Positions 1-55,326 of a stretch of DNA of 55,326 nucleotides are shown in pieces. The notes beneath the pieces are model-generated. The model saw only the letters and a program-made list of their open reading frames with translations, was not told where the DNA came from and ran no database searches. A program made the translations under genes and the position numbers. Source of the DNA: a bacterium (GTDB lineage: Bacteria; Vulcanimicrobiota; JABDET01); NCBI GenBank assembly GCA_021817145.1, contig JAKAVV010000019.1, forward strand, positions 1 to 55,326. Direction: 5' to 3'. The first letter of the stretch is position 1, and each line of letters starts with the position of its first letter.

Positions 1-2
1 AC

Positions 3-1079
3 CTTACTCAAAAAGAAAAAGCCGTAAAAATCAGAGAGAAATTAAAAGATTTGTATTCAGTGATTAAGGGTTCAGATGAATATCTCAAATTCGCATTTCT
101 CACCGGTGTCTCTAAATTCAGCAAAGTCTCGATCTTCAGCGGATTAAATAATCTAAAAGATATTACCCTTGATCCCAGATTTGGAACTCTCTGTGGATAC
201 ACAGAAAAAGAACTGCTTGAAACGTTTAAGGATCGTCTTGAAGGAGTGAATCTGGAAGAGGTTAGAAACTGGTATAATGGGTACTCCTGGCTTGGTGAAA
301 AAGTCTACAACCCCTTTGATATCCTCCTTTACCTGGATACAAAGCAGTTTCACCCTTACTGGTTTGAAACAGGAACTCCCAGTTTCTTGATCCAACTGCT
401 TCAAGAAGAGAAATACCATTTACCTGATCTTGAAAATATTAGAGCAACAGATAGAATCTTAGACAGTTTTGATATTGACAGCATCCACCTTGAAACCCTC
501 CTTTTCCAAACCGGCTACCTCACCATTAAAACCAAAGAACAGTTAGGGGATAGAAATATTTATCTCCTTGCCTACCCAAACAAAGAAGTTAAAATCTCTC
601 TTACAGACGCCGTCCTCGATTCCCTTGCCCAGAAATTCATAGAGAAAGAGAAAAACATCGAAAAACTTTATAAAATCTTCATGGAAAATAAGATTCAAGA
701 GTTAAAAGATTTATTTTTCAGCTTTTTTGCTTCTATTCCGTATGAATGGTACACCAAAAACAATCTTTCTTCTTATGAAGGATTTTACGCTTCCATTGTT
801 TACACCTATTTCACTGCTTCAGGGTTAAATTGTGTGGTAGAAGATTCCACCTCAAAAGGGAAATTGGACATGGCAGTTTTTTACAAGAACCGCTGTTATC
901 TTTTTGAGTTCAAAGTTGTGGAGCTTGAGCCAGAAGGGAAAGCATTAGAACAGATTAAGAGGAAGAAGTATGAGGAAAAGTATCGTGGGAGATATGAGGA
1001 GATTTACTTGATTGGAGTGGAGTTCAGCGCCAAAGAGAGGAATGTTCTTCTTTTCGAGTGGGAAAAACTGCTGTCATAA
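3..1079 (+). CDS. AAA-ATPase-like / PD-(D/E)XK nuclease family protein (5' partial)
   Basis: The frame is open to the window edge, so the true start and the N-terminal ATPase part lie upstream; an internal TTG at 51 is not a convincing start. About 358 codons are visible. The C-terminal ~115 residues form a PD-(D/E)XK-type nuclease domain: a helix with SSYEGFYASIVYTYF, then G-K-L-D-M-A-V, then an E-F-K motif, giving the D...ExK arrangement. The upstream part (NWYNGYSW, YNPFDILLYL, YWFETGTPSFL) matches the widespread family in which an AAA-ATPase-like region is joined to a PDDEXK_9-type domain. Cellular role is unknown for this family; phage defence, toxin or mobile-element functions have been proposed. 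A second, broken copy of the nuclease domain lies at 1770-2151. It stops 5 bp before the convergent Uma2 gene. Confidence 0.8.
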   Translation, partial: LTQKEKAVKIREKLKDLYSVIKGSDEYLKFAFLTGVSKFSKVSIFSGLNNLKDITLDPRFGTLCGYTEKELLETFKDRLEGVNLEEVRNWYNGYSWLGEKVYNPFDILLYLDTKQFHPYWFETGTPSFLIQLLQEEKYHLPDLENIRATDRILDSFDIDSIHLETLLFQTGYLTIKTKEQLGDRNIYLLAYPNKEVKISLTDAVLDSLAQKFIEKEKNIEKLYKIFMENKIQELKDLFFSFFASIPYEWYTKNNLSSYEGFYASIVYTYFTASGLNCVVEDSTSKGKLDMAVFYKNRCYLFEFKVVELEPEGKALEQIKRKKYEEKYRGRYEEIYLIGVEFSAKERNVLLFEWEKLLS

Positions 1080-1084
1080 AGCAG

Positions 1085-1651
1085 TTAAACCCACAATTCT
1101 TTCAATGAAAACTCAAGCCCAGGGAAAAGAGAAGGTTTAATGATTTCGTTCCCCTGCTTTTTTGCGATCAACTGATACTCCCCTTTCACCAACTCATACA
1201 TCTCCATTGTTTTTTCCATCGGATCCACGATCCAGCAGCGAGGAACTTTAAACTGAGCGTAAAGTTTAAATTTTTTCGTCCGATCCATTTTCTTGTTTCC
1301 CTTAGAAAGCACTTCTACGACCAGATCCGGTGAACCAAAAATCCCGCGCTCTTTAATCAAATTTTTCTTTGCATTGGAAACATAAACCAGATCCGGTTCA
1401 ACGACATGGATATCAGATAGAACAACAGCAAACGGAGCGCAGATCACTTCTCCAATAGGATTCTTATTAAGATATTGATACAGAATTCCAGCCAAACGGG
1501 TGGTTGCTCTTTGATGAGAAAATCCAGGGGGTGGTGTCATGAACAGTTCTCCTTCGATAAGCTCGTACTGTTTCCCATCATCAGGAAGCAGGAAGTAATC
1601 ATGATAATTTAAGAGACTGCTTTCTTCAAATTTTGGTCTTGCAAGGCTCAT
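1085..1651 (-). CDS. Uma2 family (DUF820) endonuclease-like protein
   Basis: A 188-residue protein of the Uma2/DUF820 family, a PD-(D/E)XK-fold group expanded in cyanobacteria and other bacteria; its natural substrate is not established. Visible motifs: YELIEGELFMTPPPG near residues 28-43, VVEPDLVYVSN around 95, and GSPDLVVEVLSKGNKK around 117, which supplies the acidic and lysine residues of the active site. YAQFKVPRCWIVDP follows, then the family-typical C-terminus FPGLEFSLKELW. The ATG at 1651 has an AAGGT ribosome site 8 nt upstream. A close paralogue lies at 14558-15124. The gene sits between an intact and a broken PD-(D/E)XK copy, convergent with the first. Confidence 0.85.
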   Translation of the reverse strand: MSLARPKFEESSLLNYHDYFLLPDDGKQYELIEGELFMTPPPGFSHQRATTRLAGILYQYLNKNPIGEVICAPFAVVLSDIHVVEPDLVYVSNAKKNLIKERGIFGSPDLVVEVLSKGNKKMDRTKKFKLYAQFKVPRCWIVDPMEKTMEMYELVKGEYQLIAKKQGNEIIKPSLFPGLEFSLKELWV

Positions 1652-1701
1652 TTCTTACCTTTTCCTTTATTGGAAACTTTCTCTTCGAAAAGGAGGGATT
1701 C

Positions 1702-2151
1702 CTTTGGTGGAAGGGGGGAAATATTACTTTTTATCCCGCCCTCGGCGATAATGAGTTGAATGACTTGAAAAAACTCTTTCAAAGCTTTTTTGCTTCTATT
1801 CCGTATGAATGGTACACGAAAAACAATCTCTCCTCTTATGAAGGATTTTACGCTTCCATTGTTTACACCTATTTCGCTGCTTCAGGGTTGAAGTGTGTTG
1901 TGGAGGATTCCACTTCAAAAGGGAAACTGGATATGGCAGTTTTTTATAAAAACAGAGCTTATCTTTTTGAATTCAAAGTTGTGGAGTTTGAGCCAGAAGG
2001 GAAAGCATTAGAGCAGATCAAGAAAAAGAAATATGATGAAAAGTATCATGGGAGATATGAGGAGATTTACTTGATTGGAGTGGAGTTCAGCGCCAAGGAG
2101 AGAAATGTCGTTCTTTTTGAGTGGGAGAAGCTTCAGGATAAACCCTTCTAA
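1702..2151 (+). pseudogene. Truncated second copy of the PD-(D/E)XK nuclease domain
   Basis: From about 1770 the translation repeats the C-terminal ~120 residues of the gene ending at 1079 almost word for word: SFFASIPYEWYTKN, then SSYEGFYASIVYTYF, GKLDMAVFYKNR, EFK and GVEFSAKERNV. The nuclease motif D...ExK is intact, but the ATPase-like N-terminal two thirds are missing. No in-frame ATG is available; the only candidate starts are TTG codons inside the homologous part, and the AGGAGG at 1691-1696 is not in register with any of them. I read it as a remnant of a duplicated gene. Expression of a free nuclease domain from TTG cannot be excluded. Confidence 0.7.
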
Positions 2152-2178
2152 TTTGGCAGCAAAAGGGATTTAAACTTT

Positions 2179-2928
2179 TCAAAAAGAATCACATTTTTTC
2201 TTCTTTCCCTCTCTTTCCACTGCTAAGGGCTCAGACAGCTTGCTGTAACACGGATTATTCACTAAGGACCCCTCCACTCCAGTTATAAACGCACTCGGAA
2301 TCACCCCTAAATACGGATTGTTCTGAGATTCGGATGGAACCACTGTCCCATTGATGTCAACCGATACATTCCCCACAATCCCGCTCGCCAAAACGCCTAA
2401 ACTCCCATTCGTAATCGCCACAGTTAAAGGATCCGATAATAACCCGATCACTCCTCCTGCCTGCAGAACAGAGTTCCCTCCTGCTGTAATATCTGCAGCT
2501 GCTCCATTCGTTAAATCTAAAATACTCCCAGAAGAAGTTAAATCAACACTTCCAGAAGCTGCAGCCCCGTCTAACAAAATATTTCCACTGACTGTCGTCA
2601 AACGAATATTCCCATTTGCAGCTGCATTCAATGTTCCTGAACAAAATATGAGCGACTGCGAAGTAGGCCAATTCACTGAAACATTCCCATTGTTCGTGCT
2701 GACTTTTAGATTAGACACCACATCCTTATCCGTTACAGTAATCCCACTGCTGCTTCCTGTGGCTGTAAGAGAAAGGGTAGGGGCATTGACACAAGTCAGC
2801 CCAGTGATCCCATTTCCATTCACATCCTTCAAAACAGCAGCGCAGCTCGCTGATAAAAACACATTCCCACCAGAACCACCACACTGCGAAAGCTGATAAA
2901 GAGAAGAAGAGATGAAAAAAGCTCTGTT
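2179..2928 (-). pseudogene. Filamentous haemagglutinin-like beta-helix repeat fragment
   Basis: The frame opens just after a TAG at 2929-2931 and has no ATG; GTG at 2862 is the first conventional start. The product is rich in G, S, T, N, A, V and L. It has short repeats such as GNVSVNW, GNIRLTTVSGNILL, SGSVDLTSSGSILDL and AADITAGGNSVLQAGG, typical of the right-handed beta-helix of FHA-type exoproteins secreted by two-partner systems. There is no signal peptide, no TPS domain and no long repeat array, and the tail is a short lysine-rich stretch, so this is most likely the broken end of a large surface protein. No partner transporter gene is visible in the window. Confidence 0.55.
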
Positions 2929-3084
2929 CTAGATCATAGTTTTTTTAACTTATTCAGCTGCTGCCCGCTTTTCCCTTCCCCAAAATACCGCTAAAAGCAA
3001 AATTGAAGGGATTTAAAAAAAACATTAGAAAAATTATCTTGCTAAATTCAAGAAGCGACTACTGTATTGAGGAGGTCAGTGTTC

Positions 3085-5911
<2,827 letters not shown>

Positions 5912-5930
5912 CGAGTTTAAACACGTATGA

Positions 5931-5963
5931 TAAAGGGCTCTGAAAAGAGCCCTTTAATTTTTT
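5931..5963 (+). terminator. Rho-independent terminator of korAB
   Basis: A perfect 11-bp stem, TAAAGGGCTCT / AGAGCCCTTTA, with a GAAA loop, is followed by AATTTTTT on the plus strand. The TAA stop codon of the convergent permease gene (5954-5956 read in reverse) lies inside the right arm. The opposite strand has no comparable T run, so termination of the permease transcript here would be weaker. Confidence 0.92.
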
Positions 5964-7513
5964 CTGGCTTTTTTATCTCTTTCAGCTAAAGCCCATTTGT
6001 ACTGCTCCAGGAGATCATACTCTTCCGCGGATTCCAGAACTGATTTTTGGTCTGATTCCCAATCTCGCGGAGTTGTTTGAAAAACTGGAATTTTCTGCTT
6101 TCTGCGGTACCAGACATAATACGCAAACCAGAGCAGGATCCAGATTGGGCTGGCAATTCTTGCGATTTTATGGGTCCAGATAACAGCAGCTAAAACAGCG
6201 GAGACCCCAATCAAGCCTAAAATAGAAAGAAGCGGAAATTCAAGGGTTTCTCCTTTGATGTTTTTGAACTTTATATTGAACGGCATTTTATAAGGGCGTG
6301 GAGTATAGGGATCTGTCAGCCTGAGTTTAATTAAAGAAACAAAAACCAGTAAATACCCTAGAGTGGCTCCAAAAGCATACATGTTCCCTAATGTGTGCAG
6401 AGCATTATGGCTTAAATAAGCTAAAATTGTCTGAATCACAGCGATTCCTGAAAAAATCATGATCGTTCTGACCGGTGTTTTATATTTTGGATGGACCTCA
6501 TTAAACCATTTTGGAATTAAGTTGAATTGACTTAAAGAATAACTTAAGCGGCTGACAGACATGACCCCTGAATTAGAAGAGATCAATAAAATAAGTCCAC
6601 CCATTACTGCTGCAAGGGCTCCTGCCATTCGCCCAATCAGAGGAAGGTGAGAGGCAAGCACAGCAATAGGGTTGTTTTCATGATGGGCAATGATCTGCCA
6701 GGGGAGCATTCCAAGTCCAAGGCTTGAAAAAGAAAGAGCAAAAAGGAAAACCGTGAAGATCAAGGTTAATGAAGTTCTTGGAACAACGGTTGAAGGTCTT
6801 TTCGTTTCTTGAGCAGCTTGAGAAATGCTTTCCAATCCAACATAAGAGATAATGGCAAGTGAAGAACCTCTCATGAAATCATAGAGATTTGGAAGCTGGA
6901 ATTGGATCTGATGCAGAAAAAGGTTTGGCTTCCAGGCAAAAACAAACCCCATGATAATGATCAGGCTTTCCATGCAGATATCAAACCCGCCCAGCACTTC
7001 GTTTAAAAGGGAGGATTCTTTGATTCCGATGATATTGATCCAGATGAGGAAAGCGATTAGAATAATGCTTTCAAGGCACTGGAACCAGTAAAAATGCGGA
7101 ACATAAGATCCTAAATAAAGGGAAGCTTTGACAATTCTGCCAGGGAGAAAATAATCGAAATAACCGGCTGATGCCAGAGCAAAAAGAGCGACATCAATCG
7201 TGTAGTCCAGGGCAAGAGCGGATCCTGAAATTAAAGCCCAGAAATCGCCGAGCCCTCGTAAAGCATAATAAGGTCCTCCACCTGCAACAGGATAAGCTGA
7301 AGCCAGTTCTGTGTAAGCAAGCCCAATTAAAATATAGACTAATCCCGCGAAAGCGAAAGCGTAAAGAGTCCCCCCTTTTGCGTAAAACATGACCAGTCCA
7401 AGGGCAACATAAACATCTGCTCCAACATCCGCATACCCCCACATATAAGAGCCCCAGATTGTGACATCTCTCCGAAGTCCAGATTGATGGCTGGTTTCTT
7501 TTTCTTCAGGCAT
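5954..7513 (-). CDS. APC superfamily amino acid permease
   Basis: A 519-residue integral membrane protein with about 12 hydrophobic segments. The first helices carry the APC signature: WGSYMWGYADVGADVYVALGLV (unwound TM1) and AYTELASAYPVAGGGPYYALRGLGDFWA. SYVGLESISQAAQETKRP matches the cytoplasmic loop after TM6 in APC transporters, and a 60-residue hydrophilic C-terminus follows the last helix. The substrate is probably an amino acid or polyamine and is not determined by the sequence. It is the last gene of the ferredoxin-CBS-permease operon, starting 2 bp after the CBS stop, which suggests a role in sulfur amino acid movement. This is inference from position only. Confidence 0.87.
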   Translation of the reverse strand: MPEEKETSHQSGLRRDVTIWGSYMWGYADVGADVYVALGLVMFYAKGGTLYAFAFAGLVYILIGLAYTELASAYPVAGGGPYYALRGLGDFWALISGSALALDYTIDVALFALASAGYFDYFLPGRIVKASLYLGSYVPHFYWFQCLESIILIAFLIWINIIGIKESSLLNEVLGGFDICMESLIIIMGFVFAWKPNLFLHQIQFQLPNLYDFMRGSSLAIISYVGLESISQAAQETKRPSTVVPRTSLTLIFTVFLFALSFSSLGLGMLPWQIIAHHENNPIAVLASHLPLIGRMAGALAAVMGGLILLISSNSGVMSVSRLSYSLSQFNLIPKWFNEVHPKYKTPVRTIMIFSGIAVIQTILAYLSHNALHTLGNMYAFGATLGYLLVFVSLIKLRLTDPYTPRPYKMPFNIKFKNIKGETLEFPLLSILGLIGVSAVLAAVIWTHKIARIASPIWILLWFAYYVWYRRKQKIPVFQTTPRDWESDQKSVLESAEEYDLLEQYKWALAERDKKARKN

Positions 7514-7515
7514 GA

Positions 7516-8871
7516 TTAAAGCAGGGTATGAATGAGATCGTATTTCGTTAAGATTTGATACTCCTTATCTTTTAAAGGAATTAAAACCGCTGGGGACTGC
7601 TTTGTTAAAAGTTTCGTTAAAGTTTCCAGCTCGGTTTCAGGGGGAATAACAGGAAGAGGGGGTTTCATGAACTCTTCCAGGTAAATAGAGTTTAGATCTT
7701 TTCCAAGCATCATGAGATCAAGACTGGAATCTTCATGAATGGTTCCAATGCAGATGCCGTTTTCGAGAACCGGGATTTGAGAAATATCGCATTCTTTCAT
7801 TTTTTTAAGGGCTTCTAATGCTGTTGCATGAGGAGTCAGAGTGATTAAAGGGGTCTGTTTTTTCTTGTTTATCAAATCTTTTGCCGTGAGTTTGCCAGGG
7901 GCTTCAAGAAACTGATTTTCTTTCATCCATTCATCACTGTAAATCTTTCCAAGATTTCTTCCCCCTGATTCAGGTAAAATAATCAAAATCTTTTTTTCAG
8001 TATTTAATCTTTTTGCGATCTGCAGGGCCGCGTAAACAGCGCAGCCACCAGAACCCCCAATAAAAACCCCTTCTTCTCGAGTTACTTTTCTAGCCATTAA
8101 AAAGGAATCTTTATCTGTCACCTGTACAACCTCATCCACAACCGAGAAATCCATGGTTTTGGGGATGAAATCTTCTCCTATCCCTTCTACTTTGTAAGGG
8201 AATGCCTGTCCCATTTTTTTTGTTTTAAAATACTCGTAATAAACCGAGCCAATAGGATCGGCTCCAATGACTTTAAGTTCAGGGTTTTTCTCTTTTAAAT
8301 ATTTACCCGCTCCAGAGATCGTTCCACCTGTGCCCATTCCAGCAACCAGATAATCAATCTCCCCTTCTGTTTGTTCCCAGATTTCAGGACCTGTTGTTTG
8401 GTAATGGGTTTGGGGATTAATGGGATTAGAATACTGGTCAGGGTAATAGCTGTTTGGGATCTCTCCGCTTAATCGTTTCGCGACAGAATAATAACTTCTT
8501 GGATCTTCGGGTTCCACTGCTGTTGGGCAGACAACCACTTCTGCTCCGAACGCTTTTAACATATCGATCTTTTCTCTGCTCTGTTTGTCAGGGATCGTAA
8601 AAACGATTTTATACCCTTTTACCGCTGCTGCCAGAGCCAATCCAATTCCTGTGTTGCCAGAAGTGGCTTCAATAATCACCCCTCCAGGTTTGATCAGATT
8701 CTTTTTTTCCGCTTCTTCCAGCATCGTTATCCCGATGCGATCTTTAACACTTCCACCCGGGTTTAGAAACTCCAGTTTGCCAATAAGGACGGGTTTTAAG
8801 CCTGAAGCGATTCGATTGAAACGGACCAGGGGTGTTTTCCCGATAATCTGCAGAATATTATCATAGATCAC
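7516..8871 (-). CDS. cbs: Cystathionine beta-synthase (PLP enzyme with C-terminal CBS domain pair)
   Basis: The N-terminal ~320 residues are a fold-type II PLP enzyme: NPGGSVKDRIG contains the Schiff-base lysine, SGNTGIGLA and GTGGTISGAGKY bind the cofactor phosphate, and GGSGGCAVYAAL is near the C-terminal end of the catalytic part. After ~residue 325 two CBS motifs follow (TPLITLTPHATALEALKKM, IPVLENGICIGTI, then a second half), as in bacterial and animal cystathionine beta-synthases of ~450 residues. It condenses serine (or O-acetylserine) with homocysteine or sulfide; cysteine synthase activity is the alternative. GTG 8871 is preferred: it begins VIYDNILQIIGKTPLVRF, typical of the family, with AAAGGA 11 nt upstream. 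Longer readings would run inside the ferredoxin gene. Confidence 0.88.
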   Translation of the reverse strand: MIYDNILQIIGKTPLVRFNRIASGLKPVLIGKLEFLNPGGSVKDRIGITMLEEAEKKNLIKPGGVIIEATSGNTGIGLALAAAVKGYKIVFTIPDKQSREKIDMLKAFGAEVVVCPTAVEPEDPRSYYSVAKRLSGEIPNSYYPDQYSNPINPQTHYQTTGPEIWEQTEGEIDYLVAGMGTGGTISGAGKYLKEKNPELKVIGADPIGSVYYEYFKTKKMGQAFPYKVEGIGEDFIPKTMDFSVVDEVVQVTDKDSFLMARKVTREEGVFIGGSGGCAVYAALQIAKRLNTEKKILIILPESGGRNLGKIYSDEWMKENQFLEAPGKLTAKDLINKKKQTPLITLTPHATALEALKKMKECDISQIPVLENGICIGTIHEDSSLDLMMLGKDLNSIYLEEFMKPPLPVIPPETELETLTKLLTKQSPAVLIPLKDKEYQILTKYDLIHTLL

Positions 8872-8875
8872 ACGT

Positions 8876-9169
8876 TTAAGGTTTCCTTTTCCATTTTGCT
8901 TCAAAAGCCGCGGTATCCATTTTATAATAATCCGCATTCATCTCTTTAAAGAATTTCCACTCTTCTTTTAATTCATCTTCAGGGAAAATCGCGGAAACTG
9001 GACAGGCGGGAACACATGCTCCACAGTCAATACATTCATCAGGGTTAATGTAAAGCATCACTTCCCCTTTGTCTTCATCTTGTCGTGGATGAATGCAGTC
9101 CACTGGACAAACATCCACACATCCATGATCTTTTACATTGATACAGGGTTCTGCTATTACGTATGTCAT
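8876..9169 (-). CDS. 7Fe-type ferredoxin (FdxA-like)
   Basis: A 97-residue ferredoxin. First cluster motif: C9-x7-C17-x3-C21-P with C25 (CINVKDHGCVDVCPVDC), the spacing seen in [3Fe-4S][4Fe-4S] ferredoxins. Second: CIDCGACVPACP, a classical [4Fe-4S] motif. The C-terminal extension EEWKFFKEMNADYYK is also typical of the 7Fe group. It carries low-potential electrons, for example for the KorAB enzyme encoded 3 kb away. The start has AAAGGAG about 15 nt upstream. Its stop lies 4 bp before the GTG of the cystathionine beta-synthase gene, so the two are probably co-transcribed. Confidence 0.92.
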   Translation of the reverse strand: MTYVIAEPCINVKDHGCVDVCPVDCIHPRQDEDKGEVMLYINPDECIDCGACVPACPVSAIFPEDELKEEWKFFKEMNADYYKMDTAAFEAKWKRKP

Positions 9170-9314
9170 TCTGCTTTTGGCTCCTTTCTCTATACAGAGA
9201 TTTTACGACGATTTTGGTGATTCTCTCTCTGCTTTTTAATTCCTTCGATAATTCGAATAAATTAACCTTTTCAGGGAAGGATTCACTTCTCTCATAGTTG
9301 AAGTTTTGTGCGTC

Positions 9315-10667
9315 ATGAGAAGATTTTCAGCTGTGGTTCTGGCTGCTGGAGTGGGGAAGAGAATCGGTTTCTCGATCCCTAAAATTTTAATTCCTCTCTG
9401 CGGAAAACCGATGATCTCTTTTGTTGTTGAAACCCTCAAATCCTTGAATCCAGAAAATTTGATTCTGGTTGTTTCTCCTCAAGCAAAGGAAAAAATAGAA
9501 GAGCTGTTCGGCGATTCCGTTCAACTGGCTGTTCAAGAGAACCCCTGCGGGACAGGGAATGCTCTGCTCTGCGCTCTGAAACAGTTTCCAGATTTAAAAG
9601 GAACTCTTCTGGTTACCTGTGGAGACACTCCTCTTTTAAAAAAAGAAACTTTTGAGGCATTGATCGATTATCAGGTTCTCAAGAAAGCGAGCGCAGCTGT
9701 TTTGACAGCAGAGCTTGAGAATCCTTTTGGTTATGGAAGGATTGTGCGAGATCGAAAAAAATGGATAAAAAAAATCGTGGAGGAAAAAGACGCGGATTCT
9801 AAAATTAAAAAAATAAAAGAGATTAATACTGGAACTTACTGTTTTGATTTGAAAGAACTGGAGAAAACGCTCCCCCTTCTAACCCAAAACAATGATCAAA
9901 AAGAGTATTACTTAACCGACTCTCTTCATCTTTTTTCAAAGTGGAAGAAAAAGGCGGTTCCTCTTTTGATTTCTGATTCAGATTCCGCTCTTGGGATTAA
10001 TACGTTAAGCGAGTTGAGCAGAACGATGAATCTTTTATACCGTGAGATTCGTGAAAAGTTGATGAATTCCGGCGTCCTTTTGGTTGATCCAGAGACGATT
10101 TATGTGGATGCCGAGGTCATGATCGGATCTCAAACAATCCTTTATCCTTTTACCATTCTTGAGAAAGGCACAGTTATCGGCTCAAATTGTCAAATCGGCC
10201 CTTTTACAAGAGTTTCGAACTCTCGCATTGGGAGTGAGGTTGTGATTCAGAACTCGGTTTTAAATGAGGCGGAAATCAGCGATGGATGCAGCATCGGCCC
10301 TTATGCTTATTTGAGATCTGGAACCCTGCTTCAAAAAAAAGTGAAAATCGGAGATTTTGTCGAAGTTAAAAAAACGACGATTGGTTTCAGCTCAAAAGTT
10401 CCTCATTTAAGTTATATAGGGGATGCGGATATAGGAGAAAATGTGAATATTGGCGCAGGGACCATCACCTGCAACTATGACGGAAAAAGGAAGTATAATA
10501 CGATTATTGAAGATGGAGCCTTTATTGGATCGAATACGAATTTAAGGGCTCCTGTCCGGATCGGAAAAAACGCGGTTACAGGAGCAGGTTCAGTCGTGAT
10601 AAAAGATGTGGAGGCTGATACTGTTGTGGCAGGAGTTCCTGCTAAAGTGATTAAAAACGGTTCATGA
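9315..10667 (+). CDS. glmU: Bifunctional GlmU: GlcN-1-P acetyltransferase / GlcNAc-1-P uridylyltransferase
   Basis: A 450-residue enzyme making UDP-GlcNAc for peptidoglycan and lipopolysaccharide. The N-terminal uridylyltransferase shows VVLAAGVGKRI..IPKILIPLCGKPM, QENPCGTGNAL and GDTPLL. From ~residue 245 the left-handed beta-helix hexapeptide repeats follow (VMIGSQTILYPFTILEKG, IGENVNIGAGTITCNYDGKRKYNT), ending NAVTGAGSVVIKDVEADTVVAGVPAKV. The acetyltransferase catalytic region (H in VPHLSYIGDADIG, N in TITCNYDG) is intact. ATG 9315 is chosen; an in-frame TTG at 9306 would add only three residues and no ribosome site is obvious for either. It is followed after 21 bp by prs, the pairing known from many bacteria. 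Confidence 0.93.
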   Translation: MRRFSAVVLAAGVGKRIGFSIPKILIPLCGKPMISFVVETLKSLNPENLILVVSPQAKEKIEELFGDSVQLAVQENPCGTGNALLCALKQFPDLKGTLLVTCGDTPLLKKETFEALIDYQVLKKASAAVLTAELENPFGYGRIVRDRKKWIKKIVEEKDADSKIKKIKEINTGTYCFDLKELEKTLPLLTQNNDQKEYYLTDSLHLFSKWKKKAVPLLISDSDSALGINTLSELSRTMNLLYREIREKLMNSGVLLVDPETIYVDAEVMIGSQTILYPFTILEKGTVIGSNCQIGPFTRVSNSRIGSEVVIQNSVLNEAEISDGCSIGPYAYLRSGTLLQKKVKIGDFVEVKKTTIGFSSKVPHLSYIGDADIGENVNIGAGTITCNYDGKRKYNTIIEDGAFIGSNTNLRAPVRIGKNAVTGAGSVVIKDVEADTVVAGVPAKVIKNGS

Positions 10668-10688
10668 AAGAATAAGGGGGTAGAAAGA

Positions 10689-11684
10689 ATGGAGGTAAAT
10701 TTGCTGCCTAAAAACCATCTTTTGCGCGAAGTTGAATCAAAGGTCAATTTTATGCTTTTTTCTGGAAATTCCAACCCGCACCTCGCAGCTGAAATCGCCA
10801 GTTATCTGGGCACTTCTGTCGGGAAAGCTTTTATCGGCCGTTTTGCGAATGGAGAGATTCAAGTAAAAATAGAGGAAAATGTTCGAGGGCAGCATGTTTT
10901 TCTTCTGCAGTCAACCAGCACCCCTGTCAATGATCATATTATGGAACTTCTCATTATGATTGATGCTCTTCGGAGAGCATCAGCTCGCACCATTACCGCT
11001 GTTATCCCTTATTTTGGGTATGCGAAACAAGAGAAAAAAACATCGGGAAGGGAACCTATTTCAGCGAAACTGGTGGCTAATTTAATTACAGTTGCCGGAG
11101 CGGATCGAGTGATTACCATTGATCTTCATGCAGCGGCAATTCAGGGTTTTTTTGACATTCCTCTGGATAATTTGATGGCTCTTCCTCTTTTAAGCGATTA
11201 TTTTACGAAAAACAGGTTTAAAAATAACAATACTGTTGTTGTCAGTCCTGATGCGGGAGGAGTGGCAAGGGCTAGGACTTTTGCGGAAAGATTGGGAGCA
11301 ACACTTGCCATTATTTTTAAACGAAGACCAAGACCTGATATCAGTGAAGTGATTGAGGTTGTTGGAGAAGTAAAAGGGAAAAGAGCTCTTATCATTGATG
11401 ATATGATTTCAACAGGCGGGACTTTAATTGCAGCAGCTGAGATCTTGCAGGAAAGAGGGGCTGTTGAAGTGTATGCCTGCGGCACTCATCCTGTTTTCGC
11501 TCCAGGGGCTGTGGAAATGGTTGTTCATTCTCAAATTAAAGAACTGGTTGTCACCAATACAATTCCTGTTTCTGACCAGGCGTTGAAAAGCGAGAAAATT
11601 CAAGTTTTAAGCATAGCCCCTCTTTTAGGGGAAGCGATTCGAAGGATCAATGGGAACCAGTCTGTCAGCGAATTGTTCAACTAA
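10689..11684 (+). CDS. prs: Ribose-phosphate pyrophosphokinase
   Basis: A 331-residue PRPP synthetase converting ribose-5-phosphate and ATP to PRPP for nucleotide, histidine and tryptophan synthesis. Motifs: GRFANGEIQVKIEENVRG, RRASARTITAVIPYFGYAKQEKK (flexible-loop region), ITIDLHAAAIQGFF, VVSPDAGGVARA, and the PRPP-binding loop IDDMISTGGTL. The first ~20 residues (MEVNLLPKNHLLREVESKVN) extend beyond the usual start of the family near MLFSGNSNPHLA, but ATG 10689 has an AAGGGGGT ribosome site at proper distance, whereas the internal ATG at 10752 has none. Probably co-transcribed with glmU. Confidence 0.94.
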   Translation: MEVNLLPKNHLLREVESKVNFMLFSGNSNPHLAAEIASYLGTSVGKAFIGRFANGEIQVKIEENVRGQHVFLLQSTSTPVNDHIMELLIMIDALRRASARTITAVIPYFGYAKQEKKTSGREPISAKLVANLITVAGADRVITIDLHAAAIQGFFDIPLDNLMALPLLSDYFTKNRFKNNNTVVVSPDAGGVARARTFAERLGATLAIIFKRRPRPDISEVIEVVGEVKGKRALIIDDMISTGGTLIAAAEILQERGAVEVYACGTHPVFAPGAVEMVVHSQIKELVVTNTIPVSDQALKSEKIQVLSIAPLLGEAIRRINGNQSVSELFN

Positions 11685-11707
11685 TCCTTTTGATTTGAAC
11701 AAATCTA

Positions 11708-11737
11708 TTGACAATAAGCCCTGTTTAGCCATATAAT
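11708..11737 (+). promoter_or_regulatory. Consensus sigma-70 promoter
   Basis: TTGACA at 11708-11713 and TATAAT at 11732-11737, spacer 18 bp: both hexamers are perfect. It directly abuts the first ATG (11741) of the following GGDEF gene, so a normal start of transcription, about 7 nt after the -10 box, would fall inside or just after that ATG. Confidence 0.75.
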
Positions 11738-11740
11738 GAA

Positions 11741-12838
11741 ATGAGCAAGAACGGTTTTATTTGCGAAGGGGAGGTAAAGTTTCTGCAAGGATATGATCGA
11801 GTCCATCTGAAAATCGGAACTCATGCCCTTTTTTTAAGCAGCGATCAAGAAGAATGGGGTAAAGCTGCTGCCCGTTTAGTCATCACAGCCATAGAACACG
11901 AGGAACTTCCTGTTGTTTTTTCAAGCCCTGAAAATTTGTCGAAAGTAACGGAGTTTATGGAGAACTCAGAGTACCCTCCTTTACAGTTTTTAGCGTCAAA
12001 ACAGATGATTTTCTCTTCTGAAACCAGCCCGAAGTCAGACCGCTCTTTAGAAAGGGTTTTCCCTGAATTGGAACAGTTTGTTCTGGACTCTCATCATCAT
12101 AAAAAAGCAGGGGTTAGATGTGTCCTGGATCTTTCCAGTTTTTACGATAGGGAATCCCCTGAGAAGATCTTTTCTTTTGAACAGGAGGCATGCAGTCTTC
12201 TCGATTCTCATGAGTTTCCTTTAACTCTGATCTGCTGTTATGATTTGAAGAAAATTGAAGGACAGTCAACCATGAAGCTCCTGGATCTTCATCCCCATAC
12301 GATTTTTCACAGCGCTGAAGAGGAACCCCCTTTTTTTGTCAGGATTGCGACCCGGCTTTTTAGAGATTCTCTGACCCATTTATATAACAGTCGTTATCTG
12401 GTTGAGCGATTTCAAGAGGAACTGGACAGAACAAGGCGTTATGGAGGGAAATTTTCGATTCTGCTGGCTGATATTCGACATTTTAGAAAGATTAATGAAA
12501 AATTTGGTTATATTCGAGGGGATCGAATTCTGGTCAGTCTGGCTAAAATTTTGAAAGATACAACGCGCAAAGTGGATCTGGTCTGCCGATATGGAGATGA
12601 TGCCTTTATTTTTTTACTCCCTGAAACATCGAAACAAGGGGTTAAAATTTTAATGAAACGGTTAAATCAAGCAGTGAAAAAGATTAAGATGAAAGATTCT
12701 CAAATAGAGTTGATCTTTGGTTCAGCTACTTTTCCTGAAGACGGCAAAACTCGAGACGCTCTTTTTGATAAGACTTTTAAATCCCTTAAAAAAGAAAAAT
12801 CGCGTCAGTCTGCTGATAAGGTTCTGACTGCGATTTAG
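11741..12838 (+). CDS. MEDS-like sensor with degenerate GGDEF domain
   Basis: Up to 365 residues. Residues ~25-190 resemble the MEDS sensory domain (GTHALFLSSDQEEWGKAAARL, then a RecA-like region with FFDLS-type motif CVLDLSSFYDRES). From ~210 a GGDEF domain follows (RDSLTHLYNSRYLVERFQEEL, RYGGKFSILLADIRHFRKINEKFGYIRGDRIL). The signature is degenerate: CRYGDDAF at ~282 in place of GG(D/E)EF, so cyclase activity is doubtful and a c-di-GMP or GTP binding role is as likely. ATG 11741 is only 3 bp from a perfect -10 box; a start at CTG 11783, with GGGGAGG 8 nt upstream, would fit the promoter better and would still leave the MEDS domain whole. Confidence 0.78.
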   Translation: MSKNGFICEGEVKFLQGYDRVHLKIGTHALFLSSDQEEWGKAAARLVITAIEHEELPVVFSSPENLSKVTEFMENSEYPPLQFLASKQMIFSSETSPKSDRSLERVFPELEQFVLDSHHHKKAGVRCVLDLSSFYDRESPEKIFSFEQEACSLLDSHEFPLTLICCYDLKKIEGQSTMKLLDLHPHTIFHSAEEEPPFFVRIATRLFRDSLTHLYNSRYLVERFQEELDRTRRYGGKFSILLADIRHFRKINEKFGYIRGDRILVSLAKILKDTTRKVDLVCRYGDDAFIFLLPETSKQGVKILMKRLNQAVKKIKMKDSQIELIFGSATFPEDGKTRDALFDKTFKSLKKEKSRQSADKVLTAI

Positions 12839-12843
12839 ATAAA

Positions 12844-13650
12844 TTATCTGGCTCGAAGGGTTAATATCCCTGAATAATCGTGGTAGGCTGTCCCTCTAAA
12901 TACACTGATTCCAAAACTCTTCATGAGATTTCGAGAATGAAACTGGGTCTCTTTTGGATTAGGGGTCAAAAGAGGTCTTGAAATAAGAACCATCCATTTA
13001 TCCTGATGATAGCCTGCTTTTGCTTTTAGGATCAAAGGTGTTATGTCAGGAGTAAATCCAGATTTGATGAAATGTCCTCCTATTTTTTTTAAAACAGGAG
13101 CGCCGGTTAAGTTTCGATCCTGAATTCTGCCATTTGGACCTGGATTTGCGATCCAGAGCCAATTTTCGGCGATTTCGCTCTTTCTTGGAAGCCACATTCC
13201 TTGAACTGCGCGAGGATTGATAGAAGGGGGAACAAAATGACAGGCTGCATCACAGCCTTTATTGGAAAAGCTGAAAGAATGGACGTTCCAGTTGAAAGCC
13301 AGCTTTTCAGCTTTTGTCCACTTTGAACTGATATGGGGATGAACATCATGCCACTGAATTTTGAAGAAAATCTTCTTTTTGTTCTCAGCGGCTTGAATTT
13401 CTAGAGGGATACCTATCCCAGCCAATCGAGAAGTTTTTGTTAAAATTCTTGTTTTAATCCTGCTGATAGGGATTTTTTTCCACGAAATTTTTTTCTTAAA
13501 AAAATAGACAGGAACGGTTTTCGTGTAGTGAATCTGTTTGGGAGGAGAATACGATATCTGTGAAAGATGTTTCCGCAAACTTGATTTTTGATTATGGCTG
13601 CCGCAGGAAACACAAAATAGAAGGGTTAGAATGAGAAGATATTTTGTCAT
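12844..13650 (-). CDS. Predicted lipoprotein with ethylbenzene-dehydrogenase-type haem-binding domain
   Basis: A 268-residue protein with a short hydrophobic signal (MTKYLLILTLLFCVSCGS) ending in a weak lipobox (C-V-S-C). The body resembles the EB_dh domain family of periplasmic haem-binding subunits: IFFKIQWHD, AFNWNVHSFSF, GCDAACHF, then a W-rich stretch MWLPRKSEIAENWLWIANPGP and DKWMVLISRPLLTPNP. GCDAACH is a C-x3-C-H motif, not the ordinary C-x2-C-H. The protein could bind haem b or c at the outer face of a membrane and act in electron transfer or sensing. No molybdoenzyme genes are nearby, so its partner is unknown. It is convergent with the GGDEF gene (5 bp apart) and divergent from ftsY. 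Confidence 0.6.
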   Translation of the reverse strand: MTKYLLILTLLFCVSCGSHNQKSSLRKHLSQISYSPPKQIHYTKTVPVYFFKKKISWKKIPISRIKTRILTKTSRLAGIGIPLEIQAAENKKKIFFKIQWHDVHPHISSKWTKAEKLAFNWNVHSFSFSNKGCDAACHFVPPSINPRAVQGMWLPRKSEIAENWLWIANPGPNGRIQDRNLTGAPVLKKIGGHFIKSGFTPDITPLILKAKAGYHQDKWMVLISRPLLTPNPKETQFHSRNLMKSFGISVFRGTAYHDYSGILTLRAR

Positions 13651-13666
13651 ATAAAAGGATTCTTTC

Positions 13667-14581
13667 TTGAAAAAGCCTAAAATCTCCTGGATGAAATGGA
13701 TGTCAAATTTTTTCTCTCAGGTAAAGGATATTTTAAGAAAAGGGGATATCACAGATGCTTTATTCGAAAATCTGGAAGAACTCCTTTTACAAGCTGACAC
13801 AGGGACTGCAGCGGCCGAGTATTTAGTGGCGCAGTTAAAAAAAGAAGCTTCTGAAAAACGTTTAAAAGATTCCTGGAAATTGATGGACTGCTTTAAAGAG
13901 CAGCTTGTGATTCTTTTAGGGGAGACCATTTCACCTGTTCATTTTGCAGTGAACGGACCTGCGATTTTTTTGATGGTAGGGGTGAATGGCAGCGGGAAAA
14001 CAACGACCCTTGGAAAACTTGCCGCTTATTTTAAATCCCAGGGGAAAAAGGTTTTTTTAGGAGCTGCCGATACGTTCAGAGCAGCTGCTATTGATCAACT
14101 CGAGGTATGGGCGCATCAGGTTGGTGTTGAAGTGATTAAACACAAAGAAGGGGCTGATCCAGGAGCAGTCGCTTATGATACTGTAAAAGCCGCTGCTGCT
14201 CGTCATGCTGATATCGCCATGATTGATACAGCAGGAAGGCTGCATACAAAAACCAGTTTGATGGAAGAACTGAAAAAGGTTAAAAAGGTGATTCAAAAAG
14301 AGATTCCTCTTGCCCCTCATGAGGTTTTTTTAGTTCTGGATGCCACCACTGGCCAGAATGCGTTGAACCAGGCTAAAATGTTTAAAGAAGCGGTTGGCGT
14401 AACAGGGATCATTGTGACCAAATTGGACGGAACGGCAAAAGGGGGGGCTCTTTTAGCCATCAGACAGGAATTAAACGTGCCGATAAAATTTATTGGCGTT
14501 GGTGAAAAAGTGGAAACCCTTCACCCTTTTAATCCCTCTTCTTTTGTGGAATCTCTCCTAAATCCACAACTCTTTCAATGA
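13667..14581 (+). CDS. ftsY: Signal recognition particle receptor FtsY
   Basis: A 304-residue SRP GTPase without the long acidic A domain, as in many bacteria. N domain: residues ~15-90 (ILRKGDITDALFENLEELLLQADTG). G domain: GVNGSGKTTTLGKLA (P loop), DTFRAAAIDQLEVWA, DTAGRLHTK, TKLDGTAKGGA and PIKFIGVGEKVETLHPF. It docks ribosome-SRP complexes at the inner membrane. TTG 13667 with AAAGGA 7 nt upstream is taken as start; ATG at 13691 is the alternative. The natural C-terminus of the family (FNPSSFVESLL) is followed by six extra codons, NPQLFQ, read from the antisense of the Uma2 gene at 14558-15124, which also supplies the TGA stop. Confidence 0.92.
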   Translation: MKKPKISWMKWMSNFFSQVKDILRKGDITDALFENLEELLLQADTGTAAAEYLVAQLKKEASEKRLKDSWKLMDCFKEQLVILLGETISPVHFAVNGPAIFLMVGVNGSGKTTTLGKLAAYFKSQGKKVFLGAADTFRAAAIDQLEVWAHQVGVEVIKHKEGADPGAVAYDTVKAAAARHADIAMIDTAGRLHTKTSLMEELKKVKKVIQKEIPLAPHEVFLVLDATTGQNALNQAKMFKEAVGVTGIIVTKLDGTAKGGALLAIRQELNVPIKFIGVGEKVETLHPFNPSSFVESLLNPQLFQ

Positions 14582-15124
14582 AAACTCTTGCCCAGGGAAG
14601 AGAGTAGATTTAACGATTTCACTCCCCTGTTTTTTTGAAGTCAAGCGGTATTCCCCTTTCTCTACTTGATACAGCTCCATTGTTTTTTCCATCGGATCCA
14701 CGATCCAGTAATGGGGAATTTTAAATTGAGCGTAAAGTTTGAATTTAGTGATCCGATCCATTTTTTTATTCCCTTTAGAAAGCACTTCTACTACCAGGTC
14801 AGGAGAACCAAAAATCCCTCTTTCTTTAATCAAATTTTTCTTTTCTTTGGAGATATAAACTAAATCTGGTTCAACCACATGAATATCGGATAAAATAACT
14901 CCGATAGGAGAGCAAAAAACCTTTCCAATTGGATTCTTATCCAGGTATTGAGCTAAAATTTTAGTCAATTGAGTTACAGAATTTTGATGAAAAGTTCCAG
15001 GAGGCGGTGTCATGAACAGTTCTCCTTCGATAATCTGGTATCGTTTTCCGTTATCAGGAAGCAGAAAGTAATCACGATAATTGAAAAGATTCTTTTCCTC
15101 TATTTTAGGTCGAGTAAGAGACAT
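14558..15124 (-). CDS. Uma2 family (DUF820) endonuclease-like protein, second copy
   Basis: A 188-residue paralogue of the protein at 1085-1651, identical in length and clearly similar along its whole length: IIEGELFMTPPPG, VVEPDLVYISKEKKNLIKERG, GSPDLVVEVLSKGNKKMDR, YAQFKIPHYWIVDPMEKTME, FPGQEFSLKELWI. Active-site acidic residues and lysine are retained. ATG 15124 has GAGGG about 8 nt upstream. Its last eight codons overlap the end of ftsY on the opposite strand by 24 bp, which points to insertion at the ftsY 3' end. It stands alone between ftsY and the suf operon. Confidence 0.85.
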   Translation of the reverse strand: MSLTRPKIEEKNLFNYRDYFLLPDNGKRYQIIEGELFMTPPPGTFHQNSVTQLTKILAQYLDKNPIGKVFCSPIGVILSDIHVVEPDLVYISKEKKNLIKERGIFGSPDLVVEVLSKGNKKMDRITKFKLYAQFKIPHYWIVDPMEKTMELYQVEKGEYRLTSKKQGSEIVKSTLFPGQEFSLKELWI

Positions 15125-15198
15125 CCTCTTTTCCCTCTAAGAGGTGGTTCTTTATGTTGATAGGTTATCCCTCCACAGTGATGCTGGTTAAAATCAGA

Positions 15199-15513
15199 TT
15201 AAAAAATTCCTAAATCCATTTTTGCTTCTTCGCTGCACATGGTATGTGGATCCCACTGAGGCTCCCACACTAATTCCATTTTTACATCTTTCACTCCAGG
15301 GAGTTTTAAAAGAGCTTGATGGGCTTGTCCTTGAATAATCGGTCCAAGGGGGCAGCCAGGGCTTGTCAGAGTATGTTTTACTTTCACTACTCCATTCTCC
15401 TCGTCTTTTTCAATTCCATAGACTAATCCAAGATTAACAATATCAATCCCAATTTCAGGATCATAAACTTGTTTTAAGGTTTCTTTAATCTCCTCTTCTG
15501 TTATCATGCTCAT
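15199..15513 (-). CDS. sufT: SufT-like iron-sulfur cluster assembly factor (DUF59/MIP18 family)
   Basis: A 104-residue DUF59 protein: EEEIKETLKQVYDPEIGIDIVNLGLVYGI is the family hallmark and TSPGCPLGPI holds the conserved cysteine. The family helps mature Fe-S proteins, probably as a transfer factor. It is the last gene of the suf operon. ATG 15513 has an excellent AGGAGGAA site (15521-15528 on the reverse strand); a second ATG two codons on is less likely. The C-terminal stretch LVWEPQWDPHTMCSEEAKMDLGIF is also typical of SufT-type members. Confidence 0.9.
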   Translation of the reverse strand: MSMITEEEIKETLKQVYDPEIGIDIVNLGLVYGIEKDEENGVVKVKHTLTSPGCPLGPIIQGQAHQALLKLPGVKDVKMELVWEPQWDPHTMCSEEAKMDLGIF

Positions 15514-15537
15514 AACCTTGTTCCTCCTTTTACCTCC

Positions 15538-15966
15538 TCATGATTTTTGATCCAAAGCGTCTAAAAAAGTATTCCAGGAGAGAATCGCGCATTTAATTCG
15601 CACAGGGAATTTTTTTACCCCTTCAAAAGCTTCCAGATCAGGATACTCTTCAAGGTGAAGATCCCCCCCCTCAAGCATGGCTTTCTTAAATGTTTCAGCT
15701 ATTTTTCTTCCCTCTTTCAGGGTTTTCCCCTGGAGGGCTTCCCCCATCATGCTTAAGGATGCCTGACTGATGGCGCATCCTTTACCTGTGGATTTGATGG
15801 TTTCAATTTTGTTTTGATCGAGCTTGATCCAGATCTCCACATCATCTCCGCACAAGGGGTTGACCCCATGTCCTTTGAGATCAGGATCTTCTAAAACCCC
15901 CTGGTTTCTTGGATTTCGATAATGATCCAGGATGACTTCTTGATACAGTTCATCGAGCGGCAGCAT
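15538..15966 (-). CDS. sufU: SUF-type Fe-S scaffold / sulfur acceptor SufU
   Basis: 142 residues of the SufU/IscU fold. Three ligand cysteines are present, in NPLCGDD (~39), GKGCAISQAS (~64) and IKCAILSW (~126), with the acidic residue of GDD. The insertion between the second and third cysteines marks SufU, which accepts persulfide from SufS through zinc. MLPLDELYQEVILDHYRNPRN is the standard start. ATG 15966 lies inside the sufS 3' end (17-bp overlap) with AGGT at proper distance, so the two are coupled. Confidence 0.92.
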   Translation of the reverse strand: MLPLDELYQEVILDHYRNPRNQGVLEDPDLKGHGVNPLCGDDVEIWIKLDQNKIETIKSTGKGCAISQASLSMMGEALQGKTLKEGRKIAETFKKAMLEGGDLHLEEYPDLEAFEGVKKFPVRIKCAILSWNTFLDALDQKS

Positions 15967-17185
15967 GATGGAATACCTGAAATACTTTTTGAATGGCTTG
16001 AAGAAGAAGCTCCACTTCTTCTTTTGTATTGTAAAGATAAAAACTGGCTCTGGCTGTTCCAGAAACTCCGAGCTTTCTCATTAAAGGCTGGGTGCAGTGA
16101 TGCCCTGCCCGAACAGCAATCCCTTCTTGATCTAAAATCGTTCCCACATCATGGGGATGAATCCCTTCAAGGTTAAAAGAGAGGATCCCTGAATGAACCT
16201 CTGGATTTTGAGGACCATAAACCGTAATATTCTTCTCTAAACTGAATTTTTGGAGGGCAAAACGGGTTAACTCTTCTTCATGCTTTTGAATTTTATCCAT
16301 CCCAATATGGTTTAGATAATCAAGGGCAGCCCCGAATCCGATTGTATCCGCGATATTAGGGGTTCCTGCTTCATATTTCCAGGGGGGGTTGCTGTAAGTA
16401 GAATGGTCCAGCCACACTTCACGGATCATTTCTCCTCCTCCCATAAAAGGATCCATGGCGAGAAGGAGTTCTTGTTTTCCATAAAGGACCCCCACTCCAG
16501 TTGGACCCAGCATTTTATGCGAGGAGAAAGCAAGAAAATCGCAGTTTAGATCCTGGACATCAACAGGAATATGGGGGACTGACTGCGCCCCATCAATCAG
16601 AACAACAGCCCCTTTTTCATGCGCCAGGCGAATGATCTCTTTTACAGGATTGATGGTGCCAAGGGTGTTTGAAATATGAGTTAAACTGACCAGTTTCGTT
16701 TTTTTAGATAAAAGTTCAGAGAGTTTTGAAAGGTCTAAAACTCCTGTTTCATCAAAGGGGATAAATTTCAGTTCGATCCCTTTCTCGTTTTTCAGCAAAT
16801 GCCATGGGATAAGGTTTGAATGATGTTCCATCTCTGTTAAAAGAATCTCATCTCCGCGATTTAAGAATTTTCTTCCCCATGAAAAAGAGACCAGGTTAAT
16901 GGCTTCTGTGCAGTTTCTGGTAAACAGAATAGAATGATGGTCTTTGGCATGAATAAAAGAAGCGGTTTTTTTCCTCACCTCTTCATAAGCTGTGGTTGCC
17001 TCTTCTGCTAAATAATGAACCCCTCTATGGATGTTGGCATTTGAGTTTTCGTAATAGTTCTGAACAGCCTGGATAACAGAAAAAGGCTTCTGGCTTGTTG
17101 CCGCATTATCTAAATAAACCAGCGGTTTTCCGTAAATTTTCCGTTTTAGAATAGGGAAGTCATCTCTGATTTTTTCGGGATTCAT
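15950..17185 (-). CDS. sufS: Cysteine desulfurase SufS
   Basis: 411 residues, class V aminotransferase fold. PLP lysine lies in SSHKMLGPTGVGVLYG (~residue 225) and the catalytic cysteine in RAGHHCTQPLM (~residue 368) within a short loop, so this is the group II SufS type rather than IscS/NifS. YLDNAATSQKP and NIHRGVHYLAEEATTAYE are typical. It takes sulfur from cysteine and passes it to SufU. ATG 17185 overlaps the stop of the Rieske gene (ATGA). Confidence 0.94.
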   Translation of the reverse strand: MNPEKIRDDFPILKRKIYGKPLVYLDNAATSQKPFSVIQAVQNYYENSNANIHRGVHYLAEEATTAYEEVRKKTASFIHAKDHHSILFTRNCTEAINLVSFSWGRKFLNRGDEILLTEMEHHSNLIPWHLLKNEKGIELKFIPFDETGVLDLSKLSELLSKKTKLVSLTHISNTLGTINPVKEIIRLAHEKGAVVLIDGAQSVPHIPVDVQDLNCDFLAFSSHKMLGPTGVGVLYGKQELLLAMDPFMGGGEMIREVWLDHSTYSNPPWKYEAGTPNIADTIGFGAALDYLNHIGMDKIQKHEEELTRFALQKFSLEKNITVYGPQNPEVHSGILSFNLEGIHPHDVGTILDQEGIAVRAGHHCTQPLMRKLGVSGTARASFYLYNTKEEVELLLQAIQKVFQVFHHAAAR

Positions 17186-17529
17186 GACTCTAGCGGCACA
17201 GAAGAAGGAATTTGAATTTTGACCCTGTCTCCTTCAATTTGCACAGGATAAGTTTGGATGGGAAGAGTGGCGGGAAGACACAGCGCTTTTCCAGTTCTTA
17301 CATCGAATCTTGCTCCATGCCTTGGACACTCAATTGCGGTTCCAAAAAGCTCTCCTTCATCAAGAGGTCCATTGTCATGTGTGCAGAGATCATCCACTGC
17401 GTAAATTCCCCCTCCTTGAAGATGACAGAGCGCGATTCTGCGATCTTTTACTTTAACGACTTTAATCTGCCCTTCTAAAAGATCCGATGTTTTACAGGCT
17501 TCAATCCACTTTTCTGACAGGTTTTCCAT
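17182..17529 (-). CDS. Rieske [2Fe-2S] ferredoxin-like protein in the suf operon
   Basis: 115 residues forming a stand-alone Rieske domain: C49-T-H51 and C68-P-R-H71 are the two Cys and two His ligands (LCTHDNG, ECPRHGARFDVRTG). It has no membrane anchor and resembles the small ferredoxins of aromatic-ring dioxygenases or the NirD-like group. ATG 17529 has AGGAG 8 nt upstream and lies inside the sufD 3' end (29-bp overlap); its stop overlaps the sufS start. The position between sufD and sufS makes a role as electron donor for cluster assembly or repair likely; this is inference from context, with related gene orders known in some bacteria. Confidence 0.9.
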   Translation of the reverse strand: MENLSEKWIEACKTSDLLEGQIKVVKVKDRRIALCHLQGGGIYAVDDLCTHDNGPLDEGELFGTAIECPRHGARFDVRTGKALCLPATLPIQTYPVQIEGDRVKIQIPSSVPLES

Positions 17530-18547
17530 TTTCTATCTCCTCTTTGTTTTTTTCTTCCCATTTTGGAGTGATAGAGGGGCGCACAGGGATTTTATCCATT
17601 AATTCCTGAAAAAACCCTCCCACAATCAAGGCTTCAGCTTCAGGCCGAGGAATTCCACGGCTTTCCAGATAAAAGATCTGTTCTTCATCTACTGGTCCAA
17701 CACTGGCTCCATGGCTGCATCGAACATCATTGTCTAAAATTTCAAGTCTTGGCGTTGTTTCAGCTTTTGCTTCTGAACTCAGCAAAAGGTTTCTGTTTTT
17801 TTGATAAGCGTTTGTTTTTGAAGCTCCTTTTTCAATCCAGATTAATCCATTGAAATAACTCCGAGCTTTATCTTTTAGAGCGGTTTTAATCAGTAAATCG
17901 CTTTCTGTGCGAGGAGCTAAATGTTCTTGAAGGGTGTAATGTTCAAAAACTTGATCCTTTGTTCCATAAACAAGACCGAAAAGATTTGCTCTGCTTCCTT
18001 CTCCTTGAAGAGAGACCTCTATTTGAGCCGTTGTTTTCCCTCCTCCAAGAAGATAAGTTGTGGCAGCTGCAGCCGCGTTCTTCTGCAGATGAATTCTCGC
18101 GTAAACATGATGTTGGGTAAGATCTTCCCAATTCTGAAAATGGACATAGTGGACTTCTGAGCCTTCGAATGCGATAATCTCAATGACAGAAGAAACAAGT
18201 TCAGGAGAATGGGCTCCTGAGTATTCATCCAGAAGGGTTAGTTTGCTTCCTTTTTCCACAATAATCAGAACTCTTGGAAGAAGAACAGAGAGGTTGTCAG
18301 GTGGAGCATGGGTTAAAGTAACAGTTCCTGAATCAGTAGAGTGGGGGACAATTAAAGCTCCTCCTCCTTTCCAGCGAGAAGAGTTAAAATCTGCCCATTG
18401 ACTTTTTTCTGATTTAACAATCTTTCCAAGCCATTTCTGCGCCAGCTCGTTTTGGTTATTTTCAAGCGGGGCAAAAACGACTTTTTTGTTATCTGAATGA
18501 AAGAGTGGAATATCGGGGTAAATTTCAGTTGAAGCGGTTAGAATCAT
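17501..18547 (-). CDS. sufD: Fe-S cluster assembly scaffold subunit SufD
   Basis: 348 residues. The C-terminal SufBD core is clear: [38 protein letters not shown]; a beta-helix region precedes it ([27 protein letters not shown]). The N-terminal part is shorter and more divergent than in E. coli SufD, which is common. It forms the SufBC2D complex with the neighbours. ATG 18547 overlaps the sufB stop (ATGA). Confidence 0.9.
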
Positions 18548-19956
18548 CCCAGGCTCCCTTCCATTTCCAAAGCGATCAAACGGTTTAATTCAACCGCGTA
18601 CTCCATGGGGAGGACTTTTGCAAAAGGCTCAAAAAACCCTTTGACAATCAGGGTGACAGCTTCTTGTTCTGTTAAGCCTCTGCTTCTTAAATAGAAGAGC
18701 TGTTCATCCCCTACTTTGCTGACAGTTGCTTCATGTCCAATCTGCACTTTTTTCTCATTGATCTGCATCAGGGGATACGTGTCTGATCTGGACTGTTCAT
18801 CCAGTAAAAGGGCATCGCATCGAACATTGCATTTTACATTTTCAGCCCCTTTTTCCACTTTCACAAGTCCTCTATAAGTGGCTCTTCCTCCATCTTTAGA
18901 AATGCTTTTAGACAAAATGGTGGAAGAGGTGTTGGGAGCCAGATGCACCATTTTTGCCCCTGCGTCTTGATGCTGCCCTTTCCCTGCAAAAGCCACGCTT
19001 AAAACCTCTCCATGGGCTTCAGGTCCTACCATATAAACAGATGGATACTTCATTGTTAATCGAGATCCCAGATTCCCGTCAATCCATTCCACTGATGCTT
19101 GCTCATGAGCTAAAGCTCGTTTTGTAACCAGATTATACACATTGGTGGACCAGTTTTGAATGGTTGTGTATCGTATTTTCGCCCCTTTTTTCGCGATCAA
19201 TTCGACAACTGCTGAATGCAGGCTGTTGTTGGAATAAATAGGGGCTGTGCAGCCTTCAATATAGTGGACGCTTGCCCCCTCTTCACAGATAATCAGCGTT
19301 CTTTCAAACTGACCCATTTTTTCCGCGTTGATTCTGAAATAAGCTTGCAGAGGGATCTCTACTTTTACTCCTGGAGGAACCCAGATAAAAGAGCCTCCTG
19401 ACCAGACAGCAGAGTTTAAAGCCGAAAATTTATTATCGGCTGCAGGGATAACGGTTCCAAAATACTCTTTCACAAGTTCAGGATGTTCTTTTAATCCTGT
19501 ATCCATATCTGTGAAAATAACCCCGATTTTGGCGAGATCTTCACGAATGGAATGATAAACGACTTCAGATTCGTACTGGGCTGTTACCCCTGCCAGGAAT
19601 TTCCGTTCAGCTTCAGGAATTCCCAGTTTGTCAAATGTCCGTTTGATTTGTTCTGGAACCTCTTCCCAGCTGCTCTCCTGTTTTTCCGTTGCTTTTAAAT
19701 AATAATAAATCTCGTTAAAAGCAATGGAGTTCAACATTTCAGTGTTTCCCCATAAAGGCATCGGTTTTTTAAAAAAGATCTCAAGGGCTCGAAGTCTCTG
19801 CTGCCTCATCCAGTCAGGCTCCCCTTTCATCCAGGAAATCTCTTCGACAATCTCTTTTGAAAGACCGGGTTTGGCTTTGAAAACGTACTTCTCAGGATCA
19901 TGAAATCCATACTTTTCAGCGTACTGTGTTCCAATATCTAAATTTTGAACAGACAT
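18544..19956 (-). CDS. sufB: Fe-S cluster assembly scaffold subunit SufB
   Basis: 470 residues, the usual SufB length and highly conserved: [99 protein letters not shown] and the terminal [21 protein letters not shown]. The cysteine in [10 protein letters not shown] and the downstream glutamate are retained. AAGGAGG lies upstream of ATG 19956. It is the main platform for nascent Fe-S clusters. Confidence 0.95.
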
Positions 19957-19971
19957 TTTTGCCTCCTTGTT

Positions 19972-20715
19972 TTAAGGGGTTAAAACCAAATCGTACCCTT
20001 TTTCTTCCAATTCAAGCGCTAATTCGGAGCCTCCTGATTTCACCATTTTCCCGTCTGCTAGAACATGCACAAAGTCAGGTTTAATATAGTTTAACATTCG
20101 CTGGTAATGGGTGATAATTAAAAGGGAGTTTTCAGGGGTGAAAATCTTTTTAATCCCCTCGCAGACCGTTTTTAGAGCATCAATATCAAGTCCTGAATCG
20201 GTTTCATCCAGGACAGCCATTTCCGGATTTAAAAGAGCCATTTGCAGAATTTCGCTTCTCTTTTTTTCTCCTCCAGAAAAACCATCATTCAAGTACCGCT
20301 GAGCAAAAGATTTATCCATTTCCAGCAGCAGCATTTTTTCTTCTAAAAGTTTTCTGAAGTCTCGGACAGAAATCTCGGTCCCTCGCGCATTTTTCAGCAT
20401 GGTCCTTAAGAAACTGATCATATTGACTCCAGGAACTGAAGTGGGGTATTGAAAAGCGAGAAAAAGCCCTTTTTTCGCTCTCTCTTCTGGCTTGAGGGAG
20501 AGCAGGCTTTCTCCTTTAAATAAAATCTCCCCCTGGGTGATTTTATAATGAGGATGCCCCATTAAAACATTGGAAAGCGTAGATTTTCCAGAACCATTGG
20601 GTCCCATAATCGCATGAATTTCTCCTGCGTGAATGACCAGATTGACCCCTTTTAGAATCTCTTTCCCTTCGACTTCAGCATGGAGATTTTGTATCTTTAA
20701 AACCTCTTTTTTCAT
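19972..20715 (-). CDS. sufC: SUF complex ATPase SufC
   Basis: 247 residues of the ABC ATPase family. Walker A is [16 protein letters not shown], the signature [17 protein letters not shown] and Walker [18 protein letters not shown] 20715 with a GAGGT site 8 nt upstream is the start; a longer reading from TTG 20736 runs through that site and is rejected. The palindromic operator at 20735-20758 lies immediately upstream, so sufC appears to be the first gene under its control. Confidence 0.95.
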
Positions 20716-20734
20716 AGTTTTACCTCGCTTTTTC

Positions 20735-20758
20735 AATCATGACAAATTTGTCATGATT
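20735..20758. promoter_or_regulatory. Perfect palindromic operator candidate for the suf operon
   Basis: A 24-bp perfect palindrome, half-site AATCATGACAAA. It lies in the 58-bp gap between the rrf2 stop (20774) and the sufC start (20715). In the sufC direction a TTGAAC-like -35 box precedes it. A symmetric site next to an Rrf2/IscR/SufR-type gene is what a dimeric regulator of this family would bind; the binding itself is inference. Confidence 0.75.
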
Positions 20759-20773
20759 CAGTTCAAAAAAAAA

Positions 20774-21277
20774 TCAAACCTTAAACTCTGCAGCAACATC
20801 GGTACAGACTTCGCACTCCCGATCAACTGGGAACCTGTGGTACATTTCTTGACGAATCCGTTTTTCTCCTTCTTTCATGAGATCAAGAAGTGTGATTTGA
20901 TTTAAAATAGTATAAAGATGGTGAGCCAGAACAACAAAAATCGGGCGAATGCTGCAGCTTTTTAAGTGGACGCACTCTTCCTGGTCCCCTGTAAACCGAT
21001 CGCATAATTCAGTCGTAATTAAGCCGTCAAAAGCTTTTAAAATCGCTGCCAGCGGAATTTCCGATGGATTTCTGCTTAACTGGTAACCTCCGGCTGCTCC
21101 TCTAGAGCTGACAACCAGTCCCGCTTTTTTTAATTGAAGAAGCAGTTTCTCGGTGTAAGCGATTGAAAGCCCTTCTTCGCGAGAAATCTGATCAACGCTT
21201 GCCAGTTCATGAGGATAAGACTCAGCCAATTTTAAAATACAGCGCAGTCCGTACTCTTCAGAAGGAGTTATTCGCAT
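20774..21277 (-). CDS. Rrf2 family Fe-S sensing transcription regulator (IscR/SufR-like)
   Basis: 167 residues. Winged-helix HTH at residues ~1-75 (EYGLRCILKLAE, VDQISREEGLSIAYTEKLLLQLKKAGLVVSSRGAAGGYQLSR). Three cysteines, C92, C102 and C108 (C-x9-C-x5-C), occupy the Fe-S binding loop, somewhat wider than the C-x5-C-x5-C of E. coli IscR. A further C-E-V-C pair lies near residue 155-158 close to the C-terminus. Adjacent to and upstream of sufC on the same strand, it very likely senses cluster or oxidative status and controls the suf genes and itself. An AGGTG ribosome site precedes ATG 21277. Confidence 0.92.
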   Translation of the reverse strand: MRITPSEEYGLRCILKLAESYPHELASVDQISREEGLSIAYTEKLLLQLKKAGLVVSSRGAAGGYQLSRNPSEIPLAAILKAFDGLITTELCDRFTGDQEECVHLKSCSIRPIFVVLAHHLYTILNQITLLDLMKEGEKRIRQEMYHRFPVDRECEVCTDVAAEFKV

Positions 21278-21330
21278 GATTCACCTGTTCTTTTTTTACT
21301 CGTTACTCTACTAAAACTCTTCGTCCCTGA

Positions 21331-22359
21331 TTACATTTCTCCTTTCCAGTCTGAAATAAACTGGTTTAAGGGATCTTCAGTTTTTTCACTTTCTTGAGAG
21401 GCTAATCTTGTTTCCAGCAGCAGAGTGGTTCCATTTTTGTCCGTGCAGAGCCTTAATGAGTCCAGCAGCTCTAACATAATTTTGAAACCGTATCCAAGGG
21501 ATGGCTTTGTGGAATATCCTTTCATCAGAGTGGCTTTGGGAAGATTTGAAAAATCAATTCCAGGTCCATTGTCTTCGATCCAGACTCGAATTAAGTTTTC
21601 TTCTTGAGTCATTGTTATTGCCCCTTTTTCTCCATGTTTGATCACATTGGTGGCTGCTTCAGAAACGCAGAGGATCAGATCCTGAATTTTTTCTTCTTGA
21701 AGATTTTCTTCTCGGGCTATTTTTTCAACCAGATCTCTTGCTTTTTTTATATCTTCAGGGGCTGAGATTTCAGAAGCTGCGAGGATCTGGTTTTTTTTGC
21801 GGATGGCTTCTAATTCTTCTCTTTCTAGAAGTTCAAGCTTTCCGCTGGTAACAGCAGAGATGGCTTCTTTATAAAATTGTTTCCTTTTTTCTTCTTCTTC
21901 GATTCGCACTTCTCTTAAATCCAGTTCTCGAATTAAATCGGATTCGTACTGTTCTCTTCTTCTTTGTTTTTCTATCATTTCACGGGTGCGGAGCAGGTTT
22001 CTGATTCTCGCTAACATTTCAACGGAATTTAAAGGTTTAATCAGAAAATCATCTGCCCCTGCCTCAAACCCTTTGACTTTATCATCAGGAGAGCTCAAAG
22101 CTGTCATAAGAATAATGGGAATAAATTTGAACTGCTCTGATTCTTTTAAAATTCGGCAGACTTCATAGCCGCTGATATAAGGCATCATAACATCCAGAAG
22201 AATTAAGTCAGGGGTATTTTTCTGCGCTTTTTGGATACAGGTTTCTCCATCGTATCCTGTATCCACTTCGTATCCTTCGGCTTTCAGCTGCAAACTGATA
22301 AATTCGACATTATATTCACTGTCATCAATGATTAAAATTTTCTTTTTTTCTTGCGGCAT
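21331..22359 (-). CDS. Response regulator with RsbW-like histidine kinase ATPase output
   Basis: About 342 residues. REC domain at residues ~5-120 (ILIIDDSEYNVEF, LILLDVMMPYISGYEVC with the phosphoacceptor Asp, ILMTALSS, KPLN with its lysine). A charged coiled coil covers ~125-195 (RRREQYESDLIRELDLREVRIEEEEKRKQFY). From ~200 a GHKL ATPase of the anti-sigma/RsbW type follows: ILCVSEAATNVIKHG (N box), VWIEDNGPGIDFSN, MKGYSTKPSLGYGFKIMLELLD. It has no phosphatase domain. ATG 22359 is used; TTG 22374 overlaps the upstream stop and is an alternative. Probable role: phosphorylation-controlled protein kinase or sequestering factor in a partner-switch pathway. Operon with the CBS-BON gene. Confidence 0.85.
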   Translation of the reverse strand: MPQEKKKILIIDDSEYNVEFISLQLKAEGYEVDTGYDGETCIQKAQKNTPDLILLDVMMPYISGYEVCRILKESEQFKFIPIILMTALSSPDDKVKGFEAGADDFLIKPLNSVEMLARIRNLLRTREMIEKQRRREQYESDLIRELDLREVRIEEEEKRKQFYKEAISAVTSGKLELLEREELEAIRKKNQILAASEISAPEDIKKARDLVEKIAREENLQEEKIQDLILCVSEAATNVIKHGEKGAITMTQEENLIRVWIEDNGPGIDFSNLPKATLMKGYSTKPSLGYGFKIMLELLDSLRLCTDKNGTTLLLETRLASQESEKTEDPLNQFISDWKGEM

Positions 22360-22366
22360 GGGAAGG

Positions 22367-23053
22367 TTATTCAACCAGGCTGTTTATCAGCAGATCGCTC
22401 TCGACTTTTTTCACTCCCCGGATGCTTTTTACGACTTCTTTAAGCAGTTCTAAATTTTCCTTTGAGTCAATCTCCCCTTTTAGAAAAACAACTCCATTCT
22501 GGCTGGAAACTTTAAGATTGGCGACAGGAAGACAGATGCCTTTTTTCAGCACCTGCGCAACCAGTTCTGAAATCTCCTCATCTGTGGGATTGTGTTTTTC
22601 AAATTCCCTTTCTTGACGGATGATAAACTGCATGATATCGCTTCTGCTAATAATTCCAATCAGCTTTTTTCCTCTGACCACTGGAATAGGGTTCACTTTT
22701 TTTTGGATCATCAGGTCAACCACTGACTCGATGTTTTTTTCTTCAGAAATAACGACGGGATCGCTGCTCATCACATCCCGCGCTGTCTGCCCGCCGATTT
22801 TCCGATACTTATGAATCACAGGTTGGGGATCGCAGTAAACCTCTTCTTGATCTAAAAGAATTTTGATGGCAGGCAGTTTGATCCGATATAATAGATCAGC
22901 CTCTGTAACAATTCCTTCCAGTTCATATTTTTCATTTACCACTGGTATTCCAGAAAAGTGGTGTTTTAGAAGAAGAGACACAACTTCTCTTACAGGTGTC
23001 TCAGGAGAGACTGTTATGATATTTTTGGTCATGATTTCTTTGATGGCTTTCAT
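22367..23053 (-). CDS. CBS domain pair plus BON domain protein
   Basis: 228 residues. Two CBS motifs: IMTKNIITVSPETPVREVVSLLLKHHFSGIPVVNEKYELEGIVTEADLL (1-55) and VMSSDPVVISEEKNIESVVDLMIQKKVNPIPVVRGKKLIGIISRSDIM (~90-140). The C-terminal BON domain (~155-225) has LKVSSQNGVVFLKGEIDS and VKSIRGVKKVESDLLI. CBS pairs bind adenine nucleotides; BON domains contact membranes or lipids. AAGGA precedes ATG 23053. It lies upstream of the REC-HATPase gene with overlapping ends, so it may sense energy state for that pathway (inference). Confidence 0.87.
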   Translation of the reverse strand: MKAIKEIMTKNIITVSPETPVREVVSLLLKHHFSGIPVVNEKYELEGIVTEADLLYRIKLPAIKILLDQEEVYCDPQPVIHKYRKIGGQTARDVMSSDPVVISEEKNIESVVDLMIQKKVNPIPVVRGKKLIGIISRSDIMQFIIRQEREFEKHNPTDEEISELVAQVLKKGICLPVANLKVSSQNGVVFLKGEIDSKENLELLKEVVKSIRGVKKVESDLLINSLVE

Positions 23054-23077
23054 AATGTATTCCTTAAATTTAGGTTT

Positions 23078-23542
23078 TTAAATTTTGTATCCTTCTTCTC
23101 TGGTCGTTTTGATGGCAAATTGGACAACTTCCACAATAAACGGGAAATCAGGGAAAGCAATATCATGGATTTCAAATGACTGCTCTTGATCCCGAAGAAT
23201 CAAGGCTGTGTAAAAAGGGGGGATTTTTTTTGTTCGCGCGCTTCTCATCTCTTTCCAGGAAAGGGCTATTTTTTTATCTTTTCGCTGGAAAGTGATGAGC
23301 TGAGGAGTGATGGTCACATGGTTCCCGTAACAGTCGAAGATCATTTTAACGAGAAGGATTAAAATGATTCCTGCGACAAAAAAAGGGATGGTGTTGTAAT
23401 CTTTTAAAATTCCGTAGCTCTTTCCTCTTTCAAAAAGGTAAATTCCGTAAACGATGAGTCCAAGAGCAGTGAATCCAAACAGAGAAAAAATTACATAGAA
23501 CCTGCCTGCAGGTTTAGAAGAAAACGTTTTTTCTTTTTTCAT
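23078..23542 (-). CDS. Small membrane protein with PH-like C-terminal region
   Basis: 154 residues. Two transmembrane helices (FYVIFSLFGFTALGLIVYGIYLF and TIPFFVAGIILILLVKMIF), then a cytoplasmic beta-rich part (NHVTITPQLITFQRKDKKIALSWKEMRSARTKKIPPFYTALILRDQEQSFEIHD) resembling a bacterial PH-like domain. Function unknown. It is divergent from the RsbW-like gene at 23622 and heads the CBS-BON / REC-HATPase string, 24 bp upstream of the next gene. Confidence 0.65.
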   Translation of the reverse strand: MKKEKTFSSKPAGRFYVIFSLFGFTALGLIVYGIYLFERGKSYGILKDYNTIPFFVAGIILILLVKMIFDCYGNHVTITPQLITFQRKDKKIALSWKEMRSARTKKIPPFYTALILRDQEQSFEIHDIAFPDFPFIVEVVQFAIKTTREEGYKI

Positions 23543-23621
23543 AATTCTTTCACGATGAAAGCGCTGCGATAAACCTGTTTCATGGAAAGGATTAAATGAA
23601 AGTGAAAGGAAATCCTTCTAA

Positions 23622-24041
23622 ATGGATTCGAGTTTTTCTCTGGAAGAGAGACATCGAATATCGGCGAATCTGAAAAATGGCGCTGTTGTTCGTTCCCTGG
23701 TTGGAGATTTTTCCCAAAAGGTCGGGCTGTCAGAGTCTCAAGGGAGCAATTTGCAGCTGGCAGTCAGCGAAGCGTTTAATAATGCTGTGGAACATGGCTT
23801 TGGTTTAGATAATAAACAAAAGGTTATTTTGCGGCTGAAAGCCACTTCCAAAAAGTTTTCAGCGGAAATCGAGGATTCGGGCAGAGGATTGGATTTTCAC
23901 GGGTTTGGTTTTTGGAGCTGTTTTTCTCTATCTGGAGAAAGAGGGCGTGGAATGCAGATTATTGCCGCTTTAATCGATGGGATTGAACTGGAAAACTTAT
24001 TTCCTTCAGGAACCAGAATTGTTCTCACGAAATGGCTGTAG
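23622..24041 (+). CDS. RsbW-like serine kinase / anti-sigma-type ATP-binding protein
   Basis: 139 residues with a stand-alone GHKL ATPase: LQLAVSEAFNNAVEHGFG (N box), FSAEIEDSGRGLDF (G1 box), GERGRGMQIIAALID (G2 box) and a final strand. Members of this HATPase_c_2 family phosphorylate STAS-domain antagonists or hold sigma factors. No STAS protein or partner sigma is in the window. AAAGGA lies 11 nt upstream of ATG 23622. The last 36 bp overlap the end of the TPR-GGDEF gene on the other strand. Confidence 0.82.
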   Translation: MDSSFSLEERHRISANLKNGAVVRSLVGDFSQKVGLSESQGSNLQLAVSEAFNNAVEHGFGLDNKQKVILRLKATSKKFSAEIEDSGRGLDFHGFGFWSCFSLSGERGRGMQIIAALIDGIELENLFPSGTRIVLTKWL

Positions 24042-26402
24042 TTGGGCAGAGGCTAAAGCGGATTCAGCTTTTTTTATCAAGCTCTCTAAATCGCTTCCAT
24101 CATCAGGATAAACCGATGCCCCGGCTCGAACTTCAAGGGGGCTGTCAACCCCGTAAAAACTTGTCTTGGAAACTCTGTCACAGATTTTTTCAAGGATAGC
24201 AAGAGTCTCTTTTTTATTTTTTTCGCTGAACATGATGAGCAGGCGATCTTCCCTGTCAGAGGAAAAAAAATCAATCACCCGCATAAAGGATTGAGATAAA
24301 GAAGCAAGCTGAGGCATCACGCGGCGCGAGCGATCCGGAGAAAGCGGTTTTTCAAACTGCAGAAGCCCCAGGGAAATTTTATATTTGCGTTCAGCCGCCT
24401 GTTTTATTTCTTCTTCAAACCGAAATTTGAAAGTGTGAAATGGAGGGAGATCCCCCACTCCTTGTATTCCTCCCGCTTCTGAGGATTTAGAGGGGGTTTC
24501 CGCTTTTTCCGTTTTCAGCGCTAGAGTGACTCGATTCCTTCCATTTTTTTTTGATTGATAAAGCGCTTGATCCGAAACTTTAATGAGTTCCCAATCGCTT
24601 TTTGCATGATCCGGATAAGTGGCAGCTCCAATGCTGATTGAAACGTGAACTGCTGGAGGGATCCCTGAAAATTCATGAGTGTAAACAGATAACCTGATTC
24701 TTTCCGCTGTTTCCCCGGCTTTCTCAAGTGAAGAGGTTGGGAGAATGACAGCAAATTCTTCCCCTCCATATCGGGCAACTGTGTCAATTCCATCTCTGAC
24801 ATTTTGTTTTAAAATTTGAGCCAGTTCTCTTAAAACAGTGTCCCCTTCTAAATGTCCATACGTGTCATTCAATTTTTTAAAATGGTCAATATCAATCATC
24901 AATAAACTGCAAGGTTTTTGATAACGTTCGATATTTTTCAACTCTTCGGTTAACGCTTCTTTAAAGGCGCGTTTGTTGTAAAGCTGGGTTTGTTCATCCA
25001 GAACGGATAACTCATAAAGCATTGATTTTTCTAGAACTCCTGCGGCATTCTGGAGCAATTGATAAGCGGTCTCTTTCTTCTTTTTAATTTCCTTCACTTG
25101 ATCTTTAAACCGCGCTTTATGTATTCCGCCTAATAGCAGAAAAGCTAAAATTTTGGTTTTCTCGGAAAAAGGGAGGATCAGCCTCATGTCGTTCTTTTCA
25201 ATGACATCTTTGGCATTTGGGAAGGCATCTAAAAAAAAGGTGCTTTTATATGCCTGGGTGGCTCCAATGGGTTTCCCCTCATAAATTCGGAGCCATTTTT
25301 TTACCATTTCAGGATTCATGTCAAGGGTGTTTGCAGCTGTTACTTTCAGGTTTGTATAAGCGCATTTTAGTTGGGTCTCTTCTCGATTTGTCAGCAGAAA
25401 CAGCCCTTTCGGCATTTTAAAGAATTCAAGAAAATACTCGGTCAAAAATTCAATGATCTCTTGAGTATCACTGAACTCTTCTAATCTCTGGTTAAAAGTT
25501 TCAAGGCGCGGATTTGGAGCCCCTTCTTTTTTTCCTGTTAGCTTAAAAAAGTAAATGACTGCTGCTGTGAAAAAAATAAGAATGACAGCAAAAGCTCCGA
25601 TTAACCAGTGGATTTTTTCTGTTTGAAAAAGATTTTGCGATTGGAGTAAAATTTGCTCGGCTTTTCTATTTTCAGGCTGCAGTTTAAGCGCTTTTTTTGC
25701 GTCTTTAATGGCTTCGGCGTATTTTCCCGCTGCTTCTGCAGCTCTGGCTGTGTCTAATAAAATTCCTGTATTGTTGGGTTCTAAATGCAGGGCATGTTCG
25801 GCTGCTGTTAAGGATTTGTCGATTTGATGATTGAGGAAGTAAAGCTCAGACAGCGTTTCCCAGATTCTGGCATTGTCGGCGTTTTTAGGGAGCATTCCAG
25901 TAAAATTTCGAATGGCGGCAGAGATGTACGATTTTTGTTCTCTGCATATCTGCAGAATATGAACGATTGAATAGTGTTCTGCAGGGGTGGAATTTCCGGC
26001 GCTTAATGCGACAGCTTTTTGGAAATTATAGAGAGCTGAAGGGAGATCCCCCAAGCTTTGATTCGTCATCCCCAGATCAAAATAAGCGCCTGAATTATCA
26101 GGATGTACTGCCAGAACAGCTTCATACTGATCTTTAGCTCTTTGGAATGCGCGCAGGCGGTAATACAGTCCCCCTAGAGCGAAACGATAGGTTATGTTGT
26201 CCGGATTGGAAGAGACCGCATTTTGCAGAAGAAGGACAGCTTCCTGGATCTGCCCCTGCTGCACTGCCTCTTGCGCCTGCTGCAGAGGGGTCTGCGCCTG
26301 GACGCTGTTTAAATGATTACGATTGAAAGTTTGAGAAGAACCCGCAGCTGAAATCATCAAGAAAAGCAAAACAGGGAAGAGAAGAAATTTAAAACGTTTC
26401 AT
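24006..26402 (-). CDS. TPR-transmembrane-GGDEF diguanylate cyclase
   Basis: 798 residues. An N-terminal hydrophobic signal (KFLLFPVLLFLMISAAGSSQ), then about six tetratricopeptide repeats up to ~255 outside the cytoplasm, a transmembrane helix (WLIGAFAVILIFFTAAVIYFF, ~265-290), a GAF-like region (~300-455), and a GGDEF domain (~470-635) with the active sequence RYGGEEFAVILPT near 543. From ~650 a second, divergent GGDEF-like module follows (ISLGLLQFEKPL, RVRAGASVYPDDG-type end) without the signature. It should make c-di-GMP in response to a periplasmic cue bound by the TPRs. A good promoter (26412-26441) lies just upstream. It overlaps the RsbW-like gene tail to tail. Confidence 0.9.
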   Translation of the reverse strand: MKRFKFLLFPVLLFLMISAAGSSQTFNRNHLNSVQAQTPLQQAQEAVQQGQIQEAVLLLQNAVSSNPDNITYRFALGGLYYRLRAFQRAKDQYEAVLAVHPDNSGAYFDLGMTNQSLGDLPSALYNFQKAVALSAGNSTPAEHYSIVHILQICREQKSYISAAIRNFTGMLPKNADNARIWETLSELYFLNHQIDKSLTAAEHALHLEPNNTGILLDTARAAEAAGKYAEAIKDAKKALKLQPENRKAEQILLQSQNLFQTEKIHWLIGAFAVILIFFTAAVIYFFKLTGKKEGAPNPRLETFNQRLEEFSDTQEIIEFLTEYFLEFFKMPKGLFLLTNREETQLKCAYTNLKVTAANTLDMNPEMVKKWLRIYEGKPIGATQAYKSTFFLDAFPNAKDVIEKNDMRLILPFSEKTKILAFLLLGGIHKARFKDQVKEIKKKKETAYQLLQNAAGVLEKSMLYELSVLDEQTQLYNKRAFKEALTEELKNIERYQKPCSLLMIDIDHFKKLNDTYGHLEGDTVLRELAQILKQNVRDGIDTVARYGGEEFAVILPTSSLEKAGETAERIRLSVYTHEFSGIPPAVHVSISIGAATYPDHAKSDWELIKVSDQALYQSKKNGRNRVTLALKTEKAETPSKSSEAGGIQGVGDLPPFHTFKFRFEEEIKQAAERKYKISLGLLQFEKPLSPDRSRRVMPQLASLSQSFMRVIDFFSSDREDRLLIMFSEKNKKETLAILEKICDRVSKTSFYGVDSPLEVRAGASVYPDDGSDLESLIKKAESALASAQLQPFRENNSGS

Positions 26403-26411
26403 CCTGGCTCC

Positions 26412-26441
26412 ATTATATCATATTTAATAATCGAGTTTCAA
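26412..26441 (-). promoter_or_regulatory. Sigma-70-like promoter of the TPR-GGDEF gene
   Basis: On the reverse strand TTGAAA (26441-26436) and TATAAT (26417-26412) are separated by 18 bp. The -10 box ends 9 bp before the ATG at 26402, so the transcript would have almost no leader. Confidence 0.7.
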
Positions 26442-26468
26442 TAGAGGATTCCTGCCGCTCCTTTAGAA

Positions 26469-26491
26469 AAGAATAGAAACTGTCTATTCTT
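26469..26491. promoter_or_regulatory. Inverted repeat upstream of the response regulator gene
   Basis: AAGAATAGA and TCTATTCTT form a perfect 9-bp inverted repeat around AACTG, followed at once by GGGGGC, a possible ribosome site, and the ATG at 26501. It may be an operator or an RNA hairpin that influences translation. Confidence 0.5.
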
Positions 26492-26500
26492 GGGGGCATT

Positions 26501-26887
26501 ATGGAAAAGCTGAAAAAAATCTTGATTGTCGAAGATGAGGATGGAATCCGCGCTTTTGTGAAGGCTTATTTAGAATCAGAAGGATTTGAAGTTTTAGAAG
26601 CCTCTAATGGGAAAGAGGGGCTTGACGTGGTGTTAAAAGAAACCCCGGATTTGATTATTACCGATATTATGATGCCTGTCATGGATGGAATCGAGTTTTT
26701 CAAAGAAGTTCGCAAACTTCCCGAGGCTAAAGATCTGCCTGTGATCATGTTAACGGTAAAAGATGAGTTTAACGATATTAAGTATGCTTATCTTTTAGGA
26801 GTGGAGGAGTACATCACAAAACCGTTTGATCCAAGTCTATTAGTAAGCCGAATCCGTCAGGTTTTTGCAAGTGAGAAATCGGTGTGA
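26501..26887 (+). CDS. Single-domain response regulator
   Basis: 128 residues made of a receiver domain only: ILIVEDEDGIRAFV, DLIITDIMMPVMDGIEFF with the phosphoacceptor Asp, VIMLTVKDE, and YITKPFDPSLLVSRI with the conserved lysine. No output domain, so it acts through protein contact. It starts 10 nt after GGGGGC and ends in a GTGA overlap with dxr; whether it belongs functionally to dxr or to the signalling island on its left is open. Confidence 0.93.
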   Translation: MEKLKKILIVEDEDGIRAFVKAYLESEGFEVLEASNGKEGLDVVLKETPDLIITDIMMPVMDGIEFFKEVRKLPEAKDLPVIMLTVKDEFNDIKYAYLLGVEEYITKPFDPSLLVSRIRQVFASEKSV

Positions 26888-28047
26888 AAAAGATCTCTCT
26901 TCTGGGTTCAACAGGATCCATTGGATGTCAGACTCTTGAAGTTGTCAGTCGAAATCCTGACAAATTGAAGATTGCGGCTCTTGCTGCAGGAAAAGGAAGT
27001 CTTGAGAGATTTCTAAATCAGATCCATCAGTATGAACCTGAATTCGTCGCGGTTCCTGATGAAGAATCAAGCGCCTGGCTTAAGGCGCGTTTAAAAGGAT
27101 ATAAAGGTGAGATTTCTTATGGGCAGCCAGCTCTTGCTGAGGCTGCTGTTTTCTCCTCTGCTACCCATCTTGTGGTTGCTGTTGTTGGATCTCTTGGTCT
27201 TGTCCCAACGTTAGAGGGGATTGCTCATGGGAAAATCGTTGCCCTTGCGAATAAAGAAACTCTTGTGGCAGGGGGGCATTTAGTAGATGAAGCCTTGAAA
27301 AAATATCAGGGGACGTTAATTCCGATTGACAGCGAACACAGCGCTATTTTTCAATGTTTAAAAGGGGAAGAAAGGAAGAATATAAGACAAATATGGCTGA
27401 CTGCTTCTGGTGGACCTTTCAGAGGATATACAAAAGAAAAACTCAAGACAGTAACAAAAGATCAGGTTTTAAATCATCCGATTTGGAAAATGGGGAGTAA
27501 AATTACGGTTGATTCGGCTTCATTAATGAATAAAGGGCTTGAAGTGATTGAGGCAAAATGGCTTTTTGGAGTTTCACCTGACCAGATTCGGGTGGTTGTT
27601 CATCCCCAGGGGATTGTTCATTCCATGGTTGAATTTTGCGATGGATCGATTATCGCTCAGTTGGGCGCGCCTGATATGAGAACTCCGATTCAAATTGCTT
27701 TAAGTTATCCTGATAGATGGGGATCCCCTTCCCCAGGGTTGGATATTACAAAATCGAGTTCATTAACGTTTGAGGATCCTGATTTTGAAGTTTTCCCCTG
27801 TTTGAAGTACGCTTTTGAAGCAGCTCAAGTCGGAGGAACCCTTCCCGCTGTTTTGAATGCGGCTAATGAAGCAGCTGTTCAGTTTTTCCTCGAAGAGAGG
27901 ATCTCCTTTTTTGAGATTCCAAAACTTGTAAGGGCTGCCATGAAGGAGCATCCTGTTCAGTCTTTCCCTAATTTGGAACAGGTCTTGGAAGTTGATCAAT
28001 GGGGAAGAGAATTTGTAAAATCGGAACTGGTGCATGAATCCGCATGA
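26884..28047 (+). CDS. dxr: 1-deoxy-D-xylulose 5-phosphate reductoisomerase
   Basis: 387 residues of the non-mevalonate isoprenoid pathway, converting DXP to MEP with NADPH and a divalent metal. Motifs: LLGSTGSIGCQTLEVV (NADPH), ALANKETLVAGG, PIDSEHSAIFQCL, TASGGPFR, HPIWKMGSKITVDSASLMNKGLEVIEA (substrate and metal) and VVHPQGIVHSMVEFCDGS. GTG 26884 gives the exact family start (VKKISLLGSTGSIG) and overlaps the previous stop. The 3' end overlaps the prenyl transferase gene by 14 bp. Confidence 0.95.
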   Translation: MKKISLLGSTGSIGCQTLEVVSRNPDKLKIAALAAGKGSLERFLNQIHQYEPEFVAVPDEESSAWLKARLKGYKGEISYGQPALAEAAVFSSATHLVVAVVGSLGLVPTLEGIAHGKIVALANKETLVAGGHLVDEALKKYQGTLIPIDSEHSAIFQCLKGEERKNIRQIWLTASGGPFRGYTKEKLKTVTKDQVLNHPIWKMGSKITVDSASLMNKGLEVIEAKWLFGVSPDQIRVVVHPQGIVHSMVEFCDGSIIAQLGAPDMRTPIQIALSYPDRWGSPSPGLDITKSSSLTFEDPDFEVFPCLKYAFEAAQVGGTLPAVLNAANEAAVQFFLEERISFFEIPKLVRAAMKEHPVQSFPNLEQVLEVDQWGREFVKSELVHESA

Positions 28048-29095
28048 ATTAATCGAGAAATATGGAGCCCAGGTCGATCAAGAGATTCGAGATTGGTTTG
28101 CTGCTTTTAGTCGTCCTATTTTACTCTATTCATTGGCAGAATACCATTTGGGATGGAAAGATGACAAATTAAACCCCTGTCAGCAGCGCCAGGGTAAAAT
28201 GCTCCGCCCGCTGATCGCTCTTTTAACTTACCAGGCTTTCAGGGACGATTTTCAGAGAATTCTCCCTTTTGCCGCTTCGTGCGAGCTTTATCACAATCAC
28301 ACCCTTGTTTTTGATGATATTCAGGACGGGGATAAATTTAGAAGAAACAGACCTACAGTATGGAATTTATGGGGAATAGGGCAGGGGATAAACACCGGAC
28401 TTTTGTTAGGTTATGTGTCTCAGATTTTTCTTTTGAAGCTGAGAGAAAAAGGGGTTTCGGATCAGAAGATTTTCATGCTCCTGGAATCCTTTAATGAGAT
28501 GACTCTGGAGCTGGCTGAAGGGCAGTCCCTTGATCTGGATTTTGAAAAAAGACAAGAGGTTTCACCTGAAGAGTATCTGGTCATGATTGGGAAAAAGACA
28601 GGAGCTTTGATTGGGGTGTGCGCTTATGGAGGGGCTCTTCTGTCAGAATCTGATCTCGATCAGGCTGAAAAATTTAAGCTGTTTGGAAGAAAGCTGGGAA
28701 CGGCTATGCAGATTCGAGATGATCTGGTCGGAATTTGGGGTGAAACCCAGGAATCGGGAAAAGAATCGGGGAAAGATTTATGGAGAAAGAAAAAAACATT
28801 TCCTGTCCTGAAAGCGGCAAGTGTTTTAAATGGAGAGAACCTTCGTTTAGTAAAAGCTTATTACGCTTCAGATATCACCTCATCAGATGAGATGATTCAG
28901 AAGATGATAAAAGTTTTTGAAGAAGCCGGTGTTCGGGAAATGACCCTGCAGAAGGCGAATGAATATTTGAAAGAAGCCTTTGAAATTCTTGAGTCCCTCC
29001 CCATTCCGCAGAAGCAGCTGGAGCCCCTTAAGAGTTTCTCAAAGCATGCTTTCGAAGCGATTGGAACGTTGAGGCAGCCTCTCCCAAAATCGTGA
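28034..29095 (+). CDS. Polyprenyl (geranylgeranyl-type) diphosphate synthase
   Basis: 353 residues of the all-helical trans-prenyltransferase family. The first aspartate-rich motif is FDDIQDGDKFRRNRPT (~residue 95) and the second IRDDLVGIWG (~230, DDxxG rather than DDxxD). GKMLRPLIALLTYQAF carries the conserved K/R of the IPP site, and KKKTFPVLKA the usual lysines. Chain length cannot be set from inspection. It lies directly downstream of dxr with a 14-bp overlap and 4 bp over the next start, giving an isoprenoid-lipid operon. Confidence 0.88.
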   Translation: MNPHELIEKYGAQVDQEIRDWFAAFSRPILLYSLAEYHLGWKDDKLNPCQQRQGKMLRPLIALLTYQAFRDDFQRILPFAASCELYHNHTLVFDDIQDGDKFRRNRPTVWNLWGIGQGINTGLLLGYVSQIFLLKLREKGVSDQKIFMLLESFNEMTLELAEGQSLDLDFEKRQEVSPEEYLVMIGKKTGALIGVCAYGGALLSESDLDQAEKFKLFGRKLGTAMQIRDDLVGIWGETQESGKESGKDLWRKKKTFPVLKAASVLNGENLRLVKAYYASDITSSDEMIQKMIKVFEEAGVREMTLQKANEYLKEAFEILESLPIPQKQLEPLKSFSKHAFEAIGTLRQPLPKS

Positions 29096-30255
29096 ACAAA
29101 CGAGTTCTTTTTTTGTCGGCAAGTGTTGGAACAGGGCATCTGTCAGCCGCTTATGCGATTCAAGAGGCTCTCCGTCATTCTTATCCTGAAGTTGAATCCG
29201 ATGTGATTGATGTTTACCGCTACTCCACCGCGCTTTTCGGGAAAATGGCGACAAAAGGATATTTACAGTTAATTAAAGTTCTTCCTCATGTTTATCATTT
29301 TTTCTATCAGATGAAAGAAAAAGATTCGACGATTTCTCGCTTGAAAACAAGGTTTGCTAGAATTACCGCTCAAAATTTGAATCCTCTTGTTCGAAATTTT
29401 TCCCCTCATGTTTTTGTCTGCACCCATGCTTTTGCAGCTGGGGTGGCTGCTCTGCTGAAACAGGAATTCGGAATTCCTATTGTTAACGTGATAACAGATT
29501 ACACCATTCATCCTTTTTGGGTTCAGCCTGAAGCCGATCTCTATCTGGTCGGAAATATTCAGCTTCTCAAGGATCTGTTAAATTTTGGGATCCAGCCTGA
29601 TCAGGTAAAAATTACAGGGATACCGGTTAATCCAAAGTTTTGTTTCAGTGAAAAAAAGAGGGAGATTAAGACAAAGCTCGGTTTGAATCCTGACTTGAAA
29701 ACAATTTTGGTGATGGGAGGGGGGATTGGTTTAGGCCCTATTGGATGGGTGCTGCGCTCTCTCCGCAAGGTGAACCATCATGTCCAGGTGATTGTTATTG
29801 CGGGAACGAATCAGAAGTTAAAAAAACGGATGGAGAGATATGCCGCAAAATTGAACTCTAAAAACGGAAAAAGGAAAATGATTCAACAGGTAAGAGTTTA
29901 TGGATATACAGACGATGTCCCTGATTTAATGCGCGCTTCCGATTTGTTGGTTACAAAGCCGGGCGGATTGACGTTAAGCGAAGCCCTGGTGACAGAACTC
30001 CCTGTTTTAATTGTTGCTCCTCTTCCCGGTCCAGAAGTTCGGAATGCTCAGTATTTTGTCAAAGAAAAAGCAGCTGTGCTGGCAAAACGATTAAATCAGA
30101 TTTCAGGGCATGTTGATTCTCTTTTAAGCTGTCCGCAGAAAATCGCAACGCTCCAGGAGAAAGCAAGAGCTTTGAAAAAACCGAGAGCTGCTCTTGATGC
30201 TGCGGAGTGGATTGTTCAGGTTACTCCCCCATCCAGTAATCTTTCAGCCATTTAG
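29092..30255 (+). CDS. MGDG synthase / UgtP-like glycosyltransferase
   Basis: 387 residues, GT-B fold. The N-terminal acceptor part has the MGDG_synth signature [21 protein letters not shown] (1-30) and [10 protein letters not shown] and [21 protein letters not shown] (~105-145). The C-terminal GT28 part has [42 protein letters not shown] (UDP-sugar site). Such enzymes transfer glucose, galactose or GlcNAc to diacylglycerol or related lipids at the inner membrane. GTG 29092 overlaps the previous stop (GTGA). The 3' end overlaps rpoD tail to tail by 35 bp. Acceptor unknown; the operon with prenyl synthesis hints at a lipid product. Confidence 0.86.
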
Positions 30256-31399
30256 AACGGGCGGGGTGGCGCAGTTTGCGGAGGGCTTTTGCTTCAATCT
30301 GGCGGATTCGCTCTCGAGTGACTCCAAATTCCTGCCCTACTTCTTCCAGGGTTCTTGGTCTTCCGTCTTCAAGCCCAAAACGTAACTGCAGCACTTTTTT
30401 TTCTCTTGGGGAAAGGTTTTGAAGAAAATCCTCCATCCTTTCTTTCAGAAGAATTGAGGAAGCTGCTTCAGCAGGAGCGACAGCTTCGTGGTCTTCGATA
30501 AAATCCCCGAGATGAGAATCTTCTTCTTCTCCAATTGGCGTCTCAAGAGAGATCGGTTCTTGCGAAATTTTGATAATTTCTCTCACGCGGTCAAGAGCCA
30601 GCTTTTCTCTGTATTTGATCTCTTCTTGAACAATGACATCGTGGATGGACAGCTCGTAACCTGTTTCTCCTGAAAGCTCTTTGATGACCTCCTGTTTGTC
30701 AACAGGAAACATGTACTGCGCGATCTCTTCCACATTGGGATCTCTTCCAAGAGCCTGGAGAAGCTGGCGCGAGGTTTTAATGAGACGATTAATGGTTTCA
30801 ACCATATGAACAGGGATACGGATTGTTCTTGCCTGATCGGCAAGAGAACGCGTAATAGCCTGTCGAATCCACCAGGTGGCATAAGTGGAGAATTTGTATC
30901 CTTTTCTGTAATTAAATTTTTCGACGGCTCGAATTAACCCCATGTTCCCTTCCTGAATTAAGTCTAAAAAAAGCATTCCTCTGCTGACATATTTTTTTGC
31001 AATGCTGACAACCAGGCGCAAATTCGCTTCTGTGAGAGATCGTTTTGCCATTTCATCGCTCAGCTCGATTCTTTTTGCCAGATTGATCTCTTCTTCAGAG
31101 GTTAAGAGAGGAACCTTCCCAATTTCTCGAAGATACATCCGAACAGGATCATCATATCCAATCCCTTCGGCTGCGATGAGATCCTCTTCGTTCAGCTCCT
31201 GTTCTTCTTTGCCCGAATCATCAACGATCTCAATTCCTTCTGCGACAAGTCTTTCAAACAATTCATCCAATTGTTCAGGAGAAACGTCTTCATACTGGAA
31301 AAGAGAATCACTGATCTCTTCATACGTGAGAGATCCTCTTTTTTTCCCTCGCTCTATGAGTCGTTTAATCTCTTCTTGCAGATCCAGAAAATCAGGCAT
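30221..31399 (-). CDS. rpoD: RNA polymerase primary sigma factor (sigma-70)
   Basis: 392 residues. Region 1.1 is short ([23 protein letters not shown]); region 1.2 has [16 protein letters not shown]; region 2 has [57 protein letters not shown]; region 4 has [15 protein letters not shown] and [26 protein letters not shown]. It lacks the large non-conserved region of the E. coli protein, as in Gram-positive and many other phyla. It follows dnaG with only 1 bp between, the common dnaG-rpoD order. Confidence 0.96.
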
Positions 31400-31400
31400 G

Positions 31401-33116
31401 TCAGATCTCTTTTTTTTCTCCCTTCATTTTTTTCAGCAGCGCGACATAAGATGTATAGGTTTCGTCTGCGGGATTAAGCTTCCTCTCTTTGATTTTTTGC
31501 AAAACTTCCTCTTTTAAACTTTTTAATTCTTTTTTTAATCTTTCCTCTTTTTGTTTAGAAATCAGAGTCTGGAAATTTTCGATCCCTCCGATAAGAGGTT
31601 CTGTGGAAAGTCGGCTTAAGAGAAGAGAAACCGAGGAGGGAATATCCTCTAGAGAAAGGATTCCTTTTTTCTTTTCATGATAGGATTGAAAAAGAAACCG
31701 CGCTGACTCGCGGAAGGATTCCTCTTCGAAATCATCGGGAGAAAGTTGGCTCCAGGCTTGAGAGGCAAGAGCAGGTTCCCATAAGATCCATTTTAAGATT
31801 TCAGTTTCACGCGACAGGGAAGGGCGCTGCAGAGCAGGTTGAGAAAAAGAGGCGGATTTTCTCCGTGTGAAGGATCGGAGTAAAGATTCAGACACATTCA
31901 GTTCTTGAGAAACAAATTTAATTTGCTCATCCCGCAAAATGGGATTTGCGATCAAGGAAACAAAAGGAAGAATTTCATTGATCAATCTGGTCTTTTCTTC
32001 AGGTATTTGGGGATTATAAGTTTTCAGAGCGGTATGAAGAGCGAACTGAACAGGGGAAAGAGGGTGTTTCAGGAGAGTTTCAAAAGCTTGTTTTCCATGT
32101 TTTCTGAGGAAAGAGTCGGGATCCTCCCCTTCAGGCAGAACCAGCAGGAAAAAGTCTAAGTTAGCCTGCTGCAGAATGATCATGGATCGTTTCATTGCCT
32201 CAAGTCCTGCTTTGTCCCCATCATAAGCCACGATGACTTTAGAAATGTATCTCCCAAGAAGCTTAGCTTGCTGCAGGGTTAAACTTGTGCCCAGAGAAGC
32301 AGCAGCATTCCTGAACCCAAATTGGTGCAGGGTGATCGTGTCCAGGTATCCTTCCACAAGAAGAGCGAAGTTTTGTTCTGTTATGGCTGGTTTTGCAAGA
32401 TGGAAAGCATAGAGTGTTTCCCCTTTTTTAAAAAAAGGGGTTTCAGGGGAGTTTAAATACTTTGGTTCTTCTTTTCCAATGGTTCTGCCTCCGAACCCTA
32501 TCAAGCGGCCAAACAGGTCTCGAATCGGGAAGATCAGACGATTAAAAAAGTAATCTTTAGGAGGGATGCTTCTGGTGGCTAATCCTGCTTCTTTTATTTC
32601 GGAGATGTCGAACCCCTGATGAGATAAAAATTGAATTAAGTTTTGACTGGATTGGGGCGCCATCCCCAGTTGGAATACTTCAACTGACTTAAAATCAATC
32701 CCTCGTTTTTCAAGGTACTCTAGCCCTGGTTCTCCTTCTCTGCTTTTAAGCAGAATCTGATGGTAAAACGAGGAAGCTGCTTCTAATAGATCTCTCATGC
32801 GATTCTGTTTTTTCTTCATTTCGCTGTTTTGATGTGTCAGCGGGATTCCAGCTTTTTCAGCCAGAAGATTTCGCGCTTCTTGAAACGAAAGATTTTCTAT
32901 CTTCATTAAAAATTGAACCAGGTTTCCTCCTGCTCCGCAGCCAAAACAGTGCCACAGCCCGTTTTCAGGGTTTAAATTAAAGGAAGGGGTTTTTTCAGAG
33001 TGAAAAGGGCACAGCCCTTTTAGAGATCGACCAGAAGGTTTTAGGGCAAGATAATTTCCTATTATATCAGCAGGAGCGATTCGCTCTAAAATTTCGGAAA
33101 GAAAATCAGTTGTCAT
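31401..33116 (-). CDS. dnaG: DNA primase DnaG
   Basis: 571 residues. N-terminal CHC2 zinc finger [11 protein letters not shown]...[13 protein letters not shown] (~35-65). Toprim domain: [14 protein letters not shown] (catalytic Glu) and [17 protein letters not shown] (DxD). The C-terminal ~150 residues are the weakly conserved helicase-binding region. ATG 33116 lies directly after an in-frame TAA and has only a weak ribosome site. It is divergent from rpoB across 228 bp. Confidence 0.95.
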
Positions 33117-33178
33117 GGAGAGTTACCAAATCTTTTTTAAAGATTACGATGTTCCTTCAAAAAATCCTCCCTAAAGTC

Positions 33179-33207
33179 TTGACTTATAAAAAAGAGTATG
33201 ATATAAT
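33179..33207 (+). promoter_or_regulatory. Promoter of rpoBC
   Basis: TTGACT (33179-33184) and TATAAT (33202-33207) with a 17-bp spacer. A transcript from about 33214 would have a 130-nt leader before rpoB. Confidence 0.78.
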
Positions 33208-33243
33208 TAAAAGTCTTGAATAAAATTTTACACAGAAAAAGGG

Positions 33244-33288
33244 CATCCATTCGCATTTGGCAGCGCCAGTGGATGTTTTTCTTTTTTT
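33244..33288 (+). terminator. Attenuator-like hairpin in the rpoB leader
   Basis: CATCCA (33244-33249) pairs with TGGATG (33270-33275), with a nested TGGC/GCCA hairpin, and a run of 12 T with one C follows at once. It lies between the promoter and rpoB on the same strand, so it would end most transcripts unless read through. The base composition fits an intrinsic terminator; regulation is inference. Confidence 0.6.
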
Positions 33289-33344
33289 AAGCAAGCCAGA
33301 GCCTGCTGCTTTATGCGCGGGAGTTAAAAGGAGAGTGAACGAAG

Positions 33345-36300
33345 TTGAAACAAGGCATGAAAAATGAAGTTTTAAACTTTGGGAAGATCCCCTCGATTAT
33401 GGAGATGCCTAATTTAATCGAGAACCAACAGCGATCCTATCAGTGGTTTCTCGAAGAGGGGATGAGAGAGGTTTTCCATGATATTTTTCCGATTAAAGAT
33501 TTCACTGAAAATTTAAGCTTGGAGTTTTTGGATTACTCTCTTGGGGATCCCCCCAAATCTGTGAATGAGTGTCGTGACAGAGATATGACTTATGCCATGC
33601 CTCTGATGGTCCGTTTGCGTCTGGTTTGCAAAGAAGAGGGGAAAGTAAAAGATATTAAAGAGCAGGAGATCTTTATGGGGGATCTTCCTTTAATGACAGA
33701 TAAAGGAACGTTCCTTGTTAATGGGGCGGAAAGAGTGGTTGTTACTCAATTGGTTCGCTCCCCTGGATGTTATTTTGATCTTCAGCTTGATCCTCTTGGA
33801 AGAAGTGTTTATTCGGGGACCATTATTCCAAATCGAGGAGCATGGCTGGAATTTGAGTCAGACTCGTCGGAAGCGATTTATGTGCGGATTGATAAGACTC
33901 GGAAGATTCCAGCGACCACTCTGATTAAAGCTCTGGGGTATAAAAACAATGCGGAAATTCAAGAGCTTTTTAAGAATCTTCAGCCCATTTTAAATACTCT
34001 TGATCGAGATCGGACAGAAAGAGAAGATGACGCTTTGATTGAGATTTACAGGAAACTTAGGCCAGGGGATCCTCCTACTGTAGATACGGCTCGTCAATTT
34101 TTGACCTCCCTTTTTACAGATCCGAAAAGGTACAATCTGGCAAAAGTGGGTCGTTATAAACTGGCAAAAAAGCTGGGATTAAAGATTAAGTGTCAGAAGT
34201 GCGGTCATTTAAATGAACCGGGTGTTCTTCAATGCCAGGCTTCAAAGTGCAAAAAAGATTTGGAATACTCATTGACTTTAGAAAAAGAAGAAGTTGCTGA
34301 AGCGGTTCGATACCTGGCAAAACTCATGATGGGTGAGCCCGGATACAAAACCGATGATATTGACCATCTGGGAAATCGAAGGGTCCGTTCTATCGGAGAA
34401 CTGCTTCAGAATCAGTTTAGAATAGGGCTTCTGCGGCTGGAAAGAGTGGTTAAGGAAAGAATGACAGTTCAAGATGTTTCAACAGCCACTCCTCAGAATT
34501 CTGTTAATATCCGCCCTGTTGTCGCAGCCTTAAAAGAATTTTTTGGATCGAGCCAGTTGTCCCAATTTATGGATCAAACGAACTGTCTGGCTGAATTGAC
34601 TCATAAACGAAGGCTGTCCGCTTTAGGACCTGGAGGGCTTTCTCGTGAAAGAGCGGGATTTGAAGTGAGGGATGTGCATCATTCTCATTATGGCAGAATT
34701 TGTCCTATTGAAACCCCTGAAGGGCCGAATATCGGTTTAATCGGCACTTTGGCGACGTATGCTCGGATCAATGATTTTGGTTTTATTACAACCCCTTACA
34801 GGAAGGTTGTCAATGGAAGAGTTACAGATGAAGTTGTATATTTGACCGCTGATGAAGAGGATGAACAGGTCATTGCTCAGGCAAATGCTCCTCTTGATGA
34901 TAAAGGAAAGCTGACTTCAGACAGGATTCCAGCTCGCAGTCATGGGGAGATTGTGCTTGCTTCCTCTAAAGAAGCAACGTATATGGATGTTTCTCCGAAA
35001 CAGGTGGTCAGTGTGGCAACTGCTTTGATTCCATTTTTGGAGCATGATGATGCGAATCGAGCTTTAATGGGGGCTAATATGCAGCGTCAAGCCGTGCCCA
35101 TTTTAAGATGCGAGGCTCCTCTGGTTGGAACAGGGATGGAAGAAAGAGCTGCAAAGGATTCCGGTTCTTTATTGGTATCCAATACGGCGGGAACGGTAAA
35201 AAGAGTTGATTCCAATATCATTGTTATAGAAAATGCAAAAGGTAAAGAGGAGAGTTTTAAACTTCAAAAATTTACTCGGTCTAATGCCGGCACTTGTGTT
35301 AATCAAAGGCCCCTTGTTAGAAAAGGGGATCTGGTTAAAAAAGATCAGGTCCTGGCTGACGGGACTTCAAGCGCTGAAGGGTTTTTAGCTCTTGGAAGAA
35401 ATATTCTTGTGGCTTTTATGCCGTGGGAAGGATATAACTATGAGGATGCGATTTTAATTTCGAGCGAGCTCGTTCAAGAAGATGTTTATACCTCGATTCA
35501 TATTGAAGAGTATGACTGCGAAGCAAGAGACACGAAACTTGGACCTGAAGAGATTACCCGAGATATTCCGAATGTTGGGGATGAAGCTTTAAAAGATTTA
35601 GATGATCGCGGAATTATTCGAGTTGGAGCAGAGGTGGTTTCTGAAGATATTCTTGTTGGAAAAGTAACGCCTAAAGGAGAAACCGAGCTGACTGCTGAGG
35701 AAAGACTTTTAAGAGCCATTTTTGGAGAAAAAGCGCGAGATGTCAGAGACACTTCTTTAAGAGTTCCCCATGGAGAAAAAGGGAAAGTGATTGGGGTTAA
35801 GGTTTTTTCTCGAGAACAAGGGGATGAACTATCTCCAGGCGTTAATCAGTTGGTTAGAGTTTATATTGCCTTGAGAAGAAAAATCATGCAAGGGGATAAA
35901 ATGGCGGGAAGGCATGGAAACAAAGGGGTTATTTCCAAGGTTTTACCTAAAGAAGATATGCCTTTTCTGCCGGATGGAACCCCTGTTCAGATTGTTTTGA
36001 ATCCTCTTGGAGTTCCGTCCCGAATGAATATTGGGCAGATTTTGGAAACCCATCTGGGATTAGCAGCTTATTACCTTGGCATTAGAACAGAATCCCCTGT
36101 TTTTGACGGAGCTAAGGAGCATGAATTGAGAAGTCTTTTGGAAAAGGGGTTCAGGCATGAATTAGAGATGTGGCAGAAACATGGTTACTCAAAAAAAGAT
36201 ATCGCCATTTTAATGGGTAAAAGGGCGGGGAAAACGATTGAAGTCTTAATTCGTGAACACCGCCCGAAATTAAATGATGAAGAAGTGAAAGAGATGATTT

Positions 36301-36872
36301 TCGAGGATTTAAATGAAAAAGATTATGATAAGATAATCGAAGACACGATTCAGTGGATGCTGTCGGGCAAATGTTATTTGTATGATGGAAGATCCGGAGA
36401 GCCTGTGCGCAATCCGATTATGATTGGATATATCTATATGTTGAAGCTCGCTCATCTTGTGGATGACAAGATTCATGCCAGGTCAACAGGCCCTTACAGT
36501 CTTGTAACCCAGCAGCCTTTAGGAGGAAAAGCTCAATTCGGCGGACAGCGATTCGGAGAAATGGAGGTTTGGGCTCTTGAAGCTTATGGAGCTGCTCATG
36601 CTCTTCAGGAGCTGCTGACTGTTAAAAGCGATGACGTGGTCGGAAGGGTAAAGACTTATGAAGCCATTGTCAGAGGGGAAAATGTCATGGAGCCTGGAAT
36701 CCCTGAAAGTTTTAAAGTCCTCATTAAAGAGCTTCAATCTTTGTCTCTTGATGTGAAGATTTTGACAGAGGATCAGAAAGAGATTGATATCAAAGGGGAT
36801 GAAGAAGAGGTTAAAACAACTGCCAGAGAGCTTGGACTTGATATTGGCGAATCTGTTTTATCCAGCATGTAG
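33345..36872 (+). CDS. rpoB: RNA polymerase beta subunit
   Basis: 1175 residues with all main regions: [65 protein letters not shown] (rifampicin region), [46 protein letters not shown] and the C-terminal [25 protein letters not shown]. After [10 protein letters not shown] an inserted zinc ribbon follows with C283, C286, C297 and C302. TTG 33345 with GGAG 11 nt upstream is the start; an ATG at 33357 is the alternative. The rplKAJL genes that usually precede rpoB are absent. Confidence 0.96.
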
Positions 36873-36896
36873 AGTTTTATAAGGAGGTCGTTAACT

Positions 36897-39800
36897 TTGG
36901 ACGTCAATGAATTTGTAGCGATAAAAATAGGTCTTGCTTCTCCTGAGAAGATTAGAGAATGGTCTTATGGAGAGGTCCGGAAACCTGAAACCATTAATTA
37001 CAGGACTTTAAAACCTGAGAGAGATGGATTATTTTGCGAGCGCATTTTTGGCCCTGTTAAAGACTGGGAATGTCACTGCGGGAAATACAAGAGAATTCGA
37101 TTTAAAGGGATTGTTTGCGACAAATGCGGAGTTGAAGTGACAAGAAGCAAAGTTCGCAGAGAAAGAATGGGACATATTGAATTAGCAACTCCTGTAACCC
37201 ATATTTGGTATTTTAAAGGGGTTCCCAGCAGAATTGGGCTTTTATTGGATATGGCTCCCCGCTCTTTGGAAAAAGTGATTTATTATGCTAATTATATTGT
37301 GATTGATCCGAGCGGCACTCCTTTAATGAAAAAACAGCTCTTGACAGAGCAAGAGTATAGAGAGGCTAGAGAAAAGTTTGGTCCCAAATTTAAGGTTGGA
37401 ATGGGAGGAGAAGCTGTTCGAGATCTTTTGAGAGAACTTGATATTGAAAAAATTTATCAAGAACTTCACAAAGGAGTTCGAGAATTAACAGGTCAGAAGC
37501 GATCCAAAGTCATTAAACGATTGGAAGTCGTGGATGCTTTTCGGAAAAGCGGGAACAAACCAGAATGGATGATTTTAGAATGTATTCCTGTTATTCCTCC
37601 TGAACTCAGACCAATGGTTCAATTAGATGGAGGTCGTTTTGCAACCAGTGACTTAAATGATTTATATCGCCGCGTGATTAATCGAAATAACCGCTTAAAA
37701 AGGCTGCTGGAATTAGGAGCCCCTGAAATAATCGTCAAAAATGAGAAAAGGATGCTGCAGGAAGCTGTTGACGCTCTGGTTGATAATGGGCGGAGAGGAA
37801 GGCCTGTCACAGGTCCAAATAATCGTCCTTTAAAATCTTTGAGCGATATGTTGAAAGGAAAACAGGGAAGATTTAGACAGAATCTCCTTGGAAAACGAGT
37901 GGATTACTCAGGTCGTTCTGTGATTGTCGTGGGCCCTAAATTGAAACTGCATCAATGCGGATTCCCTAAAGAAATGGCTCTTGAACTGTTCAAGCCTTTT
38001 GTCATGAAATCTCTTGTGGAGCGCGGAGATGCCCACAATATTAAAGCCGCCAAGAAAATGGTGGAGCGGATTCGTCCTGAAGTATGGGATATTTTAGAAG
38101 AAGTGGTGAAAGAGCACCCGATTTTGCTGAACCGCGCTCCAACTTTGCACAGACTTGGAATTCAAGCTTTTGAGCCTATACTCGTTGATGGGAAAGCTAT
38201 TCAAATTCACCCTCTTGTCTGCGCTCCTTTTAATGCTGATTTTGATGGAGATCAGATGGCTGTTCATTTGCCTTTAAGTTCAGGGGCGATTGCTGAATCT
38301 CGAATTTTGATGCTTTCTTCGCAAAATCTTCTGTCCCCTGCTTATGGAAACCCGCTCAATACTCCCAGCCATGAAATGGTGATAGGATGTTACTGGCTTA
38401 CTCTTGAAAGACAGGGCTGCAAAGGGGAAGGGAAATGTTTTGATAACCCGGATGAGGTTTCTCTAGCTTTTGAAAAAGGGTCTGTTGATTTACATGCTCG
38501 GATTCGATTTAAACTTCCACCTGAAAAGATGGATGGAAAAACTCCTGGTTCAAAGTTTGTGGATACAACGGTTGGACGTGTTATTTTTAACGCCTGTTTT
38601 CCTAAAGAAGCTAAGTTTCCTTTTATCAATGAAGTGATTGATAAGAAAAAAATGGCTGAGATTGTAGCCCGCTGTTATCGCCAAAATACGATTACAATCA
38701 CTTCAGCTCTGTTGGATAATTTAAAAGATTTAGGCTTTAAATTTGCTACTTTATCAGGTACATCTATTGCTGTCAGCGATATTGATATTCCTCCCCAGAA
38801 ACCCGAAATTTTGTCAAAAGCTGAAAAAGAAGAGGAAGTGGTTGAAGGGCAGTATAGAAAAGGGCTGCTGACTGAAGAAGAAAGAAAAGATCGGGTTATC
38901 GATGTTTGGGAAAAAGCCTCTGACAAGGTAAAAGATGCGATGTTGAAGCATCTTGATCCCATGAATCCTGTTTATATGATGGCTATTTCAGGAGCGAGAG
39001 GAAATGTTTCTCAGGTTCGTCAGCTTGCGGGAATGAGAGGATTAATGGTGGATCCTTCAGGAGAGATTATTCCTCTGCCGATTAAAGCTAATTTGAGAGA
39101 AGGATTAACCGTGCTGGAGTACTTTATTTCTACCCACGGCGCGAGAAAAGGACTGGCTGATACCGCTCTTCGCACAGCAGATTCCGGTTATTTAACCAGA
39201 AGATTAGTGGATGTGAGCCAGGACATTATCATCAGAGAAGAAGACTGCCGCGCCACTCGATTTCTTGAAATCGAAGCTCTTGGAGAGTTAATGAAAGAAG
39301 GGAAAGTCATGGATGTGATTGTTCCTTTAAAAGAGAGAATCGTGGGAAGAGTTGCCGCAGAAGATATTCTGTTTGAGCGTAAAGAGCTTATTTGTAAAGC
39401 AGGGGAAGAGATCAACGAGGAAATAGCTGCGCGCATTATTCAAGCAGGGTTTACGAAAATTAAGATTCGGTCGGTTTTGACCTGCCAGGCAAGGCATGGA
39501 ATTTGCGCTAAATGTTACGGCAGAAATCTTGCCACTGGACAGATGGTTGATATTGGAGAAACGGTTGGAATTATTGCGGCGCAGTCCATTGGTGAACCAG
39601 GAACACAGTTGACTTTGAGAACTTTTCATACAGGTGGAATTGTTGCGGAAGACATTATTCAAGGGCTGCCCAGGGTAGAAGAGCTGTTTGAAGCGCGGAA
39701 GCCTAAGAATGCGTCAGGTTTATCTGAAATCAGCGGAATTGCTCGGTTTTCGGAAGAAAAAGGGCACCGCCGGGTTGTTATTACAGCGCCTGATGGCACA

Positions 39801-40490
39801 GAAGCTGTTTATCCCGCTCCTTATGGCCAGAGATTGAGAATTTCGAATGGACAGCTCGTCAATGTAGGGGAACAGATTATTGAAGGCCCTTTAAATCCAC
39901 ATGAAATTTTACGAATTAAAGGGGTTACAGAGGTGGAGAAATATCTGGTGGATGAAGTGCAGAAGGTTTACCGCAGCCAGGGGGTTGATATCAATGACAA
40001 ACATATTGAAGTCATTGTCAGGCAGATGCTGCGGAAAGTTCGGGTAGAAGAGCCAGGTGACACGAATCTTCTTCCCGGCGGACTGTTTGATATCTTTGAA
40101 TTCGAGGAAGAGAATAAAAGTTTGTCTAAAGGGAAAAAACCGGCTCAAGCTAAACCTGTTCTGCTGGGTGTTACCAAAGCATCTTTAGCGACAAACTCTT
40201 TCTTAAGCGCAGCCAGCTTCCAGGAAACCACTCGTGTTTTAACTGATGCTGCCATTAAAGGAAAAGTCGATCCTCTGCTAGGTCTGAAAGAAAACGTGAT
40301 TATTGGCAAACTCATTCCTGCTGGAACAGGGATGCATCGTTATCGAGATATCGAGGTGGTGACAGAACAGGGAACCCCGCCTCCTTTAATTGCTCTTCCT
40401 GATATGCCTGTAACAGAGGTCCCCAGAATTGTGGATTCTGAACTTCAGGAAAAAGTTGCGGCAATTAAAGGGAAACGAGACAAAGAATAA
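36897..40490 (+). CDS. rpoC: RNA polymerase beta' subunit
   Basis: 1197 residues. Zn1 site [23 protein letters not shown] (~60-85), active-site [12 protein letters not shown] (~445), bridge-helix and trigger-loop regions, and the second zinc site with [13 protein letters not shown] (~870). TTG 36897 is preceded by a perfect AAGGAGGT at 8 nt. The length is close to that of B. subtilis, without the long insertion of proteobacteria. It is followed by a strong terminator. Confidence 0.96.
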
Positions 40491-40509
40491 AGAAAGAACA
40501 ATCTTAAAT

Positions 40510-40556
40510 CCTGCTGCTGGTTCTCCCCAAGCGAATCAGCGGCAGGAGTTTTTTTT
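40510..40556 (+). terminator. Rho-independent terminator of rpoBC
   Basis: CCTGCTGCTGGTTC (40510-40523) pairs over 14 bp, with two G-U pairs, with GAATCAGCGGCAGG (40533-40546), followed by eight T. Confidence 0.92.
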
Positions 40557-40589
40557 GCGCGTGAGGGGATTGAGGGGGATGTAATATTT

Positions 40590-41195
40590 TTATTTAAACA
40601 CGGACTTGTAATATTTTTCCGCTTTTTCCCCAGCGCTTGAGGAAGGATTGATAAGATACGCTTTTTTCAATGCTTTCTGCGAAAGGCTTAAATAGTGTTC
40701 AACCTGGGTTTTAGAATCCCCCGCCTGGTTCATTGTTCGGGCTGTTTCATAACTGATTACACCAAGGGTTAGCCATAAATTTTGAGAGTTGGGCTTGATT
40801 TTCAGCGCTTTATTCAGTTGATAAAAAGCTTTTGAATCCTGTCCTGTTAAATGGTAGCAGATAGCCAAATTATTTCTATAATTCGTATCGCTGCCATTGA
40901 TTTCAACAGCTTTTTTGTAAAGGGTTAAAGCATGGTTGTATTTCGCTGCTTCGAAATATAAATCCCCTAAACTGGAATAAGCTGATGCATCGGTAGGATC
41001 CAGTTTTATTTCTTCTTTTAAATTTTGGATTTCTTCCATGACAGCAGCAGGTGGAGTTTCTCCTTGAGCGGTTTGCTGGTTCTGGTTTCTTAATTTATAG
41101 GCTTGTATTTCTCCTGAAAACAGGGTGACAAAAAGAGAGAGAATGACTCCAAGCAGACAGATGAGAACAATTCTTTTAATCCAGAGATAGATCAT
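40590..41195 (-). CDS. Membrane-anchored TPR protein
   Basis: 201 residues. One N-terminal transmembrane segment (IVLICLLGVILSLFVTLF) and three tetratricopeptide repeats from ~residue 55 (DASAYSSLGDLYFEAAKYNHALTLYKKAVEI, NYRNNLAICYHLTGQDSKAFYQLNKALKI, a third with LWLTLGVISYETA). The TPRs should lie outside the cytoplasm. Function unknown; it is the last gene of the hpf-secA-prfB transcript, 6 bp after prfB. Confidence 0.8.
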   Translation of the reverse strand: MIYLWIKRIVLICLLGVILSLFVTLFSGEIQAYKLRNQNQQTAQGETPPAAVMEEIQNLKEEIKLDPTDASAYSSLGDLYFEAAKYNHALTLYKKAVEINGSDTNYRNNLAICYHLTGQDSKAFYQLNKALKIKPNSQNLWLTLGVISYETARTMNQAGDSKTQVEHYLSLSQKALKKAYLINPSSSAGEKAEKYYKSVFK

Positions 41196-41201
41196 CTTAT
41201 T

Positions 41202-42330
41202 TTACTCAACCTCCTGTGGTTCTATATCTTTGACTCTTCTTCCTGTTTTTCGAAAGACAAGATAGGTCCTGAGGAATTCATCCAGCTCTCCATCCATCAC
41301 AGCTTGCAGATTTCCTGTTTCATACCCTGTTCTCAAGTCTTTAATCAAACTGTACGGCTGGAAAACGTACGAACGAATCTGTCTGCCCCATCCGATTTCG
41401 GTCTTTTTGCCGGTTAATTCTTCCATTGCTTTCTGCCGTTTTTCCATTTCTATTTCGAAGAGTTTAGCTTTCAGAATGCGCAGAGCCAGTTCTTTGTTTT
41501 GATGCTGACTTCGCTCGTTTTGGCAGGATACGATAATGCCAGAGGGAAGATGAGTGATTCTTATGGCGGATTCGGTTCTATTGACATGCTGTCCACCGGC
41601 TCCGCTTGCTCTGAAGGTATCGATTTTCAGCTCTTCTTCTCTGATCTCTATTTTTACTTCATCGGAAACCTCGGGAAGAATCTCAATAGAGGCAAAAGAG
41701 GTATGGCGTCTTTTGTTTGCGTCAAAAGGAGAAATTCTGACAAGGCGATGCACCCCTGTTTCTCCTTTTAAATACCCATAAGCAAATCTTCCTTTAATAA
41801 AAATTGTGGCGCTTTTGATCCCAGCCACTTCTCCAGGGAGCAGATCCGCAATTTCAGAGGCAAATCCGCTTCTTTCAGCCCATCTGGAATACAGGCGCAG
41901 AAGCATTTGAGCCCAATCCTGGCTTTCTGTTCCTCCAGCTCCAGGATGGATCGAAAGAATGGCTGAGGAAGAGTCATAAGGTTCTGAGAAAAGAATTTTC
42001 AATTCTAAACTCGTCAAGGTTTTTTCGATCTCTTTTGCTTCGTTTTTTGCTTCTGTTTCAAGTGAAGAATCCTGGTCCATCAGTTCAGCGTAAACTTTTA
42101 GATTTTCGATTTTAGAGGTGAGAGAATCAATTAAATTTTTTTCTTCGCGAATTTTAGAAATTTCCTGTCCGATGCTCCGAGCTTTCTCCTGATCCTGCCA
42201 GATCAAAGGATCAGTCAGCAGGTTCTCCAGTTCTGAAAGCCGGGAGATTTTTGAATTTGGGTCAAAGGAACTCCTTGATTTCATTGAATTTTATCTGGAA
42301 TTCTTGAATTTGCAATTTAAGGTCAAACAC
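41202..42330 (-). CDS. prfB: Peptide chain release factor 2, expressed by programmed +1 frameshift
   Basis: RF2 recognises UGA and UAA. The main part ([47 protein letters not shown] with the GGQ motif, [24 protein letters not shown]) starts in one frame after GAC at 42263, while 22 codons from GTG 42330 ([11 protein letters not shown]...) run in the other and end at CTT TGA. The junction AAGGAG-TTC-CTT-TGA-C (42276 to 42261 in reverse) has the same spacing as the classical RF2 autoregulatory site. The full protein is 375 residues. The ATG at 42284 (MKSRSSFD...) is not the real start. The GTG overlaps the last codons of secA. Confidence 0.93.
42261..42276 (-). promoter_or_regulatory. RF2 programmed +1 frameshift site
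   Basis: Read on the reverse strand: AAGGAG (internal Shine-Dalgarno), TTC, CTT, TGA, C. Low RF2 lets the ribosome pause at TGA and slip forward one base on CTTT, so that RF2 controls its own synthesis. Confidence 0.93.
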
Positions 42331-44893
42331 TGCTTTTTACCTCTCTCCCATGACATTTTTTATATTTCAGCCCGCTGCCGCAGGGGCAGGGCTCATTTCT
42401 CCCCACTTTCTGCTCTCTAACAAGAGGTTTCCTGGTTTCTCCATCCTCTCCTCTATTCATTCCTGTCACATGATAAACTGGTTCGTACATTTCTTCTGTC
42501 GGATTCTGGACTTGAATTTGGTATAAGTACTGGACTGTGTCTTCTTCAATGCTGGATTTTAAGGATTCGAACATTTCATAAGCTTCATTGATATATTCGA
42601 CTTTTGGGTCTTTCTGTCCATAAGCTCTGAGCCCGATCCCTTCGCGCAGATGATCCATGTTTCTCAAATGGTCAATCCATTTTGTGTCAATGACGTACAG
42701 TAAAACATGGCGTTCCAGATCTCGCATCACTTCAGAGCCAACGGAGTCTTCTTTGTTTTTATAAGCTTGCAGAGCTGCTTCATGAATCGCAGCCTGGATT
42801 TTTTTTGCCGGTTCACCTTTGTTTTTTAATTCTTCTATGGCTGATCTGGTTAATTTTGAGGAAGAAAGGGGGATAATCTCATTGATGGCTTTCCAGAGCC
42901 CATCAATATCCCACTCTTCACTCCTCATTTCAGAATGGGCGTATTCAGGGGTAATCCGATCGATCACGGATTTAATCATTTCTTGAATATGGGGGAGAAG
43001 AGGGATTCCTTCCAGGATTTTCCTTCTCTCAGAATAGATAACCTCTCTCTGCTGATTCATGACATCATCGTAGTCCAGCACATTTTTCCGCATTTCAAAA
43101 TGCTGCCCTTCCACTTTTGCCTGAGCGTTTTCAATCGCTCTTGTGATGAGCCCGTGTTCTATGGGGATATCCTCATCCATCCCGAATTTCTGCAGTAAGC
43201 CGGAGATTCGATCACTCCCAAAAAGCCTCATGAGTTCATCTTCTAGAGAAACATAAAATCTCGTTGAGCCTGGATCTCCTTGTCTTCCTGAGCGGCCTCT
43301 TAATTGATTGTCAATTCTTCTGGATTCATGCCGTTCTGTCCCAATAATATGCAATCCGTTCAGCTCTTTAACTGTTTTTTGGGTTTCAGGATCAGGCGGA
43401 TTCCCTCCCAGGATAATATCCACTCCTCGACCCGCCATATTGGTGGCAATGGTAACCATTTTATGCCGGCCAGCCTGGGCAATGATTTCCGCTTCTTTTT
43501 CATGATATTTGGCGTTTAAAACTTGATGAGGAATCCCCCGTTTTTTAAGCATTTGGGAAAGAATTTCGCTTTTTTCAATGCTTCTGGTTCCAACCAGAAC
43601 AGGTCTTCCTTGTTTATGCCAGGTTTCAACTTCTTGAACAATGGCTTCGAATTTTGCTTTTTCTGTCCGATAAACTAAATCAGGATGATCTTTTCGAACC
43701 ATGGGGCGGTGGGTTGGAATAACTAGAACATCCAGGTCATAAATTTTCTGAAACTCGGTTTCTTCAGTTGCCGCTGTTCCCGTCATTCCCGCCAGTTTTT
43801 TGTAAAGTCTGAAGAAGTTTTGAAAAGTGATGGTTGCCAGAGTTTGATCCTCTTGTTTGACTTTAACCCCTTCTTTTGCTTCAATGGCTTGATGCAGCCC
43901 ATCTGAATATCTTCTCCCATACATCAATCTGCCGGTGAATTCATCAACAATGATGATTTCCCCCTCTTTGACAATGTAATCCACGTCTCTTTTAAAAAGT
44001 TCTTTCGCTTTTAAAGCAGCATTAACATGGTGAAGAAGTTCAATGTTTTCATCTCCGTAAAGGTTGGAGATTTTTAAAAGGGTTTCGGTTTTTGAAACCC
44101 CTGACTCAGTTAAAGGGACAGAATGGGCTTTTTCATCAACCGTATAATCGCTTTCTTTCTGGAGTTGTTTTGCTATTTGCGCAAAACGGATATACTGGTC
44201 TGTTGATTCTTCCGCAACTCCTGAAATAATCAGAGGAGTTCTCGCTTCATCAATTAAAATTGAATCCACTTCATCCACAATCGCATAGTTCAGTTCTCTT
44301 AAAACACACTGATCCAGAGAAACCACCATGTTATCTCTTAAATAATCGAATCCAATTTCATTGTTGGTGACGTAAGTGACATCGCAGAGATAAGCTTCCT
44401 GTCTTTCAGGGGGTTCCATGAAGTGCTGGATGAATCCGAAACTTAATCCAAGAGCTTGATAGATGGGTCCCATCCAGTTTGCGTCTCGTTTTGCGAGATA
44501 GTCATTGACAGTAACGACATGAACTCCTTTCCCTGTGAGTGAGTTCAAGTAAACCGCTGGAACAGCGGCAAGGGTTTTCCCTTCCCCTGTTTTCATTTCA
44601 GCGATTCGCCCTTCATGGAGCACCATGGCTCCAATCAACTGCGCATCAAAAGGGCGCATTTCAACCGATCGGCGAGCTGCCTCTCTGACAACAGCAAAAG
44701 ATTCAATGAGCAGCTTATCTAAAGATTCTCCGCGCGAAATCCTCTCTTTAAATTCTACGGTTTTGTTTCTGAGGGTTTCATCGGACAGCTTTTGGATTTC
44801 AGGTTCAAGATGATTGATGGCTGTTACAAACTTTTGGAACCTTCGGATTTCTCTCTCATTTGAGCTTAGAATTTTCTTGACAAAGGAAAGCAT
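42323..44893 (-). CDS. secA: Preprotein translocase ATPase SecA
   Basis: 856 residues. Walker A MKTGEGKT (~100), [19 protein letters not shown] (~205), preprotein crosslinking region, [15 protein letters not shown] and [42 protein letters not shown] (motif VI), and the C-terminal zinc site [14 protein letters not shown] for SecB or phospholipid contact. Drives export through SecYEG. It begins 1 bp after the hpf stop and ends inside the prfB start; the hpf-secA-prfB order is as in Bacillus and relatives. Confidence 0.96.
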
Positions 44894-44894
44894 A

Positions 44895-45404
44895 TTATGT
44901 AACAGGTTCTAAAACAGTTACACCCCCGTTTTTCTCCTGATAGACAAGATTCATTTCCCCTGTTTCCTGGTTTTGGAACCAGTAAAATCCATTTTTGTTT
45001 TCTATCGCTTTTTGAACCGCTTCTTCCACTGTGGAAACTTGAATTTTCTGTTTTTTTATTCGAACATTAAGCGCTGGGGCTGTTTCTTGAGGCTGCTCTT
45101 CCACTTCTCGGGGATGGTGTCTGTCATGTCTTTTTTCTTTTAATTTTAAAACTTGCCTTTCGAGTTTATCCATGACTTTGTCAATGGAAGAGTACATGTT
45201 TTCGGTTTTTTCTTCCCCCCTTAGAACAGCTCTATTCGTATGAAGGGTTACCTCAACTGTATGCCTATTTTTTTCCGCTGAAAGCATGACATCTGCTGAA
45301 TGGATGTGATCCAGATATTTCTCGATTCGCGCCAACTTTTTTTTGGTGTAATCTTTTAAGGCTCCAGTCAGCTCGAAGTTTTTACTCTTTAAGGTAATCT
45401 CCAT
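44895..45404 (-). CDS. hpf: Ribosome hibernation promoting factor, long form
   Basis: 169 residues. N-terminal HPF/RaiA domain ([51 protein letters not shown]) and a C-terminal dimerisation domain ([54 protein letters not shown]). The long form gives 100S ribosome dimers. GGGAGGAA precedes ATG 45404. First gene of the secA operon. Confidence 0.94.
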
Positions 45405-45499
45405 TCGTGTTTCCTCCCAATCTTTGTTCTTCCGAGGTATTCTTAAATTTGATTTAGATTTTTAAAGGCAGATTCCTGTTTTTATAGAATTTTTTTTTC

Positions 45500-45907
45500 A
45501 TGCTTAAGAAAATCGATCATGTTGGAATTTTGGTAGCGTCCATCCCTGAAGCTCTGAAATTTTATCAGGGGGTGCTTGGTTTATCTGTGTCAGGAATTGA
45601 AGAAGTTAAAGGAGAAGGGGTTAGAATCGCGTTTCTGCCTGTCGGAGAGAGTAAAATAGAGCTTTTAGAGCCATTAGATAAAGAATCCCCTATTTATCGT
45701 ACTCTTGAAAAAAGAGGGGAAGGGCTCCACCACCTGGCATTTGAAACAGATTCTACAGTGGATTGTTTGAAAGGAATTTCCGCTTTTGGAGTGATGCCTA
45801 TTAATGAAGTTCGACAAGGAGCAGATGGGAAAGAGGTTGCTTTTCTGCACCCGAAACAAACCCATGGGGTATTAGTGGAACTCTGCAGCAGAGGGGAAAG
45901 AGTTTAA
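45500..45907 (+). CDS. mce: Methylmalonyl-CoA epimerase
   Basis: 135 residues of the VOC fold: KIDHVGILVASIPEALKFYQGVLGL (metal His), IELLEPLDKESPIYRTLEKRGEGLHHLAFE (Glu and His) and GVLVELCSRGE. It interconverts (2R)- and (2S)-methylmalonyl-CoA. No mutase or carboxylase gene is in the window. ATG 45500 follows a T-rich run without a clear ribosome site; a TATAGA element lies 11 nt upstream. Divergent from hpf. Confidence 0.87.
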   Translation: MLKKIDHVGILVASIPEALKFYQGVLGLSVSGIEEVKGEGVRIAFLPVGESKIELLEPLDKESPIYRTLEKRGEGLHHLAFETDSTVDCLKGISAFGVMPINEVRQGADGKEVAFLHPKQTHGVLVELCSRGERV

Positions 45908-45926
45908 GAATCTCGAATTTTTCTTA

Positions 45927-47033
45927 ATGAGTATGGACCCTGTAGAAAAAGAAGAATTATTGACCCGAATTCATGAGCTCGAAGAACAGGCTAAAGAGCT
46001 GGATCAGAAAAGTTACAATCTTTTTATTCTTTATCATGCCAGTAAAGCTCTTGGCTCTATGTTGGATGAAGAAGAGCTTTTGCAGTTAACCGTTGATATG
46101 ACAACAGAGGTCATGGGGGTTGAATGGGGGGCAATTTATCTGGTCAATGAAGACACAGGGTTTCTTGAACTGAGAAAAGTAAAAGGATTGGAATCTCGAG
46201 AAACCCCTCCTATCGCATTAAAATTGGGGGAAGGGTTTCCTTTGTGGATGAACGAGAAATCAGAGATCCTCTCTTTTCAAGCTGTTCCCCCAGAGGCTCT
46301 GTTTTTTAACGCTTTTCCTGAAATTAAACTGTTAGAACCTCATCAACCATCCATTGTGGTTCCTTTATTCCATAAAGTCAGGTTTCTTGGATTTTTAATT
46401 TTGAGTCACCGTTTGGATGGACAGTCTTTTTCCACCAATGATTTTGAACTATTAACCACCATTACTTCACTTTCAGCAACCGCTTTAATGAATGCTCATC
46501 TTTATGAACTGGCAATCCGAGATGGAACCACCAAATTATTTGTGGCGCGCTATTTTCGGAGAAGACTTCAGGAGGAAGTAAAAAGGTCAAAACGATATAA
46601 CAAACCTTTGTCTTTGATTATGATGGATATTGATGATTTTAAAAAAGTGAATGATCTTCATGGTCATTTGCAAGGGGATCATACCCTTGCCCAAATCAGC
46701 GCGATTATTCGTTCTTGTTCTAGAGAAGATGTGGATATCCCCTGCAGGTATGGTGGAGAAGAGTTTGCTCTTCTTCTCCCTGAAACAGATTTGAATGGAG
46801 CTTATCTTGTTGCTGAGCGGATTCGCAGCAAAGTTGAATCCGCTCGATTTGCTTCTTCTCAAATTTATGTTACTATCAGCGCAGGAGTTGCTGTTTACCC
46901 TGATGATGCTGAAATAGATGAGGCTCTGGTCGAGAAAGCCGATTTTGCGTTATACGAGTCTAAAAAAAGCGGGAAAAACAAAGTGAGCGTTCATAAAAAG
47001 TCAAATTTGAAAGGATTGGCAAATAAAAGTTAA
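45927..47033 (+). CDS. GAF-GGDEF diguanylate cyclase
   Basis: 368 residues. A short coiled coil (VEKEELLTRIHELEEQAKELDQKS), a GAF domain at ~25-185 (LFILYHASKALGSMLDEEELLQLTVDMTTEVMGVEWGAIYLV, SIVVPLFHKVRFLGFLILSHR), and a GGDEF domain from ~195 with the active motif RYGGEEFALLLPE near 273. Cytoplasmic. Likely makes c-di-GMP under control of a ligand bound to GAF. It is in one transcript with the CheY-like gene (2 bp gap). Confidence 0.92.
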   Translation: MSMDPVEKEELLTRIHELEEQAKELDQKSYNLFILYHASKALGSMLDEEELLQLTVDMTTEVMGVEWGAIYLVNEDTGFLELRKVKGLESRETPPIALKLGEGFPLWMNEKSEILSFQAVPPEALFFNAFPEIKLLEPHQPSIVVPLFHKVRFLGFLILSHRLDGQSFSTNDFELLTTITSLSATALMNAHLYELAIRDGTTKLFVARYFRRRLQEEVKRSKRYNKPLSLIMMDIDDFKKVNDLHGHLQGDHTLAQISAIIRSCSREDVDIPCRYGGEEFALLLPETDLNGAYLVAERIRSKVESARFASSQIYVTISAGVAVYPDDAEIDEALVEKADFALYESKKSGKNKVSVHKKSNLKGLANKS

Positions 47034-47035
47034 AC

Positions 47036-47392
47036 ATGAAAAAGGTCCTGATCGTGGATGATGCGATGTTTATGAGAATGGTTTTAAAAGACATTTTATC
47101 TAAATTGAATTTTCAGGTTGTGGCTGAAGCGTCAGATGGGCAGGAAGGGGTTTTAAAATACGAAGAATTTCAGCCTGATTTAACGACTCTTGATTTAACC
47201 ATGCCGAAAATGGATGGACTTCAAGCTTTGAAAGCGATTCTGTCTTTTCATAAAGAAGCGAAAGTGATTATCTGCAGCGCTTCAGGAGAACATGGGAAAG
47301 TTCAGGAAGCTCTTGCCATTGGAGCAAAAGATTTTATTGTCAAACCATTTAATCCGAGTAAAGTCGTTGAAATTATGAAACGCTATGCTTGA
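47036..47392 (+). CDS. CheY-like response regulator
   Basis: 118 residues: VLIVDDAMFMRMVLKDILSKL, DLTTLDLTMPKMDGLQAL with the phosphoacceptor Asp, VIICSASGEHGKVQEALAIGAKDFIVKPFNPSKVVEIM. Receiver only. No chemotaxis genes around it; the genes before (GGDEF) and after (secreted protein, 8-bp overlap) suggest a signalling transcript. Confidence 0.93.
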   Translation: MKKVLIVDDAMFMRMVLKDILSKLNFQVVAEASDGQEGVLKYEEFQPDLTTLDLTMPKMDGLQALKAILSFHKEAKVIICSASGEHGKVQEALAIGAKDFIVKPFNPSKVVEIMKRYA

Positions 47393-48071
47393 AAACCATT
47401 TTCGCCAGCGGGCAGCTTCCTTGAAGATGAATGTTTTTTTTGGAGCGATTTTTGCGCTTCTTGTTGGGGTTCCTTTTGTTGGGTTCCCTAATTCTTCTGT
47501 GATTCAGGGAAAGATTGTGCAAATTCATCCTGGTCACCGCTGGCTTTCAGTGGATTCATCTCAAGGGTTTTTGTTTTTAGTTCTTCATCCTCAGGCTTTT
47601 ATTTTTAAAGATGGAAGAAAAAGCAGTTTGACGGCTTTCCATAAAGGAGAGATGATTGCCGCTGTCCCAGGAGGAATCCGAAATAAAAACACGGTTCTTA
47701 TCCTTGCCCTTGAAGATTGGAAAACGTATGCTGTTGAAGCTCATCTTGTTTCCATTGCTCTGCATTTAAAAAGTTATAAAACTGGACCGATTCACCTTCC
47801 TTCTCCAGCGCAGAAATTTCAGCAGTTTGTCGGGAAAATTTCCGATCTTCAACCTTCTTTAAAGATGTTTTTAATTCGAACCACTCATGGAAAAGATCGG
47901 GTTATTTGGATTGGAAAAAAGACCAAGATTTATACTTTCTCGAAAAAAGAGTTTATTCTCTACTCTTTCCGTTCCCTTTTAAAAGGGGAGTGGGTTCAGG
48001 TAGGAGGATTCCCTTTTCAAAAAGGGGTAAAAGCAGAATCAGTATATATTTTTAAAGGGGTGTATCCATGA
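47385..48071 (+). CDS. Secreted protein with two beta-rich (DUF5666-like) repeats
   Basis: 228 residues. A hydrophobic segment after a short charged start (MNVFFGAIFALLVGVPFVGFP) is a signal peptide or anchor. Two similar beta domains follow: IQGKIVQIHPGHRWLSVDSSQGFLFLVLHPQAFIF..GRKSSLTAFHKGEMIAAV and FVGKISDLQPSLKMFLIRTTHGKDRVIWIGKKTKIYTF..SLLKGEWVQVGG. That pattern resembles the small beta-barrel of DUF5666 proteins. Function unknown. It overlaps the next gene by 4 bp. Confidence 0.65.
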   Translation: MLENHFRQRAASLKMNVFFGAIFALLVGVPFVGFPNSSVIQGKIVQIHPGHRWLSVDSSQGFLFLVLHPQAFIFKDGRKSSLTAFHKGEMIAAVPGGIRNKNTVLILALEDWKTYAVEAHLVSIALHLKSYKTGPIHLPSPAQKFQQFVGKISDLQPSLKMFLIRTTHGKDRVIWIGKKTKIYTFSKKEFILYSFRSLLKGEWVQVGGFPFQKGVKAESVYIFKGVYP

Positions 48072-50206
48072 AAAAAGCAGCAGGATTTATGAAAAAAGTT
48101 TTTTTATCGGTCATTTTTTCTCTCAGCGCCTTTGGGGTTCTGCTTCATTTTTCGGCTTCTGCTAAAAAGTTAACTTCTCCTTTTCGGGTTGTCTGGATTT
48201 CAGACACTCATCTTGGATTTTATAAATCAAACCAGGCGTTTAAAGAATTTTTAAAAGAAGTGAAAGCTTTCCCCTTTAAACCCAATCTATTTATTAATAC
48301 AGGGGATGTCGCAGAGCTGGGAACCACCCATTATTTTAAAGTCTATAAAAAGGGGATGGAAAGTTTTAAAGCCCCTTTTTTGACCACTATAGGAAATCAT
48401 GATACCCGATGGAATCCTTTGGGTAAAAAAGATTTTCAAAAAATTATTGGACCTTTGTACTACAGTAAAAATATTGATGGGATTCACTGGATCTTTTTAG
48501 ATTCGACCCTTGAAAGACAGCCTTTTGGACACATTAGCGTTAAAGAAATGGAATGGCTGAAGCAGGACTTGAAAAAGGTCCCCCCTGATATGCCGATTTT
48601 CACTTTTTCTCACCACCCTTTTTTCTGGCATGGAGTGGATGTGGACAATGGATTGAATCTGATCGGACTTTACAAAGGACATGATGCGGCCGCTTTTTTC
48701 AATGGGCATGGACATAAACTCGAAATTTTAAGTTTTAGAAATATTCCTTTTATAGAAAATGACGCTTTATTCAATGGACATTTTGTCGTAATCCAAAAAA
48801 CAGGGGACGAGATCCAGCTTTATGTTAAAACACTTGGAAAACCTGGATTAAAACCCTGGTTTCGGTTTCCTCTTCATCCAAAACCTCCAGCAGCCAGAAT
48901 TGTCTATCCGTCTTTAGACAAAAGAGTGCCTGCTGAATTTTCGATTAAAATTAAACGGGTGGGAAGAACCCCTGTTAAGCTGCTGATGGATCACTGCTGC
49001 AGCATCCCTTTACATACAGAACATTTGATGATTAGAACAGGATCTGCTGCCCAGGGGATCCAATCCTCTGTTTCTCAGATCATGGCTGCCACTGCTCAGG
49101 AAGAGTATTTGCATGGAACTGTTTCTTTAAAAACTCCTGGCTGGCATTCTCTTGATTTATATCTTTCAGGTCATCCTCTTCCTATTGATGAGATAAGGGT
49201 GTTTTATCCGGGAAAAAGAAGCCAGTGGATGATTCATGCTTATCCTATCGGAGAGATTTATGGGAATCTAGCCCGAGGAAAAGGGTTGATTTTTGGTGGA
49301 ACCCTGGATGGGAGATTAGAAGCAGTCAATTCTAAAGGGAAAATTGCCTGGGAAAAACATTTGGATGGAACCATTAATACTTCTGTCACTTATTCCCATG
49401 GTCTTGTTTTCGCGGACACTGATAATGGATTTTTGTATGCGTTCAATGGAATCAATGGACATCTCGTCTGGAAAGTTCATTCTCAATTCCCCTGGACTGG
49501 AGCTCCGATGGCTGATGGGAAAAGAGTATTTGCCGCTTCAGGAAGAAAAACACTCTGCGCGTTCAGTTTTAAATCAGGGAAAAGATTATGGGTGGCAAAA
49601 CTCGGAAAGTTTGCTGAAATGGAACCAGTTGAGTCTCATGGAAGAGTTTTTATTGGAGCATGGGATAATTATTTTTACTGTTTGAATGCTGAAACAGGCA
49701 AACTCATCTGGAGAAAAAGAATTGGAAAATACATCTATTTTTCCCCTGCGACAGCAGAGCCGATTGTTTTAAAGAATTCGGTTTATGTGATCGGGAAAAA
49801 TGGAGTTCTTTACGCTTTCGATGTGAAAACAGGGGAACTGCTTTGGAAAACAAAAGCGGCAGAAGGGATCTCTTCACCTATTTTATGGAAAAACTTGATT
49901 TTGGCGCCGCTGGTCAATGGAACACTGGAAGCGTTTGATCTTCATTCAGGAAAACCGGTCTGGACCCAGAGATTCCCCGCGCTGTTTTTCAATGCTTCTC
50001 CTGTTTTATATCATTCTGTTCTTTTTTTAATCAGCCCTTATGGATATCTCTTTCGATTTAACTTGGCGGATCGGAAAATTATTTCTAAAATTCGGGTTTC
50101 TTATGGGTTCGATTTCAGCACCCCTGTTATCCTGAATCATGAACTCTGGATTGGGTCTCTGGATGGGAATTTGTATGCTGTACATCTGTCAAAAACCGGG
50201 AAATGA
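48068..50206 (+). CDS. Exported metallophosphoesterase fused to a PQQ-type beta-propeller
   Basis: 712 residues. Signal peptide ([22 protein letters not shown]). Calcineurin-like phosphoesterase at ~35-235: [38 protein letters not shown] and FNGHGHKLE give all metal ligands. From ~390 to the end a propeller follows with repeats such as [82 protein letters not shown]. This combination is not usual. Substrate could be a nucleotide, lipid or cell-wall phosphate in the periplasm. ATG 48068 overlaps the previous stop; ATG 48089 is an alternative start. Confidence 0.87.
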
Positions 50207-50220
50207 GAGGGGTAAAATCA

Positions 50221-50622
50221 ATGGGTAAAATTAAAAAGTCAGAAGAAGAGTGGAGGAAAACCTTAGACCCTGAGTCTTTTAAGGTGACAAGGGAAAAAGG
50301 AACTGAAAAACCCTTTACAGGTTTGTACTGGAACTGCTGGGAATCTGGTGTTTATCGCTGTGTTTGCTGTGGGAAAGCTTTATTCGATTCCAGCGCAAAA
50401 TTTGACGCAGGCTGTGGGTGGCCAAGCTTTTCTTCCCCTGTCTCAGAAGAGAGCATTGAAACTCAAACGGATACGAGTTGGATGATGACCAGAACTGAGG
50501 TAATTTGTTCAGACTGTGGGGCACACTTAGGGCATGTCTTTGAGGATGGACCTGAACTAACAGGGCTTCGCTACTGCATTAACTCGGCCGCTTTAAAACT
50601 TGAGAAAAAGATGGAAGAGTGA
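50221..50622 (+). CDS. msrB: Peptide-methionine (R)-S-oxide reductase
   Basis: 133 residues. Two zinc-binding pairs, CVCC (with KALFDSS) and CSDC (with GAHLGHVF), and the catalytic cysteine in [16 protein letters not shown] and [11 protein letters not shown] are family motifs. Repairs oxidised methionine. ATG 50221 has AGGGG 7 nt upstream; the reading from 50203 overlaps the previous gene and lacks a site. No signal peptide, so cytoplasmic. Confidence 0.95.
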
Positions 50623-50629
50623 CTGAGCC

Positions 50630-51826
50630 TTATTCCTCTCCTCTGTTCTTTTTATGCTGTAACACCCATCCAATAAAAGCGAAATTCATCTTTGGAACCT
50701 GAGTCAGCAGTTTGTTCAGCTCTTTCTCTGAAGAATGGAAACAACTCCCGATTTCTAATGTAAAGTTGAAGATGCCATTTGCCTGTTCATAATCCTCTGA
50801 GGATCCAGTGGTTGGATAAAGCCCAACAGACTGGTGAAGTTTAAAGTTTTCTCCGCCAGCTTTCTTCATGGCTTTTCCTGCTGCTAAATACTCCTGCACA
50901 TTTTTAACTTTTTCTTTTGTATATCCCCAGGGGTAAAGGATTTCATTTCCATAACTGTGGTGATCAATGATCCCAATTAAGTTTTTATGCTGCGCCATGA
51001 AATTTTGAAGAGCTTTTATTTCAGGCTCAGAGGCTCTATAAGGGCCTCTATAATCTTCATCCTTGGGATTGTTGGAAGCTCCGAGAGTCGTTTTATTTGA
51101 GTTATGAAACCCTGAAATTCGATAGATTGCTTGATGTTTTGGATCCCAGAAATTCCGATTTAAATCCACCCCAATCCCCACTTTTTGCTTAGTGCTGGAA
51201 GAGTCCAGTGAAGAGCTGTTTTGGTAGATCACGGCTCTATTTTTTCTCCAGAAACTGTTCATGGTTCTGGAATAATCGTACCCTTCAGGATTGACAACAG
51301 GAATAAACCAAAGTTCAGCTTCACGGAGAAATTTTGCTGCTTCTGGATCTGCTTTTCGCCCTTGGAGAAGGTTTAGAGCGGTTTGCATGGTTACCTTTCC
51401 AGTTGCCCATTCTCTTGCATGAATGAGCCCTGTAAACAGCACTGCGGGTTTTGGGGATGAGCTTTTTGGGGAAGAGCTTTTGGGGGAAGAGTTCTGGGAG
51501 GAATGAGAAGTTATCCTCATGGCATAAAGAGGGGTTCCATTGGCTCCTTTCCCGTATTCTACGATTTTAACCAGGGAAGGATATTGTTTTCTCAAGTCTT
51601 GCATTTGCTTGATGTAGTCTTGATAAAGAGGATATAAAGGGGCGCATTTCAATCTCAAATTGGATGGAGTAATGGATAAACCAAGCTTTCTTGTTTCAGC
51701 ATTTGATAAAGCAAGAGCATCTTTTTCCGTGGGGAGATTGTCAGGAAATTTTTCCCTGCTTCTGAATGTCCTGTTCCGGGTTGATTGGGGGGTGAAATCT
51801 CTCCTGACTTCTATAGGATTAGTCAT
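50630..51826 (-). CDS. M14 family zinc carboxypeptidase
   Basis: 398 residues. Zinc and substrate motifs: GLIHAREWATG (HxxE), VNPEGYDYSRT, VDLNRNFWDP (Arg), IDHHSYGNEILYPWGY (third His) and FTLEIGSCFH (catalytic Glu). The first ~75 residues lack a signal peptide; a polar linker of repeated SSPK units (~115-130) interrupts the domain before the HxxE motif, an odd place. It cuts C-terminal residues from peptides. A promoter TTGATT-17-TATACT lies at 51906-51878 and two 20-bp repeats fall between it and ATG 51826. Convergent with msrB. Confidence 0.87.
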   Translation of the reverse strand: MTNPIEVRRDFTPQSTRNRTFRSREKFPDNLPTEKDALALSNAETRKLGLSITPSNLRLKCAPLYPLYQDYIKQMQDLRKQYPSLVKIVEYGKGANGTPLYAMRITSHSSQNSSPKSSSPKSSSPKPAVLFTGLIHAREWATGKVTMQTALNLLQGRKADPEAAKFLREAELWFIPVVNPEGYDYSRTMNSFWRKNRAVIYQNSSSLDSSSTKQKVGIGVDLNRNFWDPKHQAIYRISGFHNSNKTTLGASNNPKDEDYRGPYRASEPEIKALQNFMAQHKNLIGIIDHHSYGNEILYPWGYTKEKVKNVQEYLAAGKAMKKAGGENFKLHQSVGLYPTTGSSEDYEQANGIFNFTLEIGSCFHSSEKELNKLLTQVPKMNFAFIGWVLQHKKNRGEE

Positions 51827-51834
51827 TTAACTGT

Positions 51835-51874
51835 TAAACACTCCTCTTGTTATATAAACACTCCTCTTGTTATC
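51835..51874. repeat. Two tandem 20-bp repeats before the carboxypeptidase gene
   Basis: TAAACACTCCTCTTGTTAT occurs twice with a period of 20 bp. Read on the reverse strand each copy contains AAGAGGAG, so the repeat doubles a ribosome-site-like sequence in the leader of the M14 gene. Confidence 0.85.
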
Positions 51875-51877
51875 TAT

Positions 51878-51906
51878 AGTATAAAGAGTTAATCGTGGAG
51901 AATCAA
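51878..51906 (-). promoter_or_regulatory. Promoter of the M14 carboxypeptidase gene
   Basis: On the reverse strand TTGATT (51906-51901) and TATACT (51883-51878), spacer 17 bp, about 50 bp upstream of ATG 51826. Confidence 0.6.
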
Positions 51907-52022
51907 TAAAGAATCTTTTCTGAGTTGTAAATTTTAATGCTGCAGCTGTCCTGCTTGCCTTACGAATTAAAACTTAATTTTTTTTAACAAACCGCATCAA
52001 TGTAAATGAGGAGGTAAAGGAG

Positions 52023-52448
52023 ATGGCATTAAGAAAAGAGAGTTTAGAGGTAAGAGTTGGGAAAATGGAAAGTGAAGTTGGGTTATTGAAACAGATTGTG
52101 GTGCAGCTGCCTCTTGAGATGCAGAACGTAAGGGAAGAGCTGACGAACTTGAAGCAGGAGATGAGTGCTGGTTTTGCTCAGATGAGGCAGGAGATGACTG
52201 CTGCCATTACTGCATTGACAGCATCTATCAATGCGGTTCGCCAAGAAATGAACGAGCGGTTTGCTCAAGTCGATCAAAGGTTTATTCAGATGGATCAGAA
52301 GTTTGCTCAAGTGGATCAAAGGTTTGCTCAAGTCGATCAGAAGTTTGATCATTTAGAACAGAAGCTGGATCGGAAAACCGATAGAGTTTTTTGGTGGACG
52401 ATCAGTCTTTTAACCGCTTTATGTATGGCTCTTTTTTTTAAACACTGA
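52023..52448 (+). CDS. Heptad-repeat coiled-coil protein with C-terminal membrane anchor, copy 1
   Basis: 141 residues, family not recognised. N-terminal ~85 residues are helical and charged with heptad spacing (ESLEVRVGKMESEVGLLKQIV, MRQEMTAAITALTASINAVRQEMNERF). Then come six exact 7-residue repeats: FAQVDQR, FIQMDQK, FAQVDQR, FAQVDQK, FDHLEQK, LDRKTDR. A single hydrophobic helix VFWWTISLLTALCMALFF and a KH tail end the protein, so it should be tail-anchored with the coiled coil in the cytoplasm. An ideal GAGGAGGT site precedes ATG 52023. The architecture recalls Bdr-like and DUF1640-like proteins, but I cannot assign one. A 98 percent identical copy is at 54739. Confidence 0.8.
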   Translation: MALRKESLEVRVGKMESEVGLLKQIVVQLPLEMQNVREELTNLKQEMSAGFAQMRQEMTAAITALTASINAVRQEMNERFAQVDQRFIQMDQKFAQVDQRFAQVDQKFDHLEQKLDRKTDRVFWWTISLLTALCMALFFKH

Positions 52449-52477
52449 AGAAAAGTAAACCCTGATGTGAAGTAAAT

Positions 52478-53101
52478 GTGGTGGGGTTATATTTTCCTAT
52501 TGTAAGTTCAGGTTGTGGAAGGGAAGCATTAGTTTGGGTATTGGTTTTGGGTGCAGCATTGGTTGTATTCTTCCCTAACTATTTAAAATACCGCAGAACC
52601 AAGCATCTCAGCCGTGGGCGTGCATGGAGAAAAGAGCCGAAGATTCATTCCACTTCGAAATTGAGAGACCAGATAATGAAGAATGAAGAGTTGAAGGAAG
52701 ATCTGCTGAAGCGGCTTGCGAAGCAGAGGGCAGTGCAGGCAGAAAGATGGGAAGAAGGACAGAGTGATTGGCAGGAGCAGCTGCAGGGGCAGAGCAGCCT
52801 TGAGAGGCAGAGCAGTCAGGTGCTGGAGAAGCAGAGTGGCTTGCAGGGGCAGAAGGAGCAGCTTCCTTCACTTCCTCATCAGAGGACAATTCGCAGATGG
52901 ATAAGAGTGCTTTCAGCTGGATGGGATCATCTACATAAAACCGTGGCTCGCTATTTTGATAAATGGTGGAATCTTTTTTGGTATCGGACGAGAAGTGGGG
53001 TTTTTGATCTCTTTTCTCTGCAGTCTTTTCTGGATGGATTATCCAGGGAGGAGAAGAGGAGGGGATCCCCTTACTACTACGCTTTTGTTCGTTCCCCTTA
53101 A
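52478..53101 (+). CDS. Hypothetical membrane protein with Q/S-rich middle
   Basis: Up to 207 residues from GTG 52478. A hydrophobic helix (ALVWVLVLGAALVVFFPNYL) near the N-terminus, a basic charged stretch, a low-complexity middle rich in Q, S, L and E (QLQGQSSLERQSSQVLEKQSGLQGQ), and a C-terminal part rich in W, R, F and Y (WIRVLSAGWDHLHKTVARYFDKWWNLFWYRT). No family recognised. There is no clear ribosome site. It begins 29 bp after copy 1 of the coiled-coil gene and could be co-transcribed. A reverse-strand frame covers the same region, so the coding strand is not certain. Confidence 0.45.
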   Translation: MVGLYFPIVSSGCGREALVWVLVLGAALVVFFPNYLKYRRTKHLSRGRAWRKEPKIHSTSKLRDQIMKNEELKEDLLKRLAKQRAVQAERWEEGQSDWQEQLQGQSSLERQSSQVLEKQSGLQGQKEQLPSLPHQRTIRRWIRVLSAGWDHLHKTVARYFDKWWNLFWYRTRSGVFDLFSLQSFLDGLSREEKRRGSPYYYAFVRSP

Positions 53102-53180
53102 AGGGGTAGGGTGACCAGTCCATTTTGTCCGTAATTGTCAGTTTTCCCAAACACGCCCCCCTTGTGGTACAGAATGTCTG

Positions 53181-53330
53181 CTGTGTGGGCCGCTCCTGGC
53201 TGCTTGGCTGCTGCTGTTTGCTGGCTGGCAGTTTGCTGCAGGTGTTGGCTGGCTGCTGCTTTTTGCCACTCTGTGTGGGCTGCTCCTGGCTGCTTGGCTG
53301 CTCCTGGCTGCTGGCTGGCAGTTTGCCGCT
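53181..53330. repeat. Low-complexity tandem repeat, ~90-bp period
   Basis: Two 60-bp units (53181-53240 and 53271-53330) share about 53 of 60 positions, both starting CTGTGTGGGC and ending near GGCTGGCAGTTTGC, and built from the short word GGCTGCT or TGGCTGC. All open frames through it give low-complexity protein (C/L/W/G or A/Q/S-rich), so I do not call a gene. No other feature was seen between 53102 and 53366. Confidence 0.75.
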
Positions 53331-53366
53331 TGCAAGCTGCCTCTTATACTTTTACTTTTTGGCAGC

Positions 53367-54530
53367 TTACTTCTTCTTTTGAAGGCGATCGCGGATCTGA
53401 TCCATGAGAACTATGTCAAGGATCGTCCATGCCATGGCTAAGGCTCCATCTCGAATCGCTTTTTCAGCGCTTGGGGAAACACAGGCAGCTGCAAATTCCG
53501 GCTGATGATTGACAGCAGGAAGAGAAGCGATTCCAATAAATGGATGGATTGAGGGGATAACCTGGGAGATATTCCCCATATCAGTTGAAGCAGCAGCCCT
53601 TTCTGCCAATTCTCCTAAATCAGGAAAAGTTCTGCCGAGAGATTCGGCATTTTTTTGGTAAAGAGAAGCGATTTCCAAATCATGTTTCATCTCTGCATAC
53701 GGTTTATCTCCGCCTGCAATTTCAAGCTGCGCCCCTGATGCTGTGGCTCCTGCTTCAAAACAGCGGTACACTCTGGATCTTAATTTTTCCAATTCACTGA
53801 TCGTGTTTTCACGAATTATGAAGCGGGCTGAAGAAAAAGCGGGAACAATGTTAGGAGCATCCCCTCCTTTTGTAATGATTCCATGAATTCGAGCAGTGGG
53901 GAGGATGTGCTGTCTTAAAAGACCGATGGAAACTTGAGCAATGGTCAAAGCATCAAGAGCATTGATACCTAATTCAGGGAGAGCAGAGGCATGAGATTCT
54001 TTCCCCGTATAACGAACTTCAAAAGAGCTGGCAGCGATCATTTTCGGCAGCACCAGATCATAAGGAGAAGGATGAACCATTAAAGCAGCATGGATATCTG
54101 AGAACACCCCTTTTTTCAAGAGGAGGATCTTGCCTGATCCATTTCCGATCTCTTCAGCTGGGGTCCCGATCAAAAAAATGGAAAAATCTAAGTCATCTGT
54201 CATTTCGCTTACAGCAGCAGCAGCGCCAACAGACATGGCTGCAATCAGATTATGTCCGCAAGCATGTCCAATTCCAGGAAGAGCATCATATTCAGCGCAG
54301 ACTGCGATTCTCAAACCTTTTGTTCCCCTGCGGGCAAGAAGGGCGGTTGGTAAACCTCCCACTCCTTTTTCCACAGTAAATCCAGCTTTTAGTAAAAGCT
54401 CTGAAATAAGTGATGCTGCTTCGTTTTCCTCAAAAGCAGTCTCAGGATGAGAATGGATCTTGCGGCTGAGATGGATAAGTGTATCATAAAAGTTATTGAA
54501 ACGCTTTTCAGCAGCTTCTTTAAAATTCAT
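53367..54530 (-). CDS. M20 family amidohydrolase / peptidase (AbgB/PM20D2-like)
   Basis: 387 residues. SRKIHSHPETAFEENEAASLI at the start, AVCAEYDALPGIGHACGHNLIAAM (~85-105, Cys/His metal site), IFLIGTPAEEIGNGSGKILLLKKG with the catalytic Glu, then a dimerisation domain and AAASTDMGNISQVIPSIHPFIGI near 320. Members split N-acyl amino acids, aminobenzoyl-glutamate or unusual dipeptides. ATG 54530 follows a weak site. It lies between the two coiled-coil copies on the opposite strand. Confidence 0.88.
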   Translation of the reverse strand: MNFKEAAEKRFNNFYDTLIHLSRKIHSHPETAFEENEAASLISELLLKAGFTVEKGVGGLPTALLARRGTKGLRIAVCAEYDALPGIGHACGHNLIAAMSVGAAAAVSEMTDDLDFSIFLIGTPAEEIGNGSGKILLLKKGVFSDIHAALMVHPSPYDLVLPKMIAASSFEVRYTGKESHASALPELGINALDALTIAQVSIGLLRQHILPTARIHGIITKGGDAPNIVPAFSSARFIIRENTISELEKLRSRVYRCFEAGATASGAQLEIAGGDKPYAEMKHDLEIASLYQKNAESLGRTFPDLGELAERAAASTDMGNISQVIPSIHPFIGIASLPAVNHQPEFAAACVSPSAEKAIRDGALAMAWTILDIVLMDQIRDRLQKKK

Positions 54531-54694
54531 AGTTGAAAATCTTTCTCTATGGATTTCTGAATGCCTTTTCTAAAAATTTCTAACTTTTTTCAACAAACCG
54601 CATCAATCCAGCAGAAATTCACTTTTAACCCCCTCTTTCTGCGGCTCTTTTTGACAGTTCTTTGACAAGGGTCTGTTAGACTGTCAGGGAGAGG

Positions 54695-54723
54695 TTGATT
54701 TCAACCTTAAAACTTGATAGAAT
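54695..54723 (+). promoter_or_regulatory. Promoter candidate for coiled-coil copy 2
   Basis: TTGATT (54695-54700) and TAGAAT (54718-54723), spacer 17 bp, directly before GAGGAGG. A small hairpin GGTTGATTTCAACC covers the -35 box. Copy 1 has no such sequence at this place. Confidence 0.5.
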
Positions 54724-54738
54724 GAGGAGGTAAAGGAA

Positions 54739-55164
54739 ATGGCATTAAGAAAAGAGAGTTTAGAGGTAAGAGTCGGAAAAATGGAAAGTGAAGTTGGGTT
54801 ATTGAAACAGATTGTGGTGCAGCTGCCTCTTGAGATGCAGAATGTAAGGGAAGAGCTGACGAACTTGAAGCAGGAGATGAGTGCTGGTTTTGCTCAGATG
54901 AGGCAGGAGATGACTGCTGCCATTACTGCATTGACAGCATCTATCAATGCAGTTCGCCAAGAAATGAACGAGCGGTTTGCTCAAGTCGATCAAAGGTTTA
55001 TTCAGATGGATCAGAAGTTTGCTCAAGTGGATCAAAGGTTTGCTCAAGTCGATCAGAAGTTTGATCATTTAGAACAGAAGCTGGATCGGAAAACCGATAG
55101 AGTTTTTTGGTGGACGATCAGTCTTTTAACCGCTTTATGCATGGCTCTTTATTTTAAACACTGA
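54739..55164 (+). CDS. Heptad-repeat coiled-coil protein with C-terminal membrane anchor, copy 2
   Basis: 141 residues, identical to copy 1 except for one Phe to Tyr change in the anchor helix. The DNA differs at seven positions over ~440 bp: one before the start, five silent, one giving the Phe/Tyr change. Same GAGGAGG site. The DNA identity starts near AATGAGGAGG (54722) and ends just after the TGA (55166), so the duplicated unit is almost exactly the gene. On the reverse strand its last 11 bases also encode the end of the Cas10-like remnant. Confidence 0.8.
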   Translation: MALRKESLEVRVGKMESEVGLLKQIVVQLPLEMQNVREELTNLKQEMSAGFAQMRQEMTAAITALTASINAVRQEMNERFAQVDQRFIQMDQKFAQVDQRFAQVDQKFDHLEQKLDRKTDRVFWWTISLLTALCMALYFKH

Positions 55165-55326
55165 AAGGAAGCAGCCCTTGAAGTGGAGCAAAATAAGCGC
55201 TGATCAGTAAAAATTTCTTGTTTTTATCATCATTGATCATTTCTTTATACAGACTTTGCGTTTGGTGATGGTACTGGTATAAAGCAGCGGCAAAAGCAGC
55301 TGTAACCCTTGAATGATCGTACAGCG
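55154..55326 (-). pseudogene. Cas10 (type III CRISPR) related fragment, partial at window edge
   Basis: The reverse frame from the window edge reads LYDHSRVTAAFAAALYQYHH, then 19 less conserved residues, then KKFLLISAYFAPLQGLLPFSV and a TAA at 55154-55156. LYDHSRVTAA(x)AAALY followed after a short gap by FLLISxxFxxxQ is the pattern of Cas10/Csm1-type proteins at the junction of the HD region and the first palm domain. Cas10 normally continues for several hundred residues with the GGDD palm; here it stops at once, and the last codons (F-S-V-stop) come from the antisense of the coiled-coil gene. I read it as a truncated cas10; the 5' part lies beyond the window. Confidence 0.6.

What the first reader, a model, noticed from the sequence alone, without database searches (positions are those of the whole stretch)
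52009..55166. Near-identical duplicated gene for a tail-anchored heptad-repeat protein
Two 141-residue proteins differ by one residue and their genes by seven bases, five of them silent. The flanks are unrelated beyond a few bases, so the gene itself is the unit that moves or is gene-converted. No transposase, terminal inverted repeat or target duplication is visible. This may be an uncharacterised mobile or multicopy membrane coiled-coil family.
Basis: seen in the sequence. Interest (0 to 1): 0.68.

Follow-up and report, generated by a model that had tools for sequence, protein, structure and literature searches.

The report
Multicopy membrane coiled-coil family, competence-type promoter
The two near-identical genes belong to a family of at least seven intact copies in this bacterium, encoding membrane-anchored rod proteins that keep the same head and anchor but vary in rod length, and several copies use a promoter shared with the cell's DNA-uptake and recombination genes (recA, radC, comM, comEA, comEC).

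Summary
The duplication is real: two 141-aa genes, six CDS differences (five silent, one F/Y) plus one base before the ATG. It is not an isolated pair. The genome holds seven intact near-identical copies (113-174 aa) plus remnants and more distant subfamilies. Copies share head and tail anchor; the helical stalk varies by in-frame blocks of 4, 7, 11 or 22 residues. A same-genus genome has its own set: copies are 92-100% identical within this genome but 62-63% (head) and 81-86% (tail) identical to the relative's. With mosaic SNPs, this indicates concerted evolution by recombination. The gene module has a fixed 5' edge, joined to a promoter leader in four copies and to three unrelated sequences in the others; no transposase or terminal repeats were seen. 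The leader carries TTGACA-N5-TTGACA-N6-TGTTA, found 29 times here and 27 in the relative (0 and 1 controls), almost nowhere else in the phylum sample. It precedes recA, radC, comM, comEA-like, comEC, Uma2 genes and 13 coiled-coil genes; no LexA was detected. I read this as a competence/recombination regulon (inferred). The protein's function is also inferred: a membrane-tethered cytoplasmic spacer or scaffold.

The parts
52023..52448 (+). copy A, 141-aa tail-anchored coiled-coil protein; no two-box promoter upstream
51975..52001 (+). residual leader block directly 5' of copy A, homologous to 54581-54607
52004..52048 (+). constant 5' module edge of copy A (AATGAGGAGGTAAAGGAG + first codons), same edge in copies C, D and in AAA-ATPase gene fusions
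52449..52463 (+). constant 3' module edge of copy A (AGAAAAGTAAACCC), after which copies diverge into at least three contexts
52478..53101 (+). 207-aa ORF of unknown family that follows copy A; pieces recur behind copy F, in C23 and at the start of C27
53367..54530 (-). M20 amidohydrolase/peptidase between the copies; a deletion remnant of it lies in C23 (L021:10231-10359)
54571..54720 (+). leader of copy B, shared with copies E, F and G
54651..54678 (+). two-box promoter motif TTGACA-N5-TTGACA-N6-TGTTA, the only one in the window
54739..55164 (+). copy B, 141-aa tail-anchored coiled-coil protein, promoter-bearing
50630..51826 (-). M14 zinc carboxypeptidase left of copy A; the relative's homologue has no flanking copy
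3..1079 (+). 3' part of a PF09820 AAA-ATPase / PDDEXK-type gene at the contig end; the same multicopy family lies among the coiled-coil copies in C23 and C27

Best explanation
The pair are two of at least seven intact paralogues of a short tail-anchored coiled-coil protein: fixed N-terminal head (about 44 residues), helical stalk of variable length, fixed C-terminal membrane anchor. SHOWN: copy number; in-frame stalk-length differences in blocks of 4, 7, 11 and 22 residues; near-identity inside the genome with strong divergence from the congener's own set; mosaic SNPs; a fixed module edge; and a two-box promoter leader on four of the seven copies. SHOWN: the same motif stands upstream of recA, radC, comM, an SLBB ComEA-like gene, comEC, Uma2 nucleases and other coiled-coil subfamilies. 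INFERRED: the motif is an activator site of a competence/recombination regulon. Copies are homogenised by homologous recombination (gene conversion), and unequal exchange between 21- and 33-bp repeats changes stalk length. Leaderless copies (A, C, D) are silent or read-through. The protein has no signal peptide-like N-terminus, so it probably stands in the cytoplasm, anchored in the inner membrane, as an oligomeric spacer or scaffold used when the cell takes up or recombines DNA.
For: Copies. Concerted evolution: head and tail DNA 96-100% and 92-99% within G000, but 62-63% and 81-86% against G001 copies, about the same for every G000 copy; G001 shows the same fixed-head, fixed-anchor, variable-stalk pattern. 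Recombination: 163 of 325 informative site pairs fail the four-gamete test; neighbouring sites are more compatible than shuffled ones, P = 0.0036; copy G combines a B-like leader and head with an E-like stalk. Promoter: 29 and 27 sites in the two congeners against 0 and 1 controls; at one mismatch 22 and 21, then 1 in the next genus and 1 in the other 35 genomes. Genes confirmed by HMM: RecA, RadC, YifB/ComM, SLBB ComEA-like, ComEC, Uma2. About 0.06 of five named genes would be expected beside 29 random sites; four were found (P about 4e-7, assuming 2600 genes). G000 comEC has a weaker version (4 mismatches). No LexA found at 97% completeness. In pneumococcus comEA, comEC, radC and recA are late-competence genes (PMC6560143). 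Single helix 8-140.
Against: dprA, a hallmark competence gene, has no good site (best 5 mismatches). A good part of the regulon genes have no known function. The regulator is not identified, and no expression data exist. Assembly breaks at repeats may hide further copies, and the order of C23/C27/C39 is not known. Recent amplification in each species would also give within-genome similarity, although mosaicism argues for exchange. Nothing tests the scaffold function or the topology.
Confidence: 0.62

Rival explanations
1. A simple recent tandem or segmental duplication of one gene, with no special biology.
For: A and B lie 2.7 kb apart and differ by 6 CDS bases; a larger segment including the M20 gene was duplicated to C23.
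Against: Seven intact copies on three contigs plus remnants, mosaic site patterns, the same pattern independently in the same-genus genome, and a fixed module edge in four upstream contexts.
Confidence: 0.12
2. The gene (RBS to just after the stop) is a mobile cassette moved by machinery in trans, for example the multicopy AAA-ATPase/PD-(D/E)XK proteins (DUF1703) interspersed with it.
For: Constant 5' edge in four upstream contexts (A, C, D/K1, leader) and 3' edge near AAGTAAACCC in at least three contexts; copy C abuts a DUF2283 gene that has no start codon left; 11 PF09820 matches in the genome, two of them fused to the same RBS and first codons.
Against: No transposase, inverted repeats or target duplication; the 43-bp homology island and ordinary recombination can also move edges; segmental duplications are present; PF09820 proteins have no demonstrated transposition.
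Confidence: 0.15
3. The promoter motif marks a DNA-damage or general stress regulon, not competence.
For: recA and radC carry repair-linked names, and some sites precede genes of no known competence role. dprA lacks a site.
Against: comEA-like, comEC and comM genes have the motif or a close variant in one or both genomes; no LexA was found, so a classical SOS response is unlikely.
Confidence: 0.3
4. The copies are members of the mitochondrial/bacterial CCDC90 (DUF1640) family of membrane coiled coils.
For: Same general layout: N-terminal head, stalk, C-terminal membrane anchor; DUF1640 is described as a prokaryotic and mitochondrial membrane coiled-coil family (PMC4786415).
Against: PF07798 scores 16 bits against a cut-off of 33.5, no better than many unrelated coiled coils.
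Confidence: 0.1

Closest known systems
DUF1640 / CCDC90-like membrane coiled coils (PF07798)
   Same: head, coiled-coil stalk and C-terminal membrane anchor (layout)
   Different: score far below the family cut-off; beta-layer motif not tested; multicopy concerted evolution and this regulon are not part of that family as I know it
DUF1703 (PF09820 AAA-ATPase + PDDEXK_9) multigene expansions, e.g. in Cardinium cCpun (PMC6387759)
   Same: multicopy family with recombination between paralogues; members of DUF1703 are interspersed with the coiled-coil copies here
   Different: different protein; the Cardinium paralogues average only 39% identity and are described as not homogenised, whereas these are 89-98% identical
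Late-competence regulon of Streptococcus pneumoniae (PMC6560143)
   Same: comEA, comEC, radC and recA under shared control
   Different: that one is under ComX; here an 11-bp direct repeat with an extended -10, regulator unknown; the coiled coils and Uma2 nucleases have no counterpart in the parts I read
Silent-cassette variation systems (pilin/vls type; from general knowledge)
   Same: promoter-bearing and promoterless near-identical copies that recombine
   Different: a predicted cytoplasmic tail-anchored protein, several promoter-bearing loci, no single expression site shown

Membership tests
DUF1640 / CCDC90-like (PF07798) | profile score over the curated cut-off | tested here: not met
   16.0 and 15.9 bits against 33.5
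DUF1640 / CCDC90-like (PF07798) | head, stalk, C-terminal anchor layout | tested here: met
   alignment A3 and AlphaFold helix 8-140 with hydrophobic C-terminus
XhlA (PF10779) | profile score over the curated cut-off | tested here: not met
   16.6 bits against 34.7
Insertion sequence / transposon | transposase gene within the repeated unit | tested here: not met
   the unit holds only the coiled-coil ORF
Insertion sequence / transposon | terminal inverted repeats and target duplication | tested here: not met
   none seen at the aligned borders
Insertion sequence / transposon | precise borders in several contexts | tested here: met
   same 5' edge in four upstream contexts
Competence regulon | DNA-uptake genes share the site (comEA, comEC) | tested here: met
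   comEA-like in both genomes with 2 mismatches; comEC in G001 with 1, in G000 only with 4
Competence regulon | recA, radC and comM share the site | tested here: met
   recA and radC in both genomes; comM in G000
Competence regulon | dprA shares the site | tested here: not met
   dprA present, best 5 mismatches upstream
Competence regulon | induction together with transformation | not testable with these tools
   no expression data
LexA/SOS regulon | LexA repressor encoded in the genome | tested here: not met
   PF01726 no match in a 97% complete genome
Concertedly evolving gene family | paralogues more alike within a genome than between species | tested here: met
Concertedly evolving gene family | mosaic site patterns | tested here: met

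The most novel reading that the evidence does not exclude
A competence-controlled variation system: promoterless copies act as donors that rewrite promoter-bearing copies through recombination with RecA, whose gene carries the same promoter motif. The exchange changes only the length of the coiled-coil stalk while head and anchor stay constant, giving the cell a changing set of membrane-tethered spacers during DNA uptake.
Probability: 0.12. Interest if true: 0.8.

Novelty: new variant of a known kind. Interest (0 to 1): 0.6.

Why it matters
It turns an odd duplicated gene into a testable system in a poorly characterised bacterial lineage: a homogenised family of membrane coiled coils whose only large variation is stalk length, tied by one promoter motif to the DNA-uptake and recombination genes. 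If confirmed, it would give a predicted competence regulon in a lineage without a detectable LexA, name a new class of proteins in it, and help explain why small 'hypothetical' coiled-coil and Uma2-type nuclease families multiply in such genomes.

Tried and rejected
Viral contigs and phage records: no relative; plasmids: four weak coiled-coil matches only. PADLOC and PHROG matches are generic coiled-coil hits. Rfam: nothing in the window or the repeat contigs. Profile search of solved structures returned only coiled coils such as apolipoproteins and haemagglutinin, taken as compositional. A Pho-box reading of the direct repeat was considered from memory; it was not tested against phosphate genes and is kept only as an analogy. 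SOS control: LexA not found. Retroposition of the mRNA was considered because of the fixed edges; reverse transcriptases were not searched. No paper was found joining Uma2 to natural competence as a topic or describing a similar coiled-coil cassette system; the paper search covers open-licence text only.

Full report
OBSERVATION. The two ORFs are as described. The CDSs differ at six positions, five silent and one F/Y change at residue 138; a seventh difference is the base just before the ATG. The flanks are less unrelated than stated: a 27-bp block directly upstream of copy A matches the start of copy B's leader at 25 of 27 positions, reached by none of 2000 shuffles. Copy A therefore looks like a copy that lost about 113 bp of leader.

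COPIES IN THE GENOME. The window is contig C39 of a 2.66-Mb, 42-contig genome. A protein search finds intact copies at C39 (A, B), C23 (C 138 aa, D 127, E 113, F 174) and C5 (G 120), and remnants at C27 and C23. A DNA search with the leader adds leader-only remnants and two places where the RBS and the first codons are fused to a PF09820 AAA-ATPase gene. Eleven PF09820 matches lie in C2, C12, C14, C23, C27 and C39, most of them close to contig ends, so the assembly breaks at this repeat family and the copy number is a minimum. The segment 52500-55165 recurs in C23 with the M20 peptidase reduced to a remnant, so some duplication was segmental.

ANATOMY. All seven proteins share residues 1-44 nearly unchanged and the last 35 or so; they differ in the stalk by in-frame blocks of 4, 7, 11 and 22 residues. 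AlphaFold gives one helix, 8-140 (mean pLDDT 86). More distant subfamilies in the same genome (C7, C9, C25, C32, C33, C40) have the same layout and the head signature L-x-x-R-[VIA]-x-x-x-E. In C32 three neighbouring copies again share leader, head and anchor and differ in stalk length.

HOW THE COPIES EVOLVE. Within this genome the head DNA is 96-100% and the tail DNA 92-99% identical between copies; against the same-genus genome G001 every copy is 62-63% (head) and 81-86% (tail) identical. G001 has its own near-identical set with variable stalks. Among 26 informative sites 163 of 325 pairs fail the four-gamete test, and neighbouring sites are more compatible than in shuffled order (P = 0.0036); copy G carries a B-like leader and head with an E-like stalk. 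This is the signature of exchange between paralogues. Recent independent amplification is a lesser alternative. In G001 the homologues of M20 and M14 have no flanking copies, so A and B are at lineage-specific places.

MODULE EDGES. The 5' edge AATGAGGAGG is the same in copies joined to the leader (B, E, F, G) and in copies joined to three unrelated sequences (A, C, D; D's sequence is also in front of an AAA-ATPase gene); the 3' edge lies just after AAGTAAACCC, followed by at least three contexts. Copy C abuts a DUF2283 gene with no start codon left. This is cassette-like, but there is no transposase, terminal repeat or target duplication, and no phage, viral or close plasmid relative.

PROMOTER AND REGULON. 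The leader holds TTGACA-N5-TTGACA-N6-TGTTA. The pattern was fixed from the leader sequences, before the genes behind the other sites were known. With up to two mismatches it occurs 29 times in this genome and 27 in G001 against 0 and 1 reversed-pattern controls. With one mismatch it occurs 22 and 21 times in these two, once in the next genus, where it stands in front of a coiled-coil gene, and once in 35 other genomes of the phylum. The composite is TTTTTGACA-N5-TTGACA-N6-TGTTAnAnT; the extended -10 and the lack of a correctly spaced -35 suggest an activator-dependent promoter (inference). Downstream genes include 13 coiled-coil genes in this genome, Uma2 nucleases, recA, radC, comM and comEA-like; in G001 recA, radC, comEA-like, comEC, Uma2 and coiled coils, with the key ones confirmed by Pfam and NCBIfam. 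G000 comEC has a four-mismatch version. dprA does not have a good site. No LexA was found. About 0.06 of five named genes would be expected beside 29 random sites; four were found (assuming about 2600 genes and independent placement).

FUNCTION. Established knowledge: comEA, comEC, radC and recA are late-competence genes in pneumococcus (PMC6560143). Inference: the coiled coils belong to a competence/recombination regulon. With no signal peptide-like start and a C-terminal anchor they are probably cytoplasmic and tethered to the inner membrane, acting as oligomeric spacers or scaffolds. Copies without the leader may be silent. None of these steps has been tested by experiment.

COMPARISON. The layout resembles DUF1640/CCDC90 proteins but the profile score is far below cut-off, so membership is not claimed. 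Multicopy DUF1703 expansions with recombination are known in Cardinium (PMC6387759), and the PD-(D/E)XK assignment of DUF1703 is from PMC1913061. I found no description of this coiled-coil family or of this regulon; the paper search covers open-licence text only.

VERDICT. Multicopy status, concerted evolution and the shared promoter motif are well supported; the competence reading is likely; the protein's function and any active cassette mobility remain open.

Noticed in passing
G000 C16:16189-18538, C20:20958; window 1085-1651 and 14558-15124: Several Uma2-type nuclease genes: four (C16 x3, C20) carry the same two-box promoter; those in the window do not show it. G001 has a similar set.
   Followed up: partly
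G000 C32:48115-51534: Three neighbouring copies of a second coiled-coil subfamily with near-identical leader, head and anchor and different stalk lengths (92, 110 and 121 aa).
   Followed up: partly
L115 (G000 C19:17658): A 417-aa protein behind a two-mismatch motif has a weak match to the peptidase-domain family PF07737 (E 2e-7); function unknown.
   Followed up: no
G001 C28:25604 and 31172: Two genes with the same leader encode coiled-coil proteins with a C-terminal part whose motifs look like a PD-(D/E)XK nuclease by eye; no Pfam nuclease match.
   Followed up: partly
L021 5400-8700: HicAB, ParD/ParE-like toxin-antitoxin pairs and a DUF2283 gene lie among the coiled-coil copies of C23.
   Followed up: partly
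window 758-1066 and 1821-2137: Near-identical repeats of the C-terminal part of the AAA-ATPase/PDDEXK-type genes at the left contig end; contigs C2, C12, C23, C27 and C39 carry this family near their ends.
   Followed up: partly
L110, L133, L093, L135, L102, L138, L120, L145: Several regulon proteins without any known family are conserved together with the motif in both congeners.
   Followed up: no
window 51835-51874: A 20-bp tandem repeat (TAAACACTCCTCTTGTTATA, two copies) just upstream of the M14 peptidase start.
   Followed up: no
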